From Phaeobacter italicus (GTDB lineage: Bacteria; Pseudomonadota; Alphaproteobacteria; Rhodobacterales; Rhodobacteraceae): 64,000 nt of DNA. Positions 1-64,000 of this stretch are shown here, one piece after another. Where the stretch lies: contig NZ_CVRM01000011.1 in the NCBI RefSeq assembly GCF_001258055.1, positions 186,001-250,000 of the forward strand. The letters are read 5' to 3'. The notes beneath the pieces were generated by a model. The model was not told the origin of the DNA. It worked only from the letters and a program-made list of their open reading frames with translations, and searched no databases. Every line of letters begins with the position of its first letter. The first letter of the stretch is position 1. The translations under genes and the position numbers were made by a program.

Positions 1-438
1 CTTTTCGGGCATCGCTGCGGTAATACCGTTGTAACCAACCAGAGAGATAACCTTGGTCACGGCTGTCGGTACGTCAAAAAGGCGCTCGATTGCGTCCAGT
101 TCCAGACCAACCTTCTGATCCGCAGGAAGCATGAGATCGTCGTCATTGCCCAGAGCGCCGGCAGGCACATGCACAAGAGAGGTCAGGCGGGGGATGGATT
201 GCTTCACACTCAGCACTTCCTGTGCGCCACCATCGAGGGTGTAGACCATGTCGCCGGGCTTGATGTGGCGTGCCTGAACAAACCCACGGTCGGTCTCAAC
301 CATCATGTGCGGCAACAGGCCACCGGTGCGGGGACGCGGACGGCTGCGGGGTGCAGGCGCTGCAACGGCTGCCGGAAAATCCATCAGCAGACCAACGGGC
401 TGACAGTCGGCGAAAGATGTCGAGTGATCCAGCAGCAT
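1..438 (-). CDS. Hint (hedgehog/intein) domain protein, 3' end cut by window edge
   Basis: The 146 visible codons are the N-terminal part of a protein that continues past the left edge. After a variable, proline/arginine-rich leader of about 45 residues comes TDRGFVQARHIKPGDMVYTL (residues 51-70), the usual opening of the Hint_2 domain of Rhodobacteraceae, followed by a region with DDDLMLPADQKV. In hedgehog and intein proteins such domains perform self-cleavage; in the bacterial Hint_2 proteins the role is unknown. The normal catalytic Cys/Ser at the domain start is not obvious here, because the segment begins with MVETDRG. The start is the ATG at 436-438, with an AAGGA ribosome site about 8 bases upstream. 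It lies downstream of cvpA on the same strand. Function is not inferred. Confidence 0.75.
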   Translation of the reverse strand, partial: MLLDHSTSFADCQPVGLLMDFPAAVAAPAPRSRPRPRTGGLLPHMMVETDRGFVQARHIKPGDMVYTLDGGAQEVLSVKQSIPRLTSLVHVPAGALGNDDDLMLPADQKVGLELDAIERLFDVPTAVTKVISLVGYNGITAAMPEK

Positions 439-850
439 GAGTGTTGTCCTTCTGAGCGAGTGCCTGACGTTCTGTCTGACACCAATGTGCGCTGCGAATT
501 GGGACGGAAATGGGGCAAGCTTTGGGCCGATTGGGACAAGACCGGGGTTTTCGCCCCGAAATCGCGCCTCATTTACGAAATTGGGGCAAAAAACACGCCG
601 CAATCTCAAGATTTGTTAACTTTTATGCGTCTGCGAGCCCGATGATGAGGGAGCGTAGGCACCCTAAGGCGCTCGGAATCTGGTGATTCCTGTTGGTTAA
701 TAAAGCGTTAATTGGGCATTTTCGTGTTAACGAAAGTAAAGATCCACAGGGGAGAGCGTGGGCCACCTAGGTCGCCAATGTGCAATCCCCGGCTGAGCAC
801 GGCAGCATCGTCGCCACACCTGACAGCACGCAACGCGCGGTGCAAAAGAA
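439..850. other. Intergenic region upstream of the Hint gene
   Basis: About 410 bases without a convincing gene. It holds the leader of the Hint-domain gene, a small CGGGG/CCCCG inverted repeat near 542-557, several GTTAAC-like motifs near 615, 697-711 and 727, and a TTAA-N7-TTAA site described separately. Short ORFs here lack ribosome sites and homologous-looking composition. Confidence 0.5.
697..711. promoter_or_regulatory. Candidate CtrA-binding box (TTAA-N7-TTAA)
   Basis: The sequence TTAATAAAGCGTTAA is a perfect TTAA, seven-base spacer, TTAA arrangement, the known full-site consensus of the alphaproteobacterial cell-cycle and motility regulator CtrA. It lies about 260 bases upstream of the Hint-domain gene start and about 215 bases past the cvpA stop, so only the Hint gene is correctly placed as a target. 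That target assignment is inference. Confidence 0.4.
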
Positions 851-874
851 AAGAGCGCCCGGTTGGGCGCTCTT
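851..874 (-). terminator. Rho-independent terminator of cvpA
   Basis: A perfect 10-base stem AAGAGCGCCC with a four-base loop lies 54 bases past the cvpA stop. Read on the minus strand it is followed by TTCTTTTGC, a pyrimidine-rich tail. Confidence 0.75.
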
Positions 875-927
875 GGAATTGCGTTGGTGAATGGCGTCAG
901 TCTCAACCGGGAGTGAACCGGAAGGCC

Positions 928-1482
928 TTACTGGTTGCAGGCGCCAATCAGGGTTTCATATTGCGCGGTGACCCAGCCCAGGGCTTCTTCGGGGTTGCGC
1001 TCTTCGATCTTGCCGATCATGCGCTCGAATACCACTGCAGAGCGGCTCTCATCCACGATGGTAAAGCTCTGACCCGTCATCACGACATTATAAAGGAAGA
1101 AGGCAATCGCCACCAACAGGATGCCGCGCAGAACCCCAAAGAAGAAGCCTGCGCCCTGATCCAGCCCGCCAAGGGCCGAACGCTGGACGAGAGAAGAGAA
1201 AAGTGGCGTAAAGAACGACACCACAATCAACGCCAGGGCAAATACCGCCGCAAAGGCCGCGATGATCGACAATTCGCAGCTGTCTGCGATGAATTCGCCG
1301 ATGACCGGGATCTCTGCCATCAGGGGTTCGACCTGTGGTGCAAACAAAAAGGCCAGAATAGCGGCTGCAATCCAACCGGCGATTGCCATTGCTTCACGCA
1401 CCAGCCCGCGCGAATAGGCCAGCAGTGCCGATACAACAATGACCAGGGCCACAACCCCGTCGATAATGGTGAAACCTTCCAT
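928..1482 (-). CDS. cvpA: CvpA family membrane protein
   Basis: A 184-residue inner-membrane protein with four hydrophobic segments (roughly residues 8-25, 31-48, 73-95 and 110-135), the size and pattern of the CvpA (colicin V production) family. The family is needed for colicin V export in E. coli and is usually linked to purF, but its molecular job is unclear. The opening MEGFTIIDGVVALVIVVSAL and the LVREAMAIAGWI stretch are typical. In many relatives purF follows cvpA; here the next gene on the same strand is the unrelated Hint-domain gene. The strong terminator after cvpA closes the unit. It lies 41 bases after radA and is probably cotranscribed with it. Confidence 0.9.
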   Translation of the reverse strand: MEGFTIIDGVVALVIVVSALLAYSRGLVREAMAIAGWIAAAILAFLFAPQVEPLMAEIPVIGEFIADSCELSIIAAFAAVFALALIVVSFFTPLFSSLVQRSALGGLDQGAGFFFGVLRGILLVAIAFFLYNVVMTGQSFTIVDESRSAVVFERMIGKIEERNPEEALGWVTAQYETLIGACNQ

Positions 1483-1523
1483 GTCCCTCGCCCGTTAACC
1501 TGCGATCCGTATTTTCTGCGACT

Positions 1524-2888
1524 TTAGCCAGCTCCGAAGTATTCGCCAACAAAACCGGCCAGATCGGAGGCCTGCCGCAGTGCAAGACCCTCAACCGCGA
1601 CGGATTTACCACCACTTGGAGCTATGGCTGCCGTGAAACCAAGTTTTTGCGCTTCTTTCAACCGGTTTTCGGTCTGAGGGGCCGGTCGTAGGGCGCCAGA
1701 GAGCGATATTTCTCCGAATACCACCGTATCGGCGGGCAGGGCGGTGTCTTCGCGCGCACTCAGCAGGGCGGCGGCGACAGCCAGATCTGCTGCCGGTTCG
1801 GAGATTTTCATGCCGCCTGCGACGTTGAGATAGACATCAAGCCCGGCAAAGGGAATCCCGCAGCGCGCTTCAAGCACCGCAAGGATCATTGCAAGGCGCG
1901 AGGAATCCCAGCCGACCACTGCCCGGCGAGGCTGGGAGTGGGGGGAAGGCGCGACCAATGCCTGCATTTCCACCAGAACCGGACGGGTGCCTTCGATGCC
2001 GGAAAACACGACCGAGCCGGGCGAGGGCGTGCCACGTTCCGACAGAAACAGGGCAGAGGGGTTGCGAACTTCGCTCAACCCGCCGCCGGTCATCTCGAAA
2101 ACGCCGATCTCATCTGCCGGGCCAAAGCGGTTTTTGACCGCCCGCAGGATGCGGAACTGATGGCCGCGCTCGCCTTCGAAATAAAGAACCGTGTCGACCA
2201 TATGTTCAACAACCCGAGGGCCCGCAATCTGGCCTTCCTTGGTCACATGGCCGACCATGATGATGGAAATGCCATTGGTCTTGGCGAATGTGGTCAGCTC
2301 ATGCGCAGCGGCGCGCACCTGGCTCACCGAACCTGGCGCGCTGTCCACATGATCGGCCCACATTGTCTGGATCGAGTCGATGATCGCAAGCTGCGGCCTT
2401 TCGGCCTCCAGCGTCGTCAGGATGTCGCGCAGATTGGTTTCCGCAGCGAGCTTTACAGGTGCTTCTGCCAGCCCAAGGCGTTGCGCACGCATCCGAACCT
2501 GTGCGCTGGCCTCTTCGCCGCTGACATAAATCGTCTTCAGCCCTGAACGCGCAAACTGCGCGGCGGCCTGCAGCAGCAATGTGGACTTACCGATCCCCGG
2601 ATCGCCGCCCACCAAAATGGCCGAGGCCGGCACAAGCCCGCCCCCCAGAACACGGTCCAGCTCGCCCACACCACAACAGGTGCGCGGCGGCGGTGTTTCC
2701 TCTGTTGCCAGATCGCTCAGCGGGATGGTCTTGCCGCGCCGCATGCCAAGGGATTTGGACGCAGGCCCGCCCTTGGACAGACCCTTGTCTTCGGTGATCG
2801 TGTTCCACTCGCCGCAGCCATCGCAGCGCCCGGACCATTTTGAGAAGGAGGCTCCGCAGGCAGAGCAGGAAAATGTTGTCTTAGCCAT
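1524..2888 (-). CDS. radA: DNA repair protein RadA
   Basis: A 454-residue RecA-like ATPase of the RadA/Sms family, which promotes branch migration of recombination intermediates. The N-terminal C4 zinc finger is complete (Cys8, Cys11, Cys22, Cys25). The Walker A motif GGDPGIGKST lies near residue 95, the RadA-specific KNRFG motif near residue 252, and a Lon-protease-like C-terminal domain occupies roughly residues 290-450. Length matches the family (about 455). The ATG at 2886-2888 directly precedes the zinc finger, so the start is firm. cvpA follows 41 bases later on the same strand, a common pairing in Rhodobacterales. Confidence 0.97.
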   Translation of the reverse strand: MAKTTFSCSACGASFSKWSGRCDGCGEWNTITEDKGLSKGGPASKSLGMRRGKTIPLSDLATEETPPPRTCCGVGELDRVLGGGLVPASAILVGGDPGIGKSTLLLQAAAQFARSGLKTIYVSGEEASAQVRMRAQRLGLAEAPVKLAAETNLRDILTTLEAERPQLAIIDSIQTMWADHVDSAPGSVSQVRAAAHELTTFAKTNGISIIMVGHVTKEGQIAGPRVVEHMVDTVLYFEGERGHQFRILRAVKNRFGPADEIGVFEMTGGGLSEVRNPSALFLSERGTPSPGSVVFSGIEGTRPVLVEMQALVAPSPHSQPRRAVVGWDSSRLAMILAVLEARCGIPFAGLDVYLNVAGGMKISEPAADLAVAAALLSAREDTALPADTVVFGEISLSGALRPAPQTENRLKEAQKLGFTAAIAPSGGKSVAVEGLALRQASDLAGFVGEYFGAG

Positions 2889-2950
2889 GCGCTAGCTGTG
2901 GCAGATGTTTCCGGTTTGTTCAAGCGCTGCGGCGCCCCAAACCGGTCATG

Positions 2951-3063
2951 CGAGGCGCTGCCTCGCGCTCCGGGATATTTGGGGCCAGAAGAAGGGGCAC
3001 GCAGATCATCTTCTGGCCATAAGTATCCCGGGGGAGGCCGAAGGCCGGGGGCAGCGCCCCGGT
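2951..3063. repeat. Inverted pair of short intergenic repeats
   Basis: Two divergent copies of one element face each other. The left copy runs GCGCTGCCTCGCGCTCCGGG then ATATTTGGGGCCAGAAGAAG. The right copy, on the other strand, runs GCGCTGCCCCCGGCCTTCGG, CCTCCCCCGGGATACTTATG, GCCAGAAGATG. Together they can form a long hairpin (CCAGAAGA with TCTTCTGG, GGGATA with TATCCC) in the gap between the pqiA-like gene and radA, so the pair may act as a processed RNA structure or terminator. Related single copies occur near 3601, 10530 and 43070. Confidence 0.6.
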
Positions 3064-3510
3064 CTAGCCGTCCTTTTGGCGCAGCTGGCGGGCGGTCCAC
3101 AGTGACAGGGCAATTGACGCCAGAATACAGCCCGTAAACAGATAAAGCCCCCAGGCGGTCTCAACCGTGGCATAGCCGATGCCTTTGGCCAGGGTGATAT
3201 AAAGCGCGATGAGAAACACATCCGCCATCGCCAGTTTGCCCAAGACCTGCAGCACCGGCTGCACCTTGGCGTCCAACAGGTCCCACTGCACGAGCGCCAG
3301 CCCGATGGTTTTGAGGTAGGGCGCAAAGATTGCAAAAACTGTCACCGTGAGGGCCAGGATCACGTCACTTCCCCAAAGGCTCTGCAGGCCGGTGATTACC
3401 GAGATTTCGCTCAGCCCGAAAATCGGCAGCAACCCCGCCCGCAGCAGCGGTGCAAACCAGGCGATGGGGTAGAGGATCAGCAGGGAGAGGGTGAGGAGGC
3501 GGAGGATCAT
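3064..3510 (-). CDS. Paraquat-inducible protein A (PqiA) family membrane protein
   Basis: A 148-residue protein with four hydrophobic segments (about residues 3-22, 45-66, 90-110 and 118-138). The pattern of LYPIAWFAPLLR, followed by LSEISVITGLQSLWGSDVIL and KLAMADVFLIALYI, resembles the PqiA domain. PqiA partners MCE-type lipid-transport proteins in E. coli. This single-domain version is about a third of E. coli PqiA, as is usual for alphaproteobacterial single-domain members. It lies near mlaF/mlaE on the same strand, which fits a role in envelope lipid traffic (inference). The start is the ATG at 3508-3510. Confidence 0.8.
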   Translation of the reverse strand: MILRLLTLSLLILYPIAWFAPLLRAGLLPIFGLSEISVITGLQSLWGSDVILALTVTVFAIFAPYLKTIGLALVQWDLLDAKVQPVLQVLGKLAMADVFLIALYITLAKGIGYATVETAWGLYLFTGCILASIALSLWTARQLRQKDG

Positions 3511-3600
3511 GGCGGCTCGTTTTCAATCGGTTTCGCCAAGACTTGTGTGTTCGCCGCGGGTTTTGAAAGGGGGAAAACAGATGCGCGCACACCAGTCGGC

Positions 3601-3640
3601 TCGCTTGCGGTCCGGCGGAAGTATTTTGAGCAGGTGAAAG
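3601..3640 (+). repeat. Short intergenic repeat copy
   Basis: GCTTGCGGTCCGGCGGAAGT followed by ATTTTGAGCAGG matches the core (CCGG-GG-A/G-TATTTTG) of the element at 2951-3063. It sits upstream of the pqiA-like gene. The match is judged by eye. Confidence 0.4.
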
Positions 3641-3654
3641 GGTGGCAGGGTTTC

Positions 3655-3834
3655 TTACTGGAAGCTGTCTTGACAGACCGGTCTAGCAAAGTGGGACGCG
3701 GCGTAGGCCACAGGGGGCAGGGCAGCAATGAGGAGGAAGACAAACGCATCGCTCAAGCTTGGGCGCAGCTTGCTGCGAAACGCTTGGACGATCCAGTCTA
3801 GCATGGTGCTGGCGAACAACAGCACAAAAACCAA
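3655..3834 (-). CDS. Hypothetical small membrane protein (59 aa)
   Basis: An open frame on the minus strand encodes two hydrophobic segments, VFVLLFASTMLDWIV and DAFVFLLIAALPPVAYAA, separated by a basic stretch with RSKLRP. This is a hairpin-like layout unlike random ORFs. The proposed start is TTG at 3832-3834 with AAGG about ten bases upstream; an internal ATG 12 codons later is an alternative. It follows another small membrane ORF (3866-4090) on the same strand, so the two may be one unit between mlaF and the pqiA-like gene. No function is recognised. The start and the gene itself are uncertain. Confidence 0.35.
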   Translation of the reverse strand: MVFVLLFASTMLDWIVQAFRSKLRPSLSDAFVFLLIAALPPVAYAASHFARPVCQDSFQ

Positions 3835-3865
3835 TGCGTTCAGGCCTTGTGGCAGGAGTTGGCTG

Positions 3866-4090
3866 CTAACTCCGGGCGATACCCCAATTTGCCGCTAGCA
3901 GGCCGGACCAGAGAAGTGCAGAGACGATCCCGATTGCAACACGGGGTGAGGCTTGCCCATTCAGTCGTTTAGCAATCAGGGAAAGGCCGACGACCACAGG
4001 CAGGGCCAGGATGATGTAGGACATCGCAACCGCATAAGGGTTCGGTGGGGAGCCAAAAAGGTGATAAAGTGGAAGGCAATCCTTAGCCAA
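3866..4090 (-). CDS. Hypothetical two-helix membrane protein
   Basis: An ORF of up to 74 residues directly downstream of mlaF. It has two clear hydrophobic segments, SYIILALPVVVGLSLIA and VAIGIVSALLWSGLLAANW, separated by a basic loop (KRLNGQASPR). The TTG at 4088-4090 is only three bases past the mlaF stop and has a cramped ribosome site. The ATG at residue 23 (4022-4024) is an equally good start and would leave just the membrane part. Tight linkage to mlaF suggests cotranscription. The family is not recognised. Confidence 0.55.
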   Translation of the reverse strand: MAKDCLPLYHLFGSPPNPYAVAMSYIILALPVVVGLSLIAKRLNGQASPRVAIGIVSALLWSGLLAANWGIARS

Positions 4091-4093
4091 GCC

Positions 4094-4840
4094 TCACCGC
4101 ACCGCCTCGATCGGGCCCTCCGCGCGGCCGTGGATGAATTGCTCCATGTAGGGGTCACCGGATTGGTCCATCTCGGCCACGGGGCCAGTCCACTGGATCA
4201 CGCCTGCATGTAGCATCGCCACATTGTCGGCAATCGCGCGGACAGAGGTCATGTCGTGGGTGATGGTCATGGCCGTCGCGCCCATCTCAACCACGATCTC
4301 GCGGATCAGGTCGTTGATCACGCCCGACATGATCGGGTCGAGGCCGGTGGTGGGCTCGTCAAAGAAAATGATCTCCGGCTCGGCTGCAATGGCGCGCGCC
4401 AGGCCCACACGTTTCTGCATGCCGCCAGACAGTTCCGCAGGCAGGCGATCCGCGACATCGGCCTTCAGCCCGACGCGGCGCAGCTTTTCAATGGCGATCT
4501 CGCGGGCTTCCTCTACCGGGCGTTTGAGAGAGCCGCGCAGCAGGCGGAAGGCCACATTCTGCCAGACGGGGAGGGAGTCAAACAGCGCAGCCCCCTGAAA
4601 CAGCATGCCGAAGCGGGCCAGAAAGGCATCGCGATCGCCACTGTCTGCGGGTTTACCATCGACAAGAATTTCACCGCTATCGGGTTTGATCAGCCCCAGA
4701 ATGCTCTTCAGTGCGACGGATTTGCCAGTGCCGGAACCGCCGATGATCACCATGGAGGACCCCTTGGGTATCTCCAGCGTCATGCCTTGCAGCACCTTGT
4801 TGTCGCCAAAGGCTTTGTGGACGTTTTCCAGACGGATCAT
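4094..4840 (-). CDS. mlaF: MlaF-type phospholipid ABC transporter ATPase
   Basis: A 248-residue ABC ATPase of the MlaF/Ttg2A group, which powers retrograde phospholipid transport between outer and inner membranes. The Walker A motif is GGSGTGKS (about residues 34-41), the signature is LSGGMQKRVGLARA (about 139-152), and Walker B with the catalytic Glu is IIFFDEPTTGLDP. The unusual lysine-valine after Walker A (GKSVALK) and the SGGMQKR signature are typical of MlaF rather than of uptake transporters. It overlaps the permease gene mlaE by four bases (ATGA). The substrate-binding MCE component MlaD, MlaC and MlaB are not present in this window. Confidence 0.93.
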   Translation of the reverse strand: MIRLENVHKAFGDNKVLQGMTLEIPKGSSMVIIGGSGTGKSVALKSILGLIKPDSGEILVDGKPADSGDRDAFLARFGMLFQGAALFDSLPVWQNVAFRLLRGSLKRPVEEAREIAIEKLRRVGLKADVADRLPAELSGGMQKRVGLARAIAAEPEIIFFDEPTTGLDPIMSGVINDLIREIVVEMGATAMTITHDMTSVRAIADNVAMLHAGVIQWTGPVAEMDQSGDPYMEQFIHGRAEGPIEAVR

Positions 4841-5637
4841 AGCGAAAAGAACACCCCGGTCAGAACGAAGTTGGCAGCGAGGATCAGGACGGCTGCGGCT
4901 TCAACCGAGCCTTTGGTGGCACGTCCAACGCCCTGGGCGCCCCGGCCGGACTGCATACCGTAGTAGCAGCCCATGGTCGCGGCGATGGTGCCAAAGGCCG
5001 CACCCTTGACCAGCGACGAGATGATGTCGCGGGCTTCGAGGAAATCAACCGTGTTCTTGAGATAGGCCGCGGGGTTGAAACCCAGGTTCTGCGTTGCAAC
5101 CACATAGCCGCCCATGATGCCGATGATATCACCCACACCGACGAGAACCGGAACCGTCAGCAGCGCCGCCAGCACCCGTGGCGCGACCAGGTATTTCATC
5201 GGGTGGGTCGACAGGGTGACCAGCGCGTCGATCTGTTCGGTTACCTTCATCGTGGCGATTTCGGCCGCAATGGAAGAGGTGACGCGGGCGGCGATCATCA
5301 GACCCACGAGAACAGGGCCAAGTTCGCGCACCATGCCGATCGCCACGATCTGCGGCACCACGGCTTCGGCATTGAACCGCGCCCCGCCAGCATAGATTTG
5401 CAGCGCCAGCGCGCCACCAGTAAAGATCGCCGTGAGCCCCACAACCGGCAGCGAAAGCCAGCCGACCTGGAGCAGCGCATTCAGCACTTCGCGCGGGTAA
5501 TAGGGCGGGCGCACCATATGGCTGAAGGTCGACAGGCCAAAGATCGCCACCCGGCCAACAGCGCCAAGCGCGCCCAGAACCATTTGCCCCAGACGCGCCA
5601 AAAGTGCGAGGGGCGAGAGCGGCGAAGGATGGCTCAT
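4837..5637 (-). CDS. mlaE: MlaE-type phospholipid ABC transporter permease
   Basis: A 266-residue MlaE-family permease with about five hydrophobic segments. The family signature is visible: a long amphipathic N-terminus, then [36 protein letters not shown], and [16 protein letters not shown] near residues 130-145. The C-terminal [20 protein letters not shown] is also characteristic. It works with MlaF (four-base overlap downstream) and overlaps the upstream alr stop by four bases, so alr, mlaE and mlaF form a translationally coupled run. Confidence 0.93.
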
Positions 5638-6671
5638 CCGGTGTAGCTCCGTGCGTAGCGGCTGCCGAGAGACGTCAGGATCTCATAGCCGATGGTGCCG
5701 CCTGCGTCGGCCAGCATGTCAACGGTCTGTTGTTCGTTCAGGATCGTCAGATGGCTGGGGCTGTCAGGCAAATCCGTGATGTCCACGGTAATCAGATCCA
5801 TCGACACCCGGCCCGCAACAGGGCAGGGGGTGTCACCTGCAAAGACAGAAATCCCGCCATTTCCAAGCGCACGGTGCAGCCCATCGGCATAACCCGCCGC
5901 CAACGTCGCGATGCGGCTTGGGCGTTGCGCGCTCCAGGCATTGCCATAGCCAACGGTTTCGCCCACATCCAGATCACGAATCTGGATCACCGGCAGGTCT
6001 AGCTGAGCCACAGGCAAGGCGTCGCCAAAGGGCTGGCCGCCATAAAGGCCGATACCGGGGCGGCACAGATCAAAGTGGTAGTTGCGCCCCAGCAGCAAGC
6101 CACCGGTTGCCGACAGTGACCGCGGCACATCCAGCCCATCAGTCAGTTCGCTGAATGTCTGCAGCTGCTGTGCATTCATCGGATGCGACGGCTCATCCGC
6201 ACAGGCGAGATGCGACATCACCAGCACCGGGCCCTGGCCCAATGCGATGTCTCGCACCGCTGCCCATTCGGCGGCTTCCATGCCAAGCCGGTTCATTCCG
6301 CTGTCAAGTTGCACGCCAAAGGCATGGCCCGGGAGGCTCTCGAAATGGCGCAGCATCTGGTCAAGCGAGTTGAGCATCGGCGTCAGCTGAAAGTCGCGCA
6401 GCAATTTGGCGTCGCCCTCCATATGACCTGCAAAAACCGAAATGCCGGGGCCAGGCCCGAGCGCGCGGCGCAAGGCCACGCCTTCTTCGGCGATCGCCAC
6501 AAAGAAATTGCGCGCACCGGCCTTGGCCAGCGCCTGGCCGACACGGCCTGCATCCAGCCCATAGCCGTTGGCTTTGACCACTGCTGCGGTCTCGCAATTG
6601 GTCAGCGCGTCGAGATTGCGCCAGTTGGTCACCAGCGCGTCCAGATTGATTGTCAGTTTTGCCGTACTCAT
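5634..6671 (-). CDS. alr: Alanine racemase
   Basis: PLP-dependent enzyme converting L- to D-alanine for peptidoglycan. The cofactor-binding motif [12 protein letters not shown] (Lys about residue 34) is intact, as is the [11 protein letters not shown] region and the C-terminal domain with the active-site tyrosine in [10 protein letters not shown] (about residue 240). At 345 residues it is slightly short of the usual 355-370 but complete at both ends. The stop overlaps the mlaE start, giving envelope-linked coupling. The start is the ATG at 6669-6671. Confidence 0.95.
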
Positions 6672-6701
6672 GAGGTGTTCATGACATGCAGGCGGCGAGG
6701 G

Positions 6702-7655
6702 TCAAGTGGAATTCACCTCATCGCGCTCCTGCTGGTGCACCTCATAGGCCGCTTCCAGCTCAGCGCGCAGGAAATCGGCGAAACGGATCGGGGCAAACTG
6801 CGCCTCTCCGGTGCCGGGGAGCGGAGCGATCTGCGTGTTCACATGCGGATCAAAGAAAAACGGGATGGAGTGGCGCTCTCGTCCGGAGCGGTTGATGACA
6901 CGGTGGGGCGTGGACAAGAGCCGCCCGTTGCTCATCCGGTGCAGCATATCGCCGACATTCACCACCAATGTGCCAGCCTTGTAGGGCGCATCGACCCAGT
7001 GACCTGCGGGCGTGCGAACCTGCAGCCCGCCGACCTGATCCTGCGCCAGCAGGGTCAGACATCCGAAATCCGTATGCGGTGCCGAGCCGTAAAGGTCATC
7101 GGGGCTGCGTTCCGGTTGGGGCGGATAGTGCAAAAGCCGAAGCCAGATGGTCGGCGTGTCAAAGGCATCCATGATGCTGTGGTCGCGCACCTCAGCCGCC
7201 AAGAGCGCAACGCGCATCAGGCGGCGACCAAGGCGGGTCATGGCTTGGGCATAAGCCTCGAGCACTGGGCGAAACCCGTCGAGATCCGGCCATTGGTTCG
7301 GCCCGCTCAGATAGACCGCTGGATCCTCGATCGCATCTTCACGCATCATCATGAAGCTGGCGGACTGATTGGGTTTCGTCACATCCGCAAGGGTCGAGTT
7401 CACGTCAGTCGAGGTGTTGATCGGGATGTAGCCACGATGGGTCTTGTTGACGGCGACGGCCATCTTCTTGTCCATCGGCATTGCGTGAAACTGGCGCGCT
7501 GCGTCGAACATCGCATCAATCAGCGTCTGTGGAACGCCGTGGTCGCTGATGTAGCCAAAGCCGGTGGTGCCGTAGGCCTCACGAAACGCAGACGCAAGCT
7601 CTGCGTCGCTGCGCGCACCCAGTGAAAGGACCGGGATTTCAGTAAATTCTGTCAA
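6702..7655 (-). CDS. 2-oxoglutarate/Fe(II)-dependent dioxygenase, isopenicillin-N-synthase-like
   Basis: A 317-residue member of the 2OG-Fe(II) oxygenase superfamily with an N-terminal DIOX_N-like region (IPVLSLG..., GFGYISDHGVP) and a double-stranded beta-helix core. The iron ligands are visible as HTDFG (about residues 196-198, His and Asp) and STPHRVIN (about residue 252, distal His). The 2OG-binding Arg-x-Ser is RHSIPFFF (about 263-265). Such proteins hydroxylate or desaturate small molecules; the substrate cannot be read from sequence. It lies between dnaB and alr on the same strand, 30 bases before alr, and is probably in that transcript. Confidence 0.9.
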   Translation of the reverse strand: MTEFTEIPVLSLGARSDAELASAFREAYGTTGFGYISDHGVPQTLIDAMFDAARQFHAMPMDKKMAVAVNKTHRGYIPINTSTDVNSTLADVTKPNQSASFMMMREDAIEDPAVYLSGPNQWPDLDGFRPVLEAYAQAMTRLGRRLMRVALLAAEVRDHSIMDAFDTPTIWLRLLHYPPQPERSPDDLYGSAPHTDFGCLTLLAQDQVGGLQVRTPAGHWVDAPYKAGTLVVNVGDMLHRMSNGRLLSTPHRVINRSGRERHSIPFFFDPHVNTQIAPLPGTGEAQFAPIRFADFLRAELEAAYEVHQQERDEVNST

Positions 7656-7833
7656 GGAACTGCCTTTTGCTTTGAGGGAAGGAGAGGGGGCGCTATTGCC
7701 CCTCGCTAACCCGCAAAGCGTTTCCGGCGATGACCGAAATGCCGTTCCAGAATGACACGGCGATTTTTATGTGACCGTTGCAAGCACATGAAAGAAAAAG
7801 GCCGCGTGGACGAGATTCTGTCAAGCCAGAAGA

Positions 7834-7868
7834 GCAGCCCAATCCGAACTCGTGGTCGGTTGGGCTGC
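7834..7868 (-). terminator. Candidate terminator after dnaB
   Basis: A nine-base perfect stem (GCAGCCCAA/TTGGGCTGC) with a 17-base loop begins 37 bases beyond the dnaB stop. The minus-strand tail is CTCTTCTGG, so the U-tract is weak; it could also be rho-dependent or an RNA-stability hairpin. Confidence 0.45.
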
Positions 7869-7904
7869 GCCGGTTGGACTGCACTGTGTGTGCCAATGGC
7901 ACGA

Positions 7905-9416
7905 TCAATACTCTGGGGCGTGTTCCTGCTGCCAGGCCTTGGCCAGGTTGCCAAAGCGGGTGAACTGCGCCTCAAAGGACAGCTCCACCGTGCCGATGGG
8001 ACCGTGACGCTGTTTGCCGACAATAACTTCGGCCTTGGCGTGCAGTCGCTCCATCGCCTGCTTCCATTCTTCCATCTTGTCCAGCTCGTGATCGCCCGGC
8101 TTTTCCCGTTCCTTGTAGTATTCTTCACGGAACACGAACATGACGACGTCGGCATCCTGTTCGATCGAGCCCGATTCACGCAGGTCAGACAGCTGCGGGC
8201 GTTTATCTTCCCGGCTTTCCACCTGACGCGACAGCTGCGACAGCGCGATCACCGGGATGTTCAGCTCCTTGGCGATGGCTTTCATCCCCATGGAGATTTC
8301 TGCAATCTCGTTCACCCGGTTGTCAGACATACCACGGCACAGCTGCAAATAGTCGATCACCAGAAGATCTAGCCCATGCGTCCGCTTCAGACGTCGTGCG
8401 CGGGCCGCCAGCTGCGAGATCGGGATGGCAGGCGTGTCGTCGATAAACAGCGGGCAACTTTCGAGATCCTTTGCCGCCTGCACAAAGCGGCGGAACTCTT
8501 CCTCTGTCATGTCACCCTGACGGATCTTGTGAGAGGAGATCTCGGAGGCTTCCGCCAAAATACGGCCCGCCAGCTGTTCTGCCGACATTTCGAGCGAGAA
8601 GAAGCCGACCACGCCACCATCAACGGCGCCCTCGCTGCCATCCTGCTTCACGCCCCGTTTGTAGGCCTTTGCCACGTTGAAGGCGATGTTGGTTGCCAGC
8701 GAGGTTTTCCCCATCGAAGGACGGCCCGCAAGGATCAAAAGGTCCGATGGGTGCAGGCCACCAAGTTGTTTGTCGAGGTCGGCAAGGCCGGTGGAAATCC
8801 CCGCCATGCCGCCGCCGCGCTGATAGGCCTCATTGGTGACGTTGACCGCCTCGGTTACGGCCTTGAGGAAGGATTTGAAGCCGCTTTCCGTCTGGCCCTG
8901 TTCTGCCAGCTGGTAAAGCGATTGTTCCGCCTCGACGATCTGTTCCTTTGGCTCGGACGCGACATCGACGCGGCGCGCCTTGTCTGCGATGCTGCGTCCC
9001 AGGGCAATCAGCTCGCGCCGGATCGCCAGATCATAGATCATCTGTGCATAGTCCCGCACCGCAAAGGCGGAGATCGACGCGCCAGCGAGCTTTGCCAGAT
9101 AGGCCGGACCGCCCAGTTCCTTGAGCCCTTCGTCGTCCTCCATGAACGCCTTGAGGGTCACGGGAGAGGCGAGCGCGTTCTTGGAAATGCGAGCGGCCGC
9201 GATTTCATAGATTCTGGCGTGGACCGGATCGTAGAAATGCGCCGAGTTGATGATAGAGGCCACCCGGTCGTAGATATCGTTGTTGGTCAGGATCGCGCCC
9301 AGAAGCTGCTGTTCGGCCTCAACAGAGTGGGGCAGGATGCTGGCATCATCTTCTGCGGCGTCTTCGCCCTTGGGGGCGGCGGGCAGATTGGGGTCAAAAG
9401 GCGTGATGTCGTTCAT
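7905..9416 (-). CDS. dnaB: Replicative DNA helicase DnaB
   Basis: A 503-residue hexameric helicase that unwinds DNA at the replication fork. The N-terminal domain (about residues 30-130, beginning PHSVEAEQQLLGAIL) is followed by a linker and the RecA-like motor with Walker A GRPSMGKTSLA (about residue 228) and the DnaB motifs GFFSLEMS, LLVIDYLQL and SQLSRQVE..RPQLSDLRESG. Length fits intein-free DnaB. An in-frame insertion (GVKQDGSEGAVDGG) after Walker A is common in alphaproteobacteria. The start is the ATG at 9414-9416. Confidence 0.97.
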   Translation of the reverse strand: MNDITPFDPNLPAAPKGEDAAEDDASILPHSVEAEQQLLGAILTNNDIYDRVASIINSAHFYDPVHARIYEIAAARISKNALASPVTLKAFMEDDEGLKELGGPAYLAKLAGASISAFAVRDYAQMIYDLAIRRELIALGRSIADKARRVDVASEPKEQIVEAEQSLYQLAEQGQTESGFKSFLKAVTEAVNVTNEAYQRGGGMAGISTGLADLDKQLGGLHPSDLLILAGRPSMGKTSLATNIAFNVAKAYKRGVKQDGSEGAVDGGVVGFFSLEMSAEQLAGRILAEASEISSHKIRQGDMTEEEFRRFVQAAKDLESCPLFIDDTPAIPISQLAARARRLKRTHGLDLLVIDYLQLCRGMSDNRVNEIAEISMGMKAIAKELNIPVIALSQLSRQVESREDKRPQLSDLRESGSIEQDADVVMFVFREEYYKEREKPGDHELDKMEEWKQAMERLHAKAEVIVGKQRHGPIGTVELSFEAQFTRFGNLAKAWQQEHAPEY

Positions 9417-9827
9417 TGCGGCTCTCGTTGTTGGACCCGATTTATAGAGGATCAGGCCCCGGTCTGGCTATCTGGAAAACCCTGTGGGTTTTGTGTGGGT
9501 AAGGTGCCTTTGACCTGTGCGCAACCCTATGAATAACTCGGGGGCGGCCCTGTGGGGCATCTGTGGAAAACCTTCTGCGGGCTGCTCATCCACGCAAATC
9601 TGTCCGCGCGCAGGATTGCCGTGCCTTGGTGCTCCGTCGGTGCGGGCGATCAGCATCTAGCGAGAGGTGCCGCCATCAGCGCCGATATGTGGTGACAAAG
9701 GTGTCTGCGCCTTGGCCTGCATCCAGGGCGCAGCGGGTTGGCTCAATGAATACGGGCGACACAGGTGTTGCGCCGCCCGTCTGTCACTGAACCTGATGAG
9801 GCGGCCACGCCGGGCCGCCTGGGTGCA
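9417..9827. other. Intergenic region between pyrE and dnaB
   Basis: About 410 bases of leader for dnaB and trailer for pyrE. A GC-rich hairpin (AGGCGGCC/GGCCGCCT, 9799-9820) lies just past the pyrE stop without a U-tract. No convincing gene or recognised RNA is seen. Confidence 0.5.
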
Positions 9828-10508
9828 TCAGGCGGATTTATGCGCATCCTGCCAGGCGCGCGGATCGTTCAGGAATTTCTCGACCTCATTCAGCGTCTCT
9901 TCGCTAAAGCTCTTCTGTGCCTTGGCTTCGGCCAGAACATCCCACCAGGTGCACAGATAGTGCAGCTCCACACCGTGGTCGCCCAGGCGTTTGGTGGTTT
10001 CGGGGAAGATGTCGTAATAGAAAATCACTGCAGTATGGCCGCAGTCTGCGCCGGTTTCACGGATCGCATCGACAAAGGACAGTTTAGAGCCGCCATCGGT
10101 GGTCATGTCCTCGACCAGCAGCACGCGTTGGCCTTCGCTCATCACCCCTTCGATGCGCGCATTGCGGCCATAGCCTTTGGGTTTTTTGCGCACATAGGTC
10201 ATCGGCAGCGCCATCCGCTCGGCGACCAGCGCACCAAAGGGAATGCCTGCCGTTTCACCGCCTGCGATATTGTCAAACGCTTCAAAACCCGCATTGCGCA
10301 TCACGGTCACGGTCAGGAAATCCATCAGCGTGGTACGGATGCGAGGAAAGGAGATCAGCTTGCGGCAGTCGATGTAGCTCGGTGAGGGCAGACCCGATGC
10401 GAGCGTATAGGGCGTTTCCGTGTTGAAGTTCACGGCACCGATTTCCAGCAGCATACGCGCCGAAAGACGCGCAATCTCTTCGCGGGAGGGGTAGGAGGTA
10501 GGGATCAT
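9828..10508 (-). CDS. pyrE: Orotate phosphoribosyltransferase
   Basis: Pyrimidine biosynthesis enzyme joining orotate and PRPP to form OMP. The PRPP-binding signature [13 protein letters not shown] (about residues 130-142) is intact, with the preceding [11 protein letters not shown] loop (catalytic lysines). The start is set at the ATG at 10506-10508 (MIPTSYPS), preceded by AAGGA at a good distance, giving 226 residues. A start 13 codons further upstream would add [12 protein letters not shown], which looks like leader. pyrC lies 75 bases upstream on the same strand, so the two form a pyrimidine operon. Confidence 0.96.
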
Positions 10509-10529
10509 GGGCTCATCCTTTGGGGCAGC

Positions 10530-10583
10530 GCGGGCCGCCGGTGGCATCGGCCTCCGGCGGGGATAATTTTGGCAGGTGGTAGA
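10530..10583 (+). repeat. Intergenic repeat copy between pyrC and pyrE
   Basis: GGCCTCCGGCGGGGATAATT followed by TTGGCAGG matches the core of the elements near 2951 and 3601. It sits between two genes of one operon, where an RNA hairpin could alter relative transcript stability (inference). Confidence 0.4.
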
Positions 10584-11624
10584 TCAGGCGACTTTCCAGA
10601 ACACGTCAAAGCCGGGGTCGAACACCGTGACAGGGCCGTCTTTGGTTTCGATCTTCTGGGGGAAGGCAACGGGCGTGGCCTGTTTTTCCAGCGTCAGGCT
10701 TTCGTTGTTGACTGGCAGGCGGTAGAAGGCCGGGCCGTTTTCAGAGGCAAAGCCTGCCAGTTTGTCGAGCGCGTTTTCTTCTTCGAACACATGGGCGAGC
10801 AACGGCATTGTGTTGGGTGCCGTAAAGCAGCCGGCACAGCCGCATTCGCTGAGCTTGTTGGGGTCGGTGTGCGGGGCAGAGTCGGTGCCGAGGAAATAGC
10901 GCCTGTCGCCTGAGGTGGCGGCGGCTCGCAACGCCATACGGTGTTCTTCGCGTTTGGCCACGGGCAGGCAATAGTAGTGGGGTTTGATGCCACCAACCAG
11001 GATGTGGTTGCGGTTGATGATCAGGTGGTGCGTGGTGATCGTCGCACCCAGATCCTTGTCTTGGCTTGCCACATAATCGACTGCGTTTTTGGTGGTGATA
11101 TGTTCCATCACCACGCGCAGGCCGGGGGTTGAGCGGCGGATCGGGTCCAGCACACGGTCAATGAAAACGGCTTCGCGGTCGAAGATGTCGATGTCGTGGT
11201 CTGTCACCTCGCCATGGGTGCACAGTGGCAGGCCGATCTCTGCCATCTTGTCCAGAACCGGGCGCACCTTGTCGAAGTCACGCACACCAGAGGCCGAGTT
11301 GGTGGTGGCCCCCGCCGGGTACAGTTTGACTGCCTTCACCAGGCCCGATGCATGGGCTGCCGCCAGATCCTCGGGATCGGTATCTTCGGTGAGGTAGAGC
11401 GTCATCAACGGCTCAAAGGTCATCCCCTCGGGCAGGGCGGCCAGGATCCGGTCGCGATATGCTGCCGCATCTGCACCTTTCACCACCGGGGGCACCAGGT
11501 TTGGCATGATGATCGCACGGGCAAAATCACGGGCAGTTTCGGGCAGGACGGCCTGCAGCATGGCGCCGTCGCGCAGGTGCAGGTGCCAGTCATCGGGGCG
11601 GGGGATGGTGAGCTGAACGGTCAT
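10584..11624 (-). CDS. pyrC: Dihydroorotase, PyrC type
   Basis: Zinc amidohydrolase that cyclises carbamoyl-aspartate to dihydroorotate. The metal motif [10 protein letters not shown] lies near residues 10-19. The carbamylated lysine falls in [15 protein letters not shown] (about residue 98). Further ligands are in TH-GEVTD and [10 protein letters not shown], and the catalytic Asp is in GTDSAPHT. The 346-residue length from the ATG at 11622-11624 equals E. coli class II PyrC (about 348). A TTG six codons upstream is the only alternative start. Forms an operon with pyrE. Confidence 0.96.
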
Positions 11625-11705
11625 GGCGCTCGCGTAGCACAAGGTTGCCCATGAGGGAAGCGAGGCTTTTGACGCAGCGTTTGCTGCGGGCTCAGTAAAC
11701 GCGGC

Positions 11706-12665
11706 TCATCGGCTTGGCGGCAGTCTGAATTCGCCCGCTTCGGCACGTTTTTCCAGGTTCTGCAGGCGACGGCGGAACCTGGGTGCCCGCATTCTTTGGG
11801 CCACGTTGCGACACAGAAGCGTGACCAGATAGGGCCTGTCATCCTGATCAAGCCGCGCCATCACGTTGCGCAGGTAGGCCGCATTGTTGCGCCGCGCGCG
11901 GTAAAGCTGAAAGAACCGACGCTTGGTGAGCTTGCCTGCCCCGGCGAGGGCGATGGTGTTGTAGAGGATCTCCATCTCGATCAGGCGGGTTTGCACCGTG
12001 CCACCGAGATTTGGCAGCGCCAGCCGGGTTACATTCTTGCGCGCAAAAAGCGCTGCGTGCATGGCGTCGAGGTGCTGGTGTGGATCATAAAGGACAAACC
12101 CCTCCTGCGCTGCATCCATCATGTCTGGCGCATAGCCATAGCGGCTGGTGAAATCGAGGCGACGTTCTTCGCTAAAGCGCTCGTCCCAGCCCGCGATTGC
12201 CGGATCCAACGTGGCCTGAGGCTGGATCGCAACAACCGTCGCACCAGGTGCAGCAACCGAAAAGGCGGCCGCCGCATAACCGCAGGGGCCAGCGCCGTAG
12301 AATACGACCTTGTCGAATTCCTCGAAAAAGCCGTCGTCGATCAGCTGGTCGAAAAATCCAAAGATGCGTTCGTTGCGAAACCAGGTGTCCCCGTTGGAGA
12401 CAAGGCACAGATGCGACCAGCCGAGGTTCTTGACCAGATCAAAGCCCAAAGGCTGTGCCACGTCAGAGAGGTTGTGAATGCCCTGGATCGTTTCAAAGCT
12501 GACCAGGAGCGTGTTTCCCTGATCAATGAACGTGGCGAAATGGCGATTTCCCAGCGGCTGATACATGCCGTTTTCTTCGGCCAGCGCAGCCATGCGGGCC
12601 TGCCACTGGACGGGTTTCAGCCCGGACAGATCCTCGTCCAGCGTGTCCATCGTATCCTGCTGCAT
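11706..12665 (-). CDS. Conserved hypothetical protein of unknown function
   Basis: A 319-residue protein starting at the ATG at 12663-12665, preceded by AAAGGACAAGGCA, a good ribosome site. The centre contains KVVFYGAGPCGYAAAAFS (about residues 122-139), a strand-glycine turn-helix like the nucleophile elbow or nucleotide loop of alpha/beta folds, then ATVVAIQPQATLDP. No serine or cysteine fits a standard hydrolase elbow except the Cys of GPCGY. The C-terminus is rich in arginine. It lies at the end of the glycosyltransferase cluster on the same strand, 160 bases after the previous gene, so a link to glycan synthesis is possible but not shown. I do not recognise the family. Confidence 0.7.
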   Translation of the reverse strand: MQQDTMDTLDEDLSGLKPVQWQARMAALAEENGMYQPLGNRHFATFIDQGNTLLVSFETIQGIHNLSDVAQPLGFDLVKNLGWSHLCLVSNGDTWFRNERIFGFFDQLIDDGFFEEFDKVVFYGAGPCGYAAAAFSVAAPGATVVAIQPQATLDPAIAGWDERFSEERRLDFTSRYGYAPDMMDAAQEGFVLYDPHQHLDAMHAALFARKNVTRLALPNLGGTVQTRLIEMEILYNTIALAGAGKLTKRRFFQLYRARRNNAAYLRNVMARLDQDDRPYLVTLLCRNVAQRMRAPRFRRRLQNLEKRAEAGEFRLPPSR

Positions 12666-12825
12666 TGCCTTGTCCTTTTGCCCTGCACGGAAGGGGGCCG
12701 CGCATGGATGGGTTTCGCCGTTCATTTCTAAGGGCGAAATAAGGCTAAAATTGGAAATTGTAAGGCCGCTTTGCAGGCCTCCGGTGCCGGGGAGCAGCAC
12801 TGCGCGCCCGTCGGGCGGGGGGACC

Positions 12826-13899
12826 TCAGCCGTCTGCGCTGTCCTGAGGGTCGGGGCCAGCCTGGCGGGCCAGGGCGGCAAATCCTGCCAATGTCTGGGC
12901 AGTGGTTGGGCTGATCAGACGCGAGGGTGGCGTCATCATGAGGCGCGAAAACAAGGTCCGGTACTGGTCTTGCTGCATCAGCTGACGAAATCGGCCATGG
13001 CGCCAGTCGACCGCGCGGGCGTGCAGCTTGGCGAGCTTGCCATCGGCAAACAGCAGATCACTGATGGCCCGGCGTGCTGGTGCATAGCGGCTGATGCTGT
13101 TGTCCTCGTCCGTGTTGAAATTGCGCTCGACCCAGTAATCCATGCCAAGTTGGTCACTGCTGTGAACGGCACGGCCACGATCCGCCTTGAGCACATAACT
13201 TTCCATCGCGCCAAGCGGATAGTGGTTGAGTTGCACCAGATCAAAGTTGGCTTGCCCGTAGTTGGAAAACACCCGCTGCGTCTTGAAACTGCTGTCGAGT
13301 TCGCGGCCCGAGCCGTCAAACCAGCGATAGCTGTCAAGCGCGGCCTCGTCGGCGGGGCTGCGGGGGCGGTGCACACCGGTTTTGCGATAGGTGCCGTTGT
13401 TGCGATAAAGCGTCTTGAACATCGCAGCCCGCCACGGCCAGTGGATCACCTCCGGAGCACAGCGTAAAAACTGCTCGGTCACGGGGCGGTCTTCGTAGCG
13501 GATGGTGTCCCCATTGCCGAACAGACGCCAGGTCAATGTCACGGAATCTGCATCCGGCAGGGCCTCCAACAGGTCGCTGATCTGCCCGTTGCCCGTGTGG
13601 ATGTTGACGAACTCATCGATGTCCAGCGCAAGGACCCAGTCTGCCTTGCGGGTCAGCCGGTGCTTGTCTGCCTTTTTCAGAGCCGCGAACTGGATCCCGC
13701 TCTTGTCATAGGGGGGATCGTTCCGCAGGTGGGTGATATGGCCCAGGTCTTCCAGACGGTCGAGCATCCGGTCGCTGCCATCCTGGCAATCATTGGACAG
13801 CACCAGAATATCGCTAAAGCCGACGGCCTTGTGGTGGGCGATCCATTCCAGCAGAAACGCGCCTTCGTTGCGTTGGGTCAGAATGGCGAGGCTGCGCAT
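12826..13899 (-). CDS. Glycosyltransferase family 2-like protein (DxDEF type)
   Basis: A 357-residue GT-A fold glycosyltransferase of the Glyco_tranf_2_4 type. The N-terminal motif is LTQRNEGAFLLEWIAHHKAVG (1-28 region), then SNDCQDGSDR, and the metal-binding motif DIDEFVNIH near residue 93. The C-terminal half carries VQLNHYPLGAMESYVLKADR, shared with the two paralogs in this cluster. Probably adds sugars to a surface glycan; donor and acceptor are unknown. It follows the FkbM gene by four bases and is clearly cotranscribed. The start is the ATG at 13897-13899. Confidence 0.88.
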   Translation of the reverse strand: MRSLAILTQRNEGAFLLEWIAHHKAVGFSDILVLSNDCQDGSDRMLDRLEDLGHITHLRNDPPYDKSGIQFAALKKADKHRLTRKADWVLALDIDEFVNIHTGNGQISDLLEALPDADSVTLTWRLFGNGDTIRYEDRPVTEQFLRCAPEVIHWPWRAAMFKTLYRNNGTYRKTGVHRPRSPADEAALDSYRWFDGSGRELDSSFKTQRVFSNYGQANFDLVQLNHYPLGAMESYVLKADRGRAVHSSDQLGMDYWVERNFNTDEDNSISRYAPARRAISDLLFADGKLAKLHARAVDWRHGRFRQLMQQDQYRTLFSRLMMTPPSRLISPTTAQTLAGFAALARQAGPDPQDSADG

Positions 13900-13903
13900 C
13901 GGA

Positions 13904-14635
13904 TCACCAATCAGAGCGGAAGACCGCTACCTTGCCATGCGACCAGCGCGGATAGAACACCAACCCGGCAGCATCCAGACAGGCAAACAGCCGTCGGATG
14001 CCCTCTTTGCCAATCCACTGAGGGTGGGTTTCGATCAGAACCGCGCGCAAGCCGCTCAGATCCATCTGTGGCAATAGATCCGCCTCGGCGCCTTCGATAT
14101 CGCAGATCAGAACGCTGGGCTTCAGGTCGGCAATCACCGCATTCATGTCGAGCGCCGGAACCTCGACCTCCTCCTGATGCGGCTCATCCTCCATCGCAGA
14201 GAGCGAGGATGCGAGAAAATTCTCCCGCACATAAAAGGTCTGCTTGCCCGCTTTGGGGGCCAGAACAGCGTGGGTCAGATAGGCATTGGTGACGCCATTG
14301 GCTGCATGAACGCGCTGGATGTAGGGGATGAGGTGGGGGTTTGCCTCGTAGGAATGGACAGATGCAGCTTCTGTCTTGGTGGCGACCAGGGTGGACATGA
14401 AGCCGATGCCACCACCAAGCTCCATCACCACATCACCCGGTTTGATGAGCTGCTGAGCGGCCTGTGCCTCCTTAGCCTCGTAGGTGCCCGCTCGCAGCAT
14501 CTTGCGCACCCGTGGCGGCACGATGTCCGGCGCCCAGGGAAAGCGCATGCCAAGACATTTGAGATGCTTTTCAGCAGCGCCGGACTGGCCTTTTTTCTGC
14601 CGCTCGGATGACGTCTCGATTTCTGCCTCAGCCAT
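13904..14635 (-). CDS. FkbM family SAM-dependent methyltransferase
   Basis: A 243-residue class I methyltransferase of the FkbM family. The SAM-binding motif I is VVMELGGGIGFMSTL (about residues 69-83), motif II includes VHSYEANPHLIPYIQ, and the FkbM signature DIEGAEADLLP follows near residue 179. FkbM enzymes O-methylate sugars or polyketides. Embedded between two glycosyltransferase genes (gaps of three and four bases), it most likely methylates a glycan made by the cluster (inference). Confidence 0.88.
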   Translation of the reverse strand: MAEAEIETSSERQKKGQSGAAEKHLKCLGMRFPWAPDIVPPRVRKMLRAGTYEAKEAQAAQQLIKPGDVVMELGGGIGFMSTLVATKTEAASVHSYEANPHLIPYIQRVHAANGVTNAYLTHAVLAPKAGKQTFYVRENFLASSLSAMEDEPHQEEVEVPALDMNAVIADLKPSVLICDIEGAEADLLPQMDLSGLRAVLIETHPQWIGKEGIRRLFACLDAAGLVFYPRWSHGKVAVFRSDW

Positions 14636-14638
14636 GTC

Positions 14639-17041
14639 TCAGCTCTCCATATCCAGGGCCAACGCATAGGCGACCCGCTCATCTGCTCGCAGCTTGACCT
14701 TGAGAGCCTGACAGAACAGCTCTTCGAATTCTGGGGTCTTGTGCAGCTCTGCGACCTTTGCACGATGCCAGTTCAGACCGTCCTCATGCAGATTGCGCAG
14801 GATATCATCCTGCATCAAGCGGTCATATTCCGCGCGAAGCCGCGGCAGGTTGCGTTTGATGGTCAGATCCTTGTGGTCGTTCCAATCCATCCGGATCCAG
14901 TAGTTTAGCCCGATCGAGCGGTCCACATGCAGCGCGCGGCCGCGCTGGCGTTTGATCAGAAAACTCTCTGCCGACCGCAGCGCATAGTGATTGAGCTGGA
15001 TCAGGTCATAGCCGATGCTGCGCCGGGAGTTGCGCCAGCCATTGTCCACGGCCTCCTCGGTCATGTCCTGACCTGAACCATTGACCCATTTTACGGCGCC
15101 ACGCTGATCTTCCAGCAGCTTGTTGGGCCGGTGGCAGCTGATCTTCTGATAGGCGCCAATGTTGCGGAACATGGTTTTGAACCCCCAGACCGTGTGTGGC
15201 TTGGGGCAGAATTTGGGCGCGCAGCTGTCGAATTGGTCGATCACGAAATCATCGCGCAGCGTGGTCTGGTCGTTGTGACCAAACAGCCGCCAGGTCATAG
15301 CAATATTGCTGGCATCTGGCACTGCGGCAAACAGATCGGGCAGGGTGCCGTTGCCGCAGCGAATATTCATGAACTCATCCACGTCAATGTGAATGACCCA
15401 GTCTGCATTGCGGATCAGCGGTTCTTTCAGCGATTGGTTCAGGGCAAATTGCTGCGGAGAATTGCCGCGCCAGTCGTCATTGTTGCGATGCTGCACAACG
15501 CCCATGTCCTGCAAGCGATCAAGGATCTCGCTGGTGCCGTCCTCACAGCCGTTGGTGTAAATCAGAAAGTTGTCCACACCAATCGCGCGGTGATAGGCGA
15601 CCCATTCAACGATATAGGGCGCTTCGTTCTTCATGCAGCCGACAATTACGGCGCCTGTGCTGCCCTCAGGCAGCGCGCGGGGGCTCAGCGGGGCAAAGGG
15701 CGGGCGCTCAACAGTTTCATCCAGCTGACCCATCGTATTGTGGGGCGCAAGTGGTGATTGACGCAGCTTGTCCAGGTTGGCGAGTGCCTGTGGCGGCAAG
15801 AGGTCCCTTGCACCGTCTGACAGCGGGGCGAGGCGCTGGGCGGCTGTGGCGGGTTTGGCTTTTGCGGTCGCGGGCGTCTTCACAGGGGCAAGTCCCCGCG
15901 CGTCGCGCGCTTCGGCACTGGCTTTTTCAAGGCGGGGCAGGGCTGCAAGCAGGGCGTGACTTGCGCGATACCCCTCTTCGGCGTCTGCCTCTGTCCAGCT
16001 GAGGGGGCCATCTGCATCCATAGTGTCCGCAAAGCCCAACAGCAGCGCGGGGCGCAATCCGGGATGAGCCTGCACAAGGGCGCGGTTCTGATCTGCAAAA
16101 TGACGGTCAAGCGCAGACAGATCTGCCGCAGAAGGGCCGTTGCCTGCAAGTGCCTGATCCGCCAGCACAGTGCGCCAGGTTGCGCGCGGGACAATCATAT
16201 CCGGTCTGGCCTGCAGCAACTGCAGGATGCGCTGGTTCAATCGCCGCCACCGCGTCAGCGTGGCCCAGGAGGGAACATCTGGCTGCACTGCCTTGCCTGC
16301 GCGACCAAGAGGCATCGTTAGGTCAAAACACGCCGCCAGATGATCGGTTGCCGAACGATCGTAGATCTGCGCGGCGTCATGGCTGAAAAGCCGCACGGCA
16401 TCTGCCCCAAATACCGCCGCCCAGGCCTGTTCCATCGCATGGTAGTCAAGCCAGAATGGCGCAATCTGGGTGGCCTCAAACAGCCCGGCCCGCGGATTCA
16501 CCTTGCGGCTGGACATATCGTCAATGCAGGACTGCCACCAACCCGCACCCGTCTCCAAAAGCGCCAGATCACGGTCCAGTCCGACTGCGCGCCCCTCCTG
16601 CAATTGGGCCGCATAGGTGCGCAGCACGCCTTCAGAGGCGCTGGGGACAATTGCGGTGATGCGGATGTCGTCCCCAAACTGGCGCAGAAACTCGAACAGA
16701 CGCTCAATCTCTGTAGGGCGGTGCAGTTGACTGGCCAGCTGGGCCGCAGACAGGATCAGGCGCTGAGGCCGGGCAGCGTCTATCTCCCGCGACAGATCAT
16801 CTTTCAGCGCAGCCCGCAGCGCGGCCTGGGTGTCGCCGTCGCGAAACCCGCGATTGTACCGTAGCGGGTCAATGTGGTCGGGGTCGGTAGTGGCCATGAA
16901 CAAGCGGGTGTGATTGCGCCTGCCGGGGGCACGGGGAAATAGAACGCCCCCTTTCAGCAGAAGGTCTCGCCGGTCTGCCAGCATCCGCTGGAAACGCCCC
17001 GCGCCAAGGTGGTCAGGCCCGATATGAAGATCGATGCGCAT
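14639..17041 (-). CDS. Fusion of sulfotransferase-like domain and DxDEF glycosyltransferase
   Basis: An 800-residue protein. The first ~380 residues open with RIDLHIGPDHLGAGRFQRML, then LLLKGGVLFPRA, a layout matching stand-alone sulfotransferases (LHIG-KTGTT-LQ...GV-YP) but without the KTGTT PAPS-binding loop. This part is therefore probably non-catalytic. A low-complexity Ala/Lys/Pro linker (about residues 385-440) leads to a complete glycosyltransferase domain with CMKNEAPYIVEWVAYHRAIG, TNGCEDGTSE, HIDVDEFMNIR and IQLNHYALRSAESF. The start ATG (17039-17041) overlaps the stop of the upstream sulfotransferase gene as TGATG. A start 16 codons upstream would overlap that gene more and is disfavoured. 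Confidence 0.85.
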   Translation of the reverse strand: MRIDLHIGPDHLGAGRFQRMLADRRDLLLKGGVLFPRAPGRRNHTRLFMATTDPDHIDPLRYNRGFRDGDTQAALRAALKDDLSREIDAARPQRLILSAAQLASQLHRPTEIERLFEFLRQFGDDIRITAIVPSASEGVLRTYAAQLQEGRAVGLDRDLALLETGAGWWQSCIDDMSSRKVNPRAGLFEATQIAPFWLDYHAMEQAWAAVFGADAVRLFSHDAAQIYDRSATDHLAACFDLTMPLGRAGKAVQPDVPSWATLTRWRRLNQRILQLLQARPDMIVPRATWRTVLADQALAGNGPSAADLSALDRHFADQNRALVQAHPGLRPALLLGFADTMDADGPLSWTEADAEEGYRASHALLAALPRLEKASAEARDARGLAPVKTPATAKAKPATAAQRLAPLSDGARDLLPPQALANLDKLRQSPLAPHNTMGQLDETVERPPFAPLSPRALPEGSTGAVIVGCMKNEAPYIVEWVAYHRAIGVDNFLIYTNGCEDGTSEILDRLQDMGVVQHRNNDDWRGNSPQQFALNQSLKEPLIRNADWVIHIDVDEFMNIRCGNGTLPDLFAAVPDASNIAMTWRLFGHNDQTTLRDDFVIDQFDSCAPKFCPKPHTVWGFKTMFRNIGAYQKISCHRPNKLLEDQRGAVKWVNGSGQDMTEEAVDNGWRNSRRSIGYDLIQLNHYALRSAESFLIKRQRGRALHVDRSIGLNYWIRMDWNDHKDLTIKRNLPRLRAEYDRLMQDDILRNLHEDGLNWHRAKVAELHKTPEFEELFCQALKVKLRADERVAYALALDMES

Positions 17042-17670
17042 CAGCTGTGGCCCTCTGCCTTGCGGTTGACATTGGCCTTGCCCCACCACGGCAGATCCCG
17101 GCCCACATGGGCGGCGACCTGCGATTGGGCGTCGGGGGCGCTGACGTCGACTTCTAGGTAGGCAGGATCATCGCGGAACCAATGCGCAAGCGCCTCGTAA
17201 TGGCCCTCAATCCAGCGCTGCTGCTGTTCCTCTGACTTGCCATAGCCAATGGGCAGGCCGGGCACGGTGCTGGCGGGCAGACGACGGCTGCCGAGGTTGT
17301 TCCAGCGCATGATCGACTTGGAATGGGCAACAGGATCGCGGCGCGTTGCGATGAACCTGACGTCGGGATGGCAGGCACGGATGGCTTGCAGCATGGCAAA
17401 GTCGAACTGCGGCCAGACCGAGAACTTGCCGTGAATAAAGGAGATTTCTGCAAGCGCATTGTACTCCCGCATCAGCGCCATCGGATCTCCGTGATCGTAG
17501 AGCCCGCGATAAAGCAGACCGCCAACAAAAATGCGCCGCTTGCCCGGCGTGTCTTCTTCACGGGCGCGCAAGCGGTGATCGGCCACGCGATAACCCGCCG
17601 CCTCCAGTGCCTTGCCAAGTGTCGTGGTGCCGGATTTCGGCAGGCCAAGGTTGATGACCTTCAGGCTCAT
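17041..17670 (-). CDS. Sulfotransferase family protein
   Basis: A 209-residue P-loop sulfotransferase. The PAPS 5'-phosphosulfate-binding loop is VINLGLPKSGTTTLGKALE (residues 5-23), and the 3'-phosphate-binding strand is VRFIATRRDPVAHSKSIMRW (near residue 115). Such enzymes move sulfate from PAPS to hydroxyl or amino groups of sugars and lipids. The start is the ATG at 17668-17670, which overlaps the upstream glycosyltransferase stop by four bases (ATGA). A longer reading adds 11 residues with no ribosome site. Tight coupling on both sides points to a sulfated surface glycan. Confidence 0.88.
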   Translation of the reverse strand: MSLKVINLGLPKSGTTTLGKALEAAGYRVADHRLRAREEDTPGKRRIFVGGLLYRGLYDHGDPMALMREYNALAEISFIHGKFSVWPQFDFAMLQAIRACHPDVRFIATRRDPVAHSKSIMRWNNLGSRRLPASTVPGLPIGYGKSEEQQQRWIEGHYEALAHWFRDDPAYLEVDVSAPDAQSQVAAHVGRDLPWWGKANVNRKAEGHS

Positions 17671-18698
17671 GTCGTGGCCTCCAGTTCCTTGATCAGGGCG
17701 CATTCCGCAGCGGGCATGGCGGGGGTGTCCAGCAGCGACTGGCGCAGGCTGCGGTACGCGGGCATCTGCATCAATTCGGCACAGCGCGCCCGGTGGCGAT
17801 CCACACAGAGGTGGTGCAGCCGGGCGATCTCTGGATCCGCCATCAGATCTGCAAGCGCGTCTGTCAGGGCAGGCAGATGCCGTTGGATAGAGCGGTCCTG
17901 CCAGGCCGGATCATTGCGCGCCTGCCAGTAGCCAAGATCAAAATCACGATGCTCGCGGTTCACGTCACCCCGATCGTTTTTGACCAGATAGCTGTCGAGA
18001 GACCGCAGCGCATAATGGTTCAGTGTCGCAAGACGACGCGCACCCCGTGCTGGAAATTTGCGGATCCAGTCCTGTGAGGACGTCATCAGGAAACGATGTG
18101 GCACCCCGCGACCGGATCCATCGGCCCAGCGGGGGCGCTCGGACTTGGCAAGTTTGGCCGAAAAGAACGGACGATGCGCGCCGTAGTACTGCAGCGGAAA
18201 ATCCTTGCGCACGAGGGTTTTGACCTCGATTGCGGTCTGTCCGTTCCACAGATCCGGAGTGTGAGAGCGATCAAACTGCGCAATCACGGGCCTGTCTTCA
18301 AACCTTTGGATGCTGCAGTTGGCAAAGAACTGGAAGGTGACAGAGATCGCCTGCACGTCTCCTGCGGCTTCGATCAGGGCGGCAAAGCTATGATCGCCCA
18401 CATGAATGTTCACGAACTCGTCCACATCCGCAATCCAGACCCAATCAGCACCTTCCACAACCGGCTGATGGCGGGCGTGTTTCAGCGCCTCCATCTGATA
18501 GTTGCGCCCCTCCGCCGGGTTGGGAAGATGCTGCACCAGTCCGCGCTCTGCGAGCGCCGTCAAAAGAAGGTCGGTCCCGTCACTGCAATCGTTGGAATAA
18601 AACAGAAAATCGCTAACCCCGAGGAGGCGATGATAGGCGATCCATTCCAACAGGAAGGGGCCTTCGTTCTTGACACATGTCACTGCGGCGATGCGCAT
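17667..18698 (-). CDS. Glycosyltransferase family 2-like protein (DxDEF type), first gene of glycan cluster
   Basis: A 343-residue paralog of the other two glycosyltransferases. It has VTCVKNEGPFLLEWIAYHRL at the N-terminus, SNDCSDGTDL, the metal motif IADVDEFVNIH near residue 94, and TLNHYALRSLDSYLVKNDRG towards the C-terminus. The start is the ATG at 18696-18698 with GGAGAG four bases upstream; extending to 18821 would add arginine-rich leader only. It is the promoter-proximal gene of the minus-strand run ending at 11706. Confidence 0.87.
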   Translation of the reverse strand: MRIAAVTCVKNEGPFLLEWIAYHRLLGVSDFLFYSNDCSDGTDLLLTALAERGLVQHLPNPAEGRNYQMEALKHARHQPVVEGADWVWIADVDEFVNIHVGDHSFAALIEAAGDVQAISVTFQFFANCSIQRFEDRPVIAQFDRSHTPDLWNGQTAIEVKTLVRKDFPLQYYGAHRPFFSAKLAKSERPRWADGSGRGVPHRFLMTSSQDWIRKFPARGARRLATLNHYALRSLDSYLVKNDRGDVNREHRDFDLGYWQARNDPAWQDRSIQRHLPALTDALADLMADPEIARLHHLCVDRHRARCAELMQMPAYRSLRQSLLDTPAMPAAECALIKELEATT

Positions 18699-18995
18699 GC
18701 TCTCTCCTGCTCGCGACCGGTTTTTCCGGGTCTGCCTGCCGATGACATCCCGCCCAGGTCTGGACCGCAGCGGCGAGCGGGGCTCTCCTGTGGCGGGCGT
18801 CAGGTGGCGAAGACGTTGCATTTCAGTTGCTTGCCCCCGTCATCGCATCGGCATGGTCAGGGGTCAATGCAACCTCGGTCTGCTGCATTCGGTTGGCCTG
18901 CTGGTGTTGCCTATTGGACCAAAGTGGCAGGCGCAAACGCTTGACCGGTGGGTGGTGGCATGGCCCACTGCCATCAAACGTGGAGGAGAGCACAG

Positions 18996-19991
18996 ATGAC
19001 GCAGGGCCGCGCTGCCAGCGGGCAGTCAGAAACCGGGGTGGGTGGATCAACGGATCTGCCCGGGTCAATTGATGCGGTCGAACAGATGCTGGCTGCGCAG
19101 GGCTATGTTGCAGACCGGGGGCTCGCCACTGTGGTGTTCCTGTCTCTCAAACTCGGCCGTCCCCTGTTTCTGGAGGGCGAGGCGGGCGTCGGCAAAACAG
19201 AGATTGCCAAAACTCTCGCCACGGCTTTGGGTCGCCGTCTGATCCGGTTGCAATGCTACGAGGGGCTGGATGCGGCAAGCGCTGTGTACGAGTGGAATTT
19301 CGCCGCTCAGATGATCGCGATCCGCACCGCCGAGGCAAGCAACACAGGCGCGGACCGCGATGCATTGCAGGCGGAACTCTTTGGCGATGATTATCTCATC
19401 CGCCGCCCTCTGTTGGAGGCAATGCAACCCGACCCGCGCGGCGCGCCCGTGCTGCTGATTGACGAGCTGGACCGCACGGATGAACCCTTCGAGGCGTTCC
19501 TTCTTGAGGCGCTGTCTGATTTTCAGGTGACGATCCCCGAACTTGGCACCGTCAAGGCCCCAGAGCCCCCCATCGTGATCGTAACATCCAACCGCACCCG
19601 CGAGGTGCACGACGCCCTGAAACGGCGCTGTCTTTATCATTGGGTGGATTATCCGGATTTTGACCGTGAAATGCAGATCCTGACCGCCCGCGCCCCGGAT
19701 CTGGCGCCCCGCCTCTCGCAGGAGGTGGTGGCCTTTGTGCAGGCGTTGCGCACCGAAGATCTGTTCAAACATCCCGGTATCGCAGAAACCATAGATTGGG
19801 CGAACTGCTTGCTGGCCCTTGATGTGATTGACCTTTCGCCCGAAGTGATTGCCGACACTCTTGGCGCGATTCTGAAATATCAGGATGATATCACCCGGCT
19901 GCAGGGCTCCGAAGCCAAACGCATCCTCGATCAGGCTCGCGCCAATATCAACGAGGCGAGCGTGGATCCGTCTCGCCAAGATCGGACCTGA
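18996..19991 (+). CDS. MoxR-type AAA+ ATPase, CoxD-like
   Basis: A 331-residue AAA+ ATPase of the MoxR class. Walker A is GEAGVGKTEIAK (about residues 66-77), Walker B is APVLLIDELDRTDE, and sensor 1 is PIVIVTSNRTRE. The length and VYEWNFAAQM segment resemble CoxD, a chaperone-like ATPase acting in CO dehydrogenase active-site maturation. The start is the ATG at 18996 preceded by GGAGGAGAG. The stop overlaps the VWA gene start (TGATG), so the two proteins are coupled and probably act together. No coxSML genes are in the window, so the client protein is unknown. Confidence 0.88.
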   Translation: MTQGRAASGQSETGVGGSTDLPGSIDAVEQMLAAQGYVADRGLATVVFLSLKLGRPLFLEGEAGVGKTEIAKTLATALGRRLIRLQCYEGLDAASAVYEWNFAAQMIAIRTAEASNTGADRDALQAELFGDDYLIRRPLLEAMQPDPRGAPVLLIDELDRTDEPFEAFLLEALSDFQVTIPELGTVKAPEPPIVIVTSNRTREVHDALKRRCLYHWVDYPDFDREMQILTARAPDLAPRLSQEVVAFVQALRTEDLFKHPGIAETIDWANCLLALDVIDLSPEVIADTLGAILKYQDDITRLQGSEAKRILDQARANINEASVDPSRQDRT

Positions 19992-21259
19992 TGCCCGAGT
20001 ATCCGCCGCTCCCCCTGCCAGAGAACCCACGCCTGGCACAGAACATTACCCATTTTGCGCGGGCTTTGCGCAGGGCGGGCCTGCCGATCAGCCCCGGCCG
20101 CGTCAGCGAGGCGGTCGCGGCTGTTGCCGCTGCGGGCTTTACCTCCCGGCAGGATTTTTACTGGACCTTGCATGCCTGTTTTGTGTCAAAACCGGAACAT
20201 AGGACCGTCTTTGCGCAGATCTTCCGTCTTTACTGGCGTGATCCCCGGTTTCTTGAACATATGATGGCGGCGATGCTGCCTGCGATCCGCGGCACGCAGG
20301 AAGAAAAGCCAGCGAAACCAGCGCAGAAACGCGCGGCTGAGGCGCTGCTAGATGGGGCTGGCGCGCCGGATCTGCCAGACACTGAACAGCCGGAACCGCC
20401 CGCGCAGCTGGACTTGAATGCCGAATTGACCATGTCCAGCGAGGAACGGCTGCGCCAGCTGGATTTCGAACAGATGAGCACCGCTGAAATCGCAGACGCC
20501 AAACGCATGCTGGCGAAGATGCAGCTGCCGATCCGTCCGATCCGCTCGCGGCGTCTGGTGCCGTCAGGGCAGGGCCGCCGGATCAATTGGCGTCGCACCA
20601 TGCAGGCGGCGGCGCGCAAGGGGGGCGAAATCACCACATTGGCGCGCGCCGATCAGCGCCTGCGCTGGCCAAATCTGGTGGTTATCTGCGATATCTCCGG
20701 CTCGATGAGCCAATATTCCCGGCTGATCCTGCATTTCCTGCATGCGGTGGCCAATCGCAAAGGGCCGGGCTGGGCGCGGGTGCATGGGTTCACCTTTGGC
20801 ACGCGGCTCACCAACATTACCCGTCACCTGGCAGAGCGCGATGTGGACGCAGCGCTCGCCGCCGCAGGGGCCGAGGCCCAGGACTGGGAGGGCGGCACCC
20901 GGATCGGGGCTTGCCTGCATGACTTCAACCGCGACTGGTCCCGCAGGGTGATGGGGCAGGGGGCCGTTGTCCTGCTGATTACGGACGGGTTGGACCGGGA
21001 CGATCCTGACCAGCTCAGCGCTGAAATGCAGCGCCTGCACCTCTCGTCAAGGCGGCTGATCTGGCTCAATCCATTGCTACGCTTTGACGGCTTTGCGCCC
21101 AAGGCGCGCGGCATTCAGGCGATGCTGCCGCATGTCGACAGCTTTCGCGCAGGCCATTCGATTGCAGCTCTGGATGATCTGGCGGCCGCCCTCAGTGACG
21201 AGGGCGACACCGGGGAAAAGCAGCGCCTGCTGTCCATGCTGGCAGCAGACGCTGATTAG
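19991..21259 (+). CDS. VWA-domain protein, CoxE-like
   Basis: A 422-residue partner of the MoxR ATPase just upstream (one-base stop/start overlap). The C-terminal half is a von Willebrand A domain with an intact metal-ion site motif, CDISGSMSQYS (about residues 235-245), then TDGLDRDD. The N-terminal half is helical and charged. CoxE-type proteins work with CoxD ATPases in metalloenzyme maturation. The substrate here is unknown. Length is typical for CoxE-like proteins (about 390-430). Confidence 0.88.
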   Translation: MPEYPPLPLPENPRLAQNITHFARALRRAGLPISPGRVSEAVAAVAAAGFTSRQDFYWTLHACFVSKPEHRTVFAQIFRLYWRDPRFLEHMMAAMLPAIRGTQEEKPAKPAQKRAAEALLDGAGAPDLPDTEQPEPPAQLDLNAELTMSSEERLRQLDFEQMSTAEIADAKRMLAKMQLPIRPIRSRRLVPSGQGRRINWRRTMQAAARKGGEITTLARADQRLRWPNLVVICDISGSMSQYSRLILHFLHAVANRKGPGWARVHGFTFGTRLTNITRHLAERDVDAALAAAGAEAQDWEGGTRIGACLHDFNRDWSRRVMGQGAVVLLITDGLDRDDPDQLSAEMQRLHLSSRRLIWLNPLLRFDGFAPKARGIQAMLPHVDSFRAGHSIAALDDLAAALSDEGDTGEKQRLLSMLAADAD

Positions 21260-21275
21260 TCCCTGAGCAAAGGCG

Positions 21276-22361
21276 CTACTTGCGATTGCGTTTCTTGGCG
21301 GCTTTTGCGGTCTTTGCGCTTTTCACCATCTTGCCAAAGCTCTTGTCCTTGGCCCGTCGCTGGGCAAGCGAGGCCGAGTTGTGCGCTTCTTCCGCTGCCA
21401 GCTTGCGCCAGCGATCCAGGCGGGCAGGGTCTACCTCTCCGGCCTGGATGCCAGCCTGAACAGCGCAGCCCGGCTCGCCCTCATGGGCGCAGTTGCGGAA
21501 CCGGCACTGGGTGGCCAGGTCTTCGAGGTCGGCAAAAACGTCGCTGACCCCGGCCGCAGCATCGGTGAGCTGCAATTCGCGCATCCCAGGTGTATCCAAC
21601 ACCCCACAGCCCCCTTCGATAAAGTAAAGCTGCCGTCGCGTGGTGGTGTGCCGCCCACGGGCATCATCTTCGCGAATGCCTTGGGTTTCGATATCAAGAT
21701 CGTCGCCCAACGCCTTGGTCAAAGTGGATTTTCCAACCCCGGACGTCCCGAGAAACGCAATGGTCTGGCCCGGTTTGACCCAAGCCCCCAGTTTTTCGCC
21801 CACATCATCGGCCTTGGCGTTCAATGCCACAACAGGCACATGATCCGACAGGGTCTCCGCCTCGGTGATATAGGGTTGCGGGTCATCACATTTGTCGATC
21901 TTTGTCAGGATGATGACCGGCGAGACCTCGGCGTCAAAGGCCATAGCGATGAACCGTTCCAGTCGGGCGATATTGAAATCGGCATTGCAGGAGGTCACGA
22001 CAAACATCGTGTCGATATTGGCCGCAATCAGCTGGATCTTGCGATCCTTGCCGGGGGCGCGTCGCCGGATCAGGCTTTTGCGTTCCAGAATGCGGCTGTG
22101 GGTCGGCAGTTCCCTGTTCAGCATCAACCAGTCGCCCACCGTTGCCTCGGGTCCGGGCGGGATCACAAGATCCACGCCATCGCCCAGGGCGCGCAGCCCG
22201 TTGCGGTTGACTTCGGTGATGCGCACAGGCGGGGCGCTGGCCATTTCATCCAGATCGGTCTGGCGGGCAAAAAATGATTGCCACCCCAGCTGTTCCAGCG
22301 GTGAAGGGGCGGGTTTCGTGCTCTCAGCGGAAGAGAGGAATTGGGAGTAATCCCGGATCAT
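21276..22361 (-). CDS. rsgA: Ribosome small-subunit GTPase RsgA
   Basis: A 361-residue circularly permuted GTPase that helps mature the 30S subunit. The order of motifs is G4 (LTKIDKCD, about residues 151-158), G5, then G1 (FLGTSGVGKST, about 204-214), then G3 (LDTPGMRE), which is the diagnostic permutation. The C-terminal zinc motif CRFRNCAHEGEPGC is intact. The tail is Lys/Arg-rich, suiting rRNA contact. It converges with the coxE-like gene, 16 bases apart. The start is the ATG at 22359-22361. Confidence 0.95.
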   Translation of the reverse strand: MIRDYSQFLSSAESTKPAPSPLEQLGWQSFFARQTDLDEMASAPPVRITEVNRNGLRALGDGVDLVIPPGPEATVGDWLMLNRELPTHSRILERKSLIRRRAPGKDRKIQLIAANIDTMFVVTSCNADFNIARLERFIAMAFDAEVSPVIILTKIDKCDDPQPYITEAETLSDHVPVVALNAKADDVGEKLGAWVKPGQTIAFLGTSGVGKSTLTKALGDDLDIETQGIREDDARGRHTTTRRQLYFIEGGCGVLDTPGMRELQLTDAAAGVSDVFADLEDLATQCRFRNCAHEGEPGCAVQAGIQAGEVDPARLDRWRKLAAEEAHNSASLAQRRAKDKSFGKMVKSAKTAKAAKKRNRK

Positions 22362-22599
22362 TGGGAAAATCTTTCATGATCGGATCGCAGGTCTGGCCTG
22401 GATCTAGGTGTCAGGTGAAGCGTGCGCAAACCACTCCTGTCGCCTGCCCGACAGGGCAGCGCGTCAACTCCGGAGCAATCTGCAATCCGGGGAGGCCTCT
22501 GCCGCCCCATTTTCACCAGGACATAAAATCTCCAATTCGCTGCGACTGATCTAGCCGAGGGCGGCCAACTTGGCAAGTCGGGTGGCGCGGTGCTGCCGG

Positions 22600-23784
22600 T
22601 CAGCGCGTCAACTCGCGCATCCCGCGCTCCAGCCCGGCCAAGGTCATCGGCACCATCTGGTCGTTGAAAATCTCGCGGATCATCTGAATCGAATGGGTGT
22701 GGCCCCAATATGCCTCTGGCACCGGGTTGATCCACAGGTTCGAGGACCATTGCGCGCGGGCACGCTCCAGCCAGACCTGGCCCGCTTCCTTGTTCCAATG
22801 TTCGTTGGCCCCGCCGGGGTAGGCAATTTCGTAAGGCGACATAGAGGCATCGCCCACAAAGATGCACTTGTAGTCCGGCCCATAGGTGCGCAGCACCTCA
22901 TGGGTTGGGGTCTGCGCGTCCCAGCGACGGCGGTTGTCGCGCCAGACCCCCTCGTAAAGACAGTTGTGGAAATAGAAATATTCAAGATGCTTGAACTCGC
23001 TGCGCGCGGCAGAGAACAGCTCTTCAACCACCTTGATATGCGGATCCATCGACCCGCCCACATCCAGAAACAGCAGCACCTTTACGGCATTGTGGCGTTC
23101 GGGGCGGGTTTTCACGTCGAGATAGCCGTGTTCCGCAGTGGCGCGAATGGTGCCCGAAAGGTCCAGCTCTTCCGCCGCGCCTTCGCGCACCCAGCGACGC
23201 AGGCGTTTCAGCGCGACCTTGATGTTGCGGGTGCCCAGTTCGACATCGCCATCCAGGTTCTTGAATTCGCGCTTGTCCCAGACTTTTACAGCGCGCTGAT
23301 GGCGGCTTTCCTTCTGGCCGATGCGCACCCCTTCGGGATTATAGCCATAGGCCCCAAAGGGAGAGGTGCCTGCAGTGCCGATCCACTTGCTGCCACCCTG
23401 ATGGCGGCCTTCCTGCTCCTTCAGCCGCTCCTTCAACGTCTCCATCAGCTTGTCGAACCCGCCAAGCGCCTCGATCTCGCGGCGCTCTTCCTCGCTCAGG
23501 TGTTTTTCCGCCATCTTGCGGATCCACTCTTCGGGGATGTCGACAGCATTCAGAACGGCCTCGGCGGGCAGCTCTTCCAGCCCGGAGAAGGAGGCCGAAA
23601 ACGCCCGGTCAAATTTGTCGATGTTGCGCTCATCCTTGACCATCGCAGCGCGGGCCAGAAAATAGAACGCCTCGATGTCATAGGTCGCAAGACCCGCCTT
23701 CAGTCCTTCGAGAAAGGTCAGATATTCCCGCAACGACACCGGGATCGCGGCCTTGCGCAGGTTTTCAAAGAAGGGCTGAAACAT
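22600..23784 (-). CDS. VWA-domain protein, CoxE-like, second module
   Basis: A 394-residue protein. The helical N-terminal part (FENLRKAAIPVSLREYLTFL) is typical of CoxE-like proteins with the VWA domain at the C-terminus. The metal-site motif is LLFLDVGGSMDPH (about residue 234), where Gly replaces the usual Ser of DxSxS, so metal binding may be altered. The central stretch FGAYGYNPEGVRIGQ is characteristic of this subgroup. The likely partner is the MoxR ATPase at 27488-28327 on the same strand, about 3.7 kb upstream. Confidence 0.88.
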   Translation of the reverse strand: MFQPFFENLRKAAIPVSLREYLTFLEGLKAGLATYDIEAFYFLARAAMVKDERNIDKFDRAFSASFSGLEELPAEAVLNAVDIPEEWIRKMAEKHLSEEERREIEALGGFDKLMETLKERLKEQEGRHQGGSKWIGTAGTSPFGAYGYNPEGVRIGQKESRHQRAVKVWDKREFKNLDGDVELGTRNIKVALKRLRRWVREGAAEELDLSGTIRATAEHGYLDVKTRPERHNAVKVLLFLDVGGSMDPHIKVVEELFSAARSEFKHLEYFYFHNCLYEGVWRDNRRRWDAQTPTHEVLRTYGPDYKCIFVGDASMSPYEIAYPGGANEHWNKEAGQVWLERARAQWSSNLWINPVPEAYWGHTHSIQMIREIFNDQMVPMTLAGLERGMRELTR

Positions 23785-23834
23785 GGATGTCTCCGTTCGG
23801 CGGCGTCAGGTCAGGCGCGCAGCCCCAAAGGGGA

Positions 23835-24002
23835 TCACATCAGCGCGCGGTCGACGAAAATCGTCACAAGCAGCCCGACAATACCAAAGCCGATGGCATA
23901 TACAGCGCCATATTGCAGCAAATCAGCGGTGTTGCCGCCGCGTTTTTTGGCCGAAAGGGCCCCCAGGATTGCGCCAAGGATCAGTGCGCCGATTACGATC
24001 AT
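23835..24002 (-). CDS. Small two-helix membrane protein (55 aa)
   Basis: A short frame encodes MIVIGALILGAILGALSAKK, a basic turn, then YAVYAIGFGIVGLLVTIFVD-like sequence: two clean hydrophobic segments of 15-20 residues. It lies 50 bases upstream of the VWA gene and 95 downstream of the DUF2927 gene, all on the same strand. Function is unknown; a role as a membrane partner of the MoxR/VWA module is possible but unproven. Confidence 0.7.
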   Translation of the reverse strand: MIVIGALILGAILGALSAKKRGGNTADLLQYGAVYAIGFGIVGLLVTIFVDRALM

Positions 24003-24097
24003 GCCAAGGTCCGTCTATTTGAACATTCGTGTCTCAGATGGGGCCCTGCGCCAGCAGGTCAAGCGCAGCTGCGCCCACCAGACCTGGCCCCTTCCGA

Positions 24098-25525
24098 TCA
24101 GCGTGGCGGAGCCAGGGCTGCGATCTCGCGCATGGCGCCGCGTACCGCCCAATCGGAGCCGAAGCCGTATCGCGCCCACCCTTCGCTGTCCAGCCTGACC
24201 GCGCGCGCAGCGTCAGTTTGCCCTTCCAGATCCAGCGCCTCGGCCTGCAACAGCATCAGGGTCGACAACAGAACCGCATTTTCACTGCGCGCCGCGACCG
24301 GCAGCGACGGCGTGATGCGTGCCAGCGCCTGACGGCCCGCCCCGCGGGTGATGTCAAAGGCCGCCATGCGCGTCGCGATGCGGGCGCGCAAGATCGGGCT
24401 GTCGTGGCTGCCCTGCAGATAGCTGAGCGCGGTTTCAAAATGGCGTTGCGCCAGAACCGGGTCTTCGCGTTGCAGGATGCGCCCCAGAATATAGTGGTTA
24501 AAGGCGCGGCGATGATCCTGCCAGCCAAGATCGCGCGCAATGGCGGCCCCGCGATGGGCTGCGGCCAGACGCGCCTCGCGGGACACGCTGGGGCTCAGGG
24601 CGCCTTCGGTCGCGCGGATCCAGCTGCGTGGGGTCGCCGGTAGCGGACGGGCGGCACGGTTGTGTCCGGCCGGGTTCATCCGCGCCAGGATCGCAGGCAG
24701 CCGGGCGGCAACCTCTGCCCGGCGCATCCCGGTGCGCAGCTCTGGTGCGTAGGTGGCCCGCAGGATCAGCATGTCAAAACCCGTCAGAACGGTATGCACG
24801 TTGTCGTCGTTGAACACCGAATCCGACAGCCGGTAGAGATCGTTCAGCGGGCCAATGGCCTGGGCAATCTCTTCATGCAGGCAGTCGCGGGTTTCCTGCG
24901 CGCTCACGTCATTTGGAACAAAGATCGCCAGCCGTGTGCGCTGGCGCAGATTGGCCCAATTGGTGGCCGGACGTCGCTTGTTGCGGCGAAACTCCTTGAG
25001 CGAGGTCACGTTCGGCACCACGAAACAGGCCGCCCGCGGCGAGGCCTGGCGGATCGCCTTGCGCGAAACCGCCTCGATCGTGATGTTGGCGTCCTCTGCC
25101 GTGGTCAGACTGATGCGGAGCCCGGCCTCGCGGCGCAACCGGGCAATCAGCCCCTCAAGGTCCCGCATCAGCCCGGCAGAGGGCCGCCCCGTCACACGCA
25201 GCGTGATGGGCCCTTCAAAGCGGCTGAAGACCGCCAGCTCCGTGCCGCTTTCCAGGCGGAAATGCAGATCAAGGAAATCGCGGGCAATATCGGCATTGGC
25301 CCGTGCAGGTGCGACCGGGTGCGCACGGGCAAAGCTCTTGGCTGGTGCCAAAGGCGCCAGATCCCGACGTGCCCGGTCAGGCGGGGTGCCGCCTTGGGGT
25401 GCGCAGCCTGCCACAGCCATCGCGCAACACAACGCCAAAGCGGCAAGCCTGCGGGGCAGGGCGTGGCGTGGGGCAGGGGTGGTGCAGGTGGCAGGCAAGC
25501 CGCATCTCCTGTTGCTGTGGCCCAA
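24098..25525 (-). CDS. DUF2927 domain lipoprotein
   Basis: A 475-residue secreted protein. The N-terminus has basic residues then LAALALCCAMAVAGCAPQ, a lipoprotein signal with the lipobox VAGC (Cys at residue 42). The middle, ACFVVPNVTSLKEFRRNKR and TRDCLHEEIAQAIGPLNDLY (near residues 170-240), fits DUF2927, which has a metallopeptidase-like HEE arrangement. The C-terminal 150 residues look like helical repeats (ALSYLQGSHDSP, ALARITPSLPV), TPR-like. It lies in the run between the MoxR and VWA genes. The start may be later than annotated because the pre-signal leader is long. Confidence 0.78.
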   Translation of the reverse strand: MGHSNRRCGLPATCTTPAPRHALPRRLAALALCCAMAVAGCAPQGGTPPDRARRDLAPLAPAKSFARAHPVAPARANADIARDFLDLHFRLESGTELAVFSRFEGPITLRVTGRPSAGLMRDLEGLIARLRREAGLRISLTTAEDANITIEAVSRKAIRQASPRAACFVVPNVTSLKEFRRNKRRPATNWANLRQRTRLAIFVPNDVSAQETRDCLHEEIAQAIGPLNDLYRLSDSVFNDDNVHTVLTGFDMLILRATYAPELRTGMRRAEVAARLPAILARMNPAGHNRAARPLPATPRSWIRATEGALSPSVSREARLAAAHRGAAIARDLGWQDHRRAFNHYILGRILQREDPVLAQRHFETALSYLQGSHDSPILRARIATRMAAFDITRGAGRQALARITPSLPVAARSENAVLLSTLMLLQAEALDLEGQTDAARAVRLDSEGWARYGFGSDWAVRGAMREIAALAPPR

Positions 25526-25681
25526 GCTTGTGCCAAGACAGGGTTAAAAATCAATGCTATGACCATGCAGATACTTGGCTGATTTTGCCACCCACCGGAC
25601 CCCGGTGCCACGGATATTTGATGAAAGCGCCCCAACCGTCCTCAGGGTCGCCGATGCACGCAGGTTGAAAAGGCTACGCCA

Positions 25682-26059
25682 ATGGCGTATATTCGCAAAG
25701 AGAACCACAACTGCCTGCGGGTGGATTACCGCATCACACAGGTCGCGATCGAGGATGCGATCCATGCCTATCTGGACGAGGATGAGCTGGCCCGCCTGAT
25801 CGCCACCCTGGTGCGCGACCCCACGATCGGGCGCAAAACGGACGAGGATTACCATCACCACAGCGGCGATCTGGTGTTGCGCTACCGGCTTTATCAGGCC
25901 AGCCCGGATCTCTTGCTGGTCTACATCCTGCGCCTTCACCGCCGCACACCGGCCAGCGGTTTGGGTGGTCGCATGGCAGATGGGGCCAAGCTGGTCCGCG
26001 ATATCGCGGTTGATGTGGTTAAGTCACGGATCGTGTCCCTGCTGAAGGAGGGGGGCTGA
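25682..26059 (+). CDS. Hypothetical protein, candidate toxin of a TA pair
   Basis: A 125-residue basic protein with AAAGG eight bases before the ATG. The C-terminal half DLVLRYRLYQ, DLLLVYILRLHRR has the strand pattern at the end of RelE/ParE/HigB folds. The helix EDELARLIATLVRDPTIG resembles the helix before the core strands in those toxins. Overall similarity is too weak for a family call. It ends one base before the ATG of an HTH gene, the order of higB-higA type loci (toxin first). The assignment as toxin is inference. Confidence 0.6.
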   Translation: MAYIRKENHNCLRVDYRITQVAIEDAIHAYLDEDELARLIATLVRDPTIGRKTDEDYHHHSGDLVLRYRLYQASPDLLLVYILRLHRRTPASGLGGRMADGAKLVRDIAVDVVKSRIVSLLKEGG

Positions 26060-26060
26060 C

Positions 26061-26429
26061 ATGGCAAAAACGGCAAAAACAGCAAGACCGGATAAACACA
26101 CGGCAGAGATCTCCGCGCCCCAGGCGTCCCAGTCACGCGAGGCGGCGCGTGATGCGCAGGCCCTGCACGAGATGGAGGCGGATATTGCAGGCACCGCGCC
26201 GCTGGAAACCGTCGCCAGCCGCGAAGTGCCTATGGTCGATGTCGTACGCCTGCGCAAATCGCTTGGCATGTCGCAGGAGCGGTTTTGCAGCCACTTCGGC
26301 TTTCGCCTCGGCTCGGTGCGCAACTGGGAACAGGGCCGCCGCCTGCCCGAACGCCCCGCCCGCATCCTCTTGCGCATGATCGAGGACGACCCCGAGCGTG
26401 TAGAACGCTTCCTGCGCGAGGCCTACTGA
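26061..26429 (+). CDS. HTH (XRE/HigA-like) regulator, candidate antitoxin
   Basis: A 122-residue protein. The N-terminal 60 residues are hydrophilic and probably disordered (Lys/Thr/Ala-rich), then VDVVRLRKSLGMSQERFCSH and FGFRLGSVRNWEQGRRLPER (residues 56-98) form a Cro/C1-type helix-turn-helix. The layout of an N-terminal toxin-binding tail plus a C-terminal HTH is the HigA/MqsA-like antitoxin pattern. It begins one base after the upstream stop, so translation is coupled. It probably autoregulates. The 3' part lies antisense to the DUF4236 reading frame. Confidence 0.75.
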   Translation: MAKTAKTARPDKHTAEISAPQASQSREAARDAQALHEMEADIAGTAPLETVASREVPMVDVVRLRKSLGMSQERFCSHFGFRLGSVRNWEQGRRLPERPARILLRMIEDDPERVERFLREAY

Positions 26430-26996
26430 GCCCCCCAGACCGCCCCGGCCACAACATGGGGCGCAAGGCAGGTCAGCAATGCGCTTCTTGTAGAACCAAC
26501 GGAACAAGCTCGTTTCGCGGCGGTTCAGTTCGCCTTGCTGCTTCGCTTCCTCATCGCGGGCCTCCTTCAAGTCAGACTTGACCTGCGACTGCTGTTCGCG
26601 CGCTTTCGCTATCAGGTCACGCAAAGGGATCAGCGAACTGCTGGTTAGTACTTCGACCGAAGCGCTGGCAATTTCGTTCATCTCCGCTTGGGGCATGTAG
26701 ACCTTTGCCGACGCTGGGTTATTACCAGCCGCAGGATTTCCCACAGGTGGATGGGTGAAACTCTCTGGCTCAGGGTCAGGCTGTGGGGCTGGAGCGCGAG
26801 GTGTCTTGCCGACGGGAACCAAGAGAGTGCTGTAGGACGAGCTGGTTCCCGGTGCTCCGACCGTAGTGCGGACGCCTTGCCGACCGATGTTGACGGAGGC
26901 ACCCGGATCGCCAATGCTCGTGCTGATGCCACGCTTGCCGATGTTTATGCGAACGCCGGGGAAAAGTGTAAATGTCTGCCTGAAACGAAGTGTCAT
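26133..26996 (-). CDS. DUF4236 domain protein with foreign-looking C-terminus (probably truncated)
   Basis: The N-terminus RFRQTFTLFPGVRINIGKRG followed by STSIGDPGASVNIG is the DUF4236 domain. A Pro-rich linker (66-95) and a charged helix (about 125-172, ending LFRWFYKKRIADL) follow. From about residue 175 the composition changes to Cys/Gly-rich CAPCCGRGGLGG, and from residue 189 the frame runs antisense through the HTH gene, stopping only at 26133. The authentic C-terminus appears lost at a junction near 26470-26480. The 5' part is lower in GC and has codon use unlike its neighbours, suggesting acquisition. The product as read may not be functional. Confidence 0.55.
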   Translation of the reverse strand: MTLRFRQTFTLFPGVRINIGKRGISTSIGDPGASVNIGRQGVRTTVGAPGTSSSYSTLLVPVGKTPRAPAPQPDPEPESFTHPPVGNPAAGNNPASAKVYMPQAEMNEIASASVEVLTSSSLIPLRDLIAKAREQQSQVKSDLKEARDEEAKQQGELNRRETSLFRWFYKKRIADLPCAPCCGRGGLGGSVGLAQEAFYTLGVVLDHAQEDAGGAFGQAAALFPVAHRAEAKAEVAAKPLLRHAKRFAQAYDIDHRHFAAGDGFQRRGACNIRLHLVQGLRITRRLA

Positions 26997-27437
26997 ACCA
27001 CAAACCTAGAGATTCCCACTCAACCTAGTCGCGATCCCTTCTTGATTATATGGCCTAATTGTGTGTGCTAGGATAATTTGTCATGAGGATAAGAAACTGG
27101 AAGCTGGCGGGAGGGCAGAGCTGCTTCGTCTTCACATCACACCAGTTGATAAGACGTGCAGCGACGACTCTTGTGTCCCGCATCAAAACCCTTTGCAACC
27201 TGCGTGACGAAGGTCAGCTATCGCTTGTTCGCGTAAAGGTTGGCTGACCACAAACTGTGAACGTCCCGCTGCCGTTGGGCACCACAAACCTATCCGCTTC
27301 CGTCACTCTGAACCCGGAACGCTCTATCCCGACGGGCCTCACCCAAGGTGCCTTGGCGGAGTAGCTGCGGATGCCCAATCCCATCCCAGTCCTCTCCCAG
27401 CCCCATCCCAGTGCGCCACAGGCCCCCGCGAACAAGT
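26997..27437. other. Low-GC intergenic stretch next to DUF4236 gene
   Basis: About 440 bases with visibly lower GC (for example near 27040-27110) than the rest of the window. It contains the leader of the DUF4236 gene and a possible 54-codon plus-strand ORF at 27083-27247 with AGGA nine bases upstream; its product (RIRNWKLAGGQSCFVFTSHQ at the start) is not recognised and may be a gene remnant. No integrase, IS or att repeat is visible. Confidence 0.4.
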
Positions 27438-27462
27438 AAGGCCCGCGACGGGGGCGGGCCTT
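27438..27462. terminator. Bidirectional hairpin after MoxR gene
   Basis: A nine-base stem AAGGCCCGC/GCGGGCCTT with a short loop lies 25 bases past the MoxR stop. The plus-strand side is followed by TTTTT; the minus-strand tail is ACTTGTTCG, a weaker U-tract. Confidence 0.6.
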
Positions 27463-27487
27463 TTTGTCTGTCATGCTGTCGGGCAGG

Positions 27488-28327
27488 TCAGCGGCGGCCG
27501 CGGGCCATGAAGGCGAGCCGTTCAAAGAGATGCACGTCCTGTTCGTTCTTCAGCAGCGCGCCGTGCAGTTTCGGCAGCGCGTCTGCGCCGTCGCGTTTGA
27601 GATCCTCAGCGCTCAGATCCTCCGCCAGGAGCAGCTTCAGCCAGTCCAGCACCTCTGATGTCGACGGCTTCTTCTTCAGCCCGGCAGTGTCGCGGATCTC
27701 ATAGAACTGTGTCAGCGCGGTGGTCAGCAGGCTGTCCTTGATGCCGGGGTGATGGACCTCGACGATCTTGCGCATGGTGTCGGCATCGGGAAACTGGATG
27801 TAGTGAAAGAAACAGCGGCGCAGAAACGCGTCCGGCAGTTCCTTTTCATTGTTGGAGGTGATGATCATGATCGGGCGCTGGCGCGCGCGGATCGTCTCGC
27901 CGGTCTCGTAGACATGGAACTCCATCTTGTCGAGTTCCTGCAAAAGGTCATTGGGGAATTCGATATCGGCCTTGTCGATCTCGTCAATCAGCAGCACGAC
28001 CTTTTCATCCGCCTCGAAGGCTTCCCAGAGCTTGCCCTTTTTGATGTAGTTCTTGACGTCGTGAACGCGCTCATCGCCCAGCTGGCTGTCCCGCAGGCGG
28101 CTGACGGCGTCATATTCATACAGACCCTGCTGCGCGCGGGTGGTGGATTTGACGTTCCATTCGATCATCCGCAGCCCCAGCGCATCGGCGACCTGGCGTG
28201 CCAATTCCGTTTTTCCGGTGCCCGGTTCGCCCTTGACCAGCAGCGGACGTTCCAACGTGACCGCCGCATTGACCGCAATCTTGAGGTCATCTGTCGCTAC
28301 GTAATCCTTTGTGCCCTGAAACTGCAT
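27488..28327 (-). CDS. MoxR family AAA+ ATPase, second module
   Basis: A 279-residue MoxR ATPase. Walker A is VKGEPGTGKTELARQ (about residues 31-45), Walker B is KVVLLIDEIDKADIEFP, sensor 1 is PIMIITSNNEKELPDAF, followed by the arginine-finger-like RRCFFHYIQFP. The start is the ATG at 28325-28327 (MQFQGTKDY) with GGCGAGA upstream. MoxR ATPases act as chaperones with VWA partners; the matching partner is probably the VWA gene at 22600-23784 downstream on the same strand. The intervening TA/DUF4236 patch looks inserted. Confidence 0.9.
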   Translation of the reverse strand: MQFQGTKDYVATDDLKIAVNAAVTLERPLLVKGEPGTGKTELARQVADALGLRMIEWNVKSTTRAQQGLYEYDAVSRLRDSQLGDERVHDVKNYIKKGKLWEAFEADEKVVLLIDEIDKADIEFPNDLLQELDKMEFHVYETGETIRARQRPIMIITSNNEKELPDAFLRRCFFHYIQFPDADTMRKIVEVHHPGIKDSLLTTALTQFYEIRDTAGLKKKPSTSEVLDWLKLLLAEDLSAEDLKRDGADALPKLHGALLKNEQDVHLFERLAFMARGRR

Positions 28328-28521
28328 CACTTTCTCGCCTTCTGCCTGTCCACAACGCACGGTGGCGTTTCTGCGGCGGTTTTACCCTTTTGTGCGTACT
28401 ATTGTGTAGTGACAATCGGCCGCTTTGGGGATAAACGCTGCGACATGCGGGGGGAGACCGCTGTGTTTTGTAATTAATACTGAGAGAGACCGGCAGAATG
28501 GGGCAGACCAAAGGTAGTGAG

Positions 28522-28944
28522 ATGAAGCAAGAGCTGTTTCTACCGGATGACTATCGTCCAGCTGACGATGAACCCTTCATGAACGACCGTCAGCTTGAGT
28601 ATTTCCGACGCAAGCTGCACGAATGGAAACAGGATCTTCTGTCCGACAGTCGCGACACAATCGAGGGCCTGCAGGATAACACCCGCAATATCCCCGATGT
28701 TGCGGACCGCGCCAGCGAAGAAACCGACCGAGCACTGGAGCTGCGCACCCGGGATCGCCAGCGCAAGCTCGTGGCCAAGATCGACGCAGCCCTGCGCCGC
28801 ATCGACGAAGGCGAATACGGCTATTGCGAAGTCACCGGCGAGCCGATCTCGCTGAAGCGACTGGACGCACGCCCGATCGCCACAATGAGCCTCGAAGCAC
28901 AAGAAAGACACGAGCGTCGCGAAAAAGTGCACCGCGACGATTGA
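28522..28944 (+). CDS. dksA: RNA polymerase-binding transcription factor DksA
   Basis: A 140-residue DksA. The family start is MKQELFLPDDYRPADDEPFM, so the ATG at 28522 is preferred over the in-frame ATG at 28498. A coiled-coil (about residues 20-95) contains the tip with DVADRASEETDRALELRTRD, including the two acidic tip residues that act on RNA polymerase with ppGpp. The zinc-finger region is GEYGYCEVTGEPISLKRLDA: only one Cys remains of the usual four, as in other Rhodobacterales DksA, so zinc is not expected. It is divergent from the MoxR gene and followed by a strong terminator. Confidence 0.95.
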   Translation: MKQELFLPDDYRPADDEPFMNDRQLEYFRRKLHEWKQDLLSDSRDTIEGLQDNTRNIPDVADRASEETDRALELRTRDRQRKLVAKIDAALRRIDEGEYGYCEVTGEPISLKRLDARPIATMSLEAQERHERREKVHRDD

Positions 28945-28971
28945 TTTTCTTGCGAATCTGAAAAAATTCTG

Positions 28972-29000
28972 ACGCCGGGGCCTTTTGCTCCGGCGTTTTT
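28972..29000 (+). terminator. Rho-independent terminator of dksA
   Basis: Stem ACGCCGG/CCGGCGT with an 11-base loop and a run of T at 28996-29000, 27 bases beyond the dksA stop. Confidence 0.85.
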
Positions 29001-29063
29001 CGTATATCTGGGGGCATCGTTTCGCCGCGCGGGGCAGGTGGAACACACGGGTAACAGGACAGA

Positions 29064-30293
29064 ATGAAGCTCAAGGACCAGAAAATCACCATCATCGGTG
29101 CGGGCATCGGTGGCCTGGCGGCGGCGCTTGCGTTCAGCCAGCAGGGCGCAAAGGTGACTGTTCTGGAGCAGGCGGACGCCATCGCGGAGGTGGGCGCCGG
29201 CATCCAGGTGAGCCCAAATGGCGTTGCCGTGCTGCGCGCGTTGGGGCTGGCCGACGATCTGGCCTGGTGTTCCCAGCGCGGCCGCGCTGTCGTGTTGCGC
29301 AGCCATCGCTATGGCCGCGAGGTGCTGCGGCTCGATCTCGATCATTATTCGCCGGGGCAGAATTTCTATTTTGTGCATCGCGCCGACCTCATCGGACTGT
29401 TCGCCGATGCGGTGCGCCGCCGCGGGGTGCGGGTGCGTCTGCTGCAAAAGGTGGACCGGATCAGCGTCGCGCAGCGGTCTGTCGTGCATCTGGCCAACGG
29501 TGCACAATGTGGCGGTGATCTGGTTGTTGGTGCCGATGGTCTTCATTCCCGCGCACGCATCGCGCTGAACGGGGCGTCTGCCCCCCGGTTCACCGGTCAG
29601 GTGGCCTGGCGCGCGACGGTTGCCAATCTCAACAACCATCCGCCAGAGGCACAGGTCTACATGGGCCCCGGTCGTCATCTTGTGACCTATCCGCTGCGCG
29701 ACGGCGGGCTGATGAACCTTGTCGCCGTGCAGGAACGCAAGGGCTGGGCCGAAGAAAGCTGGAGCCACAAGGACGATCCCGAAAACCTGCGCGCCGCTTT
29801 TGCCGGGTTCGGCGGTCATGCTGCGGGCCTGCTGGAGCAGGTCGAGGACGTGGCGCTTTGGGGCCTGTTCCGCCATCCGGTGGCCGAGAACTGGCACAAG
29901 GGCAATCTTGCGATTCTGGGTGATGCCGCTCACCCAACACTGCCGTTCATGGCTCAGGGGGCCAATCTCGCGCTGGAAGATTCCTGGGTGCTGGTGGATG
30001 CCCTGCGCAGCGCTGCGACGCTCGAAGAGGGGCTGGCCAGCTATCAACTGCGCCGCCGCGAGCGCGCCGCCAAAGTGGTGGATGCTGCCACGGGCAATGC
30101 ATGGAAGTACCATCTGCGCCAGCCGCTGGCCTGGCCTGCGCATCAGATCCTGCGCCTTGGCGGGCGTCTTGCGCCGGAACGAATGGTGCGCCAGTTCGAC
30201 TGGATCTACGGCCATGACGTCACCGCCGGGCATCAGCCGCTCGGCGAAGACGGGGACGCAGATTCCAGCGGTCCGGTTGTCACCCCTGCCTAA
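29064..30293 (+). CDS. FAD-dependent monooxygenase, salicylate hydroxylase-like
   Basis: A 409-residue class A flavoprotein monooxygenase. The FAD dinucleotide motif is ITIIGAGIGGLAAALAF (residues 8-24), the second motif is GDLVVGADGLHSRARI (DG motif, about 151-166), and the third is NLAILGDAAHPTLPFMAQGA (GD motif, about 284-303). The family hydroxylates aromatic acids with NAD(P)H. The aromatic substrate cannot be deduced. It is a single gene between dksA and xth, with its stop codon inside the terminator hairpin. Confidence 0.9.
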   Translation: MKLKDQKITIIGAGIGGLAAALAFSQQGAKVTVLEQADAIAEVGAGIQVSPNGVAVLRALGLADDLAWCSQRGRAVVLRSHRYGREVLRLDLDHYSPGQNFYFVHRADLIGLFADAVRRRGVRVRLLQKVDRISVAQRSVVHLANGAQCGGDLVVGADGLHSRARIALNGASAPRFTGQVAWRATVANLNNHPPEAQVYMGPGRHLVTYPLRDGGLMNLVAVQERKGWAEESWSHKDDPENLRAAFAGFGGHAAGLLEQVEDVALWGLFRHPVAENWHKGNLAILGDAAHPTLPFMAQGANLALEDSWVLVDALRSAATLEEGLASYQLRRRERAAKVVDAATGNAWKYHLRQPLAWPAHQILRLGGRLAPERMVRQFDWIYGHDVTAGHQPLGEDGDADSSGPVVTPA

Positions 30294-30306
30294 GCAGGGG
30301 CTGTTT
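30283..30306 (+). terminator. Terminator overlapping the FAD monooxygenase stop
   Basis: The seven-base stem CCCCTGC/GCAGGGG has its loop on the stop codon (CTAA), and TTTT follows at 30303-30306. It separates convergent genes. Confidence 0.7.
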
Positions 30307-30311
30307 TCACC

Positions 30312-31118
30312 TCAGATATCCAGTTCCACCCAGACCGGCACATGGTCTGAAGGTTTGTCGCGGCCGCGCACATCCTTGTCGATCTGGCAATCCAGCATCA
30401 GATCTGCTGCTTGCGGGCTCAGCAGGAAATGGTCGATGCGGATGCCATTGTTGCGCTGCCAGGCTCCGGCCTGATAATCCCAGAATGAATAATGACCCGG
30501 GCCCTGGTGGCGGGCGCGAAAGGCCTCGGTAAAGCCGAGGTTGACGATGCGCTGAAACGCGGCGCGGCTTTCGGGGCGATGCAGGGCATCTTCAAGCCAG
30601 GCTTCTGGCTTCTTGGCGTCTTCGGCCTGCGGGATGATGTTGTAATCTCCGGCCATCAGCGCAGGCATTTCCTCATCCAAAAGCGCTTGCGCACGGGCCC
30701 GCATCCGTTCCATCCAGGCCAGCTTGTAGGCGTATTTGCCCCCCTCGACCGGGGTTCCATCGGCGTTCAGCTCAACAGGGTTGCCATTGGGCAGGTAAAG
30801 CCCGCAGATCCGGATCGCCTGTTTGCCCACCACGGTGGCCTCGATCCAGCGCGCCTGTTCGTCGCTGTCGTCCCCCGGCAGGCCCCGGCGCACATCTTCC
30901 AGCGGCAGCTTTGACAGGATGGCAACGCCGTTAAAGCTCTTTTGGCCATGGGTTTCGACATTATAGCCGCGATCTTCAAACAGCTCGCGCGGAAAGGCCT
31001 CGTCCACGGATTTGATCTCTTGCAGCACAACCACATCGGGCTGCGCATCGTCCAGCCATTCGGGCAGGGCGTTGATGCGGGCCTTGATGCCGTTGATGTT
31101 GAACGTGGCAATTTTCAT
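30312..31118 (-). CDS. xth: Exodeoxyribonuclease III (AP endonuclease)
   Basis: A 268-residue base-excision repair nuclease of the ExoIII family. Motifs in order: FNINGIKAR (residues 6-14), VVLQEIKSVDEAF (metal-binding Glu, about 34), LYLPNGN, MAGDYNIIPQ (catalytic Asp/Asn), NGIRIDHFLLS, and the C-terminal SDHVPVW with the catalytic His. The start is the ATG at 31116-31118; the frame is open further upstream but that part (to 31724) reads into non-coding sequence with unlike composition. Confidence 0.95.
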   Translation of the reverse strand: MKIATFNINGIKARINALPEWLDDAQPDVVVLQEIKSVDEAFPRELFEDRGYNVETHGQKSFNGVAILSKLPLEDVRRGLPGDDSDEQARWIEATVVGKQAIRICGLYLPNGNPVELNADGTPVEGGKYAYKLAWMERMRARAQALLDEEMPALMAGDYNIIPQAEDAKKPEAWLEDALHRPESRAAFQRIVNLGFTEAFRARHQGPGHYSFWDYQAGAWQRNNGIRIDHFLLSPQAADLMLDCQIDKDVRGRDKPSDHVPVWVELDI

Positions 31119-31641
31119 ATCCGGTCTCCTGCCTGGGTCGGGGTGCCCGATCTGTCGCGCAATTGGCCCCGATCTATCGCCCAATTGACACTGCGGGGCA
31201 AGTGGCTCTGCTGGTGTGCCGCGGACCGGACTGGCGGACCAGACGTGGACCAGACTGGCGGGCGGACCAAACAGGCGGCGCCGAATCGATCCCCTCAACA
31301 CGCGGCGCTGACACCCAGCGTTTTGCATTGCTGACAGGACAGGAAGGCACCGGCAGGCGCCCCTTTGTGCTGGTGCGGCTGTGGATGGTTCTGTGGGCAA
31401 GCTGTGATCAACCTGTATGCAGCCGGGGTTTTGACGGCTGCGGGGCACTTTAGCAAAAGAAGCTGCACCATCAGCGCAGCATAAAATAACCCGGCTCGTA
31501 CGGTTCTGGCTTGTGGGGCGCCCGCGGCAACTCAACCTTGAAGGGAGCAGGGCCATTCGCAGATCATCTGTCGGCTCCGCTTGCGGTGACGGGCTGCCTG
31601 TTGCTCTTGGCCGCATCACTCTGTTCTGGGGGAGACCAAAA
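31119..31641. other. Divergent intergenic region with direct repeat
   Basis: About 520 bases between xth (minus) and the peptide gene (plus). It contains an interlaced direct repeat at 31223-31272 (GGACCGGACTGGCGG and GGACCAGACTGGCGG, 24 bases apart, with further GGACCA-AC units). Near 31432 there is TTGACG with no good -10 at the right spacing. No other gene is seen; the promoter of the peptide unit should lie here. Confidence 0.5.
31223..31272. repeat. Short interlaced direct repeat
   Basis: GGACC(G/A)GACTGGCGG occurs at 31223-31237 and 31247-31261, with GGACCAGAC and GGACCAAAC units at about 31236 and 31264. Could be repeated binding sites or slippage-derived sequence; no family is recognised. 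Confidence 0.5.
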
Positions 31642-31872
31642 ATGAAACCACAACAAACCGCTGCCACACTACCCGCCCTCTCTTCGCGAGGGGCAGGCGC
31701 CTCATTGTTGACGGGCGCCGCCACTGGCCTGTTTTCGTCCGGCTCAGACAGGGCAGATACAGCCCTGCATCAGGGCGGGGGAACGGGGCTGTTTTCATCA
31801 GGGTCCGCACCCGCCGACGATCAGGCCGCCCTGACAGGGGACGCCAGCGGTCTCTTTTCGTCGGGGAGCTGA
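31642..31872 (+). CDS. 76-residue peptide with three GLFSSGS repeats
   Basis: Start ATG at 31642 with GGGGGAG eight bases upstream. The heptad GLFSSGS occurs at residues 29-35, 49-55 and 70-76, the last forming the exact C-terminus. Spacers are about 13 residues, Ala/Asp/Gly-rich. The three copies use different codons (GGC CTG TTT TCG TCC; GGG CTG TTT TCA TCA; GGT CTC TTT TCG TCG), so the conservation is at protein level. There is no signal peptide or membrane segment. The first 28 residues could be a leader. The layout resembles multi-core modified-peptide precursors or short repeated docking motifs. It is followed 31 bases later by a 417-residue protein of unknown function. The family is not recognised. 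Confidence 0.65.
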   Translation: MKPQQTAATLPALSSRGAGASLLTGAATGLFSSGSDRADTALHQGGGTGLFSSGSAPADDQAALTGDASGLFSSGS

Positions 31873-31903
31873 TCCATCAGGCGCAAGTGCGGCGTTTTCT
31901 GAC

Positions 31904-33157
31904 ATGGCGACCATTCTGACCTTTCCAAAGCGCCCTGAGCGGCAGGACACAGATGCGGCCCTCGACGCAGGTCCTGCACACGTGGGGCACCCCCTCACTC
32001 GCAAAGGTCAGAGCAGCGCGCCCTGGGCCCCCTTGGTGGAAAGCATGGCACGCCACCGCCGGGATGAGCTGGAGGTCGGTTGGCTCAAGGAAAACGCCGA
32101 GCTGTTGGGGATCCTCAACAGCACCGGGCACAGCAGATGCGACGGGGGAGAGGCAGCCCTCGCGCATCTGCGGCCCTTCGTTGAAACCGCCCCCCGCCGC
32201 CTGCAATTTTTCCCGCAATACTATCGTTTCATCCTGTCGATCTGTCTGGATTACGAGGATCTGACAGGCGGCGCGACCGACACGGGCAGCCAACTGGCGC
32301 ATTGGATCGCGACGCGCGGGCTGGTCTGTGGTGAACTGTCCGATCTGCAGCGCGCCGAAGCGCAGCACCTGCTGGCGCGCCGGGCTGTGCTGCTGCCGGA
32401 TCCGGGTGGGAAACATGCAGGCCTGCGCAGCCGTCTTCGCCGCTTTGCGAGCGATACGGCAGGCTTTGCCATCCCCGACCGTCGCCGCGCCTATGAGCTG
32501 ACCCATGTGGTGTTTTACCTGACAGACTATGGCCGCAGATGCGCCGCGCTGCCTGAAACGGCGACACAAAGCCTGATCCATGTGGGGCTCTGGGCCTATC
32601 TCGACTGTGACTGGGATCTGGTGGCAGAGGTCTGCATAGCCTTGCGCTATCTCGACCAGCCCCCACCGCCGCTATGGGAGGCGGCATTGCAGCGCAGCCT
32701 TGGGGCGTATCGCCTGCTCGCAACGCCGGTTGTGGGGGCGGATGACTACCACGCGTTTTTCGTAGGCCACTGGTGGCGCGCTGTGGCGGCACGGGGACAG
32801 GCCGGGCAAGGCGCGTTTGCCGACCTGACGGGGTGGCGCGGCGGCCCGCTGAGCGTGCGCGCCTCTCAAGCGACGGGCTTGCTGGCACCGTTGTCCCTGT
32901 GGCTCTTGCAGGGGGGATCTGCCCGCGTGGACGACGCCATTGCGCATATCACCACCACGATGGGACAGACCGCCGCCGCCCATCTGGCCGAAACAAAACA
33001 CAGCAGCGATCACTTCGCCCGCTTCTGGCATCATTTCTGCAGGCAGGGCGAGGCCACGGCCAAGGCGCATGTCATAACGGCCCAGGGGCAAAAACATCTG
33101 CATGATGAAAAACCGCGCCGTTCAATGCAGAAGGGCCACCCAAAGGGCAGCCCATAG
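31904..33157 (+). CDS. Conserved hypothetical protein linked to GLFSSGS peptide
   Basis: A 417-residue, probably cytosolic, largely helical protein. The N-terminus (first 45 residues) is variable; the core includes RLQFFPQYYRFILSICLDYE (about residues 97-116), RAYELTHVVFYLTDYGRRCA (about 194-213) and FFVGHWWRAVAARG (about 285-298). Conserved-looking His, Cys and Trp residues occur, and the C-terminus is basic with HHFCRQGEA. None of the known peptide-modifying enzyme signatures (radical SAM CxxxCxxC, YcaO, LanM, ATP-grasp) is seen. It starts 31 bases after the peptide gene without a clear ribosome site, so translation may depend on the upstream gene. I do not recognise a function. Confidence 0.75.
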   Translation: MATILTFPKRPERQDTDAALDAGPAHVGHPLTRKGQSSAPWAPLVESMARHRRDELEVGWLKENAELLGILNSTGHSRCDGGEAALAHLRPFVETAPRRLQFFPQYYRFILSICLDYEDLTGGATDTGSQLAHWIATRGLVCGELSDLQRAEAQHLLARRAVLLPDPGGKHAGLRSRLRRFASDTAGFAIPDRRRAYELTHVVFYLTDYGRRCAALPETATQSLIHVGLWAYLDCDWDLVAEVCIALRYLDQPPPPLWEAALQRSLGAYRLLATPVVGADDYHAFFVGHWWRAVAARGQAGQGAFADLTGWRGGPLSVRASQATGLLAPLSLWLLQGGSARVDDAIAHITTTMGQTAAAHLAETKHSSDHFARFWHHFCRQGEATAKAHVITAQGQKHLHDEKPRRSMQKGHPKGSP

Positions 33158-33188
33158 TCATCCCGCGCCCACGCCAGGCAGCTGTGGC

Positions 33189-33512
33189 TTACATCGAAAA
33201 CGACGTGCCGCACCCACAGCTGGAGGTCGCATTGGGGTTTTCGATCACAAATCGCGCGCCGATCAGCTCTTCGGTGAAATCGATCACTGCGTTTTCCAGA
33301 AACGGCAGCGAGACTTCATCCACCACGACTTTTTCACCCTGGCCTTCCAGCACAAGATCATCGGACTGCGGGGCGTCCAGCGCGATTTCATACTGAAATC
33401 CCGAACACCCGCCGCCTTCTACAGCCACGCGCAGCGCTTTGCCCTGATCGGCGGCCCCAATCTCGGCCAGCCGTGCAAAGGCGCGCTCGGTCACTTTCGG
33501 GGGCAATTGCAT
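33189..33512 (-). CDS. erpA: Iron-sulfur cluster carrier, IscA/ErpA type
   Basis: A 107-residue A-type carrier that accepts and hands on Fe-S clusters. The three conserved cysteines are in VEGGGCSGFQYEI (Cys36) and NATSSCGCGTSFSM (Cys99 and Cys101). The length matches ErpA/IscA/SufA. There is no isc or suf cluster nearby, so assignment to ErpA rather than another A-type carrier rests on isolated position only. It is divergent from dgt. The start is the ATG at 33510-33512. Confidence 0.88.
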   Translation of the reverse strand: MQLPPKVTERAFARLAEIGAADQGKALRVAVEGGGCSGFQYEIALDAPQSDDLVLEGQGEKVVVDEVSLPFLENAVIDFTEELIGARFVIENPNATSSCGCGTSFSM

Positions 33513-33589
33513 GTCAGGTCTCCAAAGCCAGTCACTGCCCAGTTGCAGCAGCCCCCATAATATAGAAAGGTGTTGTCAAAGGGACAAGA

Positions 33590-34783
33590 TTGACCGGGAA
33601 AAGATTAGTGAGCTACGCGCCTTATGCGACAATGCCCGACCGCAGCCGCGGCCGGCAAGTCCCCGAAGAAGAAAGCAGTTTCCGCTCTCCCTACCAACGG
33701 GACCGCGACCGCATCATCCACGCCAGCGCCTTTCGTCGCCTCAAGCACAAGACACAGGTCTTTGTGGAACACGAAGGCGACAGCTATCGCACCCGGCTCA
33801 CCCATTCGATCGAGGTGGGGCAGGTGGGGCGCACCATCGCGGGGGCGCTTGGGCTTAATCAGGAACTGACAGAGGCGGTCGCGCTGGCGCATGATCTGGG
33901 CCACACGCCCTTTGGTCACACGGGCGAGGACGCGCTGCATGCGCTGATGGCGCCTTATGGTGGCTTTGACCACAACGCACAGGCCATCCGCATCGTCACC
34001 TCGCTGGAACGCCACTACGCAGAATTCGACGGGCTCAACCTCACGTGGGAAACGCTGGAGGCCATCGCCAAACACAACGGCCCCGTCGTGGGAGACCTGC
34101 CGTGGGCGCTTGCGGAATGTAATGCCGCCGTCGATCTGGAATTGCACACCCACGCCAGCGCAGAGGCGCAGGTGGCCGCGCTGGCAGATGATATCGCCTA
34201 CAACAACCACGATCTGCACGACGGGCTGCGGGCGGGGCTGTTTACTGACGATGATATCGCTGACCTGCCGGTGATCGGTGCAGCCTATCGCGCAGTGGAC
34301 AGCCGCTATCCGGGGCTGGATCGTCGCCGCCGCAGACATGAAGCGCTGCGCCGGGTTTTTGGCGTGATGGTCAGCGACGTGATCGATGGCGCCAGACAGC
34401 GCCTGTCCGACAGCGGCGCACAAAGCGTCGAAGACGTGCGCAATCTCGGCGCGCCGGTGGTGGTGTTTTCCGACAGGCTCTGGCCGGATCTGAAGGAAAT
34501 CCGGGCCTTTCTGTTCACGCGCATGTACCGGGCGCCCAGCGTCATGCGGAAACGCGCGCAGGTCTCCAAGGTCGTGGAAACCCTGTTTCCCCACTTTCTG
34601 GCCAATCCGCAGGACATGCCGGATCGCTGGCAGGGCGATATCGCGGCAGCGGGGGATGAAACCGCATTGGCGCGGGTGGTGTCTGACTACATCGCCGGGA
34701 TGACAGACCGTTTCGCCCTGCAAGAGCACCGCCGCCTGTTTCCCGAAGAGGCCGCCCGCGCCGAGGCAGAGCTGCACCGCTGA
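33590..34783 (+). CDS. dgt: Deoxyguanosinetriphosphate triphosphohydrolase-like protein
   Basis: A 397-residue HD-domain enzyme releasing triphosphate from dNTPs. HD motifs are RTRLTHSIEVGQVGRTIA (His about 71), ALAHDLGHTPFGHTGE (HD pair, about 98-99) and ALADDIAYNNHD (Asp about 202). N-terminal SPYQRDRDRIIHASAFRRLK is typical of the dGTPase-like branch. The start is chosen as TTG at 33590, which has AGGGA six bases upstream; a GTG at 33608 is an alternative. It leads the conserved run dgt, (YciI-like), argS, SPOR, nagZ, scpA, scpB. Confidence 0.93.
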   Translation: MTGKRLVSYAPYATMPDRSRGRQVPEEESSFRSPYQRDRDRIIHASAFRRLKHKTQVFVEHEGDSYRTRLTHSIEVGQVGRTIAGALGLNQELTEAVALAHDLGHTPFGHTGEDALHALMAPYGGFDHNAQAIRIVTSLERHYAEFDGLNLTWETLEAIAKHNGPVVGDLPWALAECNAAVDLELHTHASAEAQVAALADDIAYNNHDLHDGLRAGLFTDDDIADLPVIGAAYRAVDSRYPGLDRRRRRHEALRRVFGVMVSDVIDGARQRLSDSGAQSVEDVRNLGAPVVVFSDRLWPDLKEIRAFLFTRMYRAPSVMRKRAQVSKVVETLFPHFLANPQDMPDRWQGDIAAAGDETALARVVSDYIAGMTDRFALQEHRRLFPEEAARAEAELHR

Positions 34784-34807
34784 TCGCTGGGGTGCGTCCG
34801 GGTCGCA

Positions 34808-34880
34808 CGGGGCAGGGCAAGACAGGACGGGACGGGACAGGGCGGGACAGCACAGGATATGGCAGGACAGGGCCGGGCCG
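34808..34880. repeat. Degenerate GGGACRGG low-complexity tract
   Basis: A run of GGGACGGGACAGGG-like units (period about five to six) fills the gap after dgt. It looks like slippage-derived simple sequence; it contains no ORF with coding character. Confidence 0.55.
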
Positions 34881-35055
34881 CTTGAAACGGGATGGCAGCT
34901 GGCGGCGGGTGAGGCTGGCTGACGTCGCGTCTGCGCGGGCGCTGATTGCCGACTGGCGGTAAGACCTGCGCAAACTGGCCCTACCGATGCGCCACGTTTC
35001 TCCTTTTTCTAACAGGAAAGACCGCGACCCAACCGCCAGCAGCAAGAGCAGACGC

Positions 35056-35355
35056 ATGACACATTGGACCGTAACGTTTCAGGACGCCCCCGAAATGGCC
35101 CGGATCCGGGCCGACCGCGCCCGCCGTGATGCCCATATCGCTTTTGTTCGTGCCAACCCGCAGCTGCAAATCGGTGGCGCGCTTGCCATGCGCCCGCAGC
35201 AGGATTTCCCGGGCGCCATCTGGAACGTCGAGGCCGAAAGCCGCGATGAGGTCGAGCGCCTGATCCTGCGTGATCCCTACTACGTCGCCTCGCTGCGCCG
35301 CTATCAGATCACCGAATGGGGACGCCTGCCCGTGACCGGCACGCCGGTGGCCTGA
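35056..35355 (+). CDS. YciI-like domain protein
   Basis: A 99-residue protein resembling the YciI family (ferredoxin-like fold, possible small-molecule binding). Features: an N-terminal strand [28 protein letters not shown] with the His typical of the pocket, then [20 protein letters not shown], matching the YciI ending. The ATG at 35056 is chosen because the frame upstream (from 34987) lacks family character, although the ribosome site is weak. It lies between dgt and argS on the same strand; its role is unknown. Confidence 0.75.
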
Positions 35356-35503
35356 GCACGGCGATACTCCACCGCAGTTCCTGCCGCTTTGCACCCCATT
35401 TTGCGGCCGCCACCCCTGTCTGCAGGCCCCTCGGCGTGGCTGCGGGGTTGACCATTGGGCTGGGCGTGATAATCCGCAAAGCCGAACCAATGGGACGCCA
35501 GAC

Positions 35504-37249
35504 ATGAACCTCTTTACCGATATCCGCTCGCTTGTGCTTGACTGCCTCAATGCAATGGTGGCCGAGGGCACCCTGCCCGAAGGGCTCGATTTTGCCAATG
35601 TCGCGGTAGAGCCACCGCGTGATGCGGCGCATGGGGACATGGCGACCAACGCCGCAATGGTGCTGGCCAAACCCGCCAAGATGAAGCCGCGCGATATCGC
35701 TGAGGCGCTCGCCACCAAACTGGCCGCTGACGCACGTGTCACCTCGGCAGAGGTCGCAGGCCCCGGCTTTTTGAACCTGCGTCTGGACCAGGGCAGCTGG
35801 CAGGCGGTGCTGTCCAATGTTCTGGCCGAAGGCACCAACTTTGGCCGTTCCAACATGGGCGAGGGCAAAAAGGTCAACGTCGAATACGTCTCGGCCAACC
35901 CGACTGGCCCGCTTCACGTCGGCCACACCCGCGGCGCGGTCTTTGGCGACGCGCTGGCAAGCCTGCTGGATTTCGTGGGCTTTGACGTCACGCGCGAATA
36001 TTACATCAACGATGGCGGCGGGCAGGTTGATGTGCTCGCACGCTCCGTCTACCTGCGCTACCTCGAAGCCCACGGGCAAGAGGTCGCCTTTGTCGACGGC
36101 ACCTATCCCGGCGATTATCTCGTCCCGGTAGGCGAGGCGCTGAAGGCCAAGGTGGGCGATGCCTACGTGGGCCAGCCCGAAGAGGTCTGGCTGGAAGAAA
36201 TCCGCAACTTCGCCACCGATGCGATGATGGACCTGATCCGCGAGGATCTGGCCTCTCTCGGTGTGAAGATGGATAAATTCTTCTCGGAAAAATCCCTGTA
36301 CGGAACCGGTCTGATCGAAGCCGCGCTGAAGAGCCTCGATGACAAGGGGCTGATCTACGAGGGCGTGCTGGAGCCGCCGAAAGGCAAGAAGCCCGACGAT
36401 TGGGAACCGCGCGAGCAGACCCTGTTCAAATCCACCGATCACGGCGATGACGTGGACCGCCCGGTCAAGAAATCCGATGGCGCCTGGACCTATTTCGCGC
36501 CGGATATCGCCTATCACTACGATAAGGTAGAGCGCGGCTTTGACATGCTGATCGACGTCTTTGGCGCCGACCACGGCGGCTATGTCAAACGGATGAAGGC
36601 CGCAGTTTCGGCCCTGTCCGAAGGCAAAGTGCCGCTGGACATCAAACTGTGTCAGTTGGTCAAGCTGTTCAAGGACGGTCAGGAATTCAAAATGTCCAAG
36701 CGGGCAGGCACCTTTGTCACCCTGCGTGACGTGGTGGATGCGGTCGGCCCGGATGTGACCCGCTTCATGCTGCTCACCCGCAAGAACGATCAGGGCTTTG
36801 ACTTTGATCTGGACAAGGCGCTTGAGCAGTCCAAGGACAACCCGGTCTTTTACGTGCAATACGCCAACGCGCGGATCTGCTCGAGCCTGCGCAAGGCCGA
36901 AGAGGCCGGGATTGCCGTCGATGACGCAACCCTCGCGGCCGCAGACCTGAGCCTTCTGGACGACGACGCCCAGCTGGCGGTTGCCAAAAAGATCGCGGAA
37001 TGGCCGCGTCTGGTGGAAATTGCAGCGCGCACAAACGAACCCCACCGCGTCGCCTTCTACCTCTATGATCTCGCATCCGAACTGCACGGTCTCTACCACC
37101 TTGGCAAAACGAATGAAGGTTTACGTTTTGTTAATGAGAGCAGCGCTTCTGCAACACATGCGAAAATGGCTCTGGCAAAAACCGTTTCCATTGTCATTTC
37201 TGCCGGTCTTGGTATTCTTGGGGTCACACCGGCGCAGGAGATGCGGTAA
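35504..37249 (+). CDS. argS: Arginine--tRNA ligase
   Basis: A 581-residue class I aminoacyl-tRNA synthetase charging tRNA-Arg. The HIGH motif is [16 protein letters not shown] (about residues 130-145) and the KMSKS-equivalent is [15 protein letters not shown] (about 396-410). The N-terminal additional domain and the C-terminal anticodon-binding DALR domain (about 455-581, with [13 protein letters not shown] and LHGLYH) are complete. Length is normal. The start is the ATG at 35504. Confidence 0.97.
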
Positions 37250-37341
37250 CAAAATCGCCCAGGCCGCCGGATCGAGGCAGATCATCAATTAGAACCCGTG
37301 GTCGGCGCGTCAGCGCGCCGTTGCCGGGCAGTGAGGCGGAA

Positions 37342-38754
37342 ATGGCGTATTTTACGCAGGCAGGTCACGGCCAGTCGTATTCCAATGTTGGAGAGGACCG
37401 CGATGCGGCCCCCTCCCATGACACCCGCGAATCCCAGCTCCATCCGTCAGATCCGCGCCACATCTTTGGCAAGCCTCAGCCTCTGAACACCCAGGCCCCG
37501 CTTGAACCGCAGCAGCCGGTGAACACCCAGTTCCAGGCAGCGCAGTCCCAAAGCACGGGCAATCTGCGCATCTTTGCGCAGCAACCCACCACACCGTTTC
37601 AGCCTGGCCTGACAGATCAGCCGCAGCCGCAAGCGCAGGCTGATGCCTATGTCGCCCCACGTGTGGAACCGGCGCCTGCCGTCAATTATTTCGCCCAGCC
37701 CGAACCGCCGCAGTACAACGCCGATGGTCATGAGGCTTACAGCGGACCGGGGATGGAGCAGGGGCACCGCTATGACGAATACGGCTTTACCCCCGAACCC
37801 GCAGGGGCAGGGCGTGCCGGTCTGTCAAAGGCGTTCAGTGTTCTGGGCGCCGTTGCCTCCTTGGCGCTTGTGGTTGGGATCGGCCTTTGGGGCTACCAGC
37901 TGATTTCGCGCGATGTCTCTGGCGTGCCGGTTGTGCGCGCGGTTGAGGGACCGCTGCGTGTGCAGCCCGAAAACCCCGGTGGTCGCCCTGCCGATCATCA
38001 GGGGCTCGCCGTGAACGCGGTGGCCGCAAACGGCAACGTCGAAAGCCCGGCGGACCGGCTGACACTGGCGCCACCGGCTGTGGATCTGGCCGAAGACGAC
38101 CAGCCCATGCAGGCCTCTTTGCGCGTTGATGCGCCGCAGACTGCCGCCCCTGCCACATCCGCAGACCTGTCCGAAGAGGCGGTTGCCGCCTATCAGGGCG
38201 GTGAAATCGACGCGCTTGTCGCGCAGCTCACCGATGGTGTGGAGCCGCTTGATAATGCGACGCTGCAAGGCGCCGAGGAACTCTCTGCATTCGCAGCACC
38301 TGTCATCGTTCAGCCAGAGCCGATCCAGCCGGTCACCGTGGCCGCAGTTGCCCCGGCTCCCAATCAGGCGCTGCTGAATGCCCCCGGCGTGCGCGTTTCG
38401 CTGCGCCCGGCTGCCCGTCCTGCTCGGTTCTCGCCCACCCGCTCAGCTGCTCCCGCGCCGGTCAGCCGCAGCACCCAGGAAGTGTCGCCCGACAGCCTGC
38501 CTGCAGGCACGCGACTGGCGCAGCTCGGCGCATATGAAAGCGCAGAGGTCGCCCGCGCGGAATGGGATCGAATCTCTGGCCGGTTTGGCGACTACCTCGA
38601 AGGCAAGAAACGGGTGATCCAGCGCGCCGAAAGCGGCGGGCGGACCTTCTACCGGCTGCGGGCAATGGGGTTTGCGGATCTGTCCGATGCACGACGCTTC
38701 TGCTCTGCATTGGTTGCAGGCAACGCCGACTGCATCCCGGTCACAACCCGCTAG
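37342..38754 (+). CDS. SPOR domain-containing membrane protein
   Basis: A 470-residue protein with a long Pro/Gln-rich cytoplasmic part (about 1-160), one membrane segment (AFSVLGAVASLALVVGIGLW, near 165-184), a periplasmic Ala/Pro-rich linker, and a C-terminal SPOR domain (about 390-470: GTRLAQLGAYESAEVARAEW, FYRLRAMGFADLSDARRFCS). SPOR domains bind septal peptidoglycan lacking stem peptides, so it probably acts at division sites. The start is the ATG at 37342 with GAGG six bases upstream. It lies between argS and nagZ, a usual position in Rhodobacterales. Confidence 0.88.
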   Translation: MAYFTQAGHGQSYSNVGEDRDAAPSHDTRESQLHPSDPRHIFGKPQPLNTQAPLEPQQPVNTQFQAAQSQSTGNLRIFAQQPTTPFQPGLTDQPQPQAQADAYVAPRVEPAPAVNYFAQPEPPQYNADGHEAYSGPGMEQGHRYDEYGFTPEPAGAGRAGLSKAFSVLGAVASLALVVGIGLWGYQLISRDVSGVPVVRAVEGPLRVQPENPGGRPADHQGLAVNAVAANGNVESPADRLTLAPPAVDLAEDDQPMQASLRVDAPQTAAPATSADLSEEAVAAYQGGEIDALVAQLTDGVEPLDNATLQGAEELSAFAAPVIVQPEPIQPVTVAAVAPAPNQALLNAPGVRVSLRPAARPARFSPTRSAAPAPVSRSTQEVSPDSLPAGTRLAQLGAYESAEVARAEWDRISGRFGDYLEGKKRVIQRAESGGRTFYRLRAMGFADLSDARRFCSALVAGNADCIPVTTR

Positions 38755-38781
38755 GCCCATGCCAAGCCTCAAGCTCTCTCG

Positions 38782-38801
38782 CGCCCGGCTCCAGCCGGGC
38801 G
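38782..38801 (+). terminator. Terminator after SPOR gene
   Basis: Nine-base stem CGCCCGGCT/AGCCGGGCG with a two-base loop, then TTTGTCGTT. It begins 28 bases beyond the stop. Confidence 0.65.
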
Positions 38802-38924
38802 TTTGTCGTTGGGTCTGACGGCAAAGATGGCAATCTCTTGCCGTAACCCTGTCTGTTTTAACGATCCTGCCATGGCGCACCGACCTGCGCTGATGTATCA
38901 GCGCCCCAGCACAAGAGGACAGCA

Positions 38925-39929
38925 ATGCCATACGGAGCCACAATTCTAGATGCCGAAGGCACCCGCCTCAGCGCCGAGGAAAAGGCGTTGTTTCAGCGGG
39001 TCAATCCCTTTGGGTTCATCCTGTTTGCCCGCAACATCGAAAGCGCTGCGCAAACGCAAGCGCTGTGTGATGAGCTGCGCGAGGCGGTTGGGCGTGACTG
39101 TCTGATAACCGTGGATCAGGAAGGTGGACGTGTGCAGCGCCTGCGCCCGCCACTTGCGCGCCAGTGGCAGCCCGCTTTGGATCACGTGCAGGCCGCAGGC
39201 GAGGGGTCAAGCCGCGCCATGTATCTGCGCGCCCGGCTGATCGCACAAGAGCTGCGCGAGGTGGGGATCGACAGCAATTGTGCACCCTTGGCGGATGTCG
39301 CCAGCAAGGACACCCATCCCTTCTTGCAAAACCGCTGCTACGGTCGCGACCTTGCGGCCGTTGTCGCCAACGCCCGCGCCACCGCTGACGGTCTGCTTGA
39401 TGGCGGTGTGGTGCCGGTGGTGAAACACATCCCCGGCCACGGTCGCGCCAGCATGGACAGCCACTTTGATCTGCCCCGGATCAGCGCGCCACTGGATCAG
39501 CTGCGCCAAGAGGATTTCGCAGCCTTCCGCGCTCTGAACGATCTGCCGATGGGGATGACGGCCCATCTGGTCTATGAGGCCCTTGATGAACGCCCCGCCA
39601 CGCTCTCGCCGACGGTGATGCAGGTGGTGCGCGAAGATATCGGTTTTGACGGCCTCATCATGAGCGACGACATCTCGATGAAGGCGCTGCAGGGGACAGC
39701 CGCAGATATTGCCCGCGACACTATCGCGGCCGGTTGTGACGTTGTGTTGTTCTGCAATGCCCCGCTCGATCAACGCACCGCCGTGGCCGAGGCCGCAGGC
39801 GAGATGACACCGGCAGCTCAGGCGCGCGCTGAACGTGCCGAAGCAGCCCGCCGCAGCCCCGCCATGCTTGACACAGCGGCGGCTGAGGCCGAACTATCAG
39901 CCCTCATGGGCGGACAGGTATATGGCTGA
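38925..39929 (+). CDS. nagZ: Beta-N-acetylhexosaminidase NagZ
   Basis: A 334-residue family 3 glycoside hydrolase that removes GlcNAc from 1,6-anhydromuropeptides in cell-wall recycling. Motifs: DQEGGRVQRLRPP (about residues 64-76), VKHIPGHGRASMDSH (catalytic His/Asp pair, about 166-180), and GLIMSDDISMKAL (nucleophile Asp, about 244-246). AGAGGACAG precedes the ATG at 38925. It overlaps scpA by eight bases. anmK at 57187 works in the same recycling pathway. Confidence 0.95.
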   Translation: MPYGATILDAEGTRLSAEEKALFQRVNPFGFILFARNIESAAQTQALCDELREAVGRDCLITVDQEGGRVQRLRPPLARQWQPALDHVQAAGEGSSRAMYLRARLIAQELREVGIDSNCAPLADVASKDTHPFLQNRCYGRDLAAVVANARATADGLLDGGVVPVVKHIPGHGRASMDSHFDLPRISAPLDQLRQEDFAAFRALNDLPMGMTAHLVYEALDERPATLSPTVMQVVREDIGFDGLIMSDDISMKALQGTAADIARDTIAAGCDVVLFCNAPLDQRTAVAEAAGEMTPAAQARAERAEAARRSPAMLDTAAAEAELSALMGGQVYG

Positions 39930-40713
39930 AACACTGTTTGAAGACGAAGAGGTTAGCGTCGAAGAGCGGCTCGCCGCCGAAGCGCTGATTGTGGATGTGG
40001 ACGGGTATGAGGGGCCGTTGGACGTGCTCCTGTCTCTGTCGCGCACGCAAAAGGTCGACCTGCGCCGCATCTCCGTGCTGGAACTGGCCCGCCAGTATCT
40101 TGCGTTTGTGGAAAAGGCGCATGAGCTGCGCATCGAGCTGGCCGCCGATTATCTGGTGATGGCGGCCTGGCTCGCCTACCTGAAATCCCGCCTGCTGCTG
40201 CCGCCCGACCCAACAGAAGAAGGCCCCTCAGGCGAGGAACTGGCCGCGCATCTGGCCTTTCAGCTGGAGCGTCTGCAAGCGATGCGCGACTGCGCCGCAA
40301 AGCTGATGGCGCGCGACCAATTGGGGCGCAACTTCTTTGCCCGCGGTCAGGGCGAGGATGTGACCCGCATCCGCACCGTCAGCTATTCGGCCAATCTTCT
40401 GGATCTGATGCAGGCATATGCCCGCATTCGCACCCGCGATGATTTCCGCCCGTTCGTGCTGGACCGCGAGGCGATCTTTACGATGGAACAGGCGCTTGAC
40501 CGGATGCGCCATCTGATCGGCTACACCGGCAGCTGGACCGACATGCTGACCTATCTGCCCGAGGGCTGGCATTCCGACCCGATGAAACGCCGCTCCGCCA
40601 CGGCCTCCACCTTTGCGGCTTCGCTGCAATTGGTAAAGGAAGGCCACCTGGAACTGCGACAGAGCGAGACCTATGCGCCCATCCAGCTGCGCATTCGTGA
40701 CAAGGATACCTGA
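39922..40713 (+). CDS. scpA: Segregation and condensation protein A
   Basis: A 263-residue kleisin that bridges SMC heads in the condensin-like complex. The kleisin N-terminus is DGYEGPLDVLLSLSRTQKVD (about residues 28-47) with VLELARQYLAFVE, and the SMC-contact region AADYLVMAAWLAYLKSRLLL follows. The C-terminal winged helix is about 190-260. The start overlaps nagZ and the stop overlaps the scpB start (TGATG), showing coupling of all three. Confidence 0.93.
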   Translation: MAETLFEDEEVSVEERLAAEALIVDVDGYEGPLDVLLSLSRTQKVDLRRISVLELARQYLAFVEKAHELRIELAADYLVMAAWLAYLKSRLLLPPDPTEEGPSGEELAAHLAFQLERLQAMRDCAAKLMARDQLGRNFFARGQGEDVTRIRTVSYSANLLDLMQAYARIRTRDDFRPFVLDREAIFTMEQALDRMRHLIGYTGSWTDMLTYLPEGWHSDPMKRRSATASTFAASLQLVKEGHLELRQSETYAPIQLRIRDKDT

Positions 40714-41375
40714 TGGACGACCACAGCCAGAACACCGCTGGGGAAGAAACCCAAACCCTGTTTGAGGCACCGCCGATGGCCGAACAGGAGCGCATGGTCG
40801 AGGCGGTGCTGTTTGCCAGCGCCGAACCGGTCACCATCCGCGATCTCGAAGCCCGCATGCCTCACGGCTGCGAACCGGGCACCGCGATGGAGCATCTGCG
40901 CAAACGCTACGAAGGGCGCGGCGTGCATGTGGTCCGCATTGGTGACGCATGGGCAATGCGCACCGCTGCCGACCTCGGCTTTCTGATGCAAAAGGAAACG
41001 GTCGAGACCCGCAAACTCTCTCGTGCGGCGATCGAAACACTGGCGATCATCGCCTACCATCAGCCCGTCACGCGCGCCGAAATCGAAGAGGTGCGCGGCG
41101 TCTCGGTCTCGCGTGGCACCATCGACCAACTGCTAGAGATGGACTGGATCCGCCTTGGCCGCCGCAAAATGACACCGGGCAGACCGGTGACATTTGTCGT
41201 GACGCCCACTTTCCTTGACCACTTCGGACTGGAAAGCGCCCGCGATCTGCCCGGCCTCAAGGAGTTGCGCGCCGCCGGTCTGTTGGAAAACCGCCCACCA
41301 CCGGGCAGCCTGCCGCTGGGTGGACGCGGCGACAGCGACGAGATCGAGGAACAGCCAGAACTGTTCGAAGACTAG
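40713..41375 (+). CDS. scpB: Segregation and condensation protein B
   Basis: A 220-residue ScpB with two winged-helix domains. Motifs: MVEAVLFASAEPVTIRDLE near the N-terminus and ETLAIIAYHQPVTRAEIEEV with RGVSVSRGTIDQLLEMDWI (about 110-150). It binds ScpA as a dimer. The acidic C-terminal tail is usual. The ATG at 40713 overlaps the scpA stop. A strong terminator follows. In many relatives tatABC follows this cluster, but here it does not. Confidence 0.94.
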   Translation: MDDHSQNTAGEETQTLFEAPPMAEQERMVEAVLFASAEPVTIRDLEARMPHGCEPGTAMEHLRKRYEGRGVHVVRIGDAWAMRTAADLGFLMQKETVETRKLSRAAIETLAIIAYHQPVTRAEIEEVRGVSVSRGTIDQLLEMDWIRLGRRKMTPGRPVTFVVTPTFLDHFGLESARDLPGLKELRAAGLLENRPPPGSLPLGGRGDSDEIEEQPELFED

Positions 41376-41402
41376 GGTCAGCCATCAGCCCCCTCAGACA
41401 GG

Positions 41403-41430
41403 CGGGGCCCTCAACAGGGGCCCCGTTTTT
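41403..41430 (+). terminator. Terminator of the scpB operon
   Basis: Eight-base stem CGGGGCCC/GGGCCCCG with loop TCAACAG and five T at 41426-41430. Confidence 0.85.
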
Positions 41431-41565
41431 GCATCCGGGCAGGGGCGGGCAGAGCGGATGACGCAGCCGTGCCTGGAAATCACCACATTTCTGGGCTAGG
41501 TCGCCTGACAGAGCCCGTCACAACGACCCGCGTCAGCGGGCAGAGCAGACCAAGGAGCCCGCATC

Positions 41566-41793
41566 ATGAACATTGAGCAGATTTTCCGCATGATCCTGCG
41601 CCGCGTTGTCGGGCGTGCCGTGAACGCAGGCGTTGATGCAGGGCTAGATGCCGTCAGCAAACGTGCGCGCGGCAAGGGGCGTGGCAAAAGCCAACCCATG
41701 ACCGAAGAAGAACGCGCCGCCATCGAAGAGCGCGAGCGCATCCGCGCGATCCGTCAGGCCCGCCGCGCCAAACGCGATCAGGGCTCTGACTGA
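41566..41793 (+). CDS. Conserved hypothetical basic protein (75 aa)
   Basis: A short, highly charged protein: an N-terminal helix IEQIFRMILRRVVGRAVNAG with small residues spaced every three or four (possible amphipathic membrane surface helix), then a Lys/Arg/Glu-rich tail with ERERIRAIRQARRAK. It is preceded by AAGGAG ten bases before the ATG. Position after scpB is shared by small hypothetical genes in related genomes (inference from memory). Function unknown. Confidence 0.65.
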   Translation: MNIEQIFRMILRRVVGRAVNAGVDAGLDAVSKRARGKGRGKSQPMTEEERAAIEERERIRAIRQARRAKRDQGSD

Positions 41794-41879
41794 TTGCACC
41801 GCAGCCTGTAGCCAGTCGGCTGTCTCAGTAGCCTATCTCAGTAGATTGTCCCGGGTGTGCTGTCAGCTGTCAGGACCGC

Positions 41880-42986
41880 TTAGCTGCGAAAGTGCTTCGA
41901 CAGCTTCAGCCCCTGACCCTGATAGTTGGATGCAATCTCTGCGCCATATAGCTGCTGTGGCATCTCTGACATCCGCTCGTAAACCAGACGCCCGACGATC
42001 TGCCCATGCTCCAGCACAAAGGGCGCATCGTGGCAGCGCACTTCCAGAACTCCGCGCGACCCGGCACCGCCAGCAGCCGCATAGCCAAATCCGGGATCGA
42101 AGAACCCCGCATAGTGCACTCGGAACTCTCCCACCATGGCGAGATAGGGCGCCATCTCCGCGGCATAAAGCGGCGGGATCGCTATCGCTTCACGGCTCAT
42201 CAGAATGTAGAACGCACCGGGGTCCAGAATGATCTGCCCCTTGGTTGTGCGCACCTCTTCCCAGTATTCCGCCGGATCATAGTGCCCCAGCCGGGAAAGA
42301 TCGACGACGCCGGTGTGGTGCTTTGCTCGATAGCCCACCAGATCGCCGCTTTCGGGGCGCAGATCGACAGAGAAGCCAAGACCGTCCGAAATCACCGGCG
42401 TGCCCGAGACGATCGGGGTCTCATCGTGAACGGCGCGCAAATCCGCATCGCTGAGAAAGGTGCGCCCCTGACGAAAGATGATCTGCGTCAGCAGCTGTCC
42501 GGGCTGCACCACGACAGAGAAACTCTGCGGGCAGATCTCGGCATAAAGCGGGCCGTCATAGCCATCCGGCACCCGGTCGAACTCGACCCCCTGGTCGGTG
42601 ATCACCCGTGTCATCACATCCAGCCGCCCGATCGAGGATTTGGCGCTGGCTGCAGCGGTCATGCCTTGGGGCAGGCGGATCCGTTCCATCAACGGCACGA
42701 CATAAACGCAGCCTTTTTCCAGCACAGCGCCCCCTGTCAGGGCCACCTTATGCATGGTCAGATCTTCCAGCCGCTCTGCCACAGTGCGCCCGCGGCCCGG
42801 CAGAAAGGAGGCTCGCACCCGGTAGGCGCAGTCGCTCAGCCGCAAATCAAGGCTCGCAGGTTGGATCTGATCGTTCAGGATCGGGGAAGAGGCGCCAATC
42901 GCGCACTCGGTGATCATCTGCCGGATTTGCCGGTCCGACAGCACGCCCTGTGTCAGGCCGCTGCTCGTCTGTCCCTCAGATGTCAT
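41880..42986 (-). CDS. dcd: 2'-deoxycytidine 5'-triphosphate deaminase, double-length form
   Basis: A 368-residue protein of the tandem-repeat dCTP deaminase type found in alphaproteobacteria, about twice the single-domain Dcd (about 190). The first half carries PASLDLRLSD and the nucleotide-binding SAKSSIGRLDVMTRV; the second half repeats the fold with HYAGFFDPGFGYAAAGGAGS and EVRCHDAPFVLEHGQIVGRL. It forms dUTP from dCTP for thymidylate synthesis. The start is the ATG at 42984-42986 (GGGAGGATGGG upstream). Confidence 0.9.
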   Translation of the reverse strand: MTSEGQTSSGLTQGVLSDRQIRQMITECAIGASSPILNDQIQPASLDLRLSDCAYRVRASFLPGRGRTVAERLEDLTMHKVALTGGAVLEKGCVYVVPLMERIRLPQGMTAAASAKSSIGRLDVMTRVITDQGVEFDRVPDGYDGPLYAEICPQSFSVVVQPGQLLTQIIFRQGRTFLSDADLRAVHDETPIVSGTPVISDGLGFSVDLRPESGDLVGYRAKHHTGVVDLSRLGHYDPAEYWEEVRTTKGQIILDPGAFYILMSREAIAIPPLYAAEMAPYLAMVGEFRVHYAGFFDPGFGYAAAGGAGSRGVLEVRCHDAPFVLEHGQIVGRLVYERMSEMPQQLYGAEIASNYQGQGLKLSKHFRS

Positions 42987-43040
42987 CCCATCCTCCCAAC
43001 GCTTAATTATCAACACCTTGCACGAAAGGCAGATACAAAA

Positions 43041-43067
43041 ACACCCACCCCAGAAAGGGGCGGGCGT
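43041..43067 (-). terminator. Terminator of tRNA-Pro
   Basis: Stem ACACCCACCCC/GGGGCGGGCGT (with G-U pairs in RNA) follows the tRNA on the minus strand and ends in TTTTT. On the plus strand GTTTTTT also follows, so it may act both ways. Confidence 0.7.
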
Positions 43068-43097
43068 TTTTTAGCCCCTTGCGAGGGCGGGGTATTT

Positions 43098-43174
43098 TGG
43101 TCGGGCTAGCAGGACTCGAACCTGCGACCTTCCGTCCCCCAGACGGACGCGCTACCAGGCTGCGCTATAGCCCG
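43098..43174 (-). tRNA. tRNA-Pro (GGG)
   Basis: Seventy-seven bases including an encoded CCA (43098-43100). The acceptor stem CGGGCTA/TAGCCCG pairs perfectly, the D-stem is GCGC/GCGC, the anticodon stem TCCGT/ACGGA encloses the loop CTGGGGG with anticodon GGG, and the T-arm is GCAGG-TTCGAAT-CCTGC. The discriminator is A. A promoter and terminator flank it on the same strand. Confidence 0.96.
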
Positions 43175-43183
43175 TTGAGCTGG

Positions 43184-43211
43184 TTTCTACCCTTTTTTCC
43201 GGCAGTGGCAA
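43184..43211 (-). promoter_or_regulatory. Promoter of tRNA-Pro
   Basis: On the minus strand TTGCCA (43206-43211) and TAGAAA (43184-43189) are separated by 16 bases, a sigma-70-like pair ending about ten bases before the tRNA 5' end. Confidence 0.55.
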
Positions 43212-43276
43212 GCGAAAAACCCAAATTTTTTCGCCACATCTGCAAGTTTCTGGGCAGCACCCGCGCGCTGTTGGGA

Positions 43277-46200
43277 TCAGCCGCGCAATGCGCGCAGGCA
43301 ATCGGCAATCTCGTCCTGCAGATGGGCAGGCACGCGCTCCAGACCGGCCAGATGGCTCAGCACGGCTGCGCGCGGTTCCGGCACACCGTCGCGAAGGTCC
43401 GGCACAATCACCACACGCGCCCGCAGCGGCTGGGCCTGGGATTGATCGCCCTGCGAATCCGTCGACTCCTCCACCGCGTCGTCCGCGACGGTCGATTCCA
43501 GTGTATGCTCTTGCGGGGCAGGGTCTTCCGCGATGGCCTCAGGTTCTGCGTCTGACACCGGCTCAGACAGCGGTGCCATATCCGCCAGCGCGTCTGACCC
43601 AGGTTCTGCCACCAGCTCTGCGCCCAGCCCGTCTGCGAGGGGATCACCCGCGTCAGTCTCAGCCGCGTCCACCGCAACCTCAACCGTCTCGGCCTCAGCT
43701 GCCACACCCTCATCTGCGAGAGGCGCTGACATGTCGTCCTGCAGATCGTCTGGCAGATCGCCCTGTAGATCGTCAGTCAGATCGATGGACACTTCATCGG
43801 ACAGGGGGGCATTATCAGATGCGCCCGCAGACTCTGTTGCCATATCCACGGACATGTCTTCTTTCGGGATCTCCTCCACCGGTGCCTCGACCTCGGCCAC
43901 GTCCTCGGACGCGGGCGTCACAACGGGCGCTTGGGTCTCTGCCTCCGCGTCTTGCTGGTCAGCGCCTGCCTCTGTCAGGTCAAGTTCGAACGCAACCGCG
44001 TCAGACGCCACATCTGCGCTATCGCCCAGCTCCAGCTCCAGCTCCAGCTCCTGTGCGGGCTCCTCTGCCAGACTGCCCGCATCCTCTGCACCTGCGATGG
44101 GCTGGCTGATCTCTGCCAACTGCTCCATCGGGGCGGTCAGATCCTGCGCGGCATCGTGCAGCGCATCATCCGGGGCAACAGTCTCTGTCTCTGCCCCCAC
44201 CGTTTCGACCGGATCAACAGCAAGCAGGTATTCTGCCGCGCTGTCATCCAATGCGCTGTCCTCAGCTGCCATTGGCTCGGCTGCCGCTTCCATGTCGGCC
44301 GCGAACTCCGCTTCTTGCTCCTGCGGCGCGTCAAACATATCAAGCGGCGCATCCTCGGGCGTCGGCTCTTCGCTTTCATAGGGCGCGTCGTGAAGCGCTT
44401 GGTCCACGTCCACCCCATCAAGGGCCGCGAGATCCGGCAGGTCTTCTGTTTCGGCAAGCGGTTCGGCAAGGGGGTCCGCATGGCCGCCAAGATCATCGCC
44501 CAGATCGTCAACCAGCGCGGCTGCGGGGGCTTCGGCCACATCCAGCGGCGCAACATCTGCCGGTTCCTGATCCAACGCGCCCGCAACGGCAAGCGGGTTG
44601 TCGTCCAGGTCGGCCTCTGCGTCAAAAACCGGCGCGTCTGTGCGATCCGCCAGATCAATCTCCACCTCAGCCGGATTGGCACCCAGATCGGGATCCATAG
44701 CCGGTGCTTGTGTGAAATCTGAAACCTCATCAACAGGTTGCGCCGGCTCAGTCAGGTCAGCGGGCGCATCCACTGCGGTCTCAGCCGCAAAGATATCTGT
44801 GGCCGGGGCCTCCTGCGGGGCCTCCTGCGGGGCAGTCTGCGCAGGCATGTCCGCCGCAAAGGTGGGCGCATCCGTGACATTGGGGGCCGGGGGCTCATCT
44901 GCCGCATCGGCAAAGGGCGTCGCCGGGGCGGTATCCTGTGGCAAGGGGCTCTGCGGCGCAGACGGGGCCTCGACCGCTGCGGCCTCCACGTCCTCGGGCG
45001 CAGGGGCCAGCCTGTCCACCTCAGCCACGGGGGGCAGATCCGAGGGCGGGCTATCTGCGGCTTCGATCAACTCGGCAGGCTCGTTGATCTGCGGCAGGTC
45101 CCCCAAGAGATCGGGCTGCAAATGTTCGCCCGCACCCTCAGACGTGGCCGGTTGCGCAGGCGGCGCGGCAACAGGTTCAGCAGAGCTGGGTGCAGCAGAC
45201 ACGGGTACAGCGGTGGAAGGCGCAGCAGAAACGGGTGCTGCGGGGGAGGGCGCGGGCGCCTCGGTGCTCTCGCCAAACAGGGTGCTTTGCGCAGGCTGCG
45301 GCGCGGTCGGTGCGCTGTCATAAGCAGGCACCGCAGCAGACGAGCCCGCCGCCGCGCCAAAGCTGGTCTGCGGCAATGCGGTTTCGCTCTGCGGCTCTGG
45401 CGGGTGGATGTCTCCGGTCTCGGACACCGCTGCCTGCACCGGATCCACAGAAACAGAAGGAGAAGCCGTCGGAACAATCGGCGCGGGGCCGGGCGCGGCT
45501 GGGGGTGAGGCACCCGCAGCGGCCTGCGTCACGCCATCTTGGACCGGGGCGGCATAGGTCGGAGCAGCGGGCGTTGGTGTTGGTGTTGCTGTTGGCTGGG
45601 CCTGCTCTGCCGCATCACTTGCAGCTGCAGGAGGGGCCGCCGGGGGCTGCACTGTGGGTTGCACCTGTGGCTGCGCCTGCATCTGCGGCTGGGTCTGTAC
45701 CGGTTGGGGCTGTACCGGTTGGGTTTGGACTGGCTGAGTCTGGACTGGCTGGGTTTGAACTGGCTGGGCCGGATCTGCCTGCACCGGAGTTGGCGCGGAT
45801 TGCGGCGCCTCAGCGGCCGGGGGCATCACCTGAGGAGCAGGAGCAGGAGCAGGAGCAGGAGTTGGCGCAGCGGTTGCCGGGGCGGGGGATGCGGGCTCTG
45901 CCCAAGCGCCGGGGGGCGCCGCAGGGGCAGGGGGCGTGGGGGCGGGCGCTGCGGCTGGTTCAACAGGCTCGAATGTAGCCTCAACTGTTGCCTCGATCAC
46001 ATCACCTTGGACTGGATCAGCTGACGCATTCTCGATCGGCTCAACATCCGATGCAGCCGCACTACCCTGTGCAGCGGACGGGGCATCCGGATCTGCGAGA
46101 GAGGCAACATGCGCCGCACCATGTTCGCGCAGCAGCGCCTGCACGTCCTTGATCGCCATGCCCTGATCGTGCAGCAGCACCTTGATGCTGCCCAAGAGGT

Positions 46201-46357
46201 CCACGTCAGCGGGCCGATAATACCGTCGCCCGCCTGCACGCTTCACCGGTTTGATCTGGGTGAACTTGCTTTCCCAGAAACGCAGAACATGCGCCTGGAT
46301 CCCCAGCCATTCCGCGACTTCACTAATGGTGCGGAAGGCGTCCGGTGATTTTGACAT
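43277..46357 (-). CDS. MerR-type regulator with giant low-complexity extension (1,026 aa)
   Basis: Residues 1-85 are a MerR-like DNA-binding domain: [40 protein letters not shown], then a second helix pair ending [10 protein letters not shown]. Residues 100-430 are Pro/Ala/Gln-rich with a five-fold QTQPV repeat (about 198-222); residues 430-960 are strongly acidic Ala/Asp/Glu-rich with an EL repeat. The last about 55 residues ([20 protein letters not shown] onward) are conserved in shorter homologs. Relatives at this position after ihfA are normally 120-300 residues. The target is unknown. The extension is in-frame, so the gene appears intact. Confidence 0.85.
44028..44051. repeat. Hexanucleotide repeat (AGCTCC)x4
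   Basis: Four perfect AGCTCC units encode the ELELELEL stretch of the MerR-type protein. The period keeps the frame. Confidence 0.7.
45691..45765. repeat. Five tandem 15-base repeats
   Basis: Five units of the form GGGTTTGGACTGGCT, with two units carrying GTACCGGTT variants, encode the five-residue [10 protein letters not shown] repeat of the MerR-type protein. In-frame gain or loss would change linker length only. Confidence 0.8.
45832..45860. repeat. Hexanucleotide repeat (AGGAGC)n
   Basis: Nearly five tandem AGGAGC units encode the Ala-Pro run of the MerR-type protein. Confidence 0.65.
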
Positions 46358-46386
46358 TGGAAATATTGTCCTGTGGTTTCAGACCG

Positions 46387-46689
46387 TTACTTACGGTTGC
46401 CGTCAGCCACCCGGTCCTTCATCAAATGCGAGGGCCGAAAGGTGAGAACACGACGAGGCTGAATAGGCACCTCTTCGCCGGTCTTCGGGTTACGTCCGAC
46501 ACGGGCTGATTTATCACGTACGCTGAAGGTTCCGAAAGAGGAAATCTTGACCTGCTCGCCGCGCACCAGTGCGTCGGACATGTGTTGCAGCATGCTCTCT
46601 ACCAGCTGTGCGCTCTCGTTTCGCGACAGTCCAACCTCACGGAAGACGGCTTCGCTCAGATCCATACGTGTAAGTGTTTTTTCGCCCAT
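46387..46689 (-). CDS. ihfA: Integration host factor subunit alpha
   Basis: A 100-residue DNA-bending protein of the HU/IHF family. It contains [40 protein letters not shown] and the DNA-binding arm signature [20 protein letters not shown]. IhfA joins IhfB to bend DNA in replication, recombination and transcription. The start is the ATG at 46687-46689 with GGGGA upstream; nine further N-terminal codons are not family-like. A good promoter lies 23 bases before it. The MerR-type gene follows 29 bases later. Confidence 0.95.
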
Positions 46690-46711
46690 GACTATCCCCA
46701 TTGTTTGGTAA

Positions 46712-46741
46712 ACCATATGGCGTGGGGAATTTAGCTGTCAA
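46712..46741 (-). promoter_or_regulatory. Promoter of ihfA
   Basis: On the minus strand a perfect TTGACA (46736-46741) and TATGGT (46712-46717) are 18 bases apart, giving a leader of about 16 bases before the ihfA start. Confidence 0.65.
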
Positions 46742-46841
46742 TATCAATGAATTGCATCACGGCGCTGGATCGCCTGATCCAACCGTCAAATCACAATCAA
46801 AGGATGAGTGGGGCGCTAACCCCGATTTCGTGCTCTGGCGC

Positions 46842-47813
46842 TTACCAGCGCAGAACCACAGACCCCCAGGCAAGACCGCCGCCGATGGCTTCGGTCACGA
46901 TCAGATCGCCCTGTTTGATCTGGCCCCGTGCCTTGCCCACGGACAGCGCCAGCGGAATTGACGCCGCCGAGGTATTGCCGTGGTCCTGGACGGTGACAAC
47001 CACCTTGTCCATCGGCAGGCCCATTTTCTTGGCGGTGCCCTGAATGATGCGGATGTTGGCCTGATGGGGCACGATCCAGTCGACATCATCGGCGCCCAGA
47101 CCTGCCCGTTCCAGCGAGGTATGGGCGGTTGAGGCCAGTTTCTCGACAGCGTGGCGGAACACCTGATTGCCCTGCATACGCAGATGACCTGTGTTCTGGG
47201 TCGATACGCCGCCATCGACGTACAGAAGATCCTTGAACCGCCCGTCAGAGTTCAGGTCGGTTGCGAGGATGCCGCGATCATCACTGGTGCCTGCGCCCTC
47301 TTGGGCCTCGAGCACCAGCGCGCCTGCGCCATCGCCAAACAACACGCAGGTAGAGCGGTCGGTCCAGTCCATGATCTTGCTAAAGGTTTCCGCCCCGATC
47401 ACCAGAACCTTGTCTGCCTGACCGGATGCAACCAGCGCGTTGGCATTGCTGAGCGCATAAACAAAGCCTGCACAGACCGCCTGCACATCAAAGGCAAAGC
47501 CCTTGGTCATGCCCAATTGCGCCTGCACCATGGTCGCAGCAGAGGGAAAGGTCAGATCAGCGGTCGATGTGGCCACGACGATGGCGTCGATGTCATCTGC
47601 GGTCATGCCTGCGTCGGCCAGCGCGTTTTGCGCGGCCTTGGTGGCCATGTTCGATGTGGTTTCACCTTCCGCAGCGAAATGGCGGCGCTCGATCCCGGAG
47701 CGGCTGCGAATCCATTCATCGGAGGTGTCTAGCGTGGCTTCGAATTCCGCGTTCTCAACAATGCGTTCTGGGAGGTAGTGCCCGATCCCGGCAATAACTG
47801 CGCGTCGCGTCAT
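46842..47813 (-). CDS. fabH: Beta-ketoacyl-ACP synthase III
   Basis: A 323-residue enzyme condensing acetyl-CoA with malonyl-ACP to start fatty acid synthesis. The triad is visible: Cys in FDVQAVCAGFVYAL (about residue 113), His in IVPHQANIRII (about 250) and Asn in DHGNTSAAS (about 280). The C-terminus GGGLAWGSVVLRW is canonical. It lies 14 bases downstream of plsX, forming the rpmF-plsX-fabH unit. Confidence 0.97.
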   Translation of the reverse strand: MTRRAVIAGIGHYLPERIVENAEFEATLDTSDEWIRSRSGIERRHFAAEGETTSNMATKAAQNALADAGMTADDIDAIVVATSTADLTFPSAATMVQAQLGMTKGFAFDVQAVCAGFVYALSNANALVASGQADKVLVIGAETFSKIMDWTDRSTCVLFGDGAGALVLEAQEGAGTSDDRGILATDLNSDGRFKDLLYVDGGVSTQNTGHLRMQGNQVFRHAVEKLASTAHTSLERAGLGADDVDWIVPHQANIRIIQGTAKKMGLPMDKVVVTVQDHGNTSAASIPLALSVGKARGQIKQGDLIVTEAIGGGLAWGSVVLRW

Positions 47814-47827
47814 TCTGCTGCCTGCCT

Positions 47828-48955
47828 TTATAAGTCTTTTTTGGTGGTCGCCTTGTCCGCTGCTGTGTCGGACGTTTGCGCTACGTCATCTTGGGTAAGC
47901 GCAACGGAGGATGCAACCCGTGCCGCGAGTTTTTCTGCAAAGCCCTGCTGCGCCAGGCGAAAGGCCAGTTTGACCGCGGCAGAGACGCCGGTTGCATCGG
48001 CGCCGCCATGGGATTTGACCACGGTGCCATTCAGGCCGAGGAACACACCACCGTTGACACGGCGGGGGTCAAGCCGCTTGGACAGCCGCTTGAGCGAGGT
48101 CATCGCCAGAAGGGCCGCGAATTTGGACAGGATCGAATAGGAAAACGCATCCCGCAATGCAGTGCGCATCAGGCTTGCGGTGCCTTCGCCTGTCTTGATC
48201 GCGACATTGCCGGTAAAGCCGTCGGTGACGATCACATCGGCCACATCACCGGGAATGTCACTGCCTTCGACGAAACCCACGAAATCAAAACTCGCATCCT
48301 CAGCATAGGACGCGATCAGCCCGTGGGCTTCTTTCAGTTCGGCATTGCCCTTGTGCTCTTCGGTGCCGACATTCAGCAGACCGACGCGGGGGCGGGCAAT
48401 ATCCATTGAGTTGCGAACATAGGAGGTGCCCATCAGGGCATATTGCAGCAAATCCTGCGCGTCGGCGCGCACATCGGCCCCCACATCCAGCATGACGTTA
48501 AAGCCCTGCGGATTGAGAGACGGCCACAGAATCGCAATGGCCGGGCGATTGACGCCAGGCAGCTTGCGCAGCCGCAGCATGGACAGCGCCATCAGCGCGC
48601 CGGTGTTGCCGCAGGACACGGCGCCCGCCGCTTCGCCCTGCTTCACGCTATCAAGGGCCGACCACATGGACGTGCCCTTGCCGTTGCGCATCACCTGGCT
48701 TGGCTTGTCATGCATGGTCACCACATCCCGGGCGTCCCGGAATTCAACCCGCCCATCCAGGACGCGTTTCTTGGCAACCAGCGCTTTCAGCTCGTCTTCC
48801 GGGCCATGCAGGATGAACCCGATGTCCGGATTCTTGTCCGCAGACATGGCAATACCGGCCACCACAACCGCGGGGCCGGCATCTCCGCCCATGGCGTCAA
48901 CCGAGATGATTATGCGGCCGGCATTCTTCTGATTTTGATGGGCATTACCCGCCAT
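47828..48955 (-). CDS. plsX: Phosphate acyltransferase PlsX
   Basis: A 375-residue enzyme making acyl-phosphate from acyl-ACP for phospholipid synthesis. Motifs: ISVDAMGGDAGPAVVVAG (about residues 17-34), AVSCGNTGALMALSMLRL, DVGADVRADAQDLLQYALMG, VGLLNVGTEEHKGN and VTDGFTGNVAIKTGEG. The C-terminal 25 residues are Thr/Asp/Lys-rich and probably disordered. It sits between rpmF and fabH as in most bacteria. The start is the ATG at 48953-48955. Confidence 0.96.
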   Translation of the reverse strand: MAGNAHQNQKNAGRIIISVDAMGGDAGPAVVVAGIAMSADKNPDIGFILHGPEDELKALVAKKRVLDGRVEFRDARDVVTMHDKPSQVMRNGKGTSMWSALDSVKQGEAAGAVSCGNTGALMALSMLRLRKLPGVNRPAIAILWPSLNPQGFNVMLDVGADVRADAQDLLQYALMGTSYVRNSMDIARPRVGLLNVGTEEHKGNAELKEAHGLIASYAEDASFDFVGFVEGSDIPGDVADVIVTDGFTGNVAIKTGEGTASLMRTALRDAFSYSILSKFAALLAMTSLKRLSKRLDPRRVNGGVFLGLNGTVVKSHGGADATGVSAAVKLAFRLAQQGFAEKLAARVASSVALTQDDVAQTSDTAADKATTKKDL

Positions 48956-48994
48956 GAAAAAGCCTGCCTGACATAACTCTGATTCAGACGCAGC

Positions 48995-49201
48995 TTAGGC
49001 TGCGTCTTCGTCCATGTCGATCTCGTTGGCTGCTGCAACGATCTCTTTGTCGTCGTAGTGGCCGCAGGAGGGGCAAACGTGGTGGGGACGACGCAGCTCA
49101 CCGCAGTTGGAGCATTCGTTCGGGTTTGCAGCAACCAGTGCATCGTGCGCGCGGCGGTTGTTGCGGCGCGACTTGGATACTTTGTTCTGTTGGACAGCCA
49201 T
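48995..49201 (-). CDS. rpmF: 50S ribosomal protein L32
   Basis: A 68-residue ribosomal protein with the typical start [20 protein letters not shown] and a zinc ribbon with four cysteines (CSNC at 30-33 and CPSC at 43-46). The tail is acidic. AAAGG precedes the ATG at 49199-49201. It leads plsX and fabH. Confidence 0.97.
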
Positions 49202-49417
49202 GTCTCAACCTTTGTAACTTGGGGCCTTGGGGCTGTTCCCGCGGCGCGTTTCGTTTGTGTTTCGATCGGTCTGCCGAGCGTTTAGGCCCAGGCTAAGCCG
49301 ATGTCCAACCAAAATTCCGATGAGCGCGCGAAAATACTGGGAATTATCGTCTGCGCAAGCGGTTTTTTGTCCGAACCCGCCGGGTTGGCTCGTCGGAATC
49401 GACTTCCCGCTCTCTTT

Positions 49418-49963
49418 TCAGTCTTCACGCCCGCCGTCAAGCTGGTCGCGCAGGGCGGCAAGCCCGGCAAAGGGGCGGGTGTCTTCGTCCCGCATCGGCG
49501 CAACGCCCGGTTCAGCGTGGACCGATTCTCCCAGAACGGCACCGTCCTTGCGGGGGTATTGCGGCACAAACAGCGCCAGCGCCTCTTCCATGATCTCCTG
49601 CACGTCAATGTGACTGCCCAGAGGTTCGCTGCTGTCGTCCTCGGGCATCTCTACCTCTTCTTCGCTTTCGGCATATTCCATGCCCGCGATAAAGCTGCGG
49701 CGCAGTTTCTGGTCGATGCGGGTGGTGACCGGATCAAGCGTGACAACGCAATCCTGCACCACTGTGGCCCCCAGTTCGGCCACGACTTCCCAGTCGCGTT
49801 TGCCCATTGCGCGGATCTCGCCGGCAAAGCGCAGCTTGCGCAATTCGTTCAGCCCTAGCTCCTGTGCGAGGGCCGCCATTGCGGGGGCATCAGGGCGGAG
49901 TTCAAACCGGGTCGGGCGGTTCTGGGGCAGGTCAGCGACGCGAAAAGCGGTGCTCTCAGACAT
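49418..49963 (-). CDS. YceD/DUF177 family protein
   Basis: A 181-residue protein of the YceD family, linked with 23S rRNA accumulation and usually next to rpmF, as here (216 bases upstream). A Cys in VVQDCVVTLDPVTTRID (about residue 72) sits in the family core, followed by an acidic segment (SEEEVEMPEDD) and IDVQEIMEEALALFVPQYPR. The C-terminus NPFAVLAAL-like motif of the family reads RPFAGLAALRDQL here. The start is the ATG at 49961-49963. Confidence 0.88.
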   Translation of the reverse strand: MSESTAFRVADLPQNRPTRFELRPDAPAMAALAQELGLNELRKLRFAGEIRAMGKRDWEVVAELGATVVQDCVVTLDPVTTRIDQKLRRSFIAGMEYAESEEEVEMPEDDSSEPLGSHIDVQEIMEEALALFVPQYPRKDGAVLGESVHAEPGVAPMRDEDTRPFAGLAALRDQLDGGRED

Positions 49964-50039
49964 TTGGGGGACTTTCGTTTCTTGAACCGGAGGCTGGGTT
50001 TAGGTAATCCGGTTGCAAGGCGTATTCAAGCCGGGGGGC

Positions 50040-50522
50040 ATGAGAGTAGTTATGGTATCCAAACACGCACGGTCGCTGAAGGCAGCGGCAAAGGTCACGG
50101 TCTTCCTTGTTGCCGGCTTCGCCGTTACGGCTTGTGCGCCGATGTATCGCAAACACGGCTATGTCCCGACAGAGGAACAGCTGGCCGAGGTTGTGGTGGG
50201 TGTCGACACCAAGGATACAGTGGCCGAAACCATCGGCGTTCCCGCCGCAGAGGGCGTGCTGAGCGATGGCGGCTACTATTACGTCTCTACCCTGATGCGC
50301 CGCCGCGGGCCGTCCGCGCTCAAGCCGGTCTCGCGCGAATTGGTGGCGGTGACCTTCAACCAGCAGGGCGTGGTGTCGGGCATCGAACGCTATGGTCTGG
50401 AGCAGGGCAAGGTGATTCCGCTGCAGCGCCGCGTGACCAGCTCCAACATTCAGGACAAAACATTCCTGCGTCAGCTTCTGGGCAGCCTTGGCAACTTTGG
50501 CCCCGGTGGTCTGGTCGAATAA
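50040..50522 (+). CDS. BamE/SmpA-OmlA family outer-membrane lipoprotein
   Basis: A 160-residue lipoprotein. A basic N-terminus (SKHARSLKAAAK) precedes VTVFLVAGFAVTACAP, with lipobox VTAC (Cys about residue 32). The mature part includes VPTEEQLAEVVVGVDTKDTV, VAVTFNQQGVVSGIERYGLE, the BamE fold with two helices and a sheet. BamE stabilises the BAM complex for outer-membrane protein insertion. Start choice between ATG at 50040 and ATG at 50052 is unclear. It is divergent from the yceD gene. Confidence 0.85.
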   Translation: MRVVMVSKHARSLKAAAKVTVFLVAGFAVTACAPMYRKHGYVPTEEQLAEVVVGVDTKDTVAETIGVPAAEGVLSDGGYYYVSTLMRRRGPSALKPVSRELVAVTFNQQGVVSGIERYGLEQGKVIPLQRRVTSSNIQDKTFLRQLLGSLGNFGPGGLVE

Positions 50523-50656
50523 ATCGGCCTGCCATCCCCCGTCATTTGCCTGACATGCGCTCTGTGCTAGCTGCAGAAGACCCCGCTGCCCGCGCCACGG
50601 CGTGATGGGTTGCGGTTTTCTGTGGATTTATGTGTCAGAGCCAGACCAGCGCCACC

Positions 50657-51457
50657 ATGACCCGATCAAAGCCCGAATATTCCCTGTCTGCCTCCCTGCC
50701 ATCCCCACAGGGGCGTCAGCTGCTGGCGCGCGGGCGCTACCGGCTGCGCCTGATCCCTGCCACTGCGGGCGAGGATCTGGCGCGCGCGCAGGATCTGCGG
50801 GCGCTTTGCTTTGGGCTCGCCCAGCGGGACGCGGATGCGTTTGACGCCACCTGCCTGCATCTTCTGGTAGAGGAGGCAGAGACAGGCCAGCTGGTCAGCT
50901 GTTGTCGGCTGAGCCTTCTGCGCGATCGCACGGCGCTGCTGCGCAGCTATACCGGCACCCACTACGATCTGAGCCGCCTGCCCCTGGGAGAGGGCCCGGT
51001 GATGGAGCTGGGCCGCTTTTGCATCCATCCAGACTGGCGGGACGCCGATATTTTGCGACTGGCCTGGGGCGCGCTGACACAGCTTGTGGACGAAGAAGGG
51101 ATTGGACTGCTTCTTGGGTGCAGTTCCTTTGCAGGCGTTGATCCAGGCCCCTATGCCCATGCATTGGCGCAACTGTCCCTGCGCCATCAGCCACCCGGCG
51201 GGCAGGTCGTCAGCCCGCAGACGGCAGAGCGGCGGATGCTGTGCGATCTTGACCTTCCGCCAACCCCCGATCCCAAACTGGCGGCGCTGCAGATGCCCGC
51301 CCTTTTGCGGACCTATCTGATGATGGGGGGCTGGGTTGGCGACCATCTGGTGGTGGACCGCGCGCTCAATACCCTGCATATCTTTACCGCGGTCGATATC
51401 GCCGCCATCCCCGACAATCGCAAGCGTCTGCTGCGTGCGGTCAGCGCCACGGGCTGA
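50657..51457 (+). CDS. GNAT-type N-acyltransferase, OlsB-like
   Basis: A 266-residue protein similar to the OlsB/hemolysin-like GNAT family that transfers an acyl chain from ACP to ornithine, making lyso-ornithine lipid. Seen: YRLRLIPATAGEDLARAQDL at the start, LGEGPVMELGRFCIHPDWRD (acceptor motif), and a C-terminal LLRTYLMMGGWVGDHLVVDR segment typical of the family. A role in membrane ornithine lipid is likely but not proven; no olsA is adjacent. The start is the ATG at 50657 (CAGACCAGCGCCACC precedes it, weak ribosome site). Confidence 0.82.
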   Translation: MTRSKPEYSLSASLPSPQGRQLLARGRYRLRLIPATAGEDLARAQDLRALCFGLAQRDADAFDATCLHLLVEEAETGQLVSCCRLSLLRDRTALLRSYTGTHYDLSRLPLGEGPVMELGRFCIHPDWRDADILRLAWGALTQLVDEEGIGLLLGCSSFAGVDPGPYAHALAQLSLRHQPPGGQVVSPQTAERRMLCDLDLPPTPDPKLAALQMPALLRTYLMMGGWVGDHLVVDRALNTLHIFTAVDIAAIPDNRKRLLRAVSATG

Positions 51458-51499
51458 GCCATTCTTGACGCGCTGCCCTTGCCGGTTTAGCTGGCTTTC

Positions 51500-53311
51500 A
51501 TGGCACGTATTCCTCTCTTACAGATGTCCGGCATTTCCCTCACGTTTGGGGGCGATCCGGTGTTCGCGGATCTTGATCTGGTGGTGCAACCTGGCGACCG
51601 GGTCGCTTTGGTCGGGCGCAATGGATCGGGCAAATCCACCCTGATGAAGGTGATGGCCGGTCTGGTCGAAGCCGATCAGGGCAGCATTGTCATCCCGCCG
51701 GGAAAATCCGTGGGCTACATGGAGCAGGATCCCAAGATGGAGGGGTTCGCCACATTGGGGGATTTTGCCGCCAGCGGGCTGGAGCCGGGCGAGCTGTACA
51801 AGGTGGAGCGCGCAGGCGAGGGGCTGAAGTTTGACCCCGCCCGCCCGGTAGAAACCGCATCAGGGGGGGAACGTCGCCGTGCGGCCCTGGCCAAGCTGAT
51901 GGCCGAGGCGCCGGATCTGATGCTCTTGGACGAGCCGACCAACCACCTGGATATCGAGGCGATCACCTGGCTTGAAGACGAGCTGAAATCCACCCGCGCG
52001 GCCTTTGTGCTGATCTCGCACGACCGGGCGTTTCTGCGGGCCCTGACCCGTGCGACGCTTTGGGTGGATCGGGGACAGGTGCGCCGGCAGGACAAGGGGT
52101 TTGAGGATTTCGAGGCCTGGCGCGACAAGATCTGGGACGAGGAAGACCAGCAGCGCCACAAGCTGAACCGCCTGATCAAATCCGAAAGTCGCTGGGCTGT
52201 CGAAGGCATCTCTGCCCGTCGCAAACGCAATATGGGCCGGGTGCGCGCGCTGCAGGATCTGAAGGCAGAGCGCGCCAGCCAGATCAAACGGCAGGGGACA
52301 GCGGAACTGGCACTGGAGTCCGGTCCGAAGTCCGGCCGCAAGGTGATCGAGGCGGAGGGGCTCTCCAAGGCGTTTGGTGACAAACCCATCGTGCGGGACT
52401 TTTCGATCAAGGTGCAGCGCGGCGACCGCGTGGCCTTTGTCGGACCAAATGGCGCGGGCAAGACCACGCTGTTGAAGATGCTGTTGGGGATGGAGCAGCC
52501 GGATACGGGCAGCGTGCAGCTGGGAACCAATCTGGAAATCGCCCTGTTTGACCAGACCCGCGACCAGCTGGATGGCGATGCGAGCCTGTGGGAAAACCTG
52601 ACCTCTGATCCTTTGCTGGGGATTTCCGGCAAGGCCGATCAGGTGATGGTGCGGGGCCAGCCCAAACATGTGGTGGGCTACCTCAAGGAGTTCCTGTTTG
52701 ACGAGGCGCAGGCGCGCGCGCCGGTGCGATCGCTGTCGGGGGGCGAAAAGGCGCGGCTATTGCTGGCGCGGCTGATGGCGCGGTCCTCGAACCTCCTGGT
52801 GCTTGATGAACCGACAAACGATCTGGACGTTGAAACGCTCGATCTGTTGCAGGAGCTGTTGGACAACTACGACGGCACCGTTCTCTTGGTGAGCCACGAC
52901 CGGGATTTTCTCGACCGGGTTGCGACCACCACAATCGCCATGGAAGGGGGCGGGCGCGCCACGGCCTATGCGGGCGGGTGGAGCGATTATCTCTCGCAAC
53001 GTGGCCCTGTGGCGGGGGCGGCTGAAAAGGCTGAAAAGGTCAAAACGGCCAAGCCCAAACCCAAGCAGGAGCAGGCCCCGAAAGAGGGTTTGAGCTTTAA
53101 GGAAAAGCACCGGCTTGAGGCGCTGCCGGGCGAGATTGAACGCCTGGAGGCAGAGATCGCCAAGTTGCAGGAGCTGATGGCGGATCCCGAGCTGTTCACG
53201 CGCGAGCCGGTCAAGTTCAAGAAAGCCACCGAAGCCCTTGTGGAGCGTCAGGAAAAGCTGTCGGCTGCCGAGGAAGAGTGGCTGGAGCTGGAAGATAAAG
53301 CCGCTGGCTGA
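51500..53311 (+). CDS. uup: ABC-F family ATPase, Uup type
   Basis: A 603-residue soluble protein with two ABC domains: Walker A GRNGSGKSTL (about residue 39) with signature TASGGERRRAALAK and DEPTNHLD; second Walker A GPNGAGKTTL (about 316) with LSGGEKARLLLAR and DEPTNDLD. The linker of about 80 residues and a C-terminal coiled-coil domain (about 535-600, EKHRLEALPGEIERLEAEIA) mark it as Uup, which binds branched DNA or ribosomes. There are no membrane segments. It follows the OlsB-like gene by 42 bases. Confidence 0.93.
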   Translation: MARIPLLQMSGISLTFGGDPVFADLDLVVQPGDRVALVGRNGSGKSTLMKVMAGLVEADQGSIVIPPGKSVGYMEQDPKMEGFATLGDFAASGLEPGELYKVERAGEGLKFDPARPVETASGGERRRAALAKLMAEAPDLMLLDEPTNHLDIEAITWLEDELKSTRAAFVLISHDRAFLRALTRATLWVDRGQVRRQDKGFEDFEAWRDKIWDEEDQQRHKLNRLIKSESRWAVEGISARRKRNMGRVRALQDLKAERASQIKRQGTAELALESGPKSGRKVIEAEGLSKAFGDKPIVRDFSIKVQRGDRVAFVGPNGAGKTTLLKMLLGMEQPDTGSVQLGTNLEIALFDQTRDQLDGDASLWENLTSDPLLGISGKADQVMVRGQPKHVVGYLKEFLFDEAQARAPVRSLSGGEKARLLLARLMARSSNLLVLDEPTNDLDVETLDLLQELLDNYDGTVLLVSHDRDFLDRVATTTIAMEGGGRATAYAGGWSDYLSQRGPVAGAAEKAEKVKTAKPKPKQEQAPKEGLSFKEKHRLEALPGEIERLEAEIAKLQELMADPELFTREPVKFKKATEALVERQEKLSAAEEEWLELEDKAAG

Positions 53312-53334
53312 GGGCGGATAAGGGTAAACCTGTC

Positions 53335-53368
53335 TGACCCAATGTTTCGCACGCGAAACATTGGGTCA
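53335..53368. repeat. Perfect 15-base-arm palindrome after uup
   Basis: Arm TGACCCAATGTTTCG, spacer CACG, and the exact reverse complement arm. It lies 24 bases past the uup stop. No T-run follows on either strand, so it is not a standard terminator. Its core TGTTTC...GAAACA recalls parS but the spacer is six bases instead of four. Confidence 0.8.
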
Positions 53369-53585
53369 AAGAACGTGCCGTAAATAGCTGATAAATAACG
53401 AAACCCTGCCGCAATATGTTGCGCGGCGGTTAACGCGGCGCACGCAACGGGTCGACAGGGTATCTTGTGGCGCGGGGCCGCGTTCTACCGGATTTTGTAG
53501 CGCAGCCTGCGCCATTTGGGGGCGGGGCAGAAAGGGTTAACAATCTGCCCGGCTCCGCACGCTATGTTTTGCGGCTGGTGATGGC

Positions 53586-54341
53586 TCAGCGCATCCGCAA
53601 TGCGCCATCAAGGCGGATCACCTCGCCGTTGAGATAACCCATCTCCACGATGAAGCCCGCAAGCCGGCCGTATTCGGCAGGATCGCCAAGGCGGGCGGGG
53701 TTGGGCACATCGGCGGCCAGCTGTTGTTGCACCTCTTCGGGCAGGCCTGCGAGCATCGGCGTCATGAAGATCCCCGGAGCGATGGTCATGACCCGCACGC
53801 CCGAAGACGCCAAATCGCGCGCCATCGGCAGGCACATGCCCACAACACCCCCTTTGGAGGCCGCATAGGCGGCTTGGCCCTTTTGTCCGTCAAAGGCGGC
53901 AATTGAAGCTGTGTTGATGATCACACCACGACCGCCATCTGCCTCTGCCTCGCATTTGGCGATTTCCACGGCTGCGAGACGGGCGACATTGAAGGTGCCG
54001 ACGAGGTTGATGTCGATGGTGCGCTGATAGGCATCAAGCGGATGGGCGCCATCGCGGCCAACGGTTTTGATGCCAAGCGCGATGCCTGCACAGTTCACAC
54101 AGGCATTGATCTTGCCCATCTTCTCGCTGGCCAGAGCAATGGCAGCGGCCACCGAATCCTCGCTGGTGACGTCGGTTTCGGCAAAATGCCCGCCGATTTC
54201 TGCGGCAACGGCCTGCCCGCGGTCCACATCGCGGTCCAGCAGTGTGACCTGTGCGCCATTGGCGGCAAAGTGGCGGGCTGTGGCCTCTCCGAGGCCCGAC
54301 GCGCCGCCGGTGATGACGGCGGCGGTTTGCGACAATTTCAT
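53586..54341 (-). CDS. Short-chain dehydrogenase, 3-hydroxyacyl-CoA dehydrogenase type II-like
   Basis: A 251-residue SDR. The NAD-binding motif is [16 protein letters not shown] (residues 10-25), NAG-equivalent is VNCAGIALG, and the catalytic Ser-Tyr-Lys are in [20 protein letters not shown] (Ser near 146, Tyr near 159) and SKGG. The [20 protein letters not shown] segment and about 250-residue length fit type II 3-hydroxyacyl-CoA dehydrogenases (HSD10-like), acting in fatty-acid or isoleucine breakdown. The start is the ATG at 54339-54341 with GGAGGGG upstream. A perfect 22-base operator-like palindrome lies 42 bases before it. Confidence 0.87.
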
Positions 54342-54382
54342 GAGGCTGTCCCCTCCCAAGGATCAATGCATGAGAACATCAG

Positions 54383-54404
54383 TATCTGAACGTGTGTTCA
54401 GATA
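54383..54404. promoter_or_regulatory. Palindromic operator, TetR-type, upstream of SDR gene
   Basis: TATCTGAAC-GTGT-GTTCAGATA is a perfect nine-base-arm palindrome 42 bases upstream of the SDR start. TGAAC-N4-GTTCA cores are typical of operators of TetR-family fatty-acid or degradation regulators. No TetR gene is adjacent in this window. Confidence 0.65.
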
Positions 54405-54470
54405 ATCACGTCCCCTCGGCAGTGTCCAGAGAGAGTTCCGCTGCGCCATTGGCGCCATCGGTCCCTTGGA

Positions 54471-55415
54471 TCAGCAGTAGCCGGAGATGCCCGTGCTCAT
54501 CAGGCGTTTGTCCAGCGCGGCGATGGGGCGGAGCAGGCGCCCCATCGGGGCCCAATAGGCCCATGTTCCGCCCAGCTGATGCAGGCGGGCGCCGCTGCCC
54601 AGTTTGAACCGGGCAAGTCCGGGGGCGTCTTCGGTGTTGATGACGCCAAGATCCAGCTGTTCGCAGCCCTGTTTGGCCAGCCAGTTCATTGCTTCCCACA
54701 TCAACAGGTTATGTGCCGACAGCGCCTTGCCGCGCTCGGTGGTGTGGGCGATGTGATAGGTCGCACCGCGTCCGTGGCGCAGAACAAGAATGCCTGCGAC
54801 GATATCCTTGCCTTCATGGGCTTCAAAAACCTTGGCCATGCCCTTGTTTTCACGGGCATAGGCGAGGGTCAGGTCGACAGGCCAGCTGCGATAGCCACGG
54901 CGGGCCTGTTGTGCGGCATCCGCAGCAAACAGCCAATGCGCCGGGGTTTGCGGCAGCGACTGGCGGGTGACGCGCAGGCCTTGGCGTTCTGCATGGACCA
55001 GACGGTTGCGCCATTTCTGATGCAGCCGTGCGCGGCGCTGGTCGTGGTCACCGGTCAGATCGACAAGACCGACATACGCGGGGCTGACCAGCGGAACGGC
55101 ACCGTGGCGGGCGAGCGCGGGTGTGGGGGTTTCTGGCGACAGGATCACCGGGGTGCGGTGCAGGCCCTGTTCGCTGATTTGTTCGATCAGGCGCAGCGGT
55201 TTGTCGATGCGGGCGCGGTTTACCATGGCCACGTCGATACGGCCCAGCAGCTTGCGGCGCATCACGACGGTGTCCTTCAGCTGGCTGAGCACCATCGGCT
55301 CCTTGCCGGTGGCAGCAAGGGCGCGGGCGAATTCCGGGGTTTGGGGCAGCGCGGAGATGGTCTCGTCGCGCAGAATTGGGCGGGGCATGACATCAGCAGG
55401 CATAAAATCGAACAT
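54471..55415 (-). CDS. FemAB/GNAT-like acyltransferase domain protein
   Basis: A 314-residue protein. The C-terminal half has GIVVLRHGRGATYHIAHTTE-like sequence and SAHNLLMWEAMNWLAKQGCE, with LDLGVINTEDAPGLARFKLG, which is the GNAT/FemAB pattern (aminoacyl or acyl transfer). The N-terminal half has no clear domain. The start is set at the ATG at 55413-55415 (MFDFMPADV); the longer frame to 55493 lacks family-like sequence. Substrate unknown. It lies just upstream of the SDR gene on the same strand, separated by the palindrome. Confidence 0.75.
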   Translation of the reverse strand: MFDFMPADVMPRPILRDETISALPQTPEFARALAATGKEPMVLSQLKDTVVMRRKLLGRIDVAMVNRARIDKPLRLIEQISEQGLHRTPVILSPETPTPALARHGAVPLVSPAYVGLVDLTGDHDQRRARLHQKWRNRLVHAERQGLRVTRQSLPQTPAHWLFAADAAQQARRGYRSWPVDLTLAYARENKGMAKVFEAHEGKDIVAGILVLRHGRGATYHIAHTTERGKALSAHNLLMWEAMNWLAKQGCEQLDLGVINTEDAPGLARFKLGSGARLHQLGGTWAYWAPMGRLLRPIAALDKRLMSTGISGYC

Positions 55416-55460
55416 GGCGCCATTAACCGCAGGGAAACCTAAATGATGGTTAATGGAGAT

Positions 55461-55598
55461 ATGAAAAATGCGAATAAAATTTTGAAGCAACATGCACCCG
55501 GTGCCCGAATGACACGATCCGCCGCTTTTCTGCTGGCTGTTGCGCTGTCCGTTCCGGTTGGGCTGGTCCTGCTTTTGGTTGATCTGCTGCTGATTTGA
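55461..55598 (+). CDS. Hypothetical single-pass membrane peptide (45 aa)
   Basis: A short frame encodes a basic N-terminus (KNANKILKQHAPGARMTRSA) and one long hydrophobic segment (FLLAVALSVPVGLVLLLVDL) ending at the C-terminus, the design of small membrane proteins. GGAG is close upstream of the chosen ATG, and in-frame ATGs at 55443 and 55446 or 55509 are alternatives. It is divergent from the FemAB-like gene. No function known. Confidence 0.4.
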   Translation: MKNANKILKQHAPGARMTRSAAFLLAVALSVPVGLVLLLVDLLLI

Positions 55599-55635
55599 GC
55601 GGGAACCTGCGGGGGTCTACCGGGGATATGCCCAT

Positions 55636-55659
55636 GAAAAAGGGGGCCGCTGGCCCCCT
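55636..55659 (-). terminator. Terminator of tyrS
   Basis: Stem AGGGGGCC/GGCCCCCT with a three-base loop, then TTTTTCAT on the minus strand, 39 bases past the tyrS stop. Confidence 0.85.
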
Positions 55660-55697
55660 GATCCGAGTGTTGTGTGTGTCTGAGGGCGACAGCGGCC

Positions 55698-56954
55698 TTA
55701 GCCGTCCAGCTGCACCAGTGCGTGGCGTTTTTTGCCCGCAGACAGTTTGATCGGGGAGGCGAGCGCGGCAGCGTCGATCATGAGGCCCGCATCTGTCAGC
55801 GGTTTGTCATCGATCTTGGCGCCATTCTCGGCGATCAGGCGCTTGGCGTCCTTGCCGGATTTCGCAAGACCCGATTTCACGATCAGCTGCACGATGGAAA
55901 TACCATCGCCCAGATCTGCAGAGGACAGCGACAGGGTCGGCAGGTCGTCGCCAACGCCGCCTTTTTCAAAGACTTCGCGGGCTGTGGCCTCTGCGGCTTC
56001 GGCAGCGGCGCGGCCGTGCAGAAGGGCTGTGACCTCATTGGCGAGGATCACCTTGGCGGCGTTCACCTCAGAGCCTTCGAGCGCGCCAAGGCGGTTGCAT
56101 TCATCCACCGGCAGCTCGGTGTACAGCTTGAGGAAGCGGCCCACGTCTGCGTCGGTGGTGTTGCGCCAGAACTGCCAGAATTCATAGGGCGACAGCATGT
56201 CGGAGTTGAGCCAGATCGCCCCGTTCTGGGACTTGCCCATCTTCTTGCCATCCGACGTGGTCAGAAGCGGCGAGGTGAGGCCATAGATTTCGTGGTCCAG
56301 AACTCGGCGCGTCAGGTCGATGCCGTTGACGATATTGCCCCATTGGTCCGACCCGCCCATCTGCAGCACACAGCCATAGCGACGGTTCAGTTCAAGGAAG
56401 TCGTAGGCCTGGAGAATCATGTAGTTGAATTCCAGGAACGACAGGGACTGTTCGCGGTCCAGACGCGATTTCACGCTTTCAAACGACAGCATCCGGTTCA
56501 CCGAGAAGTGGCGGCCGATGTCGCGCAGGAAGGTGAGGTAGTTCAGATCATCCAGCCATTCTGCGTTGTTGAGCATCATGGCAGAGTTTTCGGCGCCTGT
56601 GTCGTAGTCGATATAGGCGGCAAAAACTTTCTTGATGCCTGCAATATTGGAATCGATCTGATCGTCGGTCAGCAGCGGGCGTTCGTCCGCGCGGAAGGAG
56701 GGATCCCCGACCTTGGTGGTGCCGCCGCCCATCAGGGTGATCGGTTTGTGACCGGTTTTCTGGAACCAGCGCAGCATCATGATCTGGATGAGCGAGCCGA
56801 CATGCAGCGAGGTCGCGGTGGCGTCAAAGCCGATGTAGGCGGACTGGCCGGGGGTCATCAGTGCCTCGTCCAGGCCCTGATAATCGGTGCAGTCGGCCAG
56901 ATAGCCGCGTTCCATCATTACAGAGATGAAGTCCGATTTCGGGTGGTAGGTCAT
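55698..56954 (-). CDS. tyrS: Tyrosine--tRNA ligase
   Basis: A 418-residue class I aminoacyl-tRNA synthetase. The HIGH-like motif is [12 protein letters not shown] (about residues 49-60), the tyrosine pocket includes [18 protein letters not shown] and [14 protein letters not shown], and the KMSKS-equivalent is [13 protein letters not shown] (about 233-245). A C-terminal S4 domain (about 350-410) is present. Length is normal. The start is the ATG at 56952-56954. Divergent from anmK. Confidence 0.97.
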
Positions 56955-57186
56955 GACGTGCCTCGGCTTTCTAAATTGCGCGGTGCTGTATAAAACGCAA
57001 TTTGCGCGGGGGAAAGCAGTCTGAACCGCTTTGCGGCAGAAAATCCCTGCGGTATCTTTAGGGTGTGGCGACGGGGTTGCGCTGGCGGGGGGATCTCCTG
57101 GTCATTTGTCCCCCGTGTCGCTTTCCAATGATGCGATGAAACCGCGATCCGTGAAACCGGTCGCAATGCGAGCAGGCAAGAACAGC

Positions 57187-58377
57187 ATGTCCAGAACCTC
57201 AAACCGAGCCATTGCGAAAACCGGCCCTCTGCGGGCTCTTGGCACGATGAGCGGCACCTCGCTGGATGGGGTGGATGCGGCCATCGTGGTCACTGATGGT
57301 GTGTCGATCCACGGATTCGGAGCCAGCTGCTATCATGCCTATGAGCCGGTTGAACGCGCGCAGCTGGCCTCGGCGCTGGGGCAGTGGCATGGCCCGCAGG
57401 TGGACGCGGCGGGTGAGATCGTGACGCGCGCCCATGCGGATCTGCTGAAACGCTTTCTGGCGGAACAGGCCGATGCAGATCTGGCCGATGCAGAGGCGGG
57501 CGTGGATCCGTCGCGCAGCGCGCCTGTGGATGTGATTGGCTTTCACGGCCAGACCCTGGCCCATGCGCCACGGCAGCAGGGGACGTTGCAGGTGGGCGAT
57601 GGTGCGGCGCTTGCGCAGACGTTGGGTGTGCCCGTGGTCTGGGATTTCCGCAGTGACGATGTGCGCCTGGGCGGAGAGGGGGCGCCGCTGGCGCCGTTTT
57701 TCCACTTTGCCTGCGCCAAATACCTGAAGCGGGACAAGCCCCTGTGTTTCCTGAACCTCGGCGGGGTTGGCAATATCACCTATGTCGATCCGCGTTTTGA
57801 TGCGCCTGAAGAGCCCGGCGCGCTGCTTGCGTTTGATACCGGGCCTGCCAATGCGCCGATCAATGATCTGGTGCAGGCGCGCTGTGGCCAGCCGATGGAC
57901 GAGGGTGGCCGGATCGCGCTTGGCGGTGAGGTGGAGACGGGGGCGTTGGAGTTGTTTCTGGCCGAGCCCTATTTTGCCCGGATGCCGCCCAAATCTCTGG
58001 ACCGAAACGACTTTTCTGAGATGATCGACCTTGTGTCCGAGCTGAGCGACCGCGACGCCACCGCCACGCTAACGGGCATGTGCGCCGCCGCTGTGGCGCA
58101 GGGAATGGAACATTGCCCCGAGGCGCCGGAGGTGGTGCTGGTTACGGGTGGCGGGCGCCATAATCCGGTGCTGATGGAGATGCTGCGCGTGTCACTGGAT
58201 TGCCCGGTCGCCCCGATTGAAAGCGTCGGACTGGACGGTGACATGCTGGAGGCGCAGGCTTTTGCCCATCTGGCGGTGCGGGTGGCGCGGGGTCTGCCGA
58301 CGTCCTGTCCCGGCACCACCGGCGTGCGCGCCTGCGTGGGCGGCGGCGTGGTGAGCGTGCCGGGAACGTCGGACTGA
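57187..58377 (+). CDS. anmK: Anhydro-N-acetylmuramic acid kinase
   Basis: A 396-residue kinase that phosphorylates anhydroMurNAc while opening its anhydro ring, feeding cell-wall recycling. Motifs: [15 protein letters not shown] (about residues 18-32), [39 protein letters not shown], and [15 protein letters not shown]. The ATG at 57187 is chosen; the upstream frame is open but lacks family character. Works with nagZ at 38925. Confidence 0.94.
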
Positions 58378-58447
58378 GCCGGGGAGCTGAGCCCGGGACA
58401 GGAAACGTCTGAGTTTCTTGGCAAATGTCCGGGGGAAAAATCCGGGG

Positions 58448-58879
58448 TCAGGCGCGGGGGATATCAAAACCGGGTGCGGCCAGTTCAAAGCCTTCGAACT
58501 GAAATCCGGGTGACACTGTGCAGCTGACCAGCGTGTAATCCCCTGTTGTGCGGGCCGCCTGCCAGTGGCCTTCCGGCACAATCAACTGGGGCTCTCCCTT
58601 TGTCAGGTCGGGGGACAGGAGGTGATCCTGCGCCGGCCCCGCGTCGCTGGCAGAGAGGGACAGCACCAGCGGCGCGCCTGCGTGATAAAGCCAGATCTCG
58701 GTGGCATCGACCCTGTGCCAATGGCTGCTTTCGCCGGCCTTCAGCAGAAAGTAGATGCAGGTGCCGGTGGCGCGGCCATTGTGGCGATCGGCGTTTTCGG
58801 CAATCCATGTCTGGCGATAATAGCCCCCTTCGGGGTGCGGCTGGAGGTTCAGCTTGGCGATGATCTCGTCAGCGGTCAT
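58448..58879 (-). CDS. DUF985 cupin-like protein
   Basis: A 143-residue cupin. It begins [20 protein letters not shown], the DUF985 signature, followed by [20 protein letters not shown] with the His pair, [15 protein letters not shown] and [20 protein letters not shown]. Members bind a metal or small ligand; some are linked to epimerase-like roles. Function is unproven. The ATG at 58877-58879 with GGAG upstream is preferred over 58972. Divergent from selO. Confidence 0.88.
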
Positions 58880-58941
58880 GTCCGGGCTCCGTTTTGTCTG
58901 TTGGCTCTGGCAATTTGGTATCTGCCGCATATGTTTGGGCC

Positions 58942-60381
58942 ATGACATTGCATATCCCCTTTGACAATACATATGCCGCGCTGCCGCCGGTGTTCTACAC
59001 GAAACAGGCCCCTGTGCCGGTCAAGGCACCTGAGCTGCTGGCCTATAACGCTGCGCTTGGGGAGGAGCTGGGCATCACCGCAGGCGAGCAGGCCGAGCTG
59101 GCAGAGGTCTTTGCGGGCAATCGTGTGCCGGAGGGGGCCGCGCCCCTGGCGCAGCTTTATGCCGGGCATCAGTTTGGCAACTACAATCCGCAGCTTGGCG
59201 ATGGGCGCGCGATCCTGCTGGGAGAGACGGTTGGCGCTGACGGCGCGCGTCGCGATATCCAGCTGAAGGGATCGGGGCGCACGCCCTATTCGCGCGGCGG
59301 CGACGGGCGGGCCTGGCTTGGGCCGGTCCTGCGGGAATATGTGGTGAGCGAGGCGATGCATGCGCTTGGCATTCCGACTACCCGCGCGCTGGCAGCGGTG
59401 ACAACGGGAGAGCTGGTCTGGCGCGAACAGGGCGGGCTGCCGGGCGCGGTGCTGACGCGGGTGGCCTCCAGCCACTTGCGGGTCGGGACGTTCCAGATCT
59501 TTGCCGCGCGCGGTGAGACGGCGGCGCTGCGCCAGCTGACGGACTACGCGATCCAGCGCCACTATCCAGAGGCAGAGGGTCCGATGGGGTTGCTGCGGGC
59601 GGTGCGTGATCGCCAGTCAGAGCTGATCGCGGCCTGGATGTCGGTGGGGTTCATTCACGGGGTGATGAATACCGATAACTCGTCCATTTCCGGCGAGACG
59701 ATCGACTACGGGCCATGCGCCTTTATGGATGTCTACCATCCCAGCACGGTGTTCAGCTCAATCGACCGCATGGGGCGCTATGCCTATTCCAACCAGCCCG
59801 ATATTGCGGTCTGGAACCTGGCGCAGCTGGCGACCGCGTTGATCCAGCAGGCGGAGGATCCGCAGGCGATGGTGGAGGAGGCAACCGAGATCGTGCACGC
59901 GATGCCCGCGCTGACAGAGGCCGCCTGGTTGCGCCGCTTTGGCGCCAAGATCGGCATTGCCGAGGCAACCCGCGAGGATATGGGGCTGATCACCGATCTG
60001 ATGCAGCGCATGGCTGCGGGGCAGGCGGATTTTACCAATACGTTCCGGGCCCTGGTGGATACTGTGTCGCCAGATGGCGGACCGGCGCGGGATGAGTTTC
60101 TGGAGCCAGAGGCCTTTGATAGCTGGGTGAGCGGCTGGCGCGCGCGACTGGAGCAGGAGGCGGATCCGGCGGCGGTGATGGCGGCGGCCAACCCTGTTTA
60201 CATCCCGCGCAATCACCGGATCGAGGCCATGATCGAAGCGGCGGTGGCCGGTGAAATGGCGCCATTTGAGCGGCTCAATACGGTTCTGGCGGACCCTTAC
60301 ACCGTGCAGGACGGCGCCGAGGATCTGCGTCGCCCGCCAGCGGAAAGTGAGATCGTCACCGCGACTTTCTGCGGGACCTGA
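58942..60381 (+). CDS. selO: SelO/YdiU protein adenylyltransferase
   Basis: A 479-residue pseudokinase that transfers AMP to proteins (AMPylation). Seen: [20 protein letters not shown] (about 70-90), [60 protein letters not shown] (metal-binding Asn/Asp) and [18 protein letters not shown]. The C-terminal FCGT keeps the Cys at the position of selenocysteine in eukaryotic SelO. Length is normal. Confidence 0.95.
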
Positions 60382-60391
60382 CGGCGCGTGG

Positions 60392-61312
60392 TTATTTGCG
60401 GTTGATCAGCACGATACCGACGGCGACCAGTGCCAGCGCGGCCCAGACCTGCGGGTAGATGACTTCGTTCAAGAGCAGCCAGCCGAGGATGGCGGCAATC
60501 ACCGGTGACAGAAAGCTGAAGGAGGCGACGGCGTTGGCGCGGTAGATGCTGATCAGCCAGAGCCACAGAAGATAGCCGAGGCTGGCAATGGCGACCGACT
60601 GGAACAGAACGCCCGCGATATGCAGCGCGGTGGGCGCGCGCAGCAATGGGCCAAACAGCGGCGAGATTGCAAGCAGGACCACCGCAGATGTGGCAAGCTG
60701 ATAGGTCAGCTGACGGATGGGCGGCACGGCCGCCAGCGGCGACAGGCGCGCACAAAGCGCAATGCCCGCCCAGGCCAGCGTTGAGACCAGCGCCAGCACA
60801 TCCCCCAAAAGCGAGGCATCACCGCTGCCCCGGTGCAGGACTGCCAGCACAACGCCACCCATTGCCAGCACCAGACCAAGCATCCTGATCGGGCTCAGCC
60901 GTTCCCCTGGCAGCAGCAGGTGACCTGCCAGCGCCAGCCAGACGGGCATTGAGTTGAAGATGATCGTCACCCGTGACACCGATGACAGATCAAGGGCGAT
61001 GTAGAGGCAGATGAACTCTGCCGTGAACAGTGATCCGGACACCAGCCCCCAGAAATGGACAGAGCGGCTCCAGTGGACCGGTGTCGCAGCGGTTTCTGGC
61101 GGGGTTGGCGCGGTTGCGCGCTTTAGCTGGCCGCGAAACCCCAGCCATGCAAGCAGAACCGCAAGCCCGATCAAGGAGCGCAGGCCAGCCTGAAACACCG
61201 GGCCAAAGCCCCCGTTGGAGACCTTGATCACCACCTGATTGAGCCCCATCAGCCCGCTGAAGCCGATCAGCATCGCGGCGCCAAGGCCGTCCATTGCGCG
61301 TTTTTCACTCAT
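60392..61312 (-). CDS. EamA/DMT family transporter
   Basis: A 307-residue drug/metabolite transporter superfamily protein with ten hydrophobic segments in two EamA repeats (first about 10-140, second about 155-300). Repeat landmarks are GLMGLNQVVIKVSNGGFGPV and ALDLSSVSRVTIIFNSMPVW; the second repeat ends FSFLSPVIAAILGWLLLNEV. The substrate is unknown. The start is the ATG at 61310-61312. It converges with selO ten bases apart, so the two probably share a terminator region. Confidence 0.9.
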   Translation of the reverse strand: MSEKRAMDGLGAAMLIGFSGLMGLNQVVIKVSNGGFGPVFQAGLRSLIGLAVLLAWLGFRGQLKRATAPTPPETAATPVHWSRSVHFWGLVSGSLFTAEFICLYIALDLSSVSRVTIIFNSMPVWLALAGHLLLPGERLSPIRMLGLVLAMGGVVLAVLHRGSGDASLLGDVLALVSTLAWAGIALCARLSPLAAVPPIRQLTYQLATSAVVLLAISPLFGPLLRAPTALHIAGVLFQSVAIASLGYLLWLWLISIYRANAVASFSFLSPVIAAILGWLLLNEVIYPQVWAALALVAVGIVLINRK

Positions 61313-61488
61313 GGCGCCACAGGAAATCCCGCCGCTGGCAGAGTCAAGGTGGCAAAACAGATGCTTAGGCCATTTACAGAGGTTTAGGCCATTTGCGGTG
61401 TGACGGGGCGTCCTCTGGTCCGGGCTTGCGATTTGCGCCATGCTGTGACCGTATCCCGCACCAAATGGCGGGGGCGGAAGCAGGTGAG

Positions 61489-62217
61489 ATGACCAGGAAA
61501 CCGGGGCAGGGCAACGTGATGGGACGGCTGAGGCTGGCCACATACAACATCCAGAAGTCAGTGGGGATGGACCTGCGTCGACGGCCGCGTCGCACGCTCA
61601 AGGTGATTGAGGGGACAGGCGCGGATCTGGTGTTGCTGCAGGAGGCGGACAAGCGTCTGCCGCCGCGCCCTGCTGCGTTGCCTCATTTCGTGCTGGATGA
61701 GGCAGGCTGGCATATCGTGGATCTGGGCGGCGCGGGGTCGCTGGGCTGGCATGGCAATGCGGTGATCTGGCGGGGCGATGCGCTGAGGCTGGTGGATCAG
61801 GGCCATATCCCGCTGCCGGGGCTGGAGCCGCGCGGTGCTGTCTGGGCCCGGTTTGAAACAGCGCTAGGCCCGCTGAGGGTGGTGGGGGCGCATCTGGGGC
61901 TGACCACCAGGGCGCGGCATGAGCAGGTGCATCATCTGGCGCGTCATATCGCAAGCGAGCCGGATCTGCCCACCGTCTGCGCCGGCGATTTTAACGAATG
62001 GTCGCGCCAGCCGGTGCTGGACCATATCGCGCCGCAGCTGCGGTTTGTGCCCCCAAAAGCCAGCTTTCCCGCGCTGCGTCCGATTGGTGCGCTGGACAGG
62101 ATTGCTGTCAGCCGGGGTTTGCGGGTGGTCGAAAGCGGTGTCTACCGCGCCCGGCCTGCACATGTTGCCTCGGACCATTTGCCGGTCTGGGCAGACCTTG
62201 AGGCCGAGAGCGGCTGA
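61489..62217 (+). CDS. Endonuclease/exonuclease/phosphatase family protein
   Basis: A 242-residue EEP-fold hydrolase. Motifs are RLATYNIQKSVGMD (Asn about 20), DLVLLQEADKRLPP (metal Glu), WHGNAVIW, CAGDFNEWSRQP (Asp/Asn), GALDRIAV, and HVASDHLPVWADLE (catalytic His). Family members cleave nucleic acid or phospholipid phosphodiesters. The substrate is unknown. The start is the ATG at 61489 with AGGTGAG upstream; an ATG ten codons later is possible. Confidence 0.88.
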   Translation: MTRKPGQGNVMGRLRLATYNIQKSVGMDLRRRPRRTLKVIEGTGADLVLLQEADKRLPPRPAALPHFVLDEAGWHIVDLGGAGSLGWHGNAVIWRGDALRLVDQGHIPLPGLEPRGAVWARFETALGPLRVVGAHLGLTTRARHEQVHHLARHIASEPDLPTVCAGDFNEWSRQPVLDHIAPQLRFVPPKASFPALRPIGALDRIAVSRGLRVVESGVYRARPAHVASDHLPVWADLEAESG

Positions 62218-62249
62218 GGGGATGCGCATTGCCCGACAGGACACATGAA

Positions 62250-62281
62250 AACGCCGGGGCGGTCGTATCCACCCCGGCGTT
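62250..62281. terminator. Bidirectional terminator between EEP gene and RNA helicase gene
   Basis: Ten-base perfect stem AACGCCGGGG/CCCCGGCGTT with 12-base loop. GTTTTTG follows on plus and TTTTCATG on minus; the genes converge. Confidence 0.8.
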
Positions 62282-62314
62282 ACTGTTTTTGTCTGATCCC
62301 TTGTGGGACAGGGG

Positions 62315-63658
62315 TTACTGCGCGCTGCGACGCTGGCCGCCGCCTGCCTTGCCCTTGCCACGGCCCTGACCGCGACCTTGCCCGGCACCCTGTCCGCCAC
62401 CTGCACGGCTTTGCTGGCCTGCGCCACCACCACCGCTGCGGCGACGGCGATGACCGCCGGGTTTGCCGCCACCGGGTTTGCCACCGCCACCGCGACGGTT
62501 CGCAGGTGCGGTCGGGTCCGGCATCGCCTCCCACGGGCGGCCAGAGGCCACGGGGATGGTGATCTTCATGGTTTTCTGGATCGCTTTCAGTTCGTCCATT
62601 TCATCCGGCGCACAGAAGGCCACGGCCTGACCGTCCTTGCCTGCGCGGGCGGTGCGCCCGATGCGGTGGACATAGGCGTCCGGCACGTTGGGCAGTTCGT
62701 AGTTGTAGACGAATTTCACGTCCGGGATATCAAGACCACGGGCCGCAACATCGGTTGCCACCAGGATCTTGACCTCGCCGGATTTGAAGGCCGCCAGTGC
62801 CCGCTCGCGCTGGCCCTGGGATTTGTTGCCGTGGATGGCAGCGGCGGAAAACCCAGCAGCGGAAAGGGTCTTCATCAGTTTTTCCATGCCGTGTTTGGTG
62901 CGGCCAAAGACCAGCGTGCGCTCGTCCTTGTGTTCGGCCAGAAGCTCTTTCAGCAGGGACAGTTTTTCGGCCTTGGCGATGAAATGCACCGATTGGGTGA
63001 TCTTGTCTGCGGCCTTGCCGGGAGGGGAGACCTCGATCCGGACCGGGGCGTTCAGATAGGAATTCGCGATCTCGTTCATCTGCTTGGGCATGGTGGCCGA
63101 GAACAGCATGGTCTGACGTTCCTGCGGCAGCAGGGACGAGATTTTGCGCAGGGCGTGGATAAAGCCGAGGTCCAGCATCTGGTCGGCCTCGTCCAGAACG
63201 AGGAAGTCGCAGGAGCCAAGGTCCAGCGCGCCGCGGTCCAGGATGTCGAGCAGACGGCCCGGTGTGGCGATCAGGATATCGGTGCCGCGCGACAGGCGGG
63301 AGATCTGCGGGTTGATCGAGACGCCGCCAACGACCAGACCGGTCTTGAGCGGGGTGCCTTCGGTCAGGCCCTTGAGCGTGGCGGCAATCTGGTTTGCCAG
63401 CTCGCGGGTCGGTGCCAGCACCAGACCGCGCACGGTCTTGGCGGCGGGCTTGCGGCCGTATTGCATCATCTGCGCAATCAGCGGCACGCCAAAGGCAGCG
63501 GTCTTGCCGGTGCCGGTCTGGGCCAGACCCAGAACGTCCTTGCCATTCAGCGCGTGGGGGATTGCGCGGGCCTGGATCGGGGTGGGCTCTTTGAAGCCCA
63601 TTTCGTCAATGCGGGACAGGAGCTTTTCGGGCAGCCCCATGGTTGAAAATTCAGTCAC
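62315..63658 (-). CDS. rhlE: DEAD-box ATP-dependent RNA helicase, RhlE type
   Basis: A 447-residue DEAD-box RNA helicase. Motifs in order: Q motif PTPIQARAIP, motif I AQTGTGKTAA, Ia APTRELANQI, Ib TPGRLLD, II DEAD (VLDEADQML), III SAT, IV VFGRTKHG, V ATDVAARGLD, VI HRIGRTARAG. The C-terminal 70 residues are Gly/Arg/Lys-rich, the RNA-binding tail usual in RhlE. The start is set at GTG 63656-63658 (VTEFSTMGL) with AAGGA seven bases upstream, rather than ATG 18 bases later or the ATG at 63691. Confidence 0.93.
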   Translation of the reverse strand: MTEFSTMGLPEKLLSRIDEMGFKEPTPIQARAIPHALNGKDVLGLAQTGTGKTAAFGVPLIAQMMQYGRKPAAKTVRGLVLAPTRELANQIAATLKGLTEGTPLKTGLVVGGVSINPQISRLSRGTDILIATPGRLLDILDRGALDLGSCDFLVLDEADQMLDLGFIHALRKISSLLPQERQTMLFSATMPKQMNEIANSYLNAPVRIEVSPPGKAADKITQSVHFIAKAEKLSLLKELLAEHKDERTLVFGRTKHGMEKLMKTLSAAGFSAAAIHGNKSQGQRERALAAFKSGEVKILVATDVAARGLDIPDVKFVYNYELPNVPDAYVHRIGRTARAGKDGQAVAFCAPDEMDELKAIQKTMKITIPVASGRPWEAMPDPTAPANRRGGGGKPGGGKPGGHRRRRSGGGGAGQQSRAGGGQGAGQGRGQGRGKGKAGGGQRRSAQ

Positions 63659-64000
63659 GTATCGTCCTTTCGCAGCCGGAGCGGATGCCACGGCCGGTGC
63701 CGCCCCACAGGTGCGGGCGGTCTGTCGTTGGGGCAGGAACCTCAGGCGGTCTGACAGAATGTCAGCCCGCTGGTCGCTGCGAATGCCCCACGCGTGATAT
63801 TGGGAACGGTGGCATATCCTGTCAGGGGTCGGTGGTGTGCCGCATGGCCGGTCAGCGTCTTGCTGGGTCTCCGGTCATGTCTGCCCCGTCTTCCTTGGGG
63901 GCGGCCCGACGCCCTCTGCTCACGCGGCAGGGAGGGATGCCTGAGCCGCAGATGGCCCTCCTGTGCGGCAAAGTCAATGGTCGTCATGTGCATATTCCTG
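63659..64000. other. Intergenic region upstream of the RNA helicase gene
   Basis: About 340 bases with the helicase leader. An 83-codon minus-strand frame (63742-63993) has Arg/His-biased composition and no family resemblance and is not counted as a gene. No known RNA is recognised. Confidence 0.45.

Follow-up and report, generated by a model that had tools for sequence, protein, structure and literature searches.

Why should a peptide of 76 residues that spells out the same seven-residue word three times be encoded immediately ahead of a 417-residue protein in Phaeobacter italicus, and do the two act together? A preliminary description of this DNA, made from its letters, had proposed that the two genes are coupled, with the peptide serving either as a multi-core precursor or as a carrier of docking motifs.

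The gene pair in the window

In the window, by which we mean the whole 64,000-nucleotide stretch of DNA analysed, the heptad GLFSSGS recurs at a spacing of 20 and then 21 residues, its last copy forming the C-terminus of the peptide, which therefore ends in FSSGS, an instance of F-x-S-x-x (Table 1). The three 21-nucleotide copies differ in their synonymous codons, and the phenylalanine codon alone is identical in all of them. The larger open reading frame begins 31 nucleotides after the stop codon of the peptide, with no ribosome-binding site obvious by eye in the gap. The repeats, their spacing, the differing codons and the short gap had been reported in the preliminary description and were confirmed on the open reading frames, and the differing codons extend to the cores of related peptides.

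No family in Pfam, NCBIfam or PHROGs exceeded its cut-off for the peptides scanned, namely the window peptide with ten relatives (Pfam) or nine (NCBIfam), and two peptides for PHROGs. The best weak match, at E 1.1e-5, reached 25 bits against a cut-off of 140, and such matches were judged to reflect low complexity. The 417-residue protein had been taken for a member of no recognized family; it is in fact matched by Pfam DUF6902 (PF21843; 326.4 bits, cut-off 27, E 2.5e-97) and, over residues 51-264, by DUF6895 (PF21836; 75.1 bits, cut-off 23.8, E 7.7e-21).

Table 1. Positions of the features discussed, numbered in the window unless a related locus is named
Feature	Position	Strand	Basis or remark
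Likely ribosome-binding site of the peptide, GGGGGAG	31628..31634	+	By eye; putative
Putative repeat-core precursor peptide, 76 aa	31642..31872 (stop included)	+	Open reading frame; repeat peptides upstream of DUF6902 in relatives
Core copy 1, GLFSSGS, residues 29-35	31726..31746	+	
Core copy 2, GLFSSGS, residues 49-55	31786..31806	+	
Core copy 3, GLFSSGS, residues 70-76	31849..31869	+	C-terminal
DUF6902/DUF6895-superfamily protein, 417 aa	31904..33157	+	Predicted alpha/alpha toroid; presumed core-modifying enzyme
Codon of His201	32504..32506	+	Invariant in the DUF6902 and DUF6895 alignment (11 sequences); further basis, the 38-sequence alignment
Asp238 to Glu242 (D-x-x-x-E)	32615..32629	+	Both invariant in the superfamily alignment
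Tyr282-His283	32747..32752	+	Tyr invariant; His in 10 of 11 superfamily sequences
DUF6895 genes behind small peptide ORFs	L186:6446-7741, L187:5952-7868, L188:6200-7963, L191:3721-4851		
EamA-type genes after DUF6902 (examples)	L001:7050-8033, L038:2075-2953, L042:7044-7967		

Recurrence of the pair and of its repeat unit

Of the 395 genomes sampled from the family, 111 contain DUF6902. We searched the same genomes with a profile derived from 14 peptides, to which some of the 395 had themselves contributed; it matched 101 genomes, comprising 100 of the 111 with DUF6902 and one of the 284 without it; the single match in the latter group (G213) is marginal (E 5.1e-4). Among the 11 DUF6902 genomes missed by the profile, seven have peptides with other cores (G070, G123, G283, G319, G351, G380, G401), three lack a peptide at the locus (G068, G288, G399) and one (G159) has a gene fragment.

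A similar picture emerged from individual loci. Of 149 distinct loci, three (L028, L046, L059) were set aside for a contig edge too near or a late start of the profile match. By inspection, the open reading frame just upstream of DUF6902 contains a shared core two or more times in 143 of the 146 others, about a dozen loci with a wrong automatic choice of reading frame having been read by eye before this count. The exceptions are L156, L174 and L175, the last two being weak DUF6902 relatives; they may represent decaying genes or proteins with another substrate. An exact five-residue word occurs at least three times in the upstream reading frame at 119 of the 146 DUF6902 loci versus none of 203 control anchors drawn from the same set of loci, and at least twice at 140 versus 17. 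We rely on this exact test and on the genome profile, as a looser one (six-residue words with two mismatches) discriminated poorly, finding at least three copies in 131 of 134 peptides versus 70 of 300 control reading frames.

The partner is thus rarely found alone, and the proposed coupling of the two genes is well supported by this near-perfect co-occurrence together with the fixed gene order described below. The pair is a widespread cassette. A low-complexity repeat arising by chance, in non-coding DNA or an unrelated reading frame, could in principle yield such words, given that some five-residue word appeared three times in 9 of 20,000 shuffles of the 76-residue peptide (the real repeat is seven residues long). 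This reading is refuted by the comparison across loci, where repeats lie in the same place with different codons and different cores, and we attach practically no weight to it.

The distribution of the cassette is patchy: DUF6902 went unmatched in G001, a genome from the window's own genus that is 92% complete. The cassette is also present in two assemblies labelled Granulosicoccaceae, a gammaproteobacterial family (L042 and L043), with a core that reads GCY; this suggests old or horizontal spread. No match to the partner was found in plasmid records.

To define what the peptides share, we compared their repeats. The unit is G-x5-F-x-[S/T]-x-x, repeated about every 20 residues, and its fuller form in 114 F-type peptides, a set selected in part on F and on the S/T at +2, is G-[D/E]-[A/G]-[V/T]-[E/x]-[M/L/A]-F-x-[S/T]-x-x. 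That set is restricted to peptides having three or more F-type units and excludes seven loci with doubtful picks as well as loci with masked sequence; the window peptide was put back by its coordinates. Each of the 114 carries 3 to 20 copies, spaced mostly 20 or 21 residues apart; G at -6 from F is the consensus in 113, and 77 end exactly with their last core, so that the C-terminus reads F-x-[S/T]-x-x-COOH. When peptides were instead picked by G-x5-F alone, regardless of +2 (118 of 134), S or T still made up 95% of residues at that position. Proline stands at +6 in 556 of the 692 units that have a residue there.

The remaining core positions follow a different pattern. Within a peptide of the 114-member set, copies agree at +1, +3 and +4 from F at 0.91, 0.86 and 0.88, whereas agreement of the consensus between peptides is 0.33, 0.35 and 0.49. 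The linker from -7 to -10 agrees at 0.24-0.33 within a peptide and 0.1-0.3 between peptides. Where copies carry the same residue at a core position after F, the codon is also the same in a fraction of 0.43-0.54 of cases. From the column agreement and the codon sharing together, it follows that the cores of one peptide are kept alike at the protein level, and that they differ between species. This would be RiPP-like behavior, in which the core appears to behave like a product.

The preliminary description had treated the heptad itself as the conserved element, which does not hold, as its first glycine is lost within the genus (ELFSSGS, SLFSSGS, AMFSSGS). Across the peptides compared the core letters vary (FSSGS, FTSGL, FTSWS, FTTSC, MMTSV, GCYT) and the flanking G-[DE] frame is kept. 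The two refuting conditions set in the preliminary description did not overturn its proposal, given that the partner seldom lacks the peptide and that a repeated core is found again in relatives. The letters of that core are not fixed; judged on the sequences compared, what is conserved is an F-x-[S/T]-x-x core that varies from species to species.

Distances between cores and between DUF6902 proteins are correlated at r 0.64 before correction, as against 0.43 for cores and the neighboring Dgt and Xth proteins. The covariation of core and DUF6902 beyond these neighbors has a partial r of 0.53, reached in none of 2000 permutations over 29 of the first 46 loci, with the caveat that shared ancestry can inflate Mantel tests of this kind. 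Alignments A1 and A4 cover 37 and 30 of those 46 loci, respectively. Since core distance tracks DUF6902 distance after the neighbors are corrected for, the partner most likely reads the core.

Reading of the core could also amount to docking, in which a disordered peptide, as scaffold or ligand, would recruit several copies of a DUF6902 protein that binds and has no enzymatic role. Uniform cores and covariation with the partner are expected under docking as well, and the wide range of copy number in the F-type set favors it. However, if a conserved protein reads a motif, the motif would be expected to stay conserved too, and here it is the core that varies and the frame that is kept. The docking alternative of the preliminary description is weakened by this pattern, and we consider it unlikely.

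Relatives and predicted fold of the DUF6902 protein

The preliminary description had also seen no signature of a known peptide-modifying enzyme at the locus. This needs amending, as DUF6895 has a member that the title of a paper names as a lasso-peptide epimerase (Shi et al., ACS Catal. 2026, 10.1021/acscatal.5c08590, cited in PMC13352647). The partner resembles that family in exceeding the PF21836 cut-off and in having His, Asp, Glu and Tyr positions in common with DUF6895 members; it differs in belonging to the DUF6902 branch and in its presumed substrate, a linear multi-core repeat peptide rather than a lasso precursor. A lasso-peptide reading of the window's own pair is disfavored, with no match in its genome to the leader protease family Transglut_core3 (PF13471).

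When seven DUF6902 proteins are aligned with four from DUF6895, H201, F204, G210, D238, E242 and Y282 are invariant and H283 is present in 10 of 11 sequences. The conserved set of His, Asp, Glu and Tyr would fit acid/base catalysis. LanC-like cyclases are alpha/alpha toroids with Cys, Cys and His as zinc ligands. The partner family differs from them in that no column of the 38-sequence alignment that is invariant, or nearly so, holds Cys.

AlphaFold2 gave a mean pLDDT of 85 for the whole partner and 91.7 for residues 38-400. The nearest solved folds found with VIA-align are alpha/alpha toroids, including class II terpene cyclases, the protein farnesyltransferase beta subunit, C3d, transcobalamin and GlcNAc 2-epimerase, with a best Z of 11.8, a range in which the tool warns that a match can mean a mere common helical arrangement. 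No peptide epimerase is among the 50 VIA-align matches listed. Foldseek gave no match at E 0.001 or less in the PDB and viral models. Given this result and the range of the Z scores, we claim the general architecture alone, that of a predicted alpha/alpha toroid. Two sequence searches of solved structures yielded no credible match, one returning three dynein light chains at E 0.8-1.2 and the other nothing, and the Pfam and NCBIfam scans recognized no cofactor-binding family in the partner.

On the docking alternative, the properties of the partner point both ways. C3d and transcobalamin are non-catalytic members of this architecture, consistent with a protein that only binds; on the other side stand a superfamily relative reported, in a title, as a peptide epimerase and several invariant polar residues that could be catalytic.

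MslH has a metallophosphatase-type fold. PMC10406935 describes it as the metal-dependent epimerase of the lasso peptide MS-271, acting on one C-terminal Trp and encoded in the same gene cluster as the ribosomal peptide that it epimerizes. The present pair likewise places a ribosomal peptide beside its presumed enzyme; unlike MslH, which depends on metal and acts on a single C-terminal residue, the partner is predicted to be an all-helical toroid and would face repeated cores.

We opened six further loci found with DUF6895, one of which (L190) proved to hold a DUF6902-type gene. A small peptide reading frame lies upstream of the DUF6895 gene in four of the five DUF6895-type loci (L186, L187, L188, L191), and the DUF6895 match was confirmed for all four; the fifth, L189, has a weak DUF6895 match and no clear upstream peptide. 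Three of the four show duplication, either as two leader-core repeats per peptide (L187, L188) or as two paralogous peptide genes (L186), and L191 has a single peptide reading frame. The presumed cores are aromatic, of the GPWFVL, GPWYIY and WTF-NYVY (WTFIS-NYVYKG) types. L186 also has genes for an MFS transporter, an O-methyltransferase and a papain-like protease, a set that looks like a biosynthetic cluster. By their gene content, the DUF6895 loci resemble additional examples of a peptide system made up of two genes.

Proposed maturation and genomic setting

We put at roughly 0.55 the probability that the locus is a minimal RiPP-like cassette, with a multi-core precursor and a toroid enzyme, in which the core would be modified, most likely by epimerization, and then cleaved and exported. 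The precursor would consist of a short N-terminal leader followed by tandem units of about 20 residues, each made up of G-[D/E]-x-[V/T]-x-[M/L/A] and a core F-x-[S/T]-x-x. The DUF6902 protein would bind each unit and modify its core, the likeliest reaction being epimerization of a core residue by acid/base chemistry through His201, Asp238, Glu242 and Tyr282-His283. A general protease would then free the cores, and the short product would exit the cell, in most loci examined through an EamA-type transporter encoded next. That the partner modifies the peptide is probable; release of short cores seems about an even bet; and epimerization, which we infer from family membership and the title of one paper, is a tentative assignment that falls a little short of even odds. 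The idea of a multi-core precursor, put forward in the preliminary description, is well supported by the co-occurrence, by the RiPP-like behavior of the core and by the frequent adjacent EamA gene. Weighing against the cassette reading, the epimerase relative belongs to a different branch of the superfamily and, by its title, acts on lasso peptides, and the pair is fixed among housekeeping genes, unlike many natural-product clusters. The three loci that have no peptide, the peptide-free DUF6895-type locus L189 and the G001 genome without DUF6902 count against it as well.

The same cassette might perform another reaction, such as a crosslink, a lactone or ester, a dehydration or some other change to Ser/Thr or Phe. 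The prevalence of S or T at +2 could point to side-chain chemistry and toroid folds serve many chemistries, but the partner has no recognized cofactor-binding family and epimerization is the sole superfamily activity that we found reported, again by title. We regard a different reaction as rather doubtful.

The C-terminal F-x-S-x-x recalls the FxSxx-COOH peptides, which with FxsB form three-residue cyclophanes. A radical-SAM system of this type, with its enzyme encoded elsewhere in the genome, would account for the many F-type peptides that end in this motif, and the window's genome has 14 radical-SAM matches, counted as matches alone. However, no SPASM-domain match is present there, the FxsB model reaches 20.5 bits against a cut-off of 370, and SPASM matches occur in 11 of 24 pair-bearing genomes tested. 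We judge a cyclophane system very improbable.

For the epimerized-core cassette, the closest parallels in precursor design are the multi-core precursors of fungal dikaritins, cyanobactins and the yeast alpha-factor, each with several near-identical short cores that are uniform within a precursor and different between species. They differ from the present system in their partners, the one described here being a bacterial cassette with a toroid protein, and we know of no sequence relation between them and these peptides. RiPP logic is known; within the open-licence PMC literature, which lacks most subscription papers, we came across no account of the precursor family, of the DUF6902 branch or of the repeat architecture, and no occurrence of the DUF6902 name or of five core motifs as letters. 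DUF6895 is mentioned there by one paper, among its references.

A more far-reaching proposal, possible although on balance unlikely, is that these loci encode a class of multi-core ribosomal peptides not described before, widespread in Rhodobacteraceae and located between xth and erpA-dgt-argS, in which the toroid enzyme would invert one residue of each F-x-[S/T]-x-x core. Many copies of a clade-specific, protease-resistant D-residue peptide would then be made and exported, maybe as a signal, much as yeast obtains several pheromone copies from one precursor. If the cassette reading is correct, over a quarter of the genomes sampled from the family would encode short modified peptides for which we found no description, DUF6902, a Pfam domain of unknown function, would gain a substrate, and peptide epimerases would be widened beyond the radical-SAM and lasso examples, with an enzyme that tolerates repeats becoming available for the production of D-residue peptides. 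Core sequences follow directly from the genes, which makes products searchable by mass, and their uniformity within and variability between species pose a clear evolutionary question.

An EamA-type transporter gene lies directly 3' of DUF6902 in 59 of the 84 loci with at least 900 nucleotides downstream; the profile used derives from three loci that are themselves among those counted. Linked export genes are common in RiPP loci, though not universal. In 17 of the 77 loci where the match reaches the start of the EamA gene, that gene overlaps the stop codon of DUF6902 by four nucleotides, and partial EamA matches were found in 40 of 65 loci with shorter downstream sequence. A transporter gene that so often follows is a further point against docking. 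The EamA gene is absent beside the pair in the window and in the five other pair-bearing members of the genus, and EamA-like genes elsewhere in their genomes are, among the matches listed, at most 31% identical to the cassette EamA. No protease or leader-recognition gene was recognized at the DUF6902 loci; this and the missing transporter gene beside the window's pair also weigh against the cassette reading.

Of the 46 loci in the first scan, 39 have Xth upstream and on the other strand, and ErpA, Dgt and ArgS are encoded downstream in 44, 44 and 38, respectively; wherever found, all four have the order and orientation seen in the window. Given this fixed order of neighboring genes, the pair is inherited in place for the most part. 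Short imperfect tandem repeats are also present in the window before the peptide gene (31146-31187 and 31221-31261) and after dgt (34807-34857).
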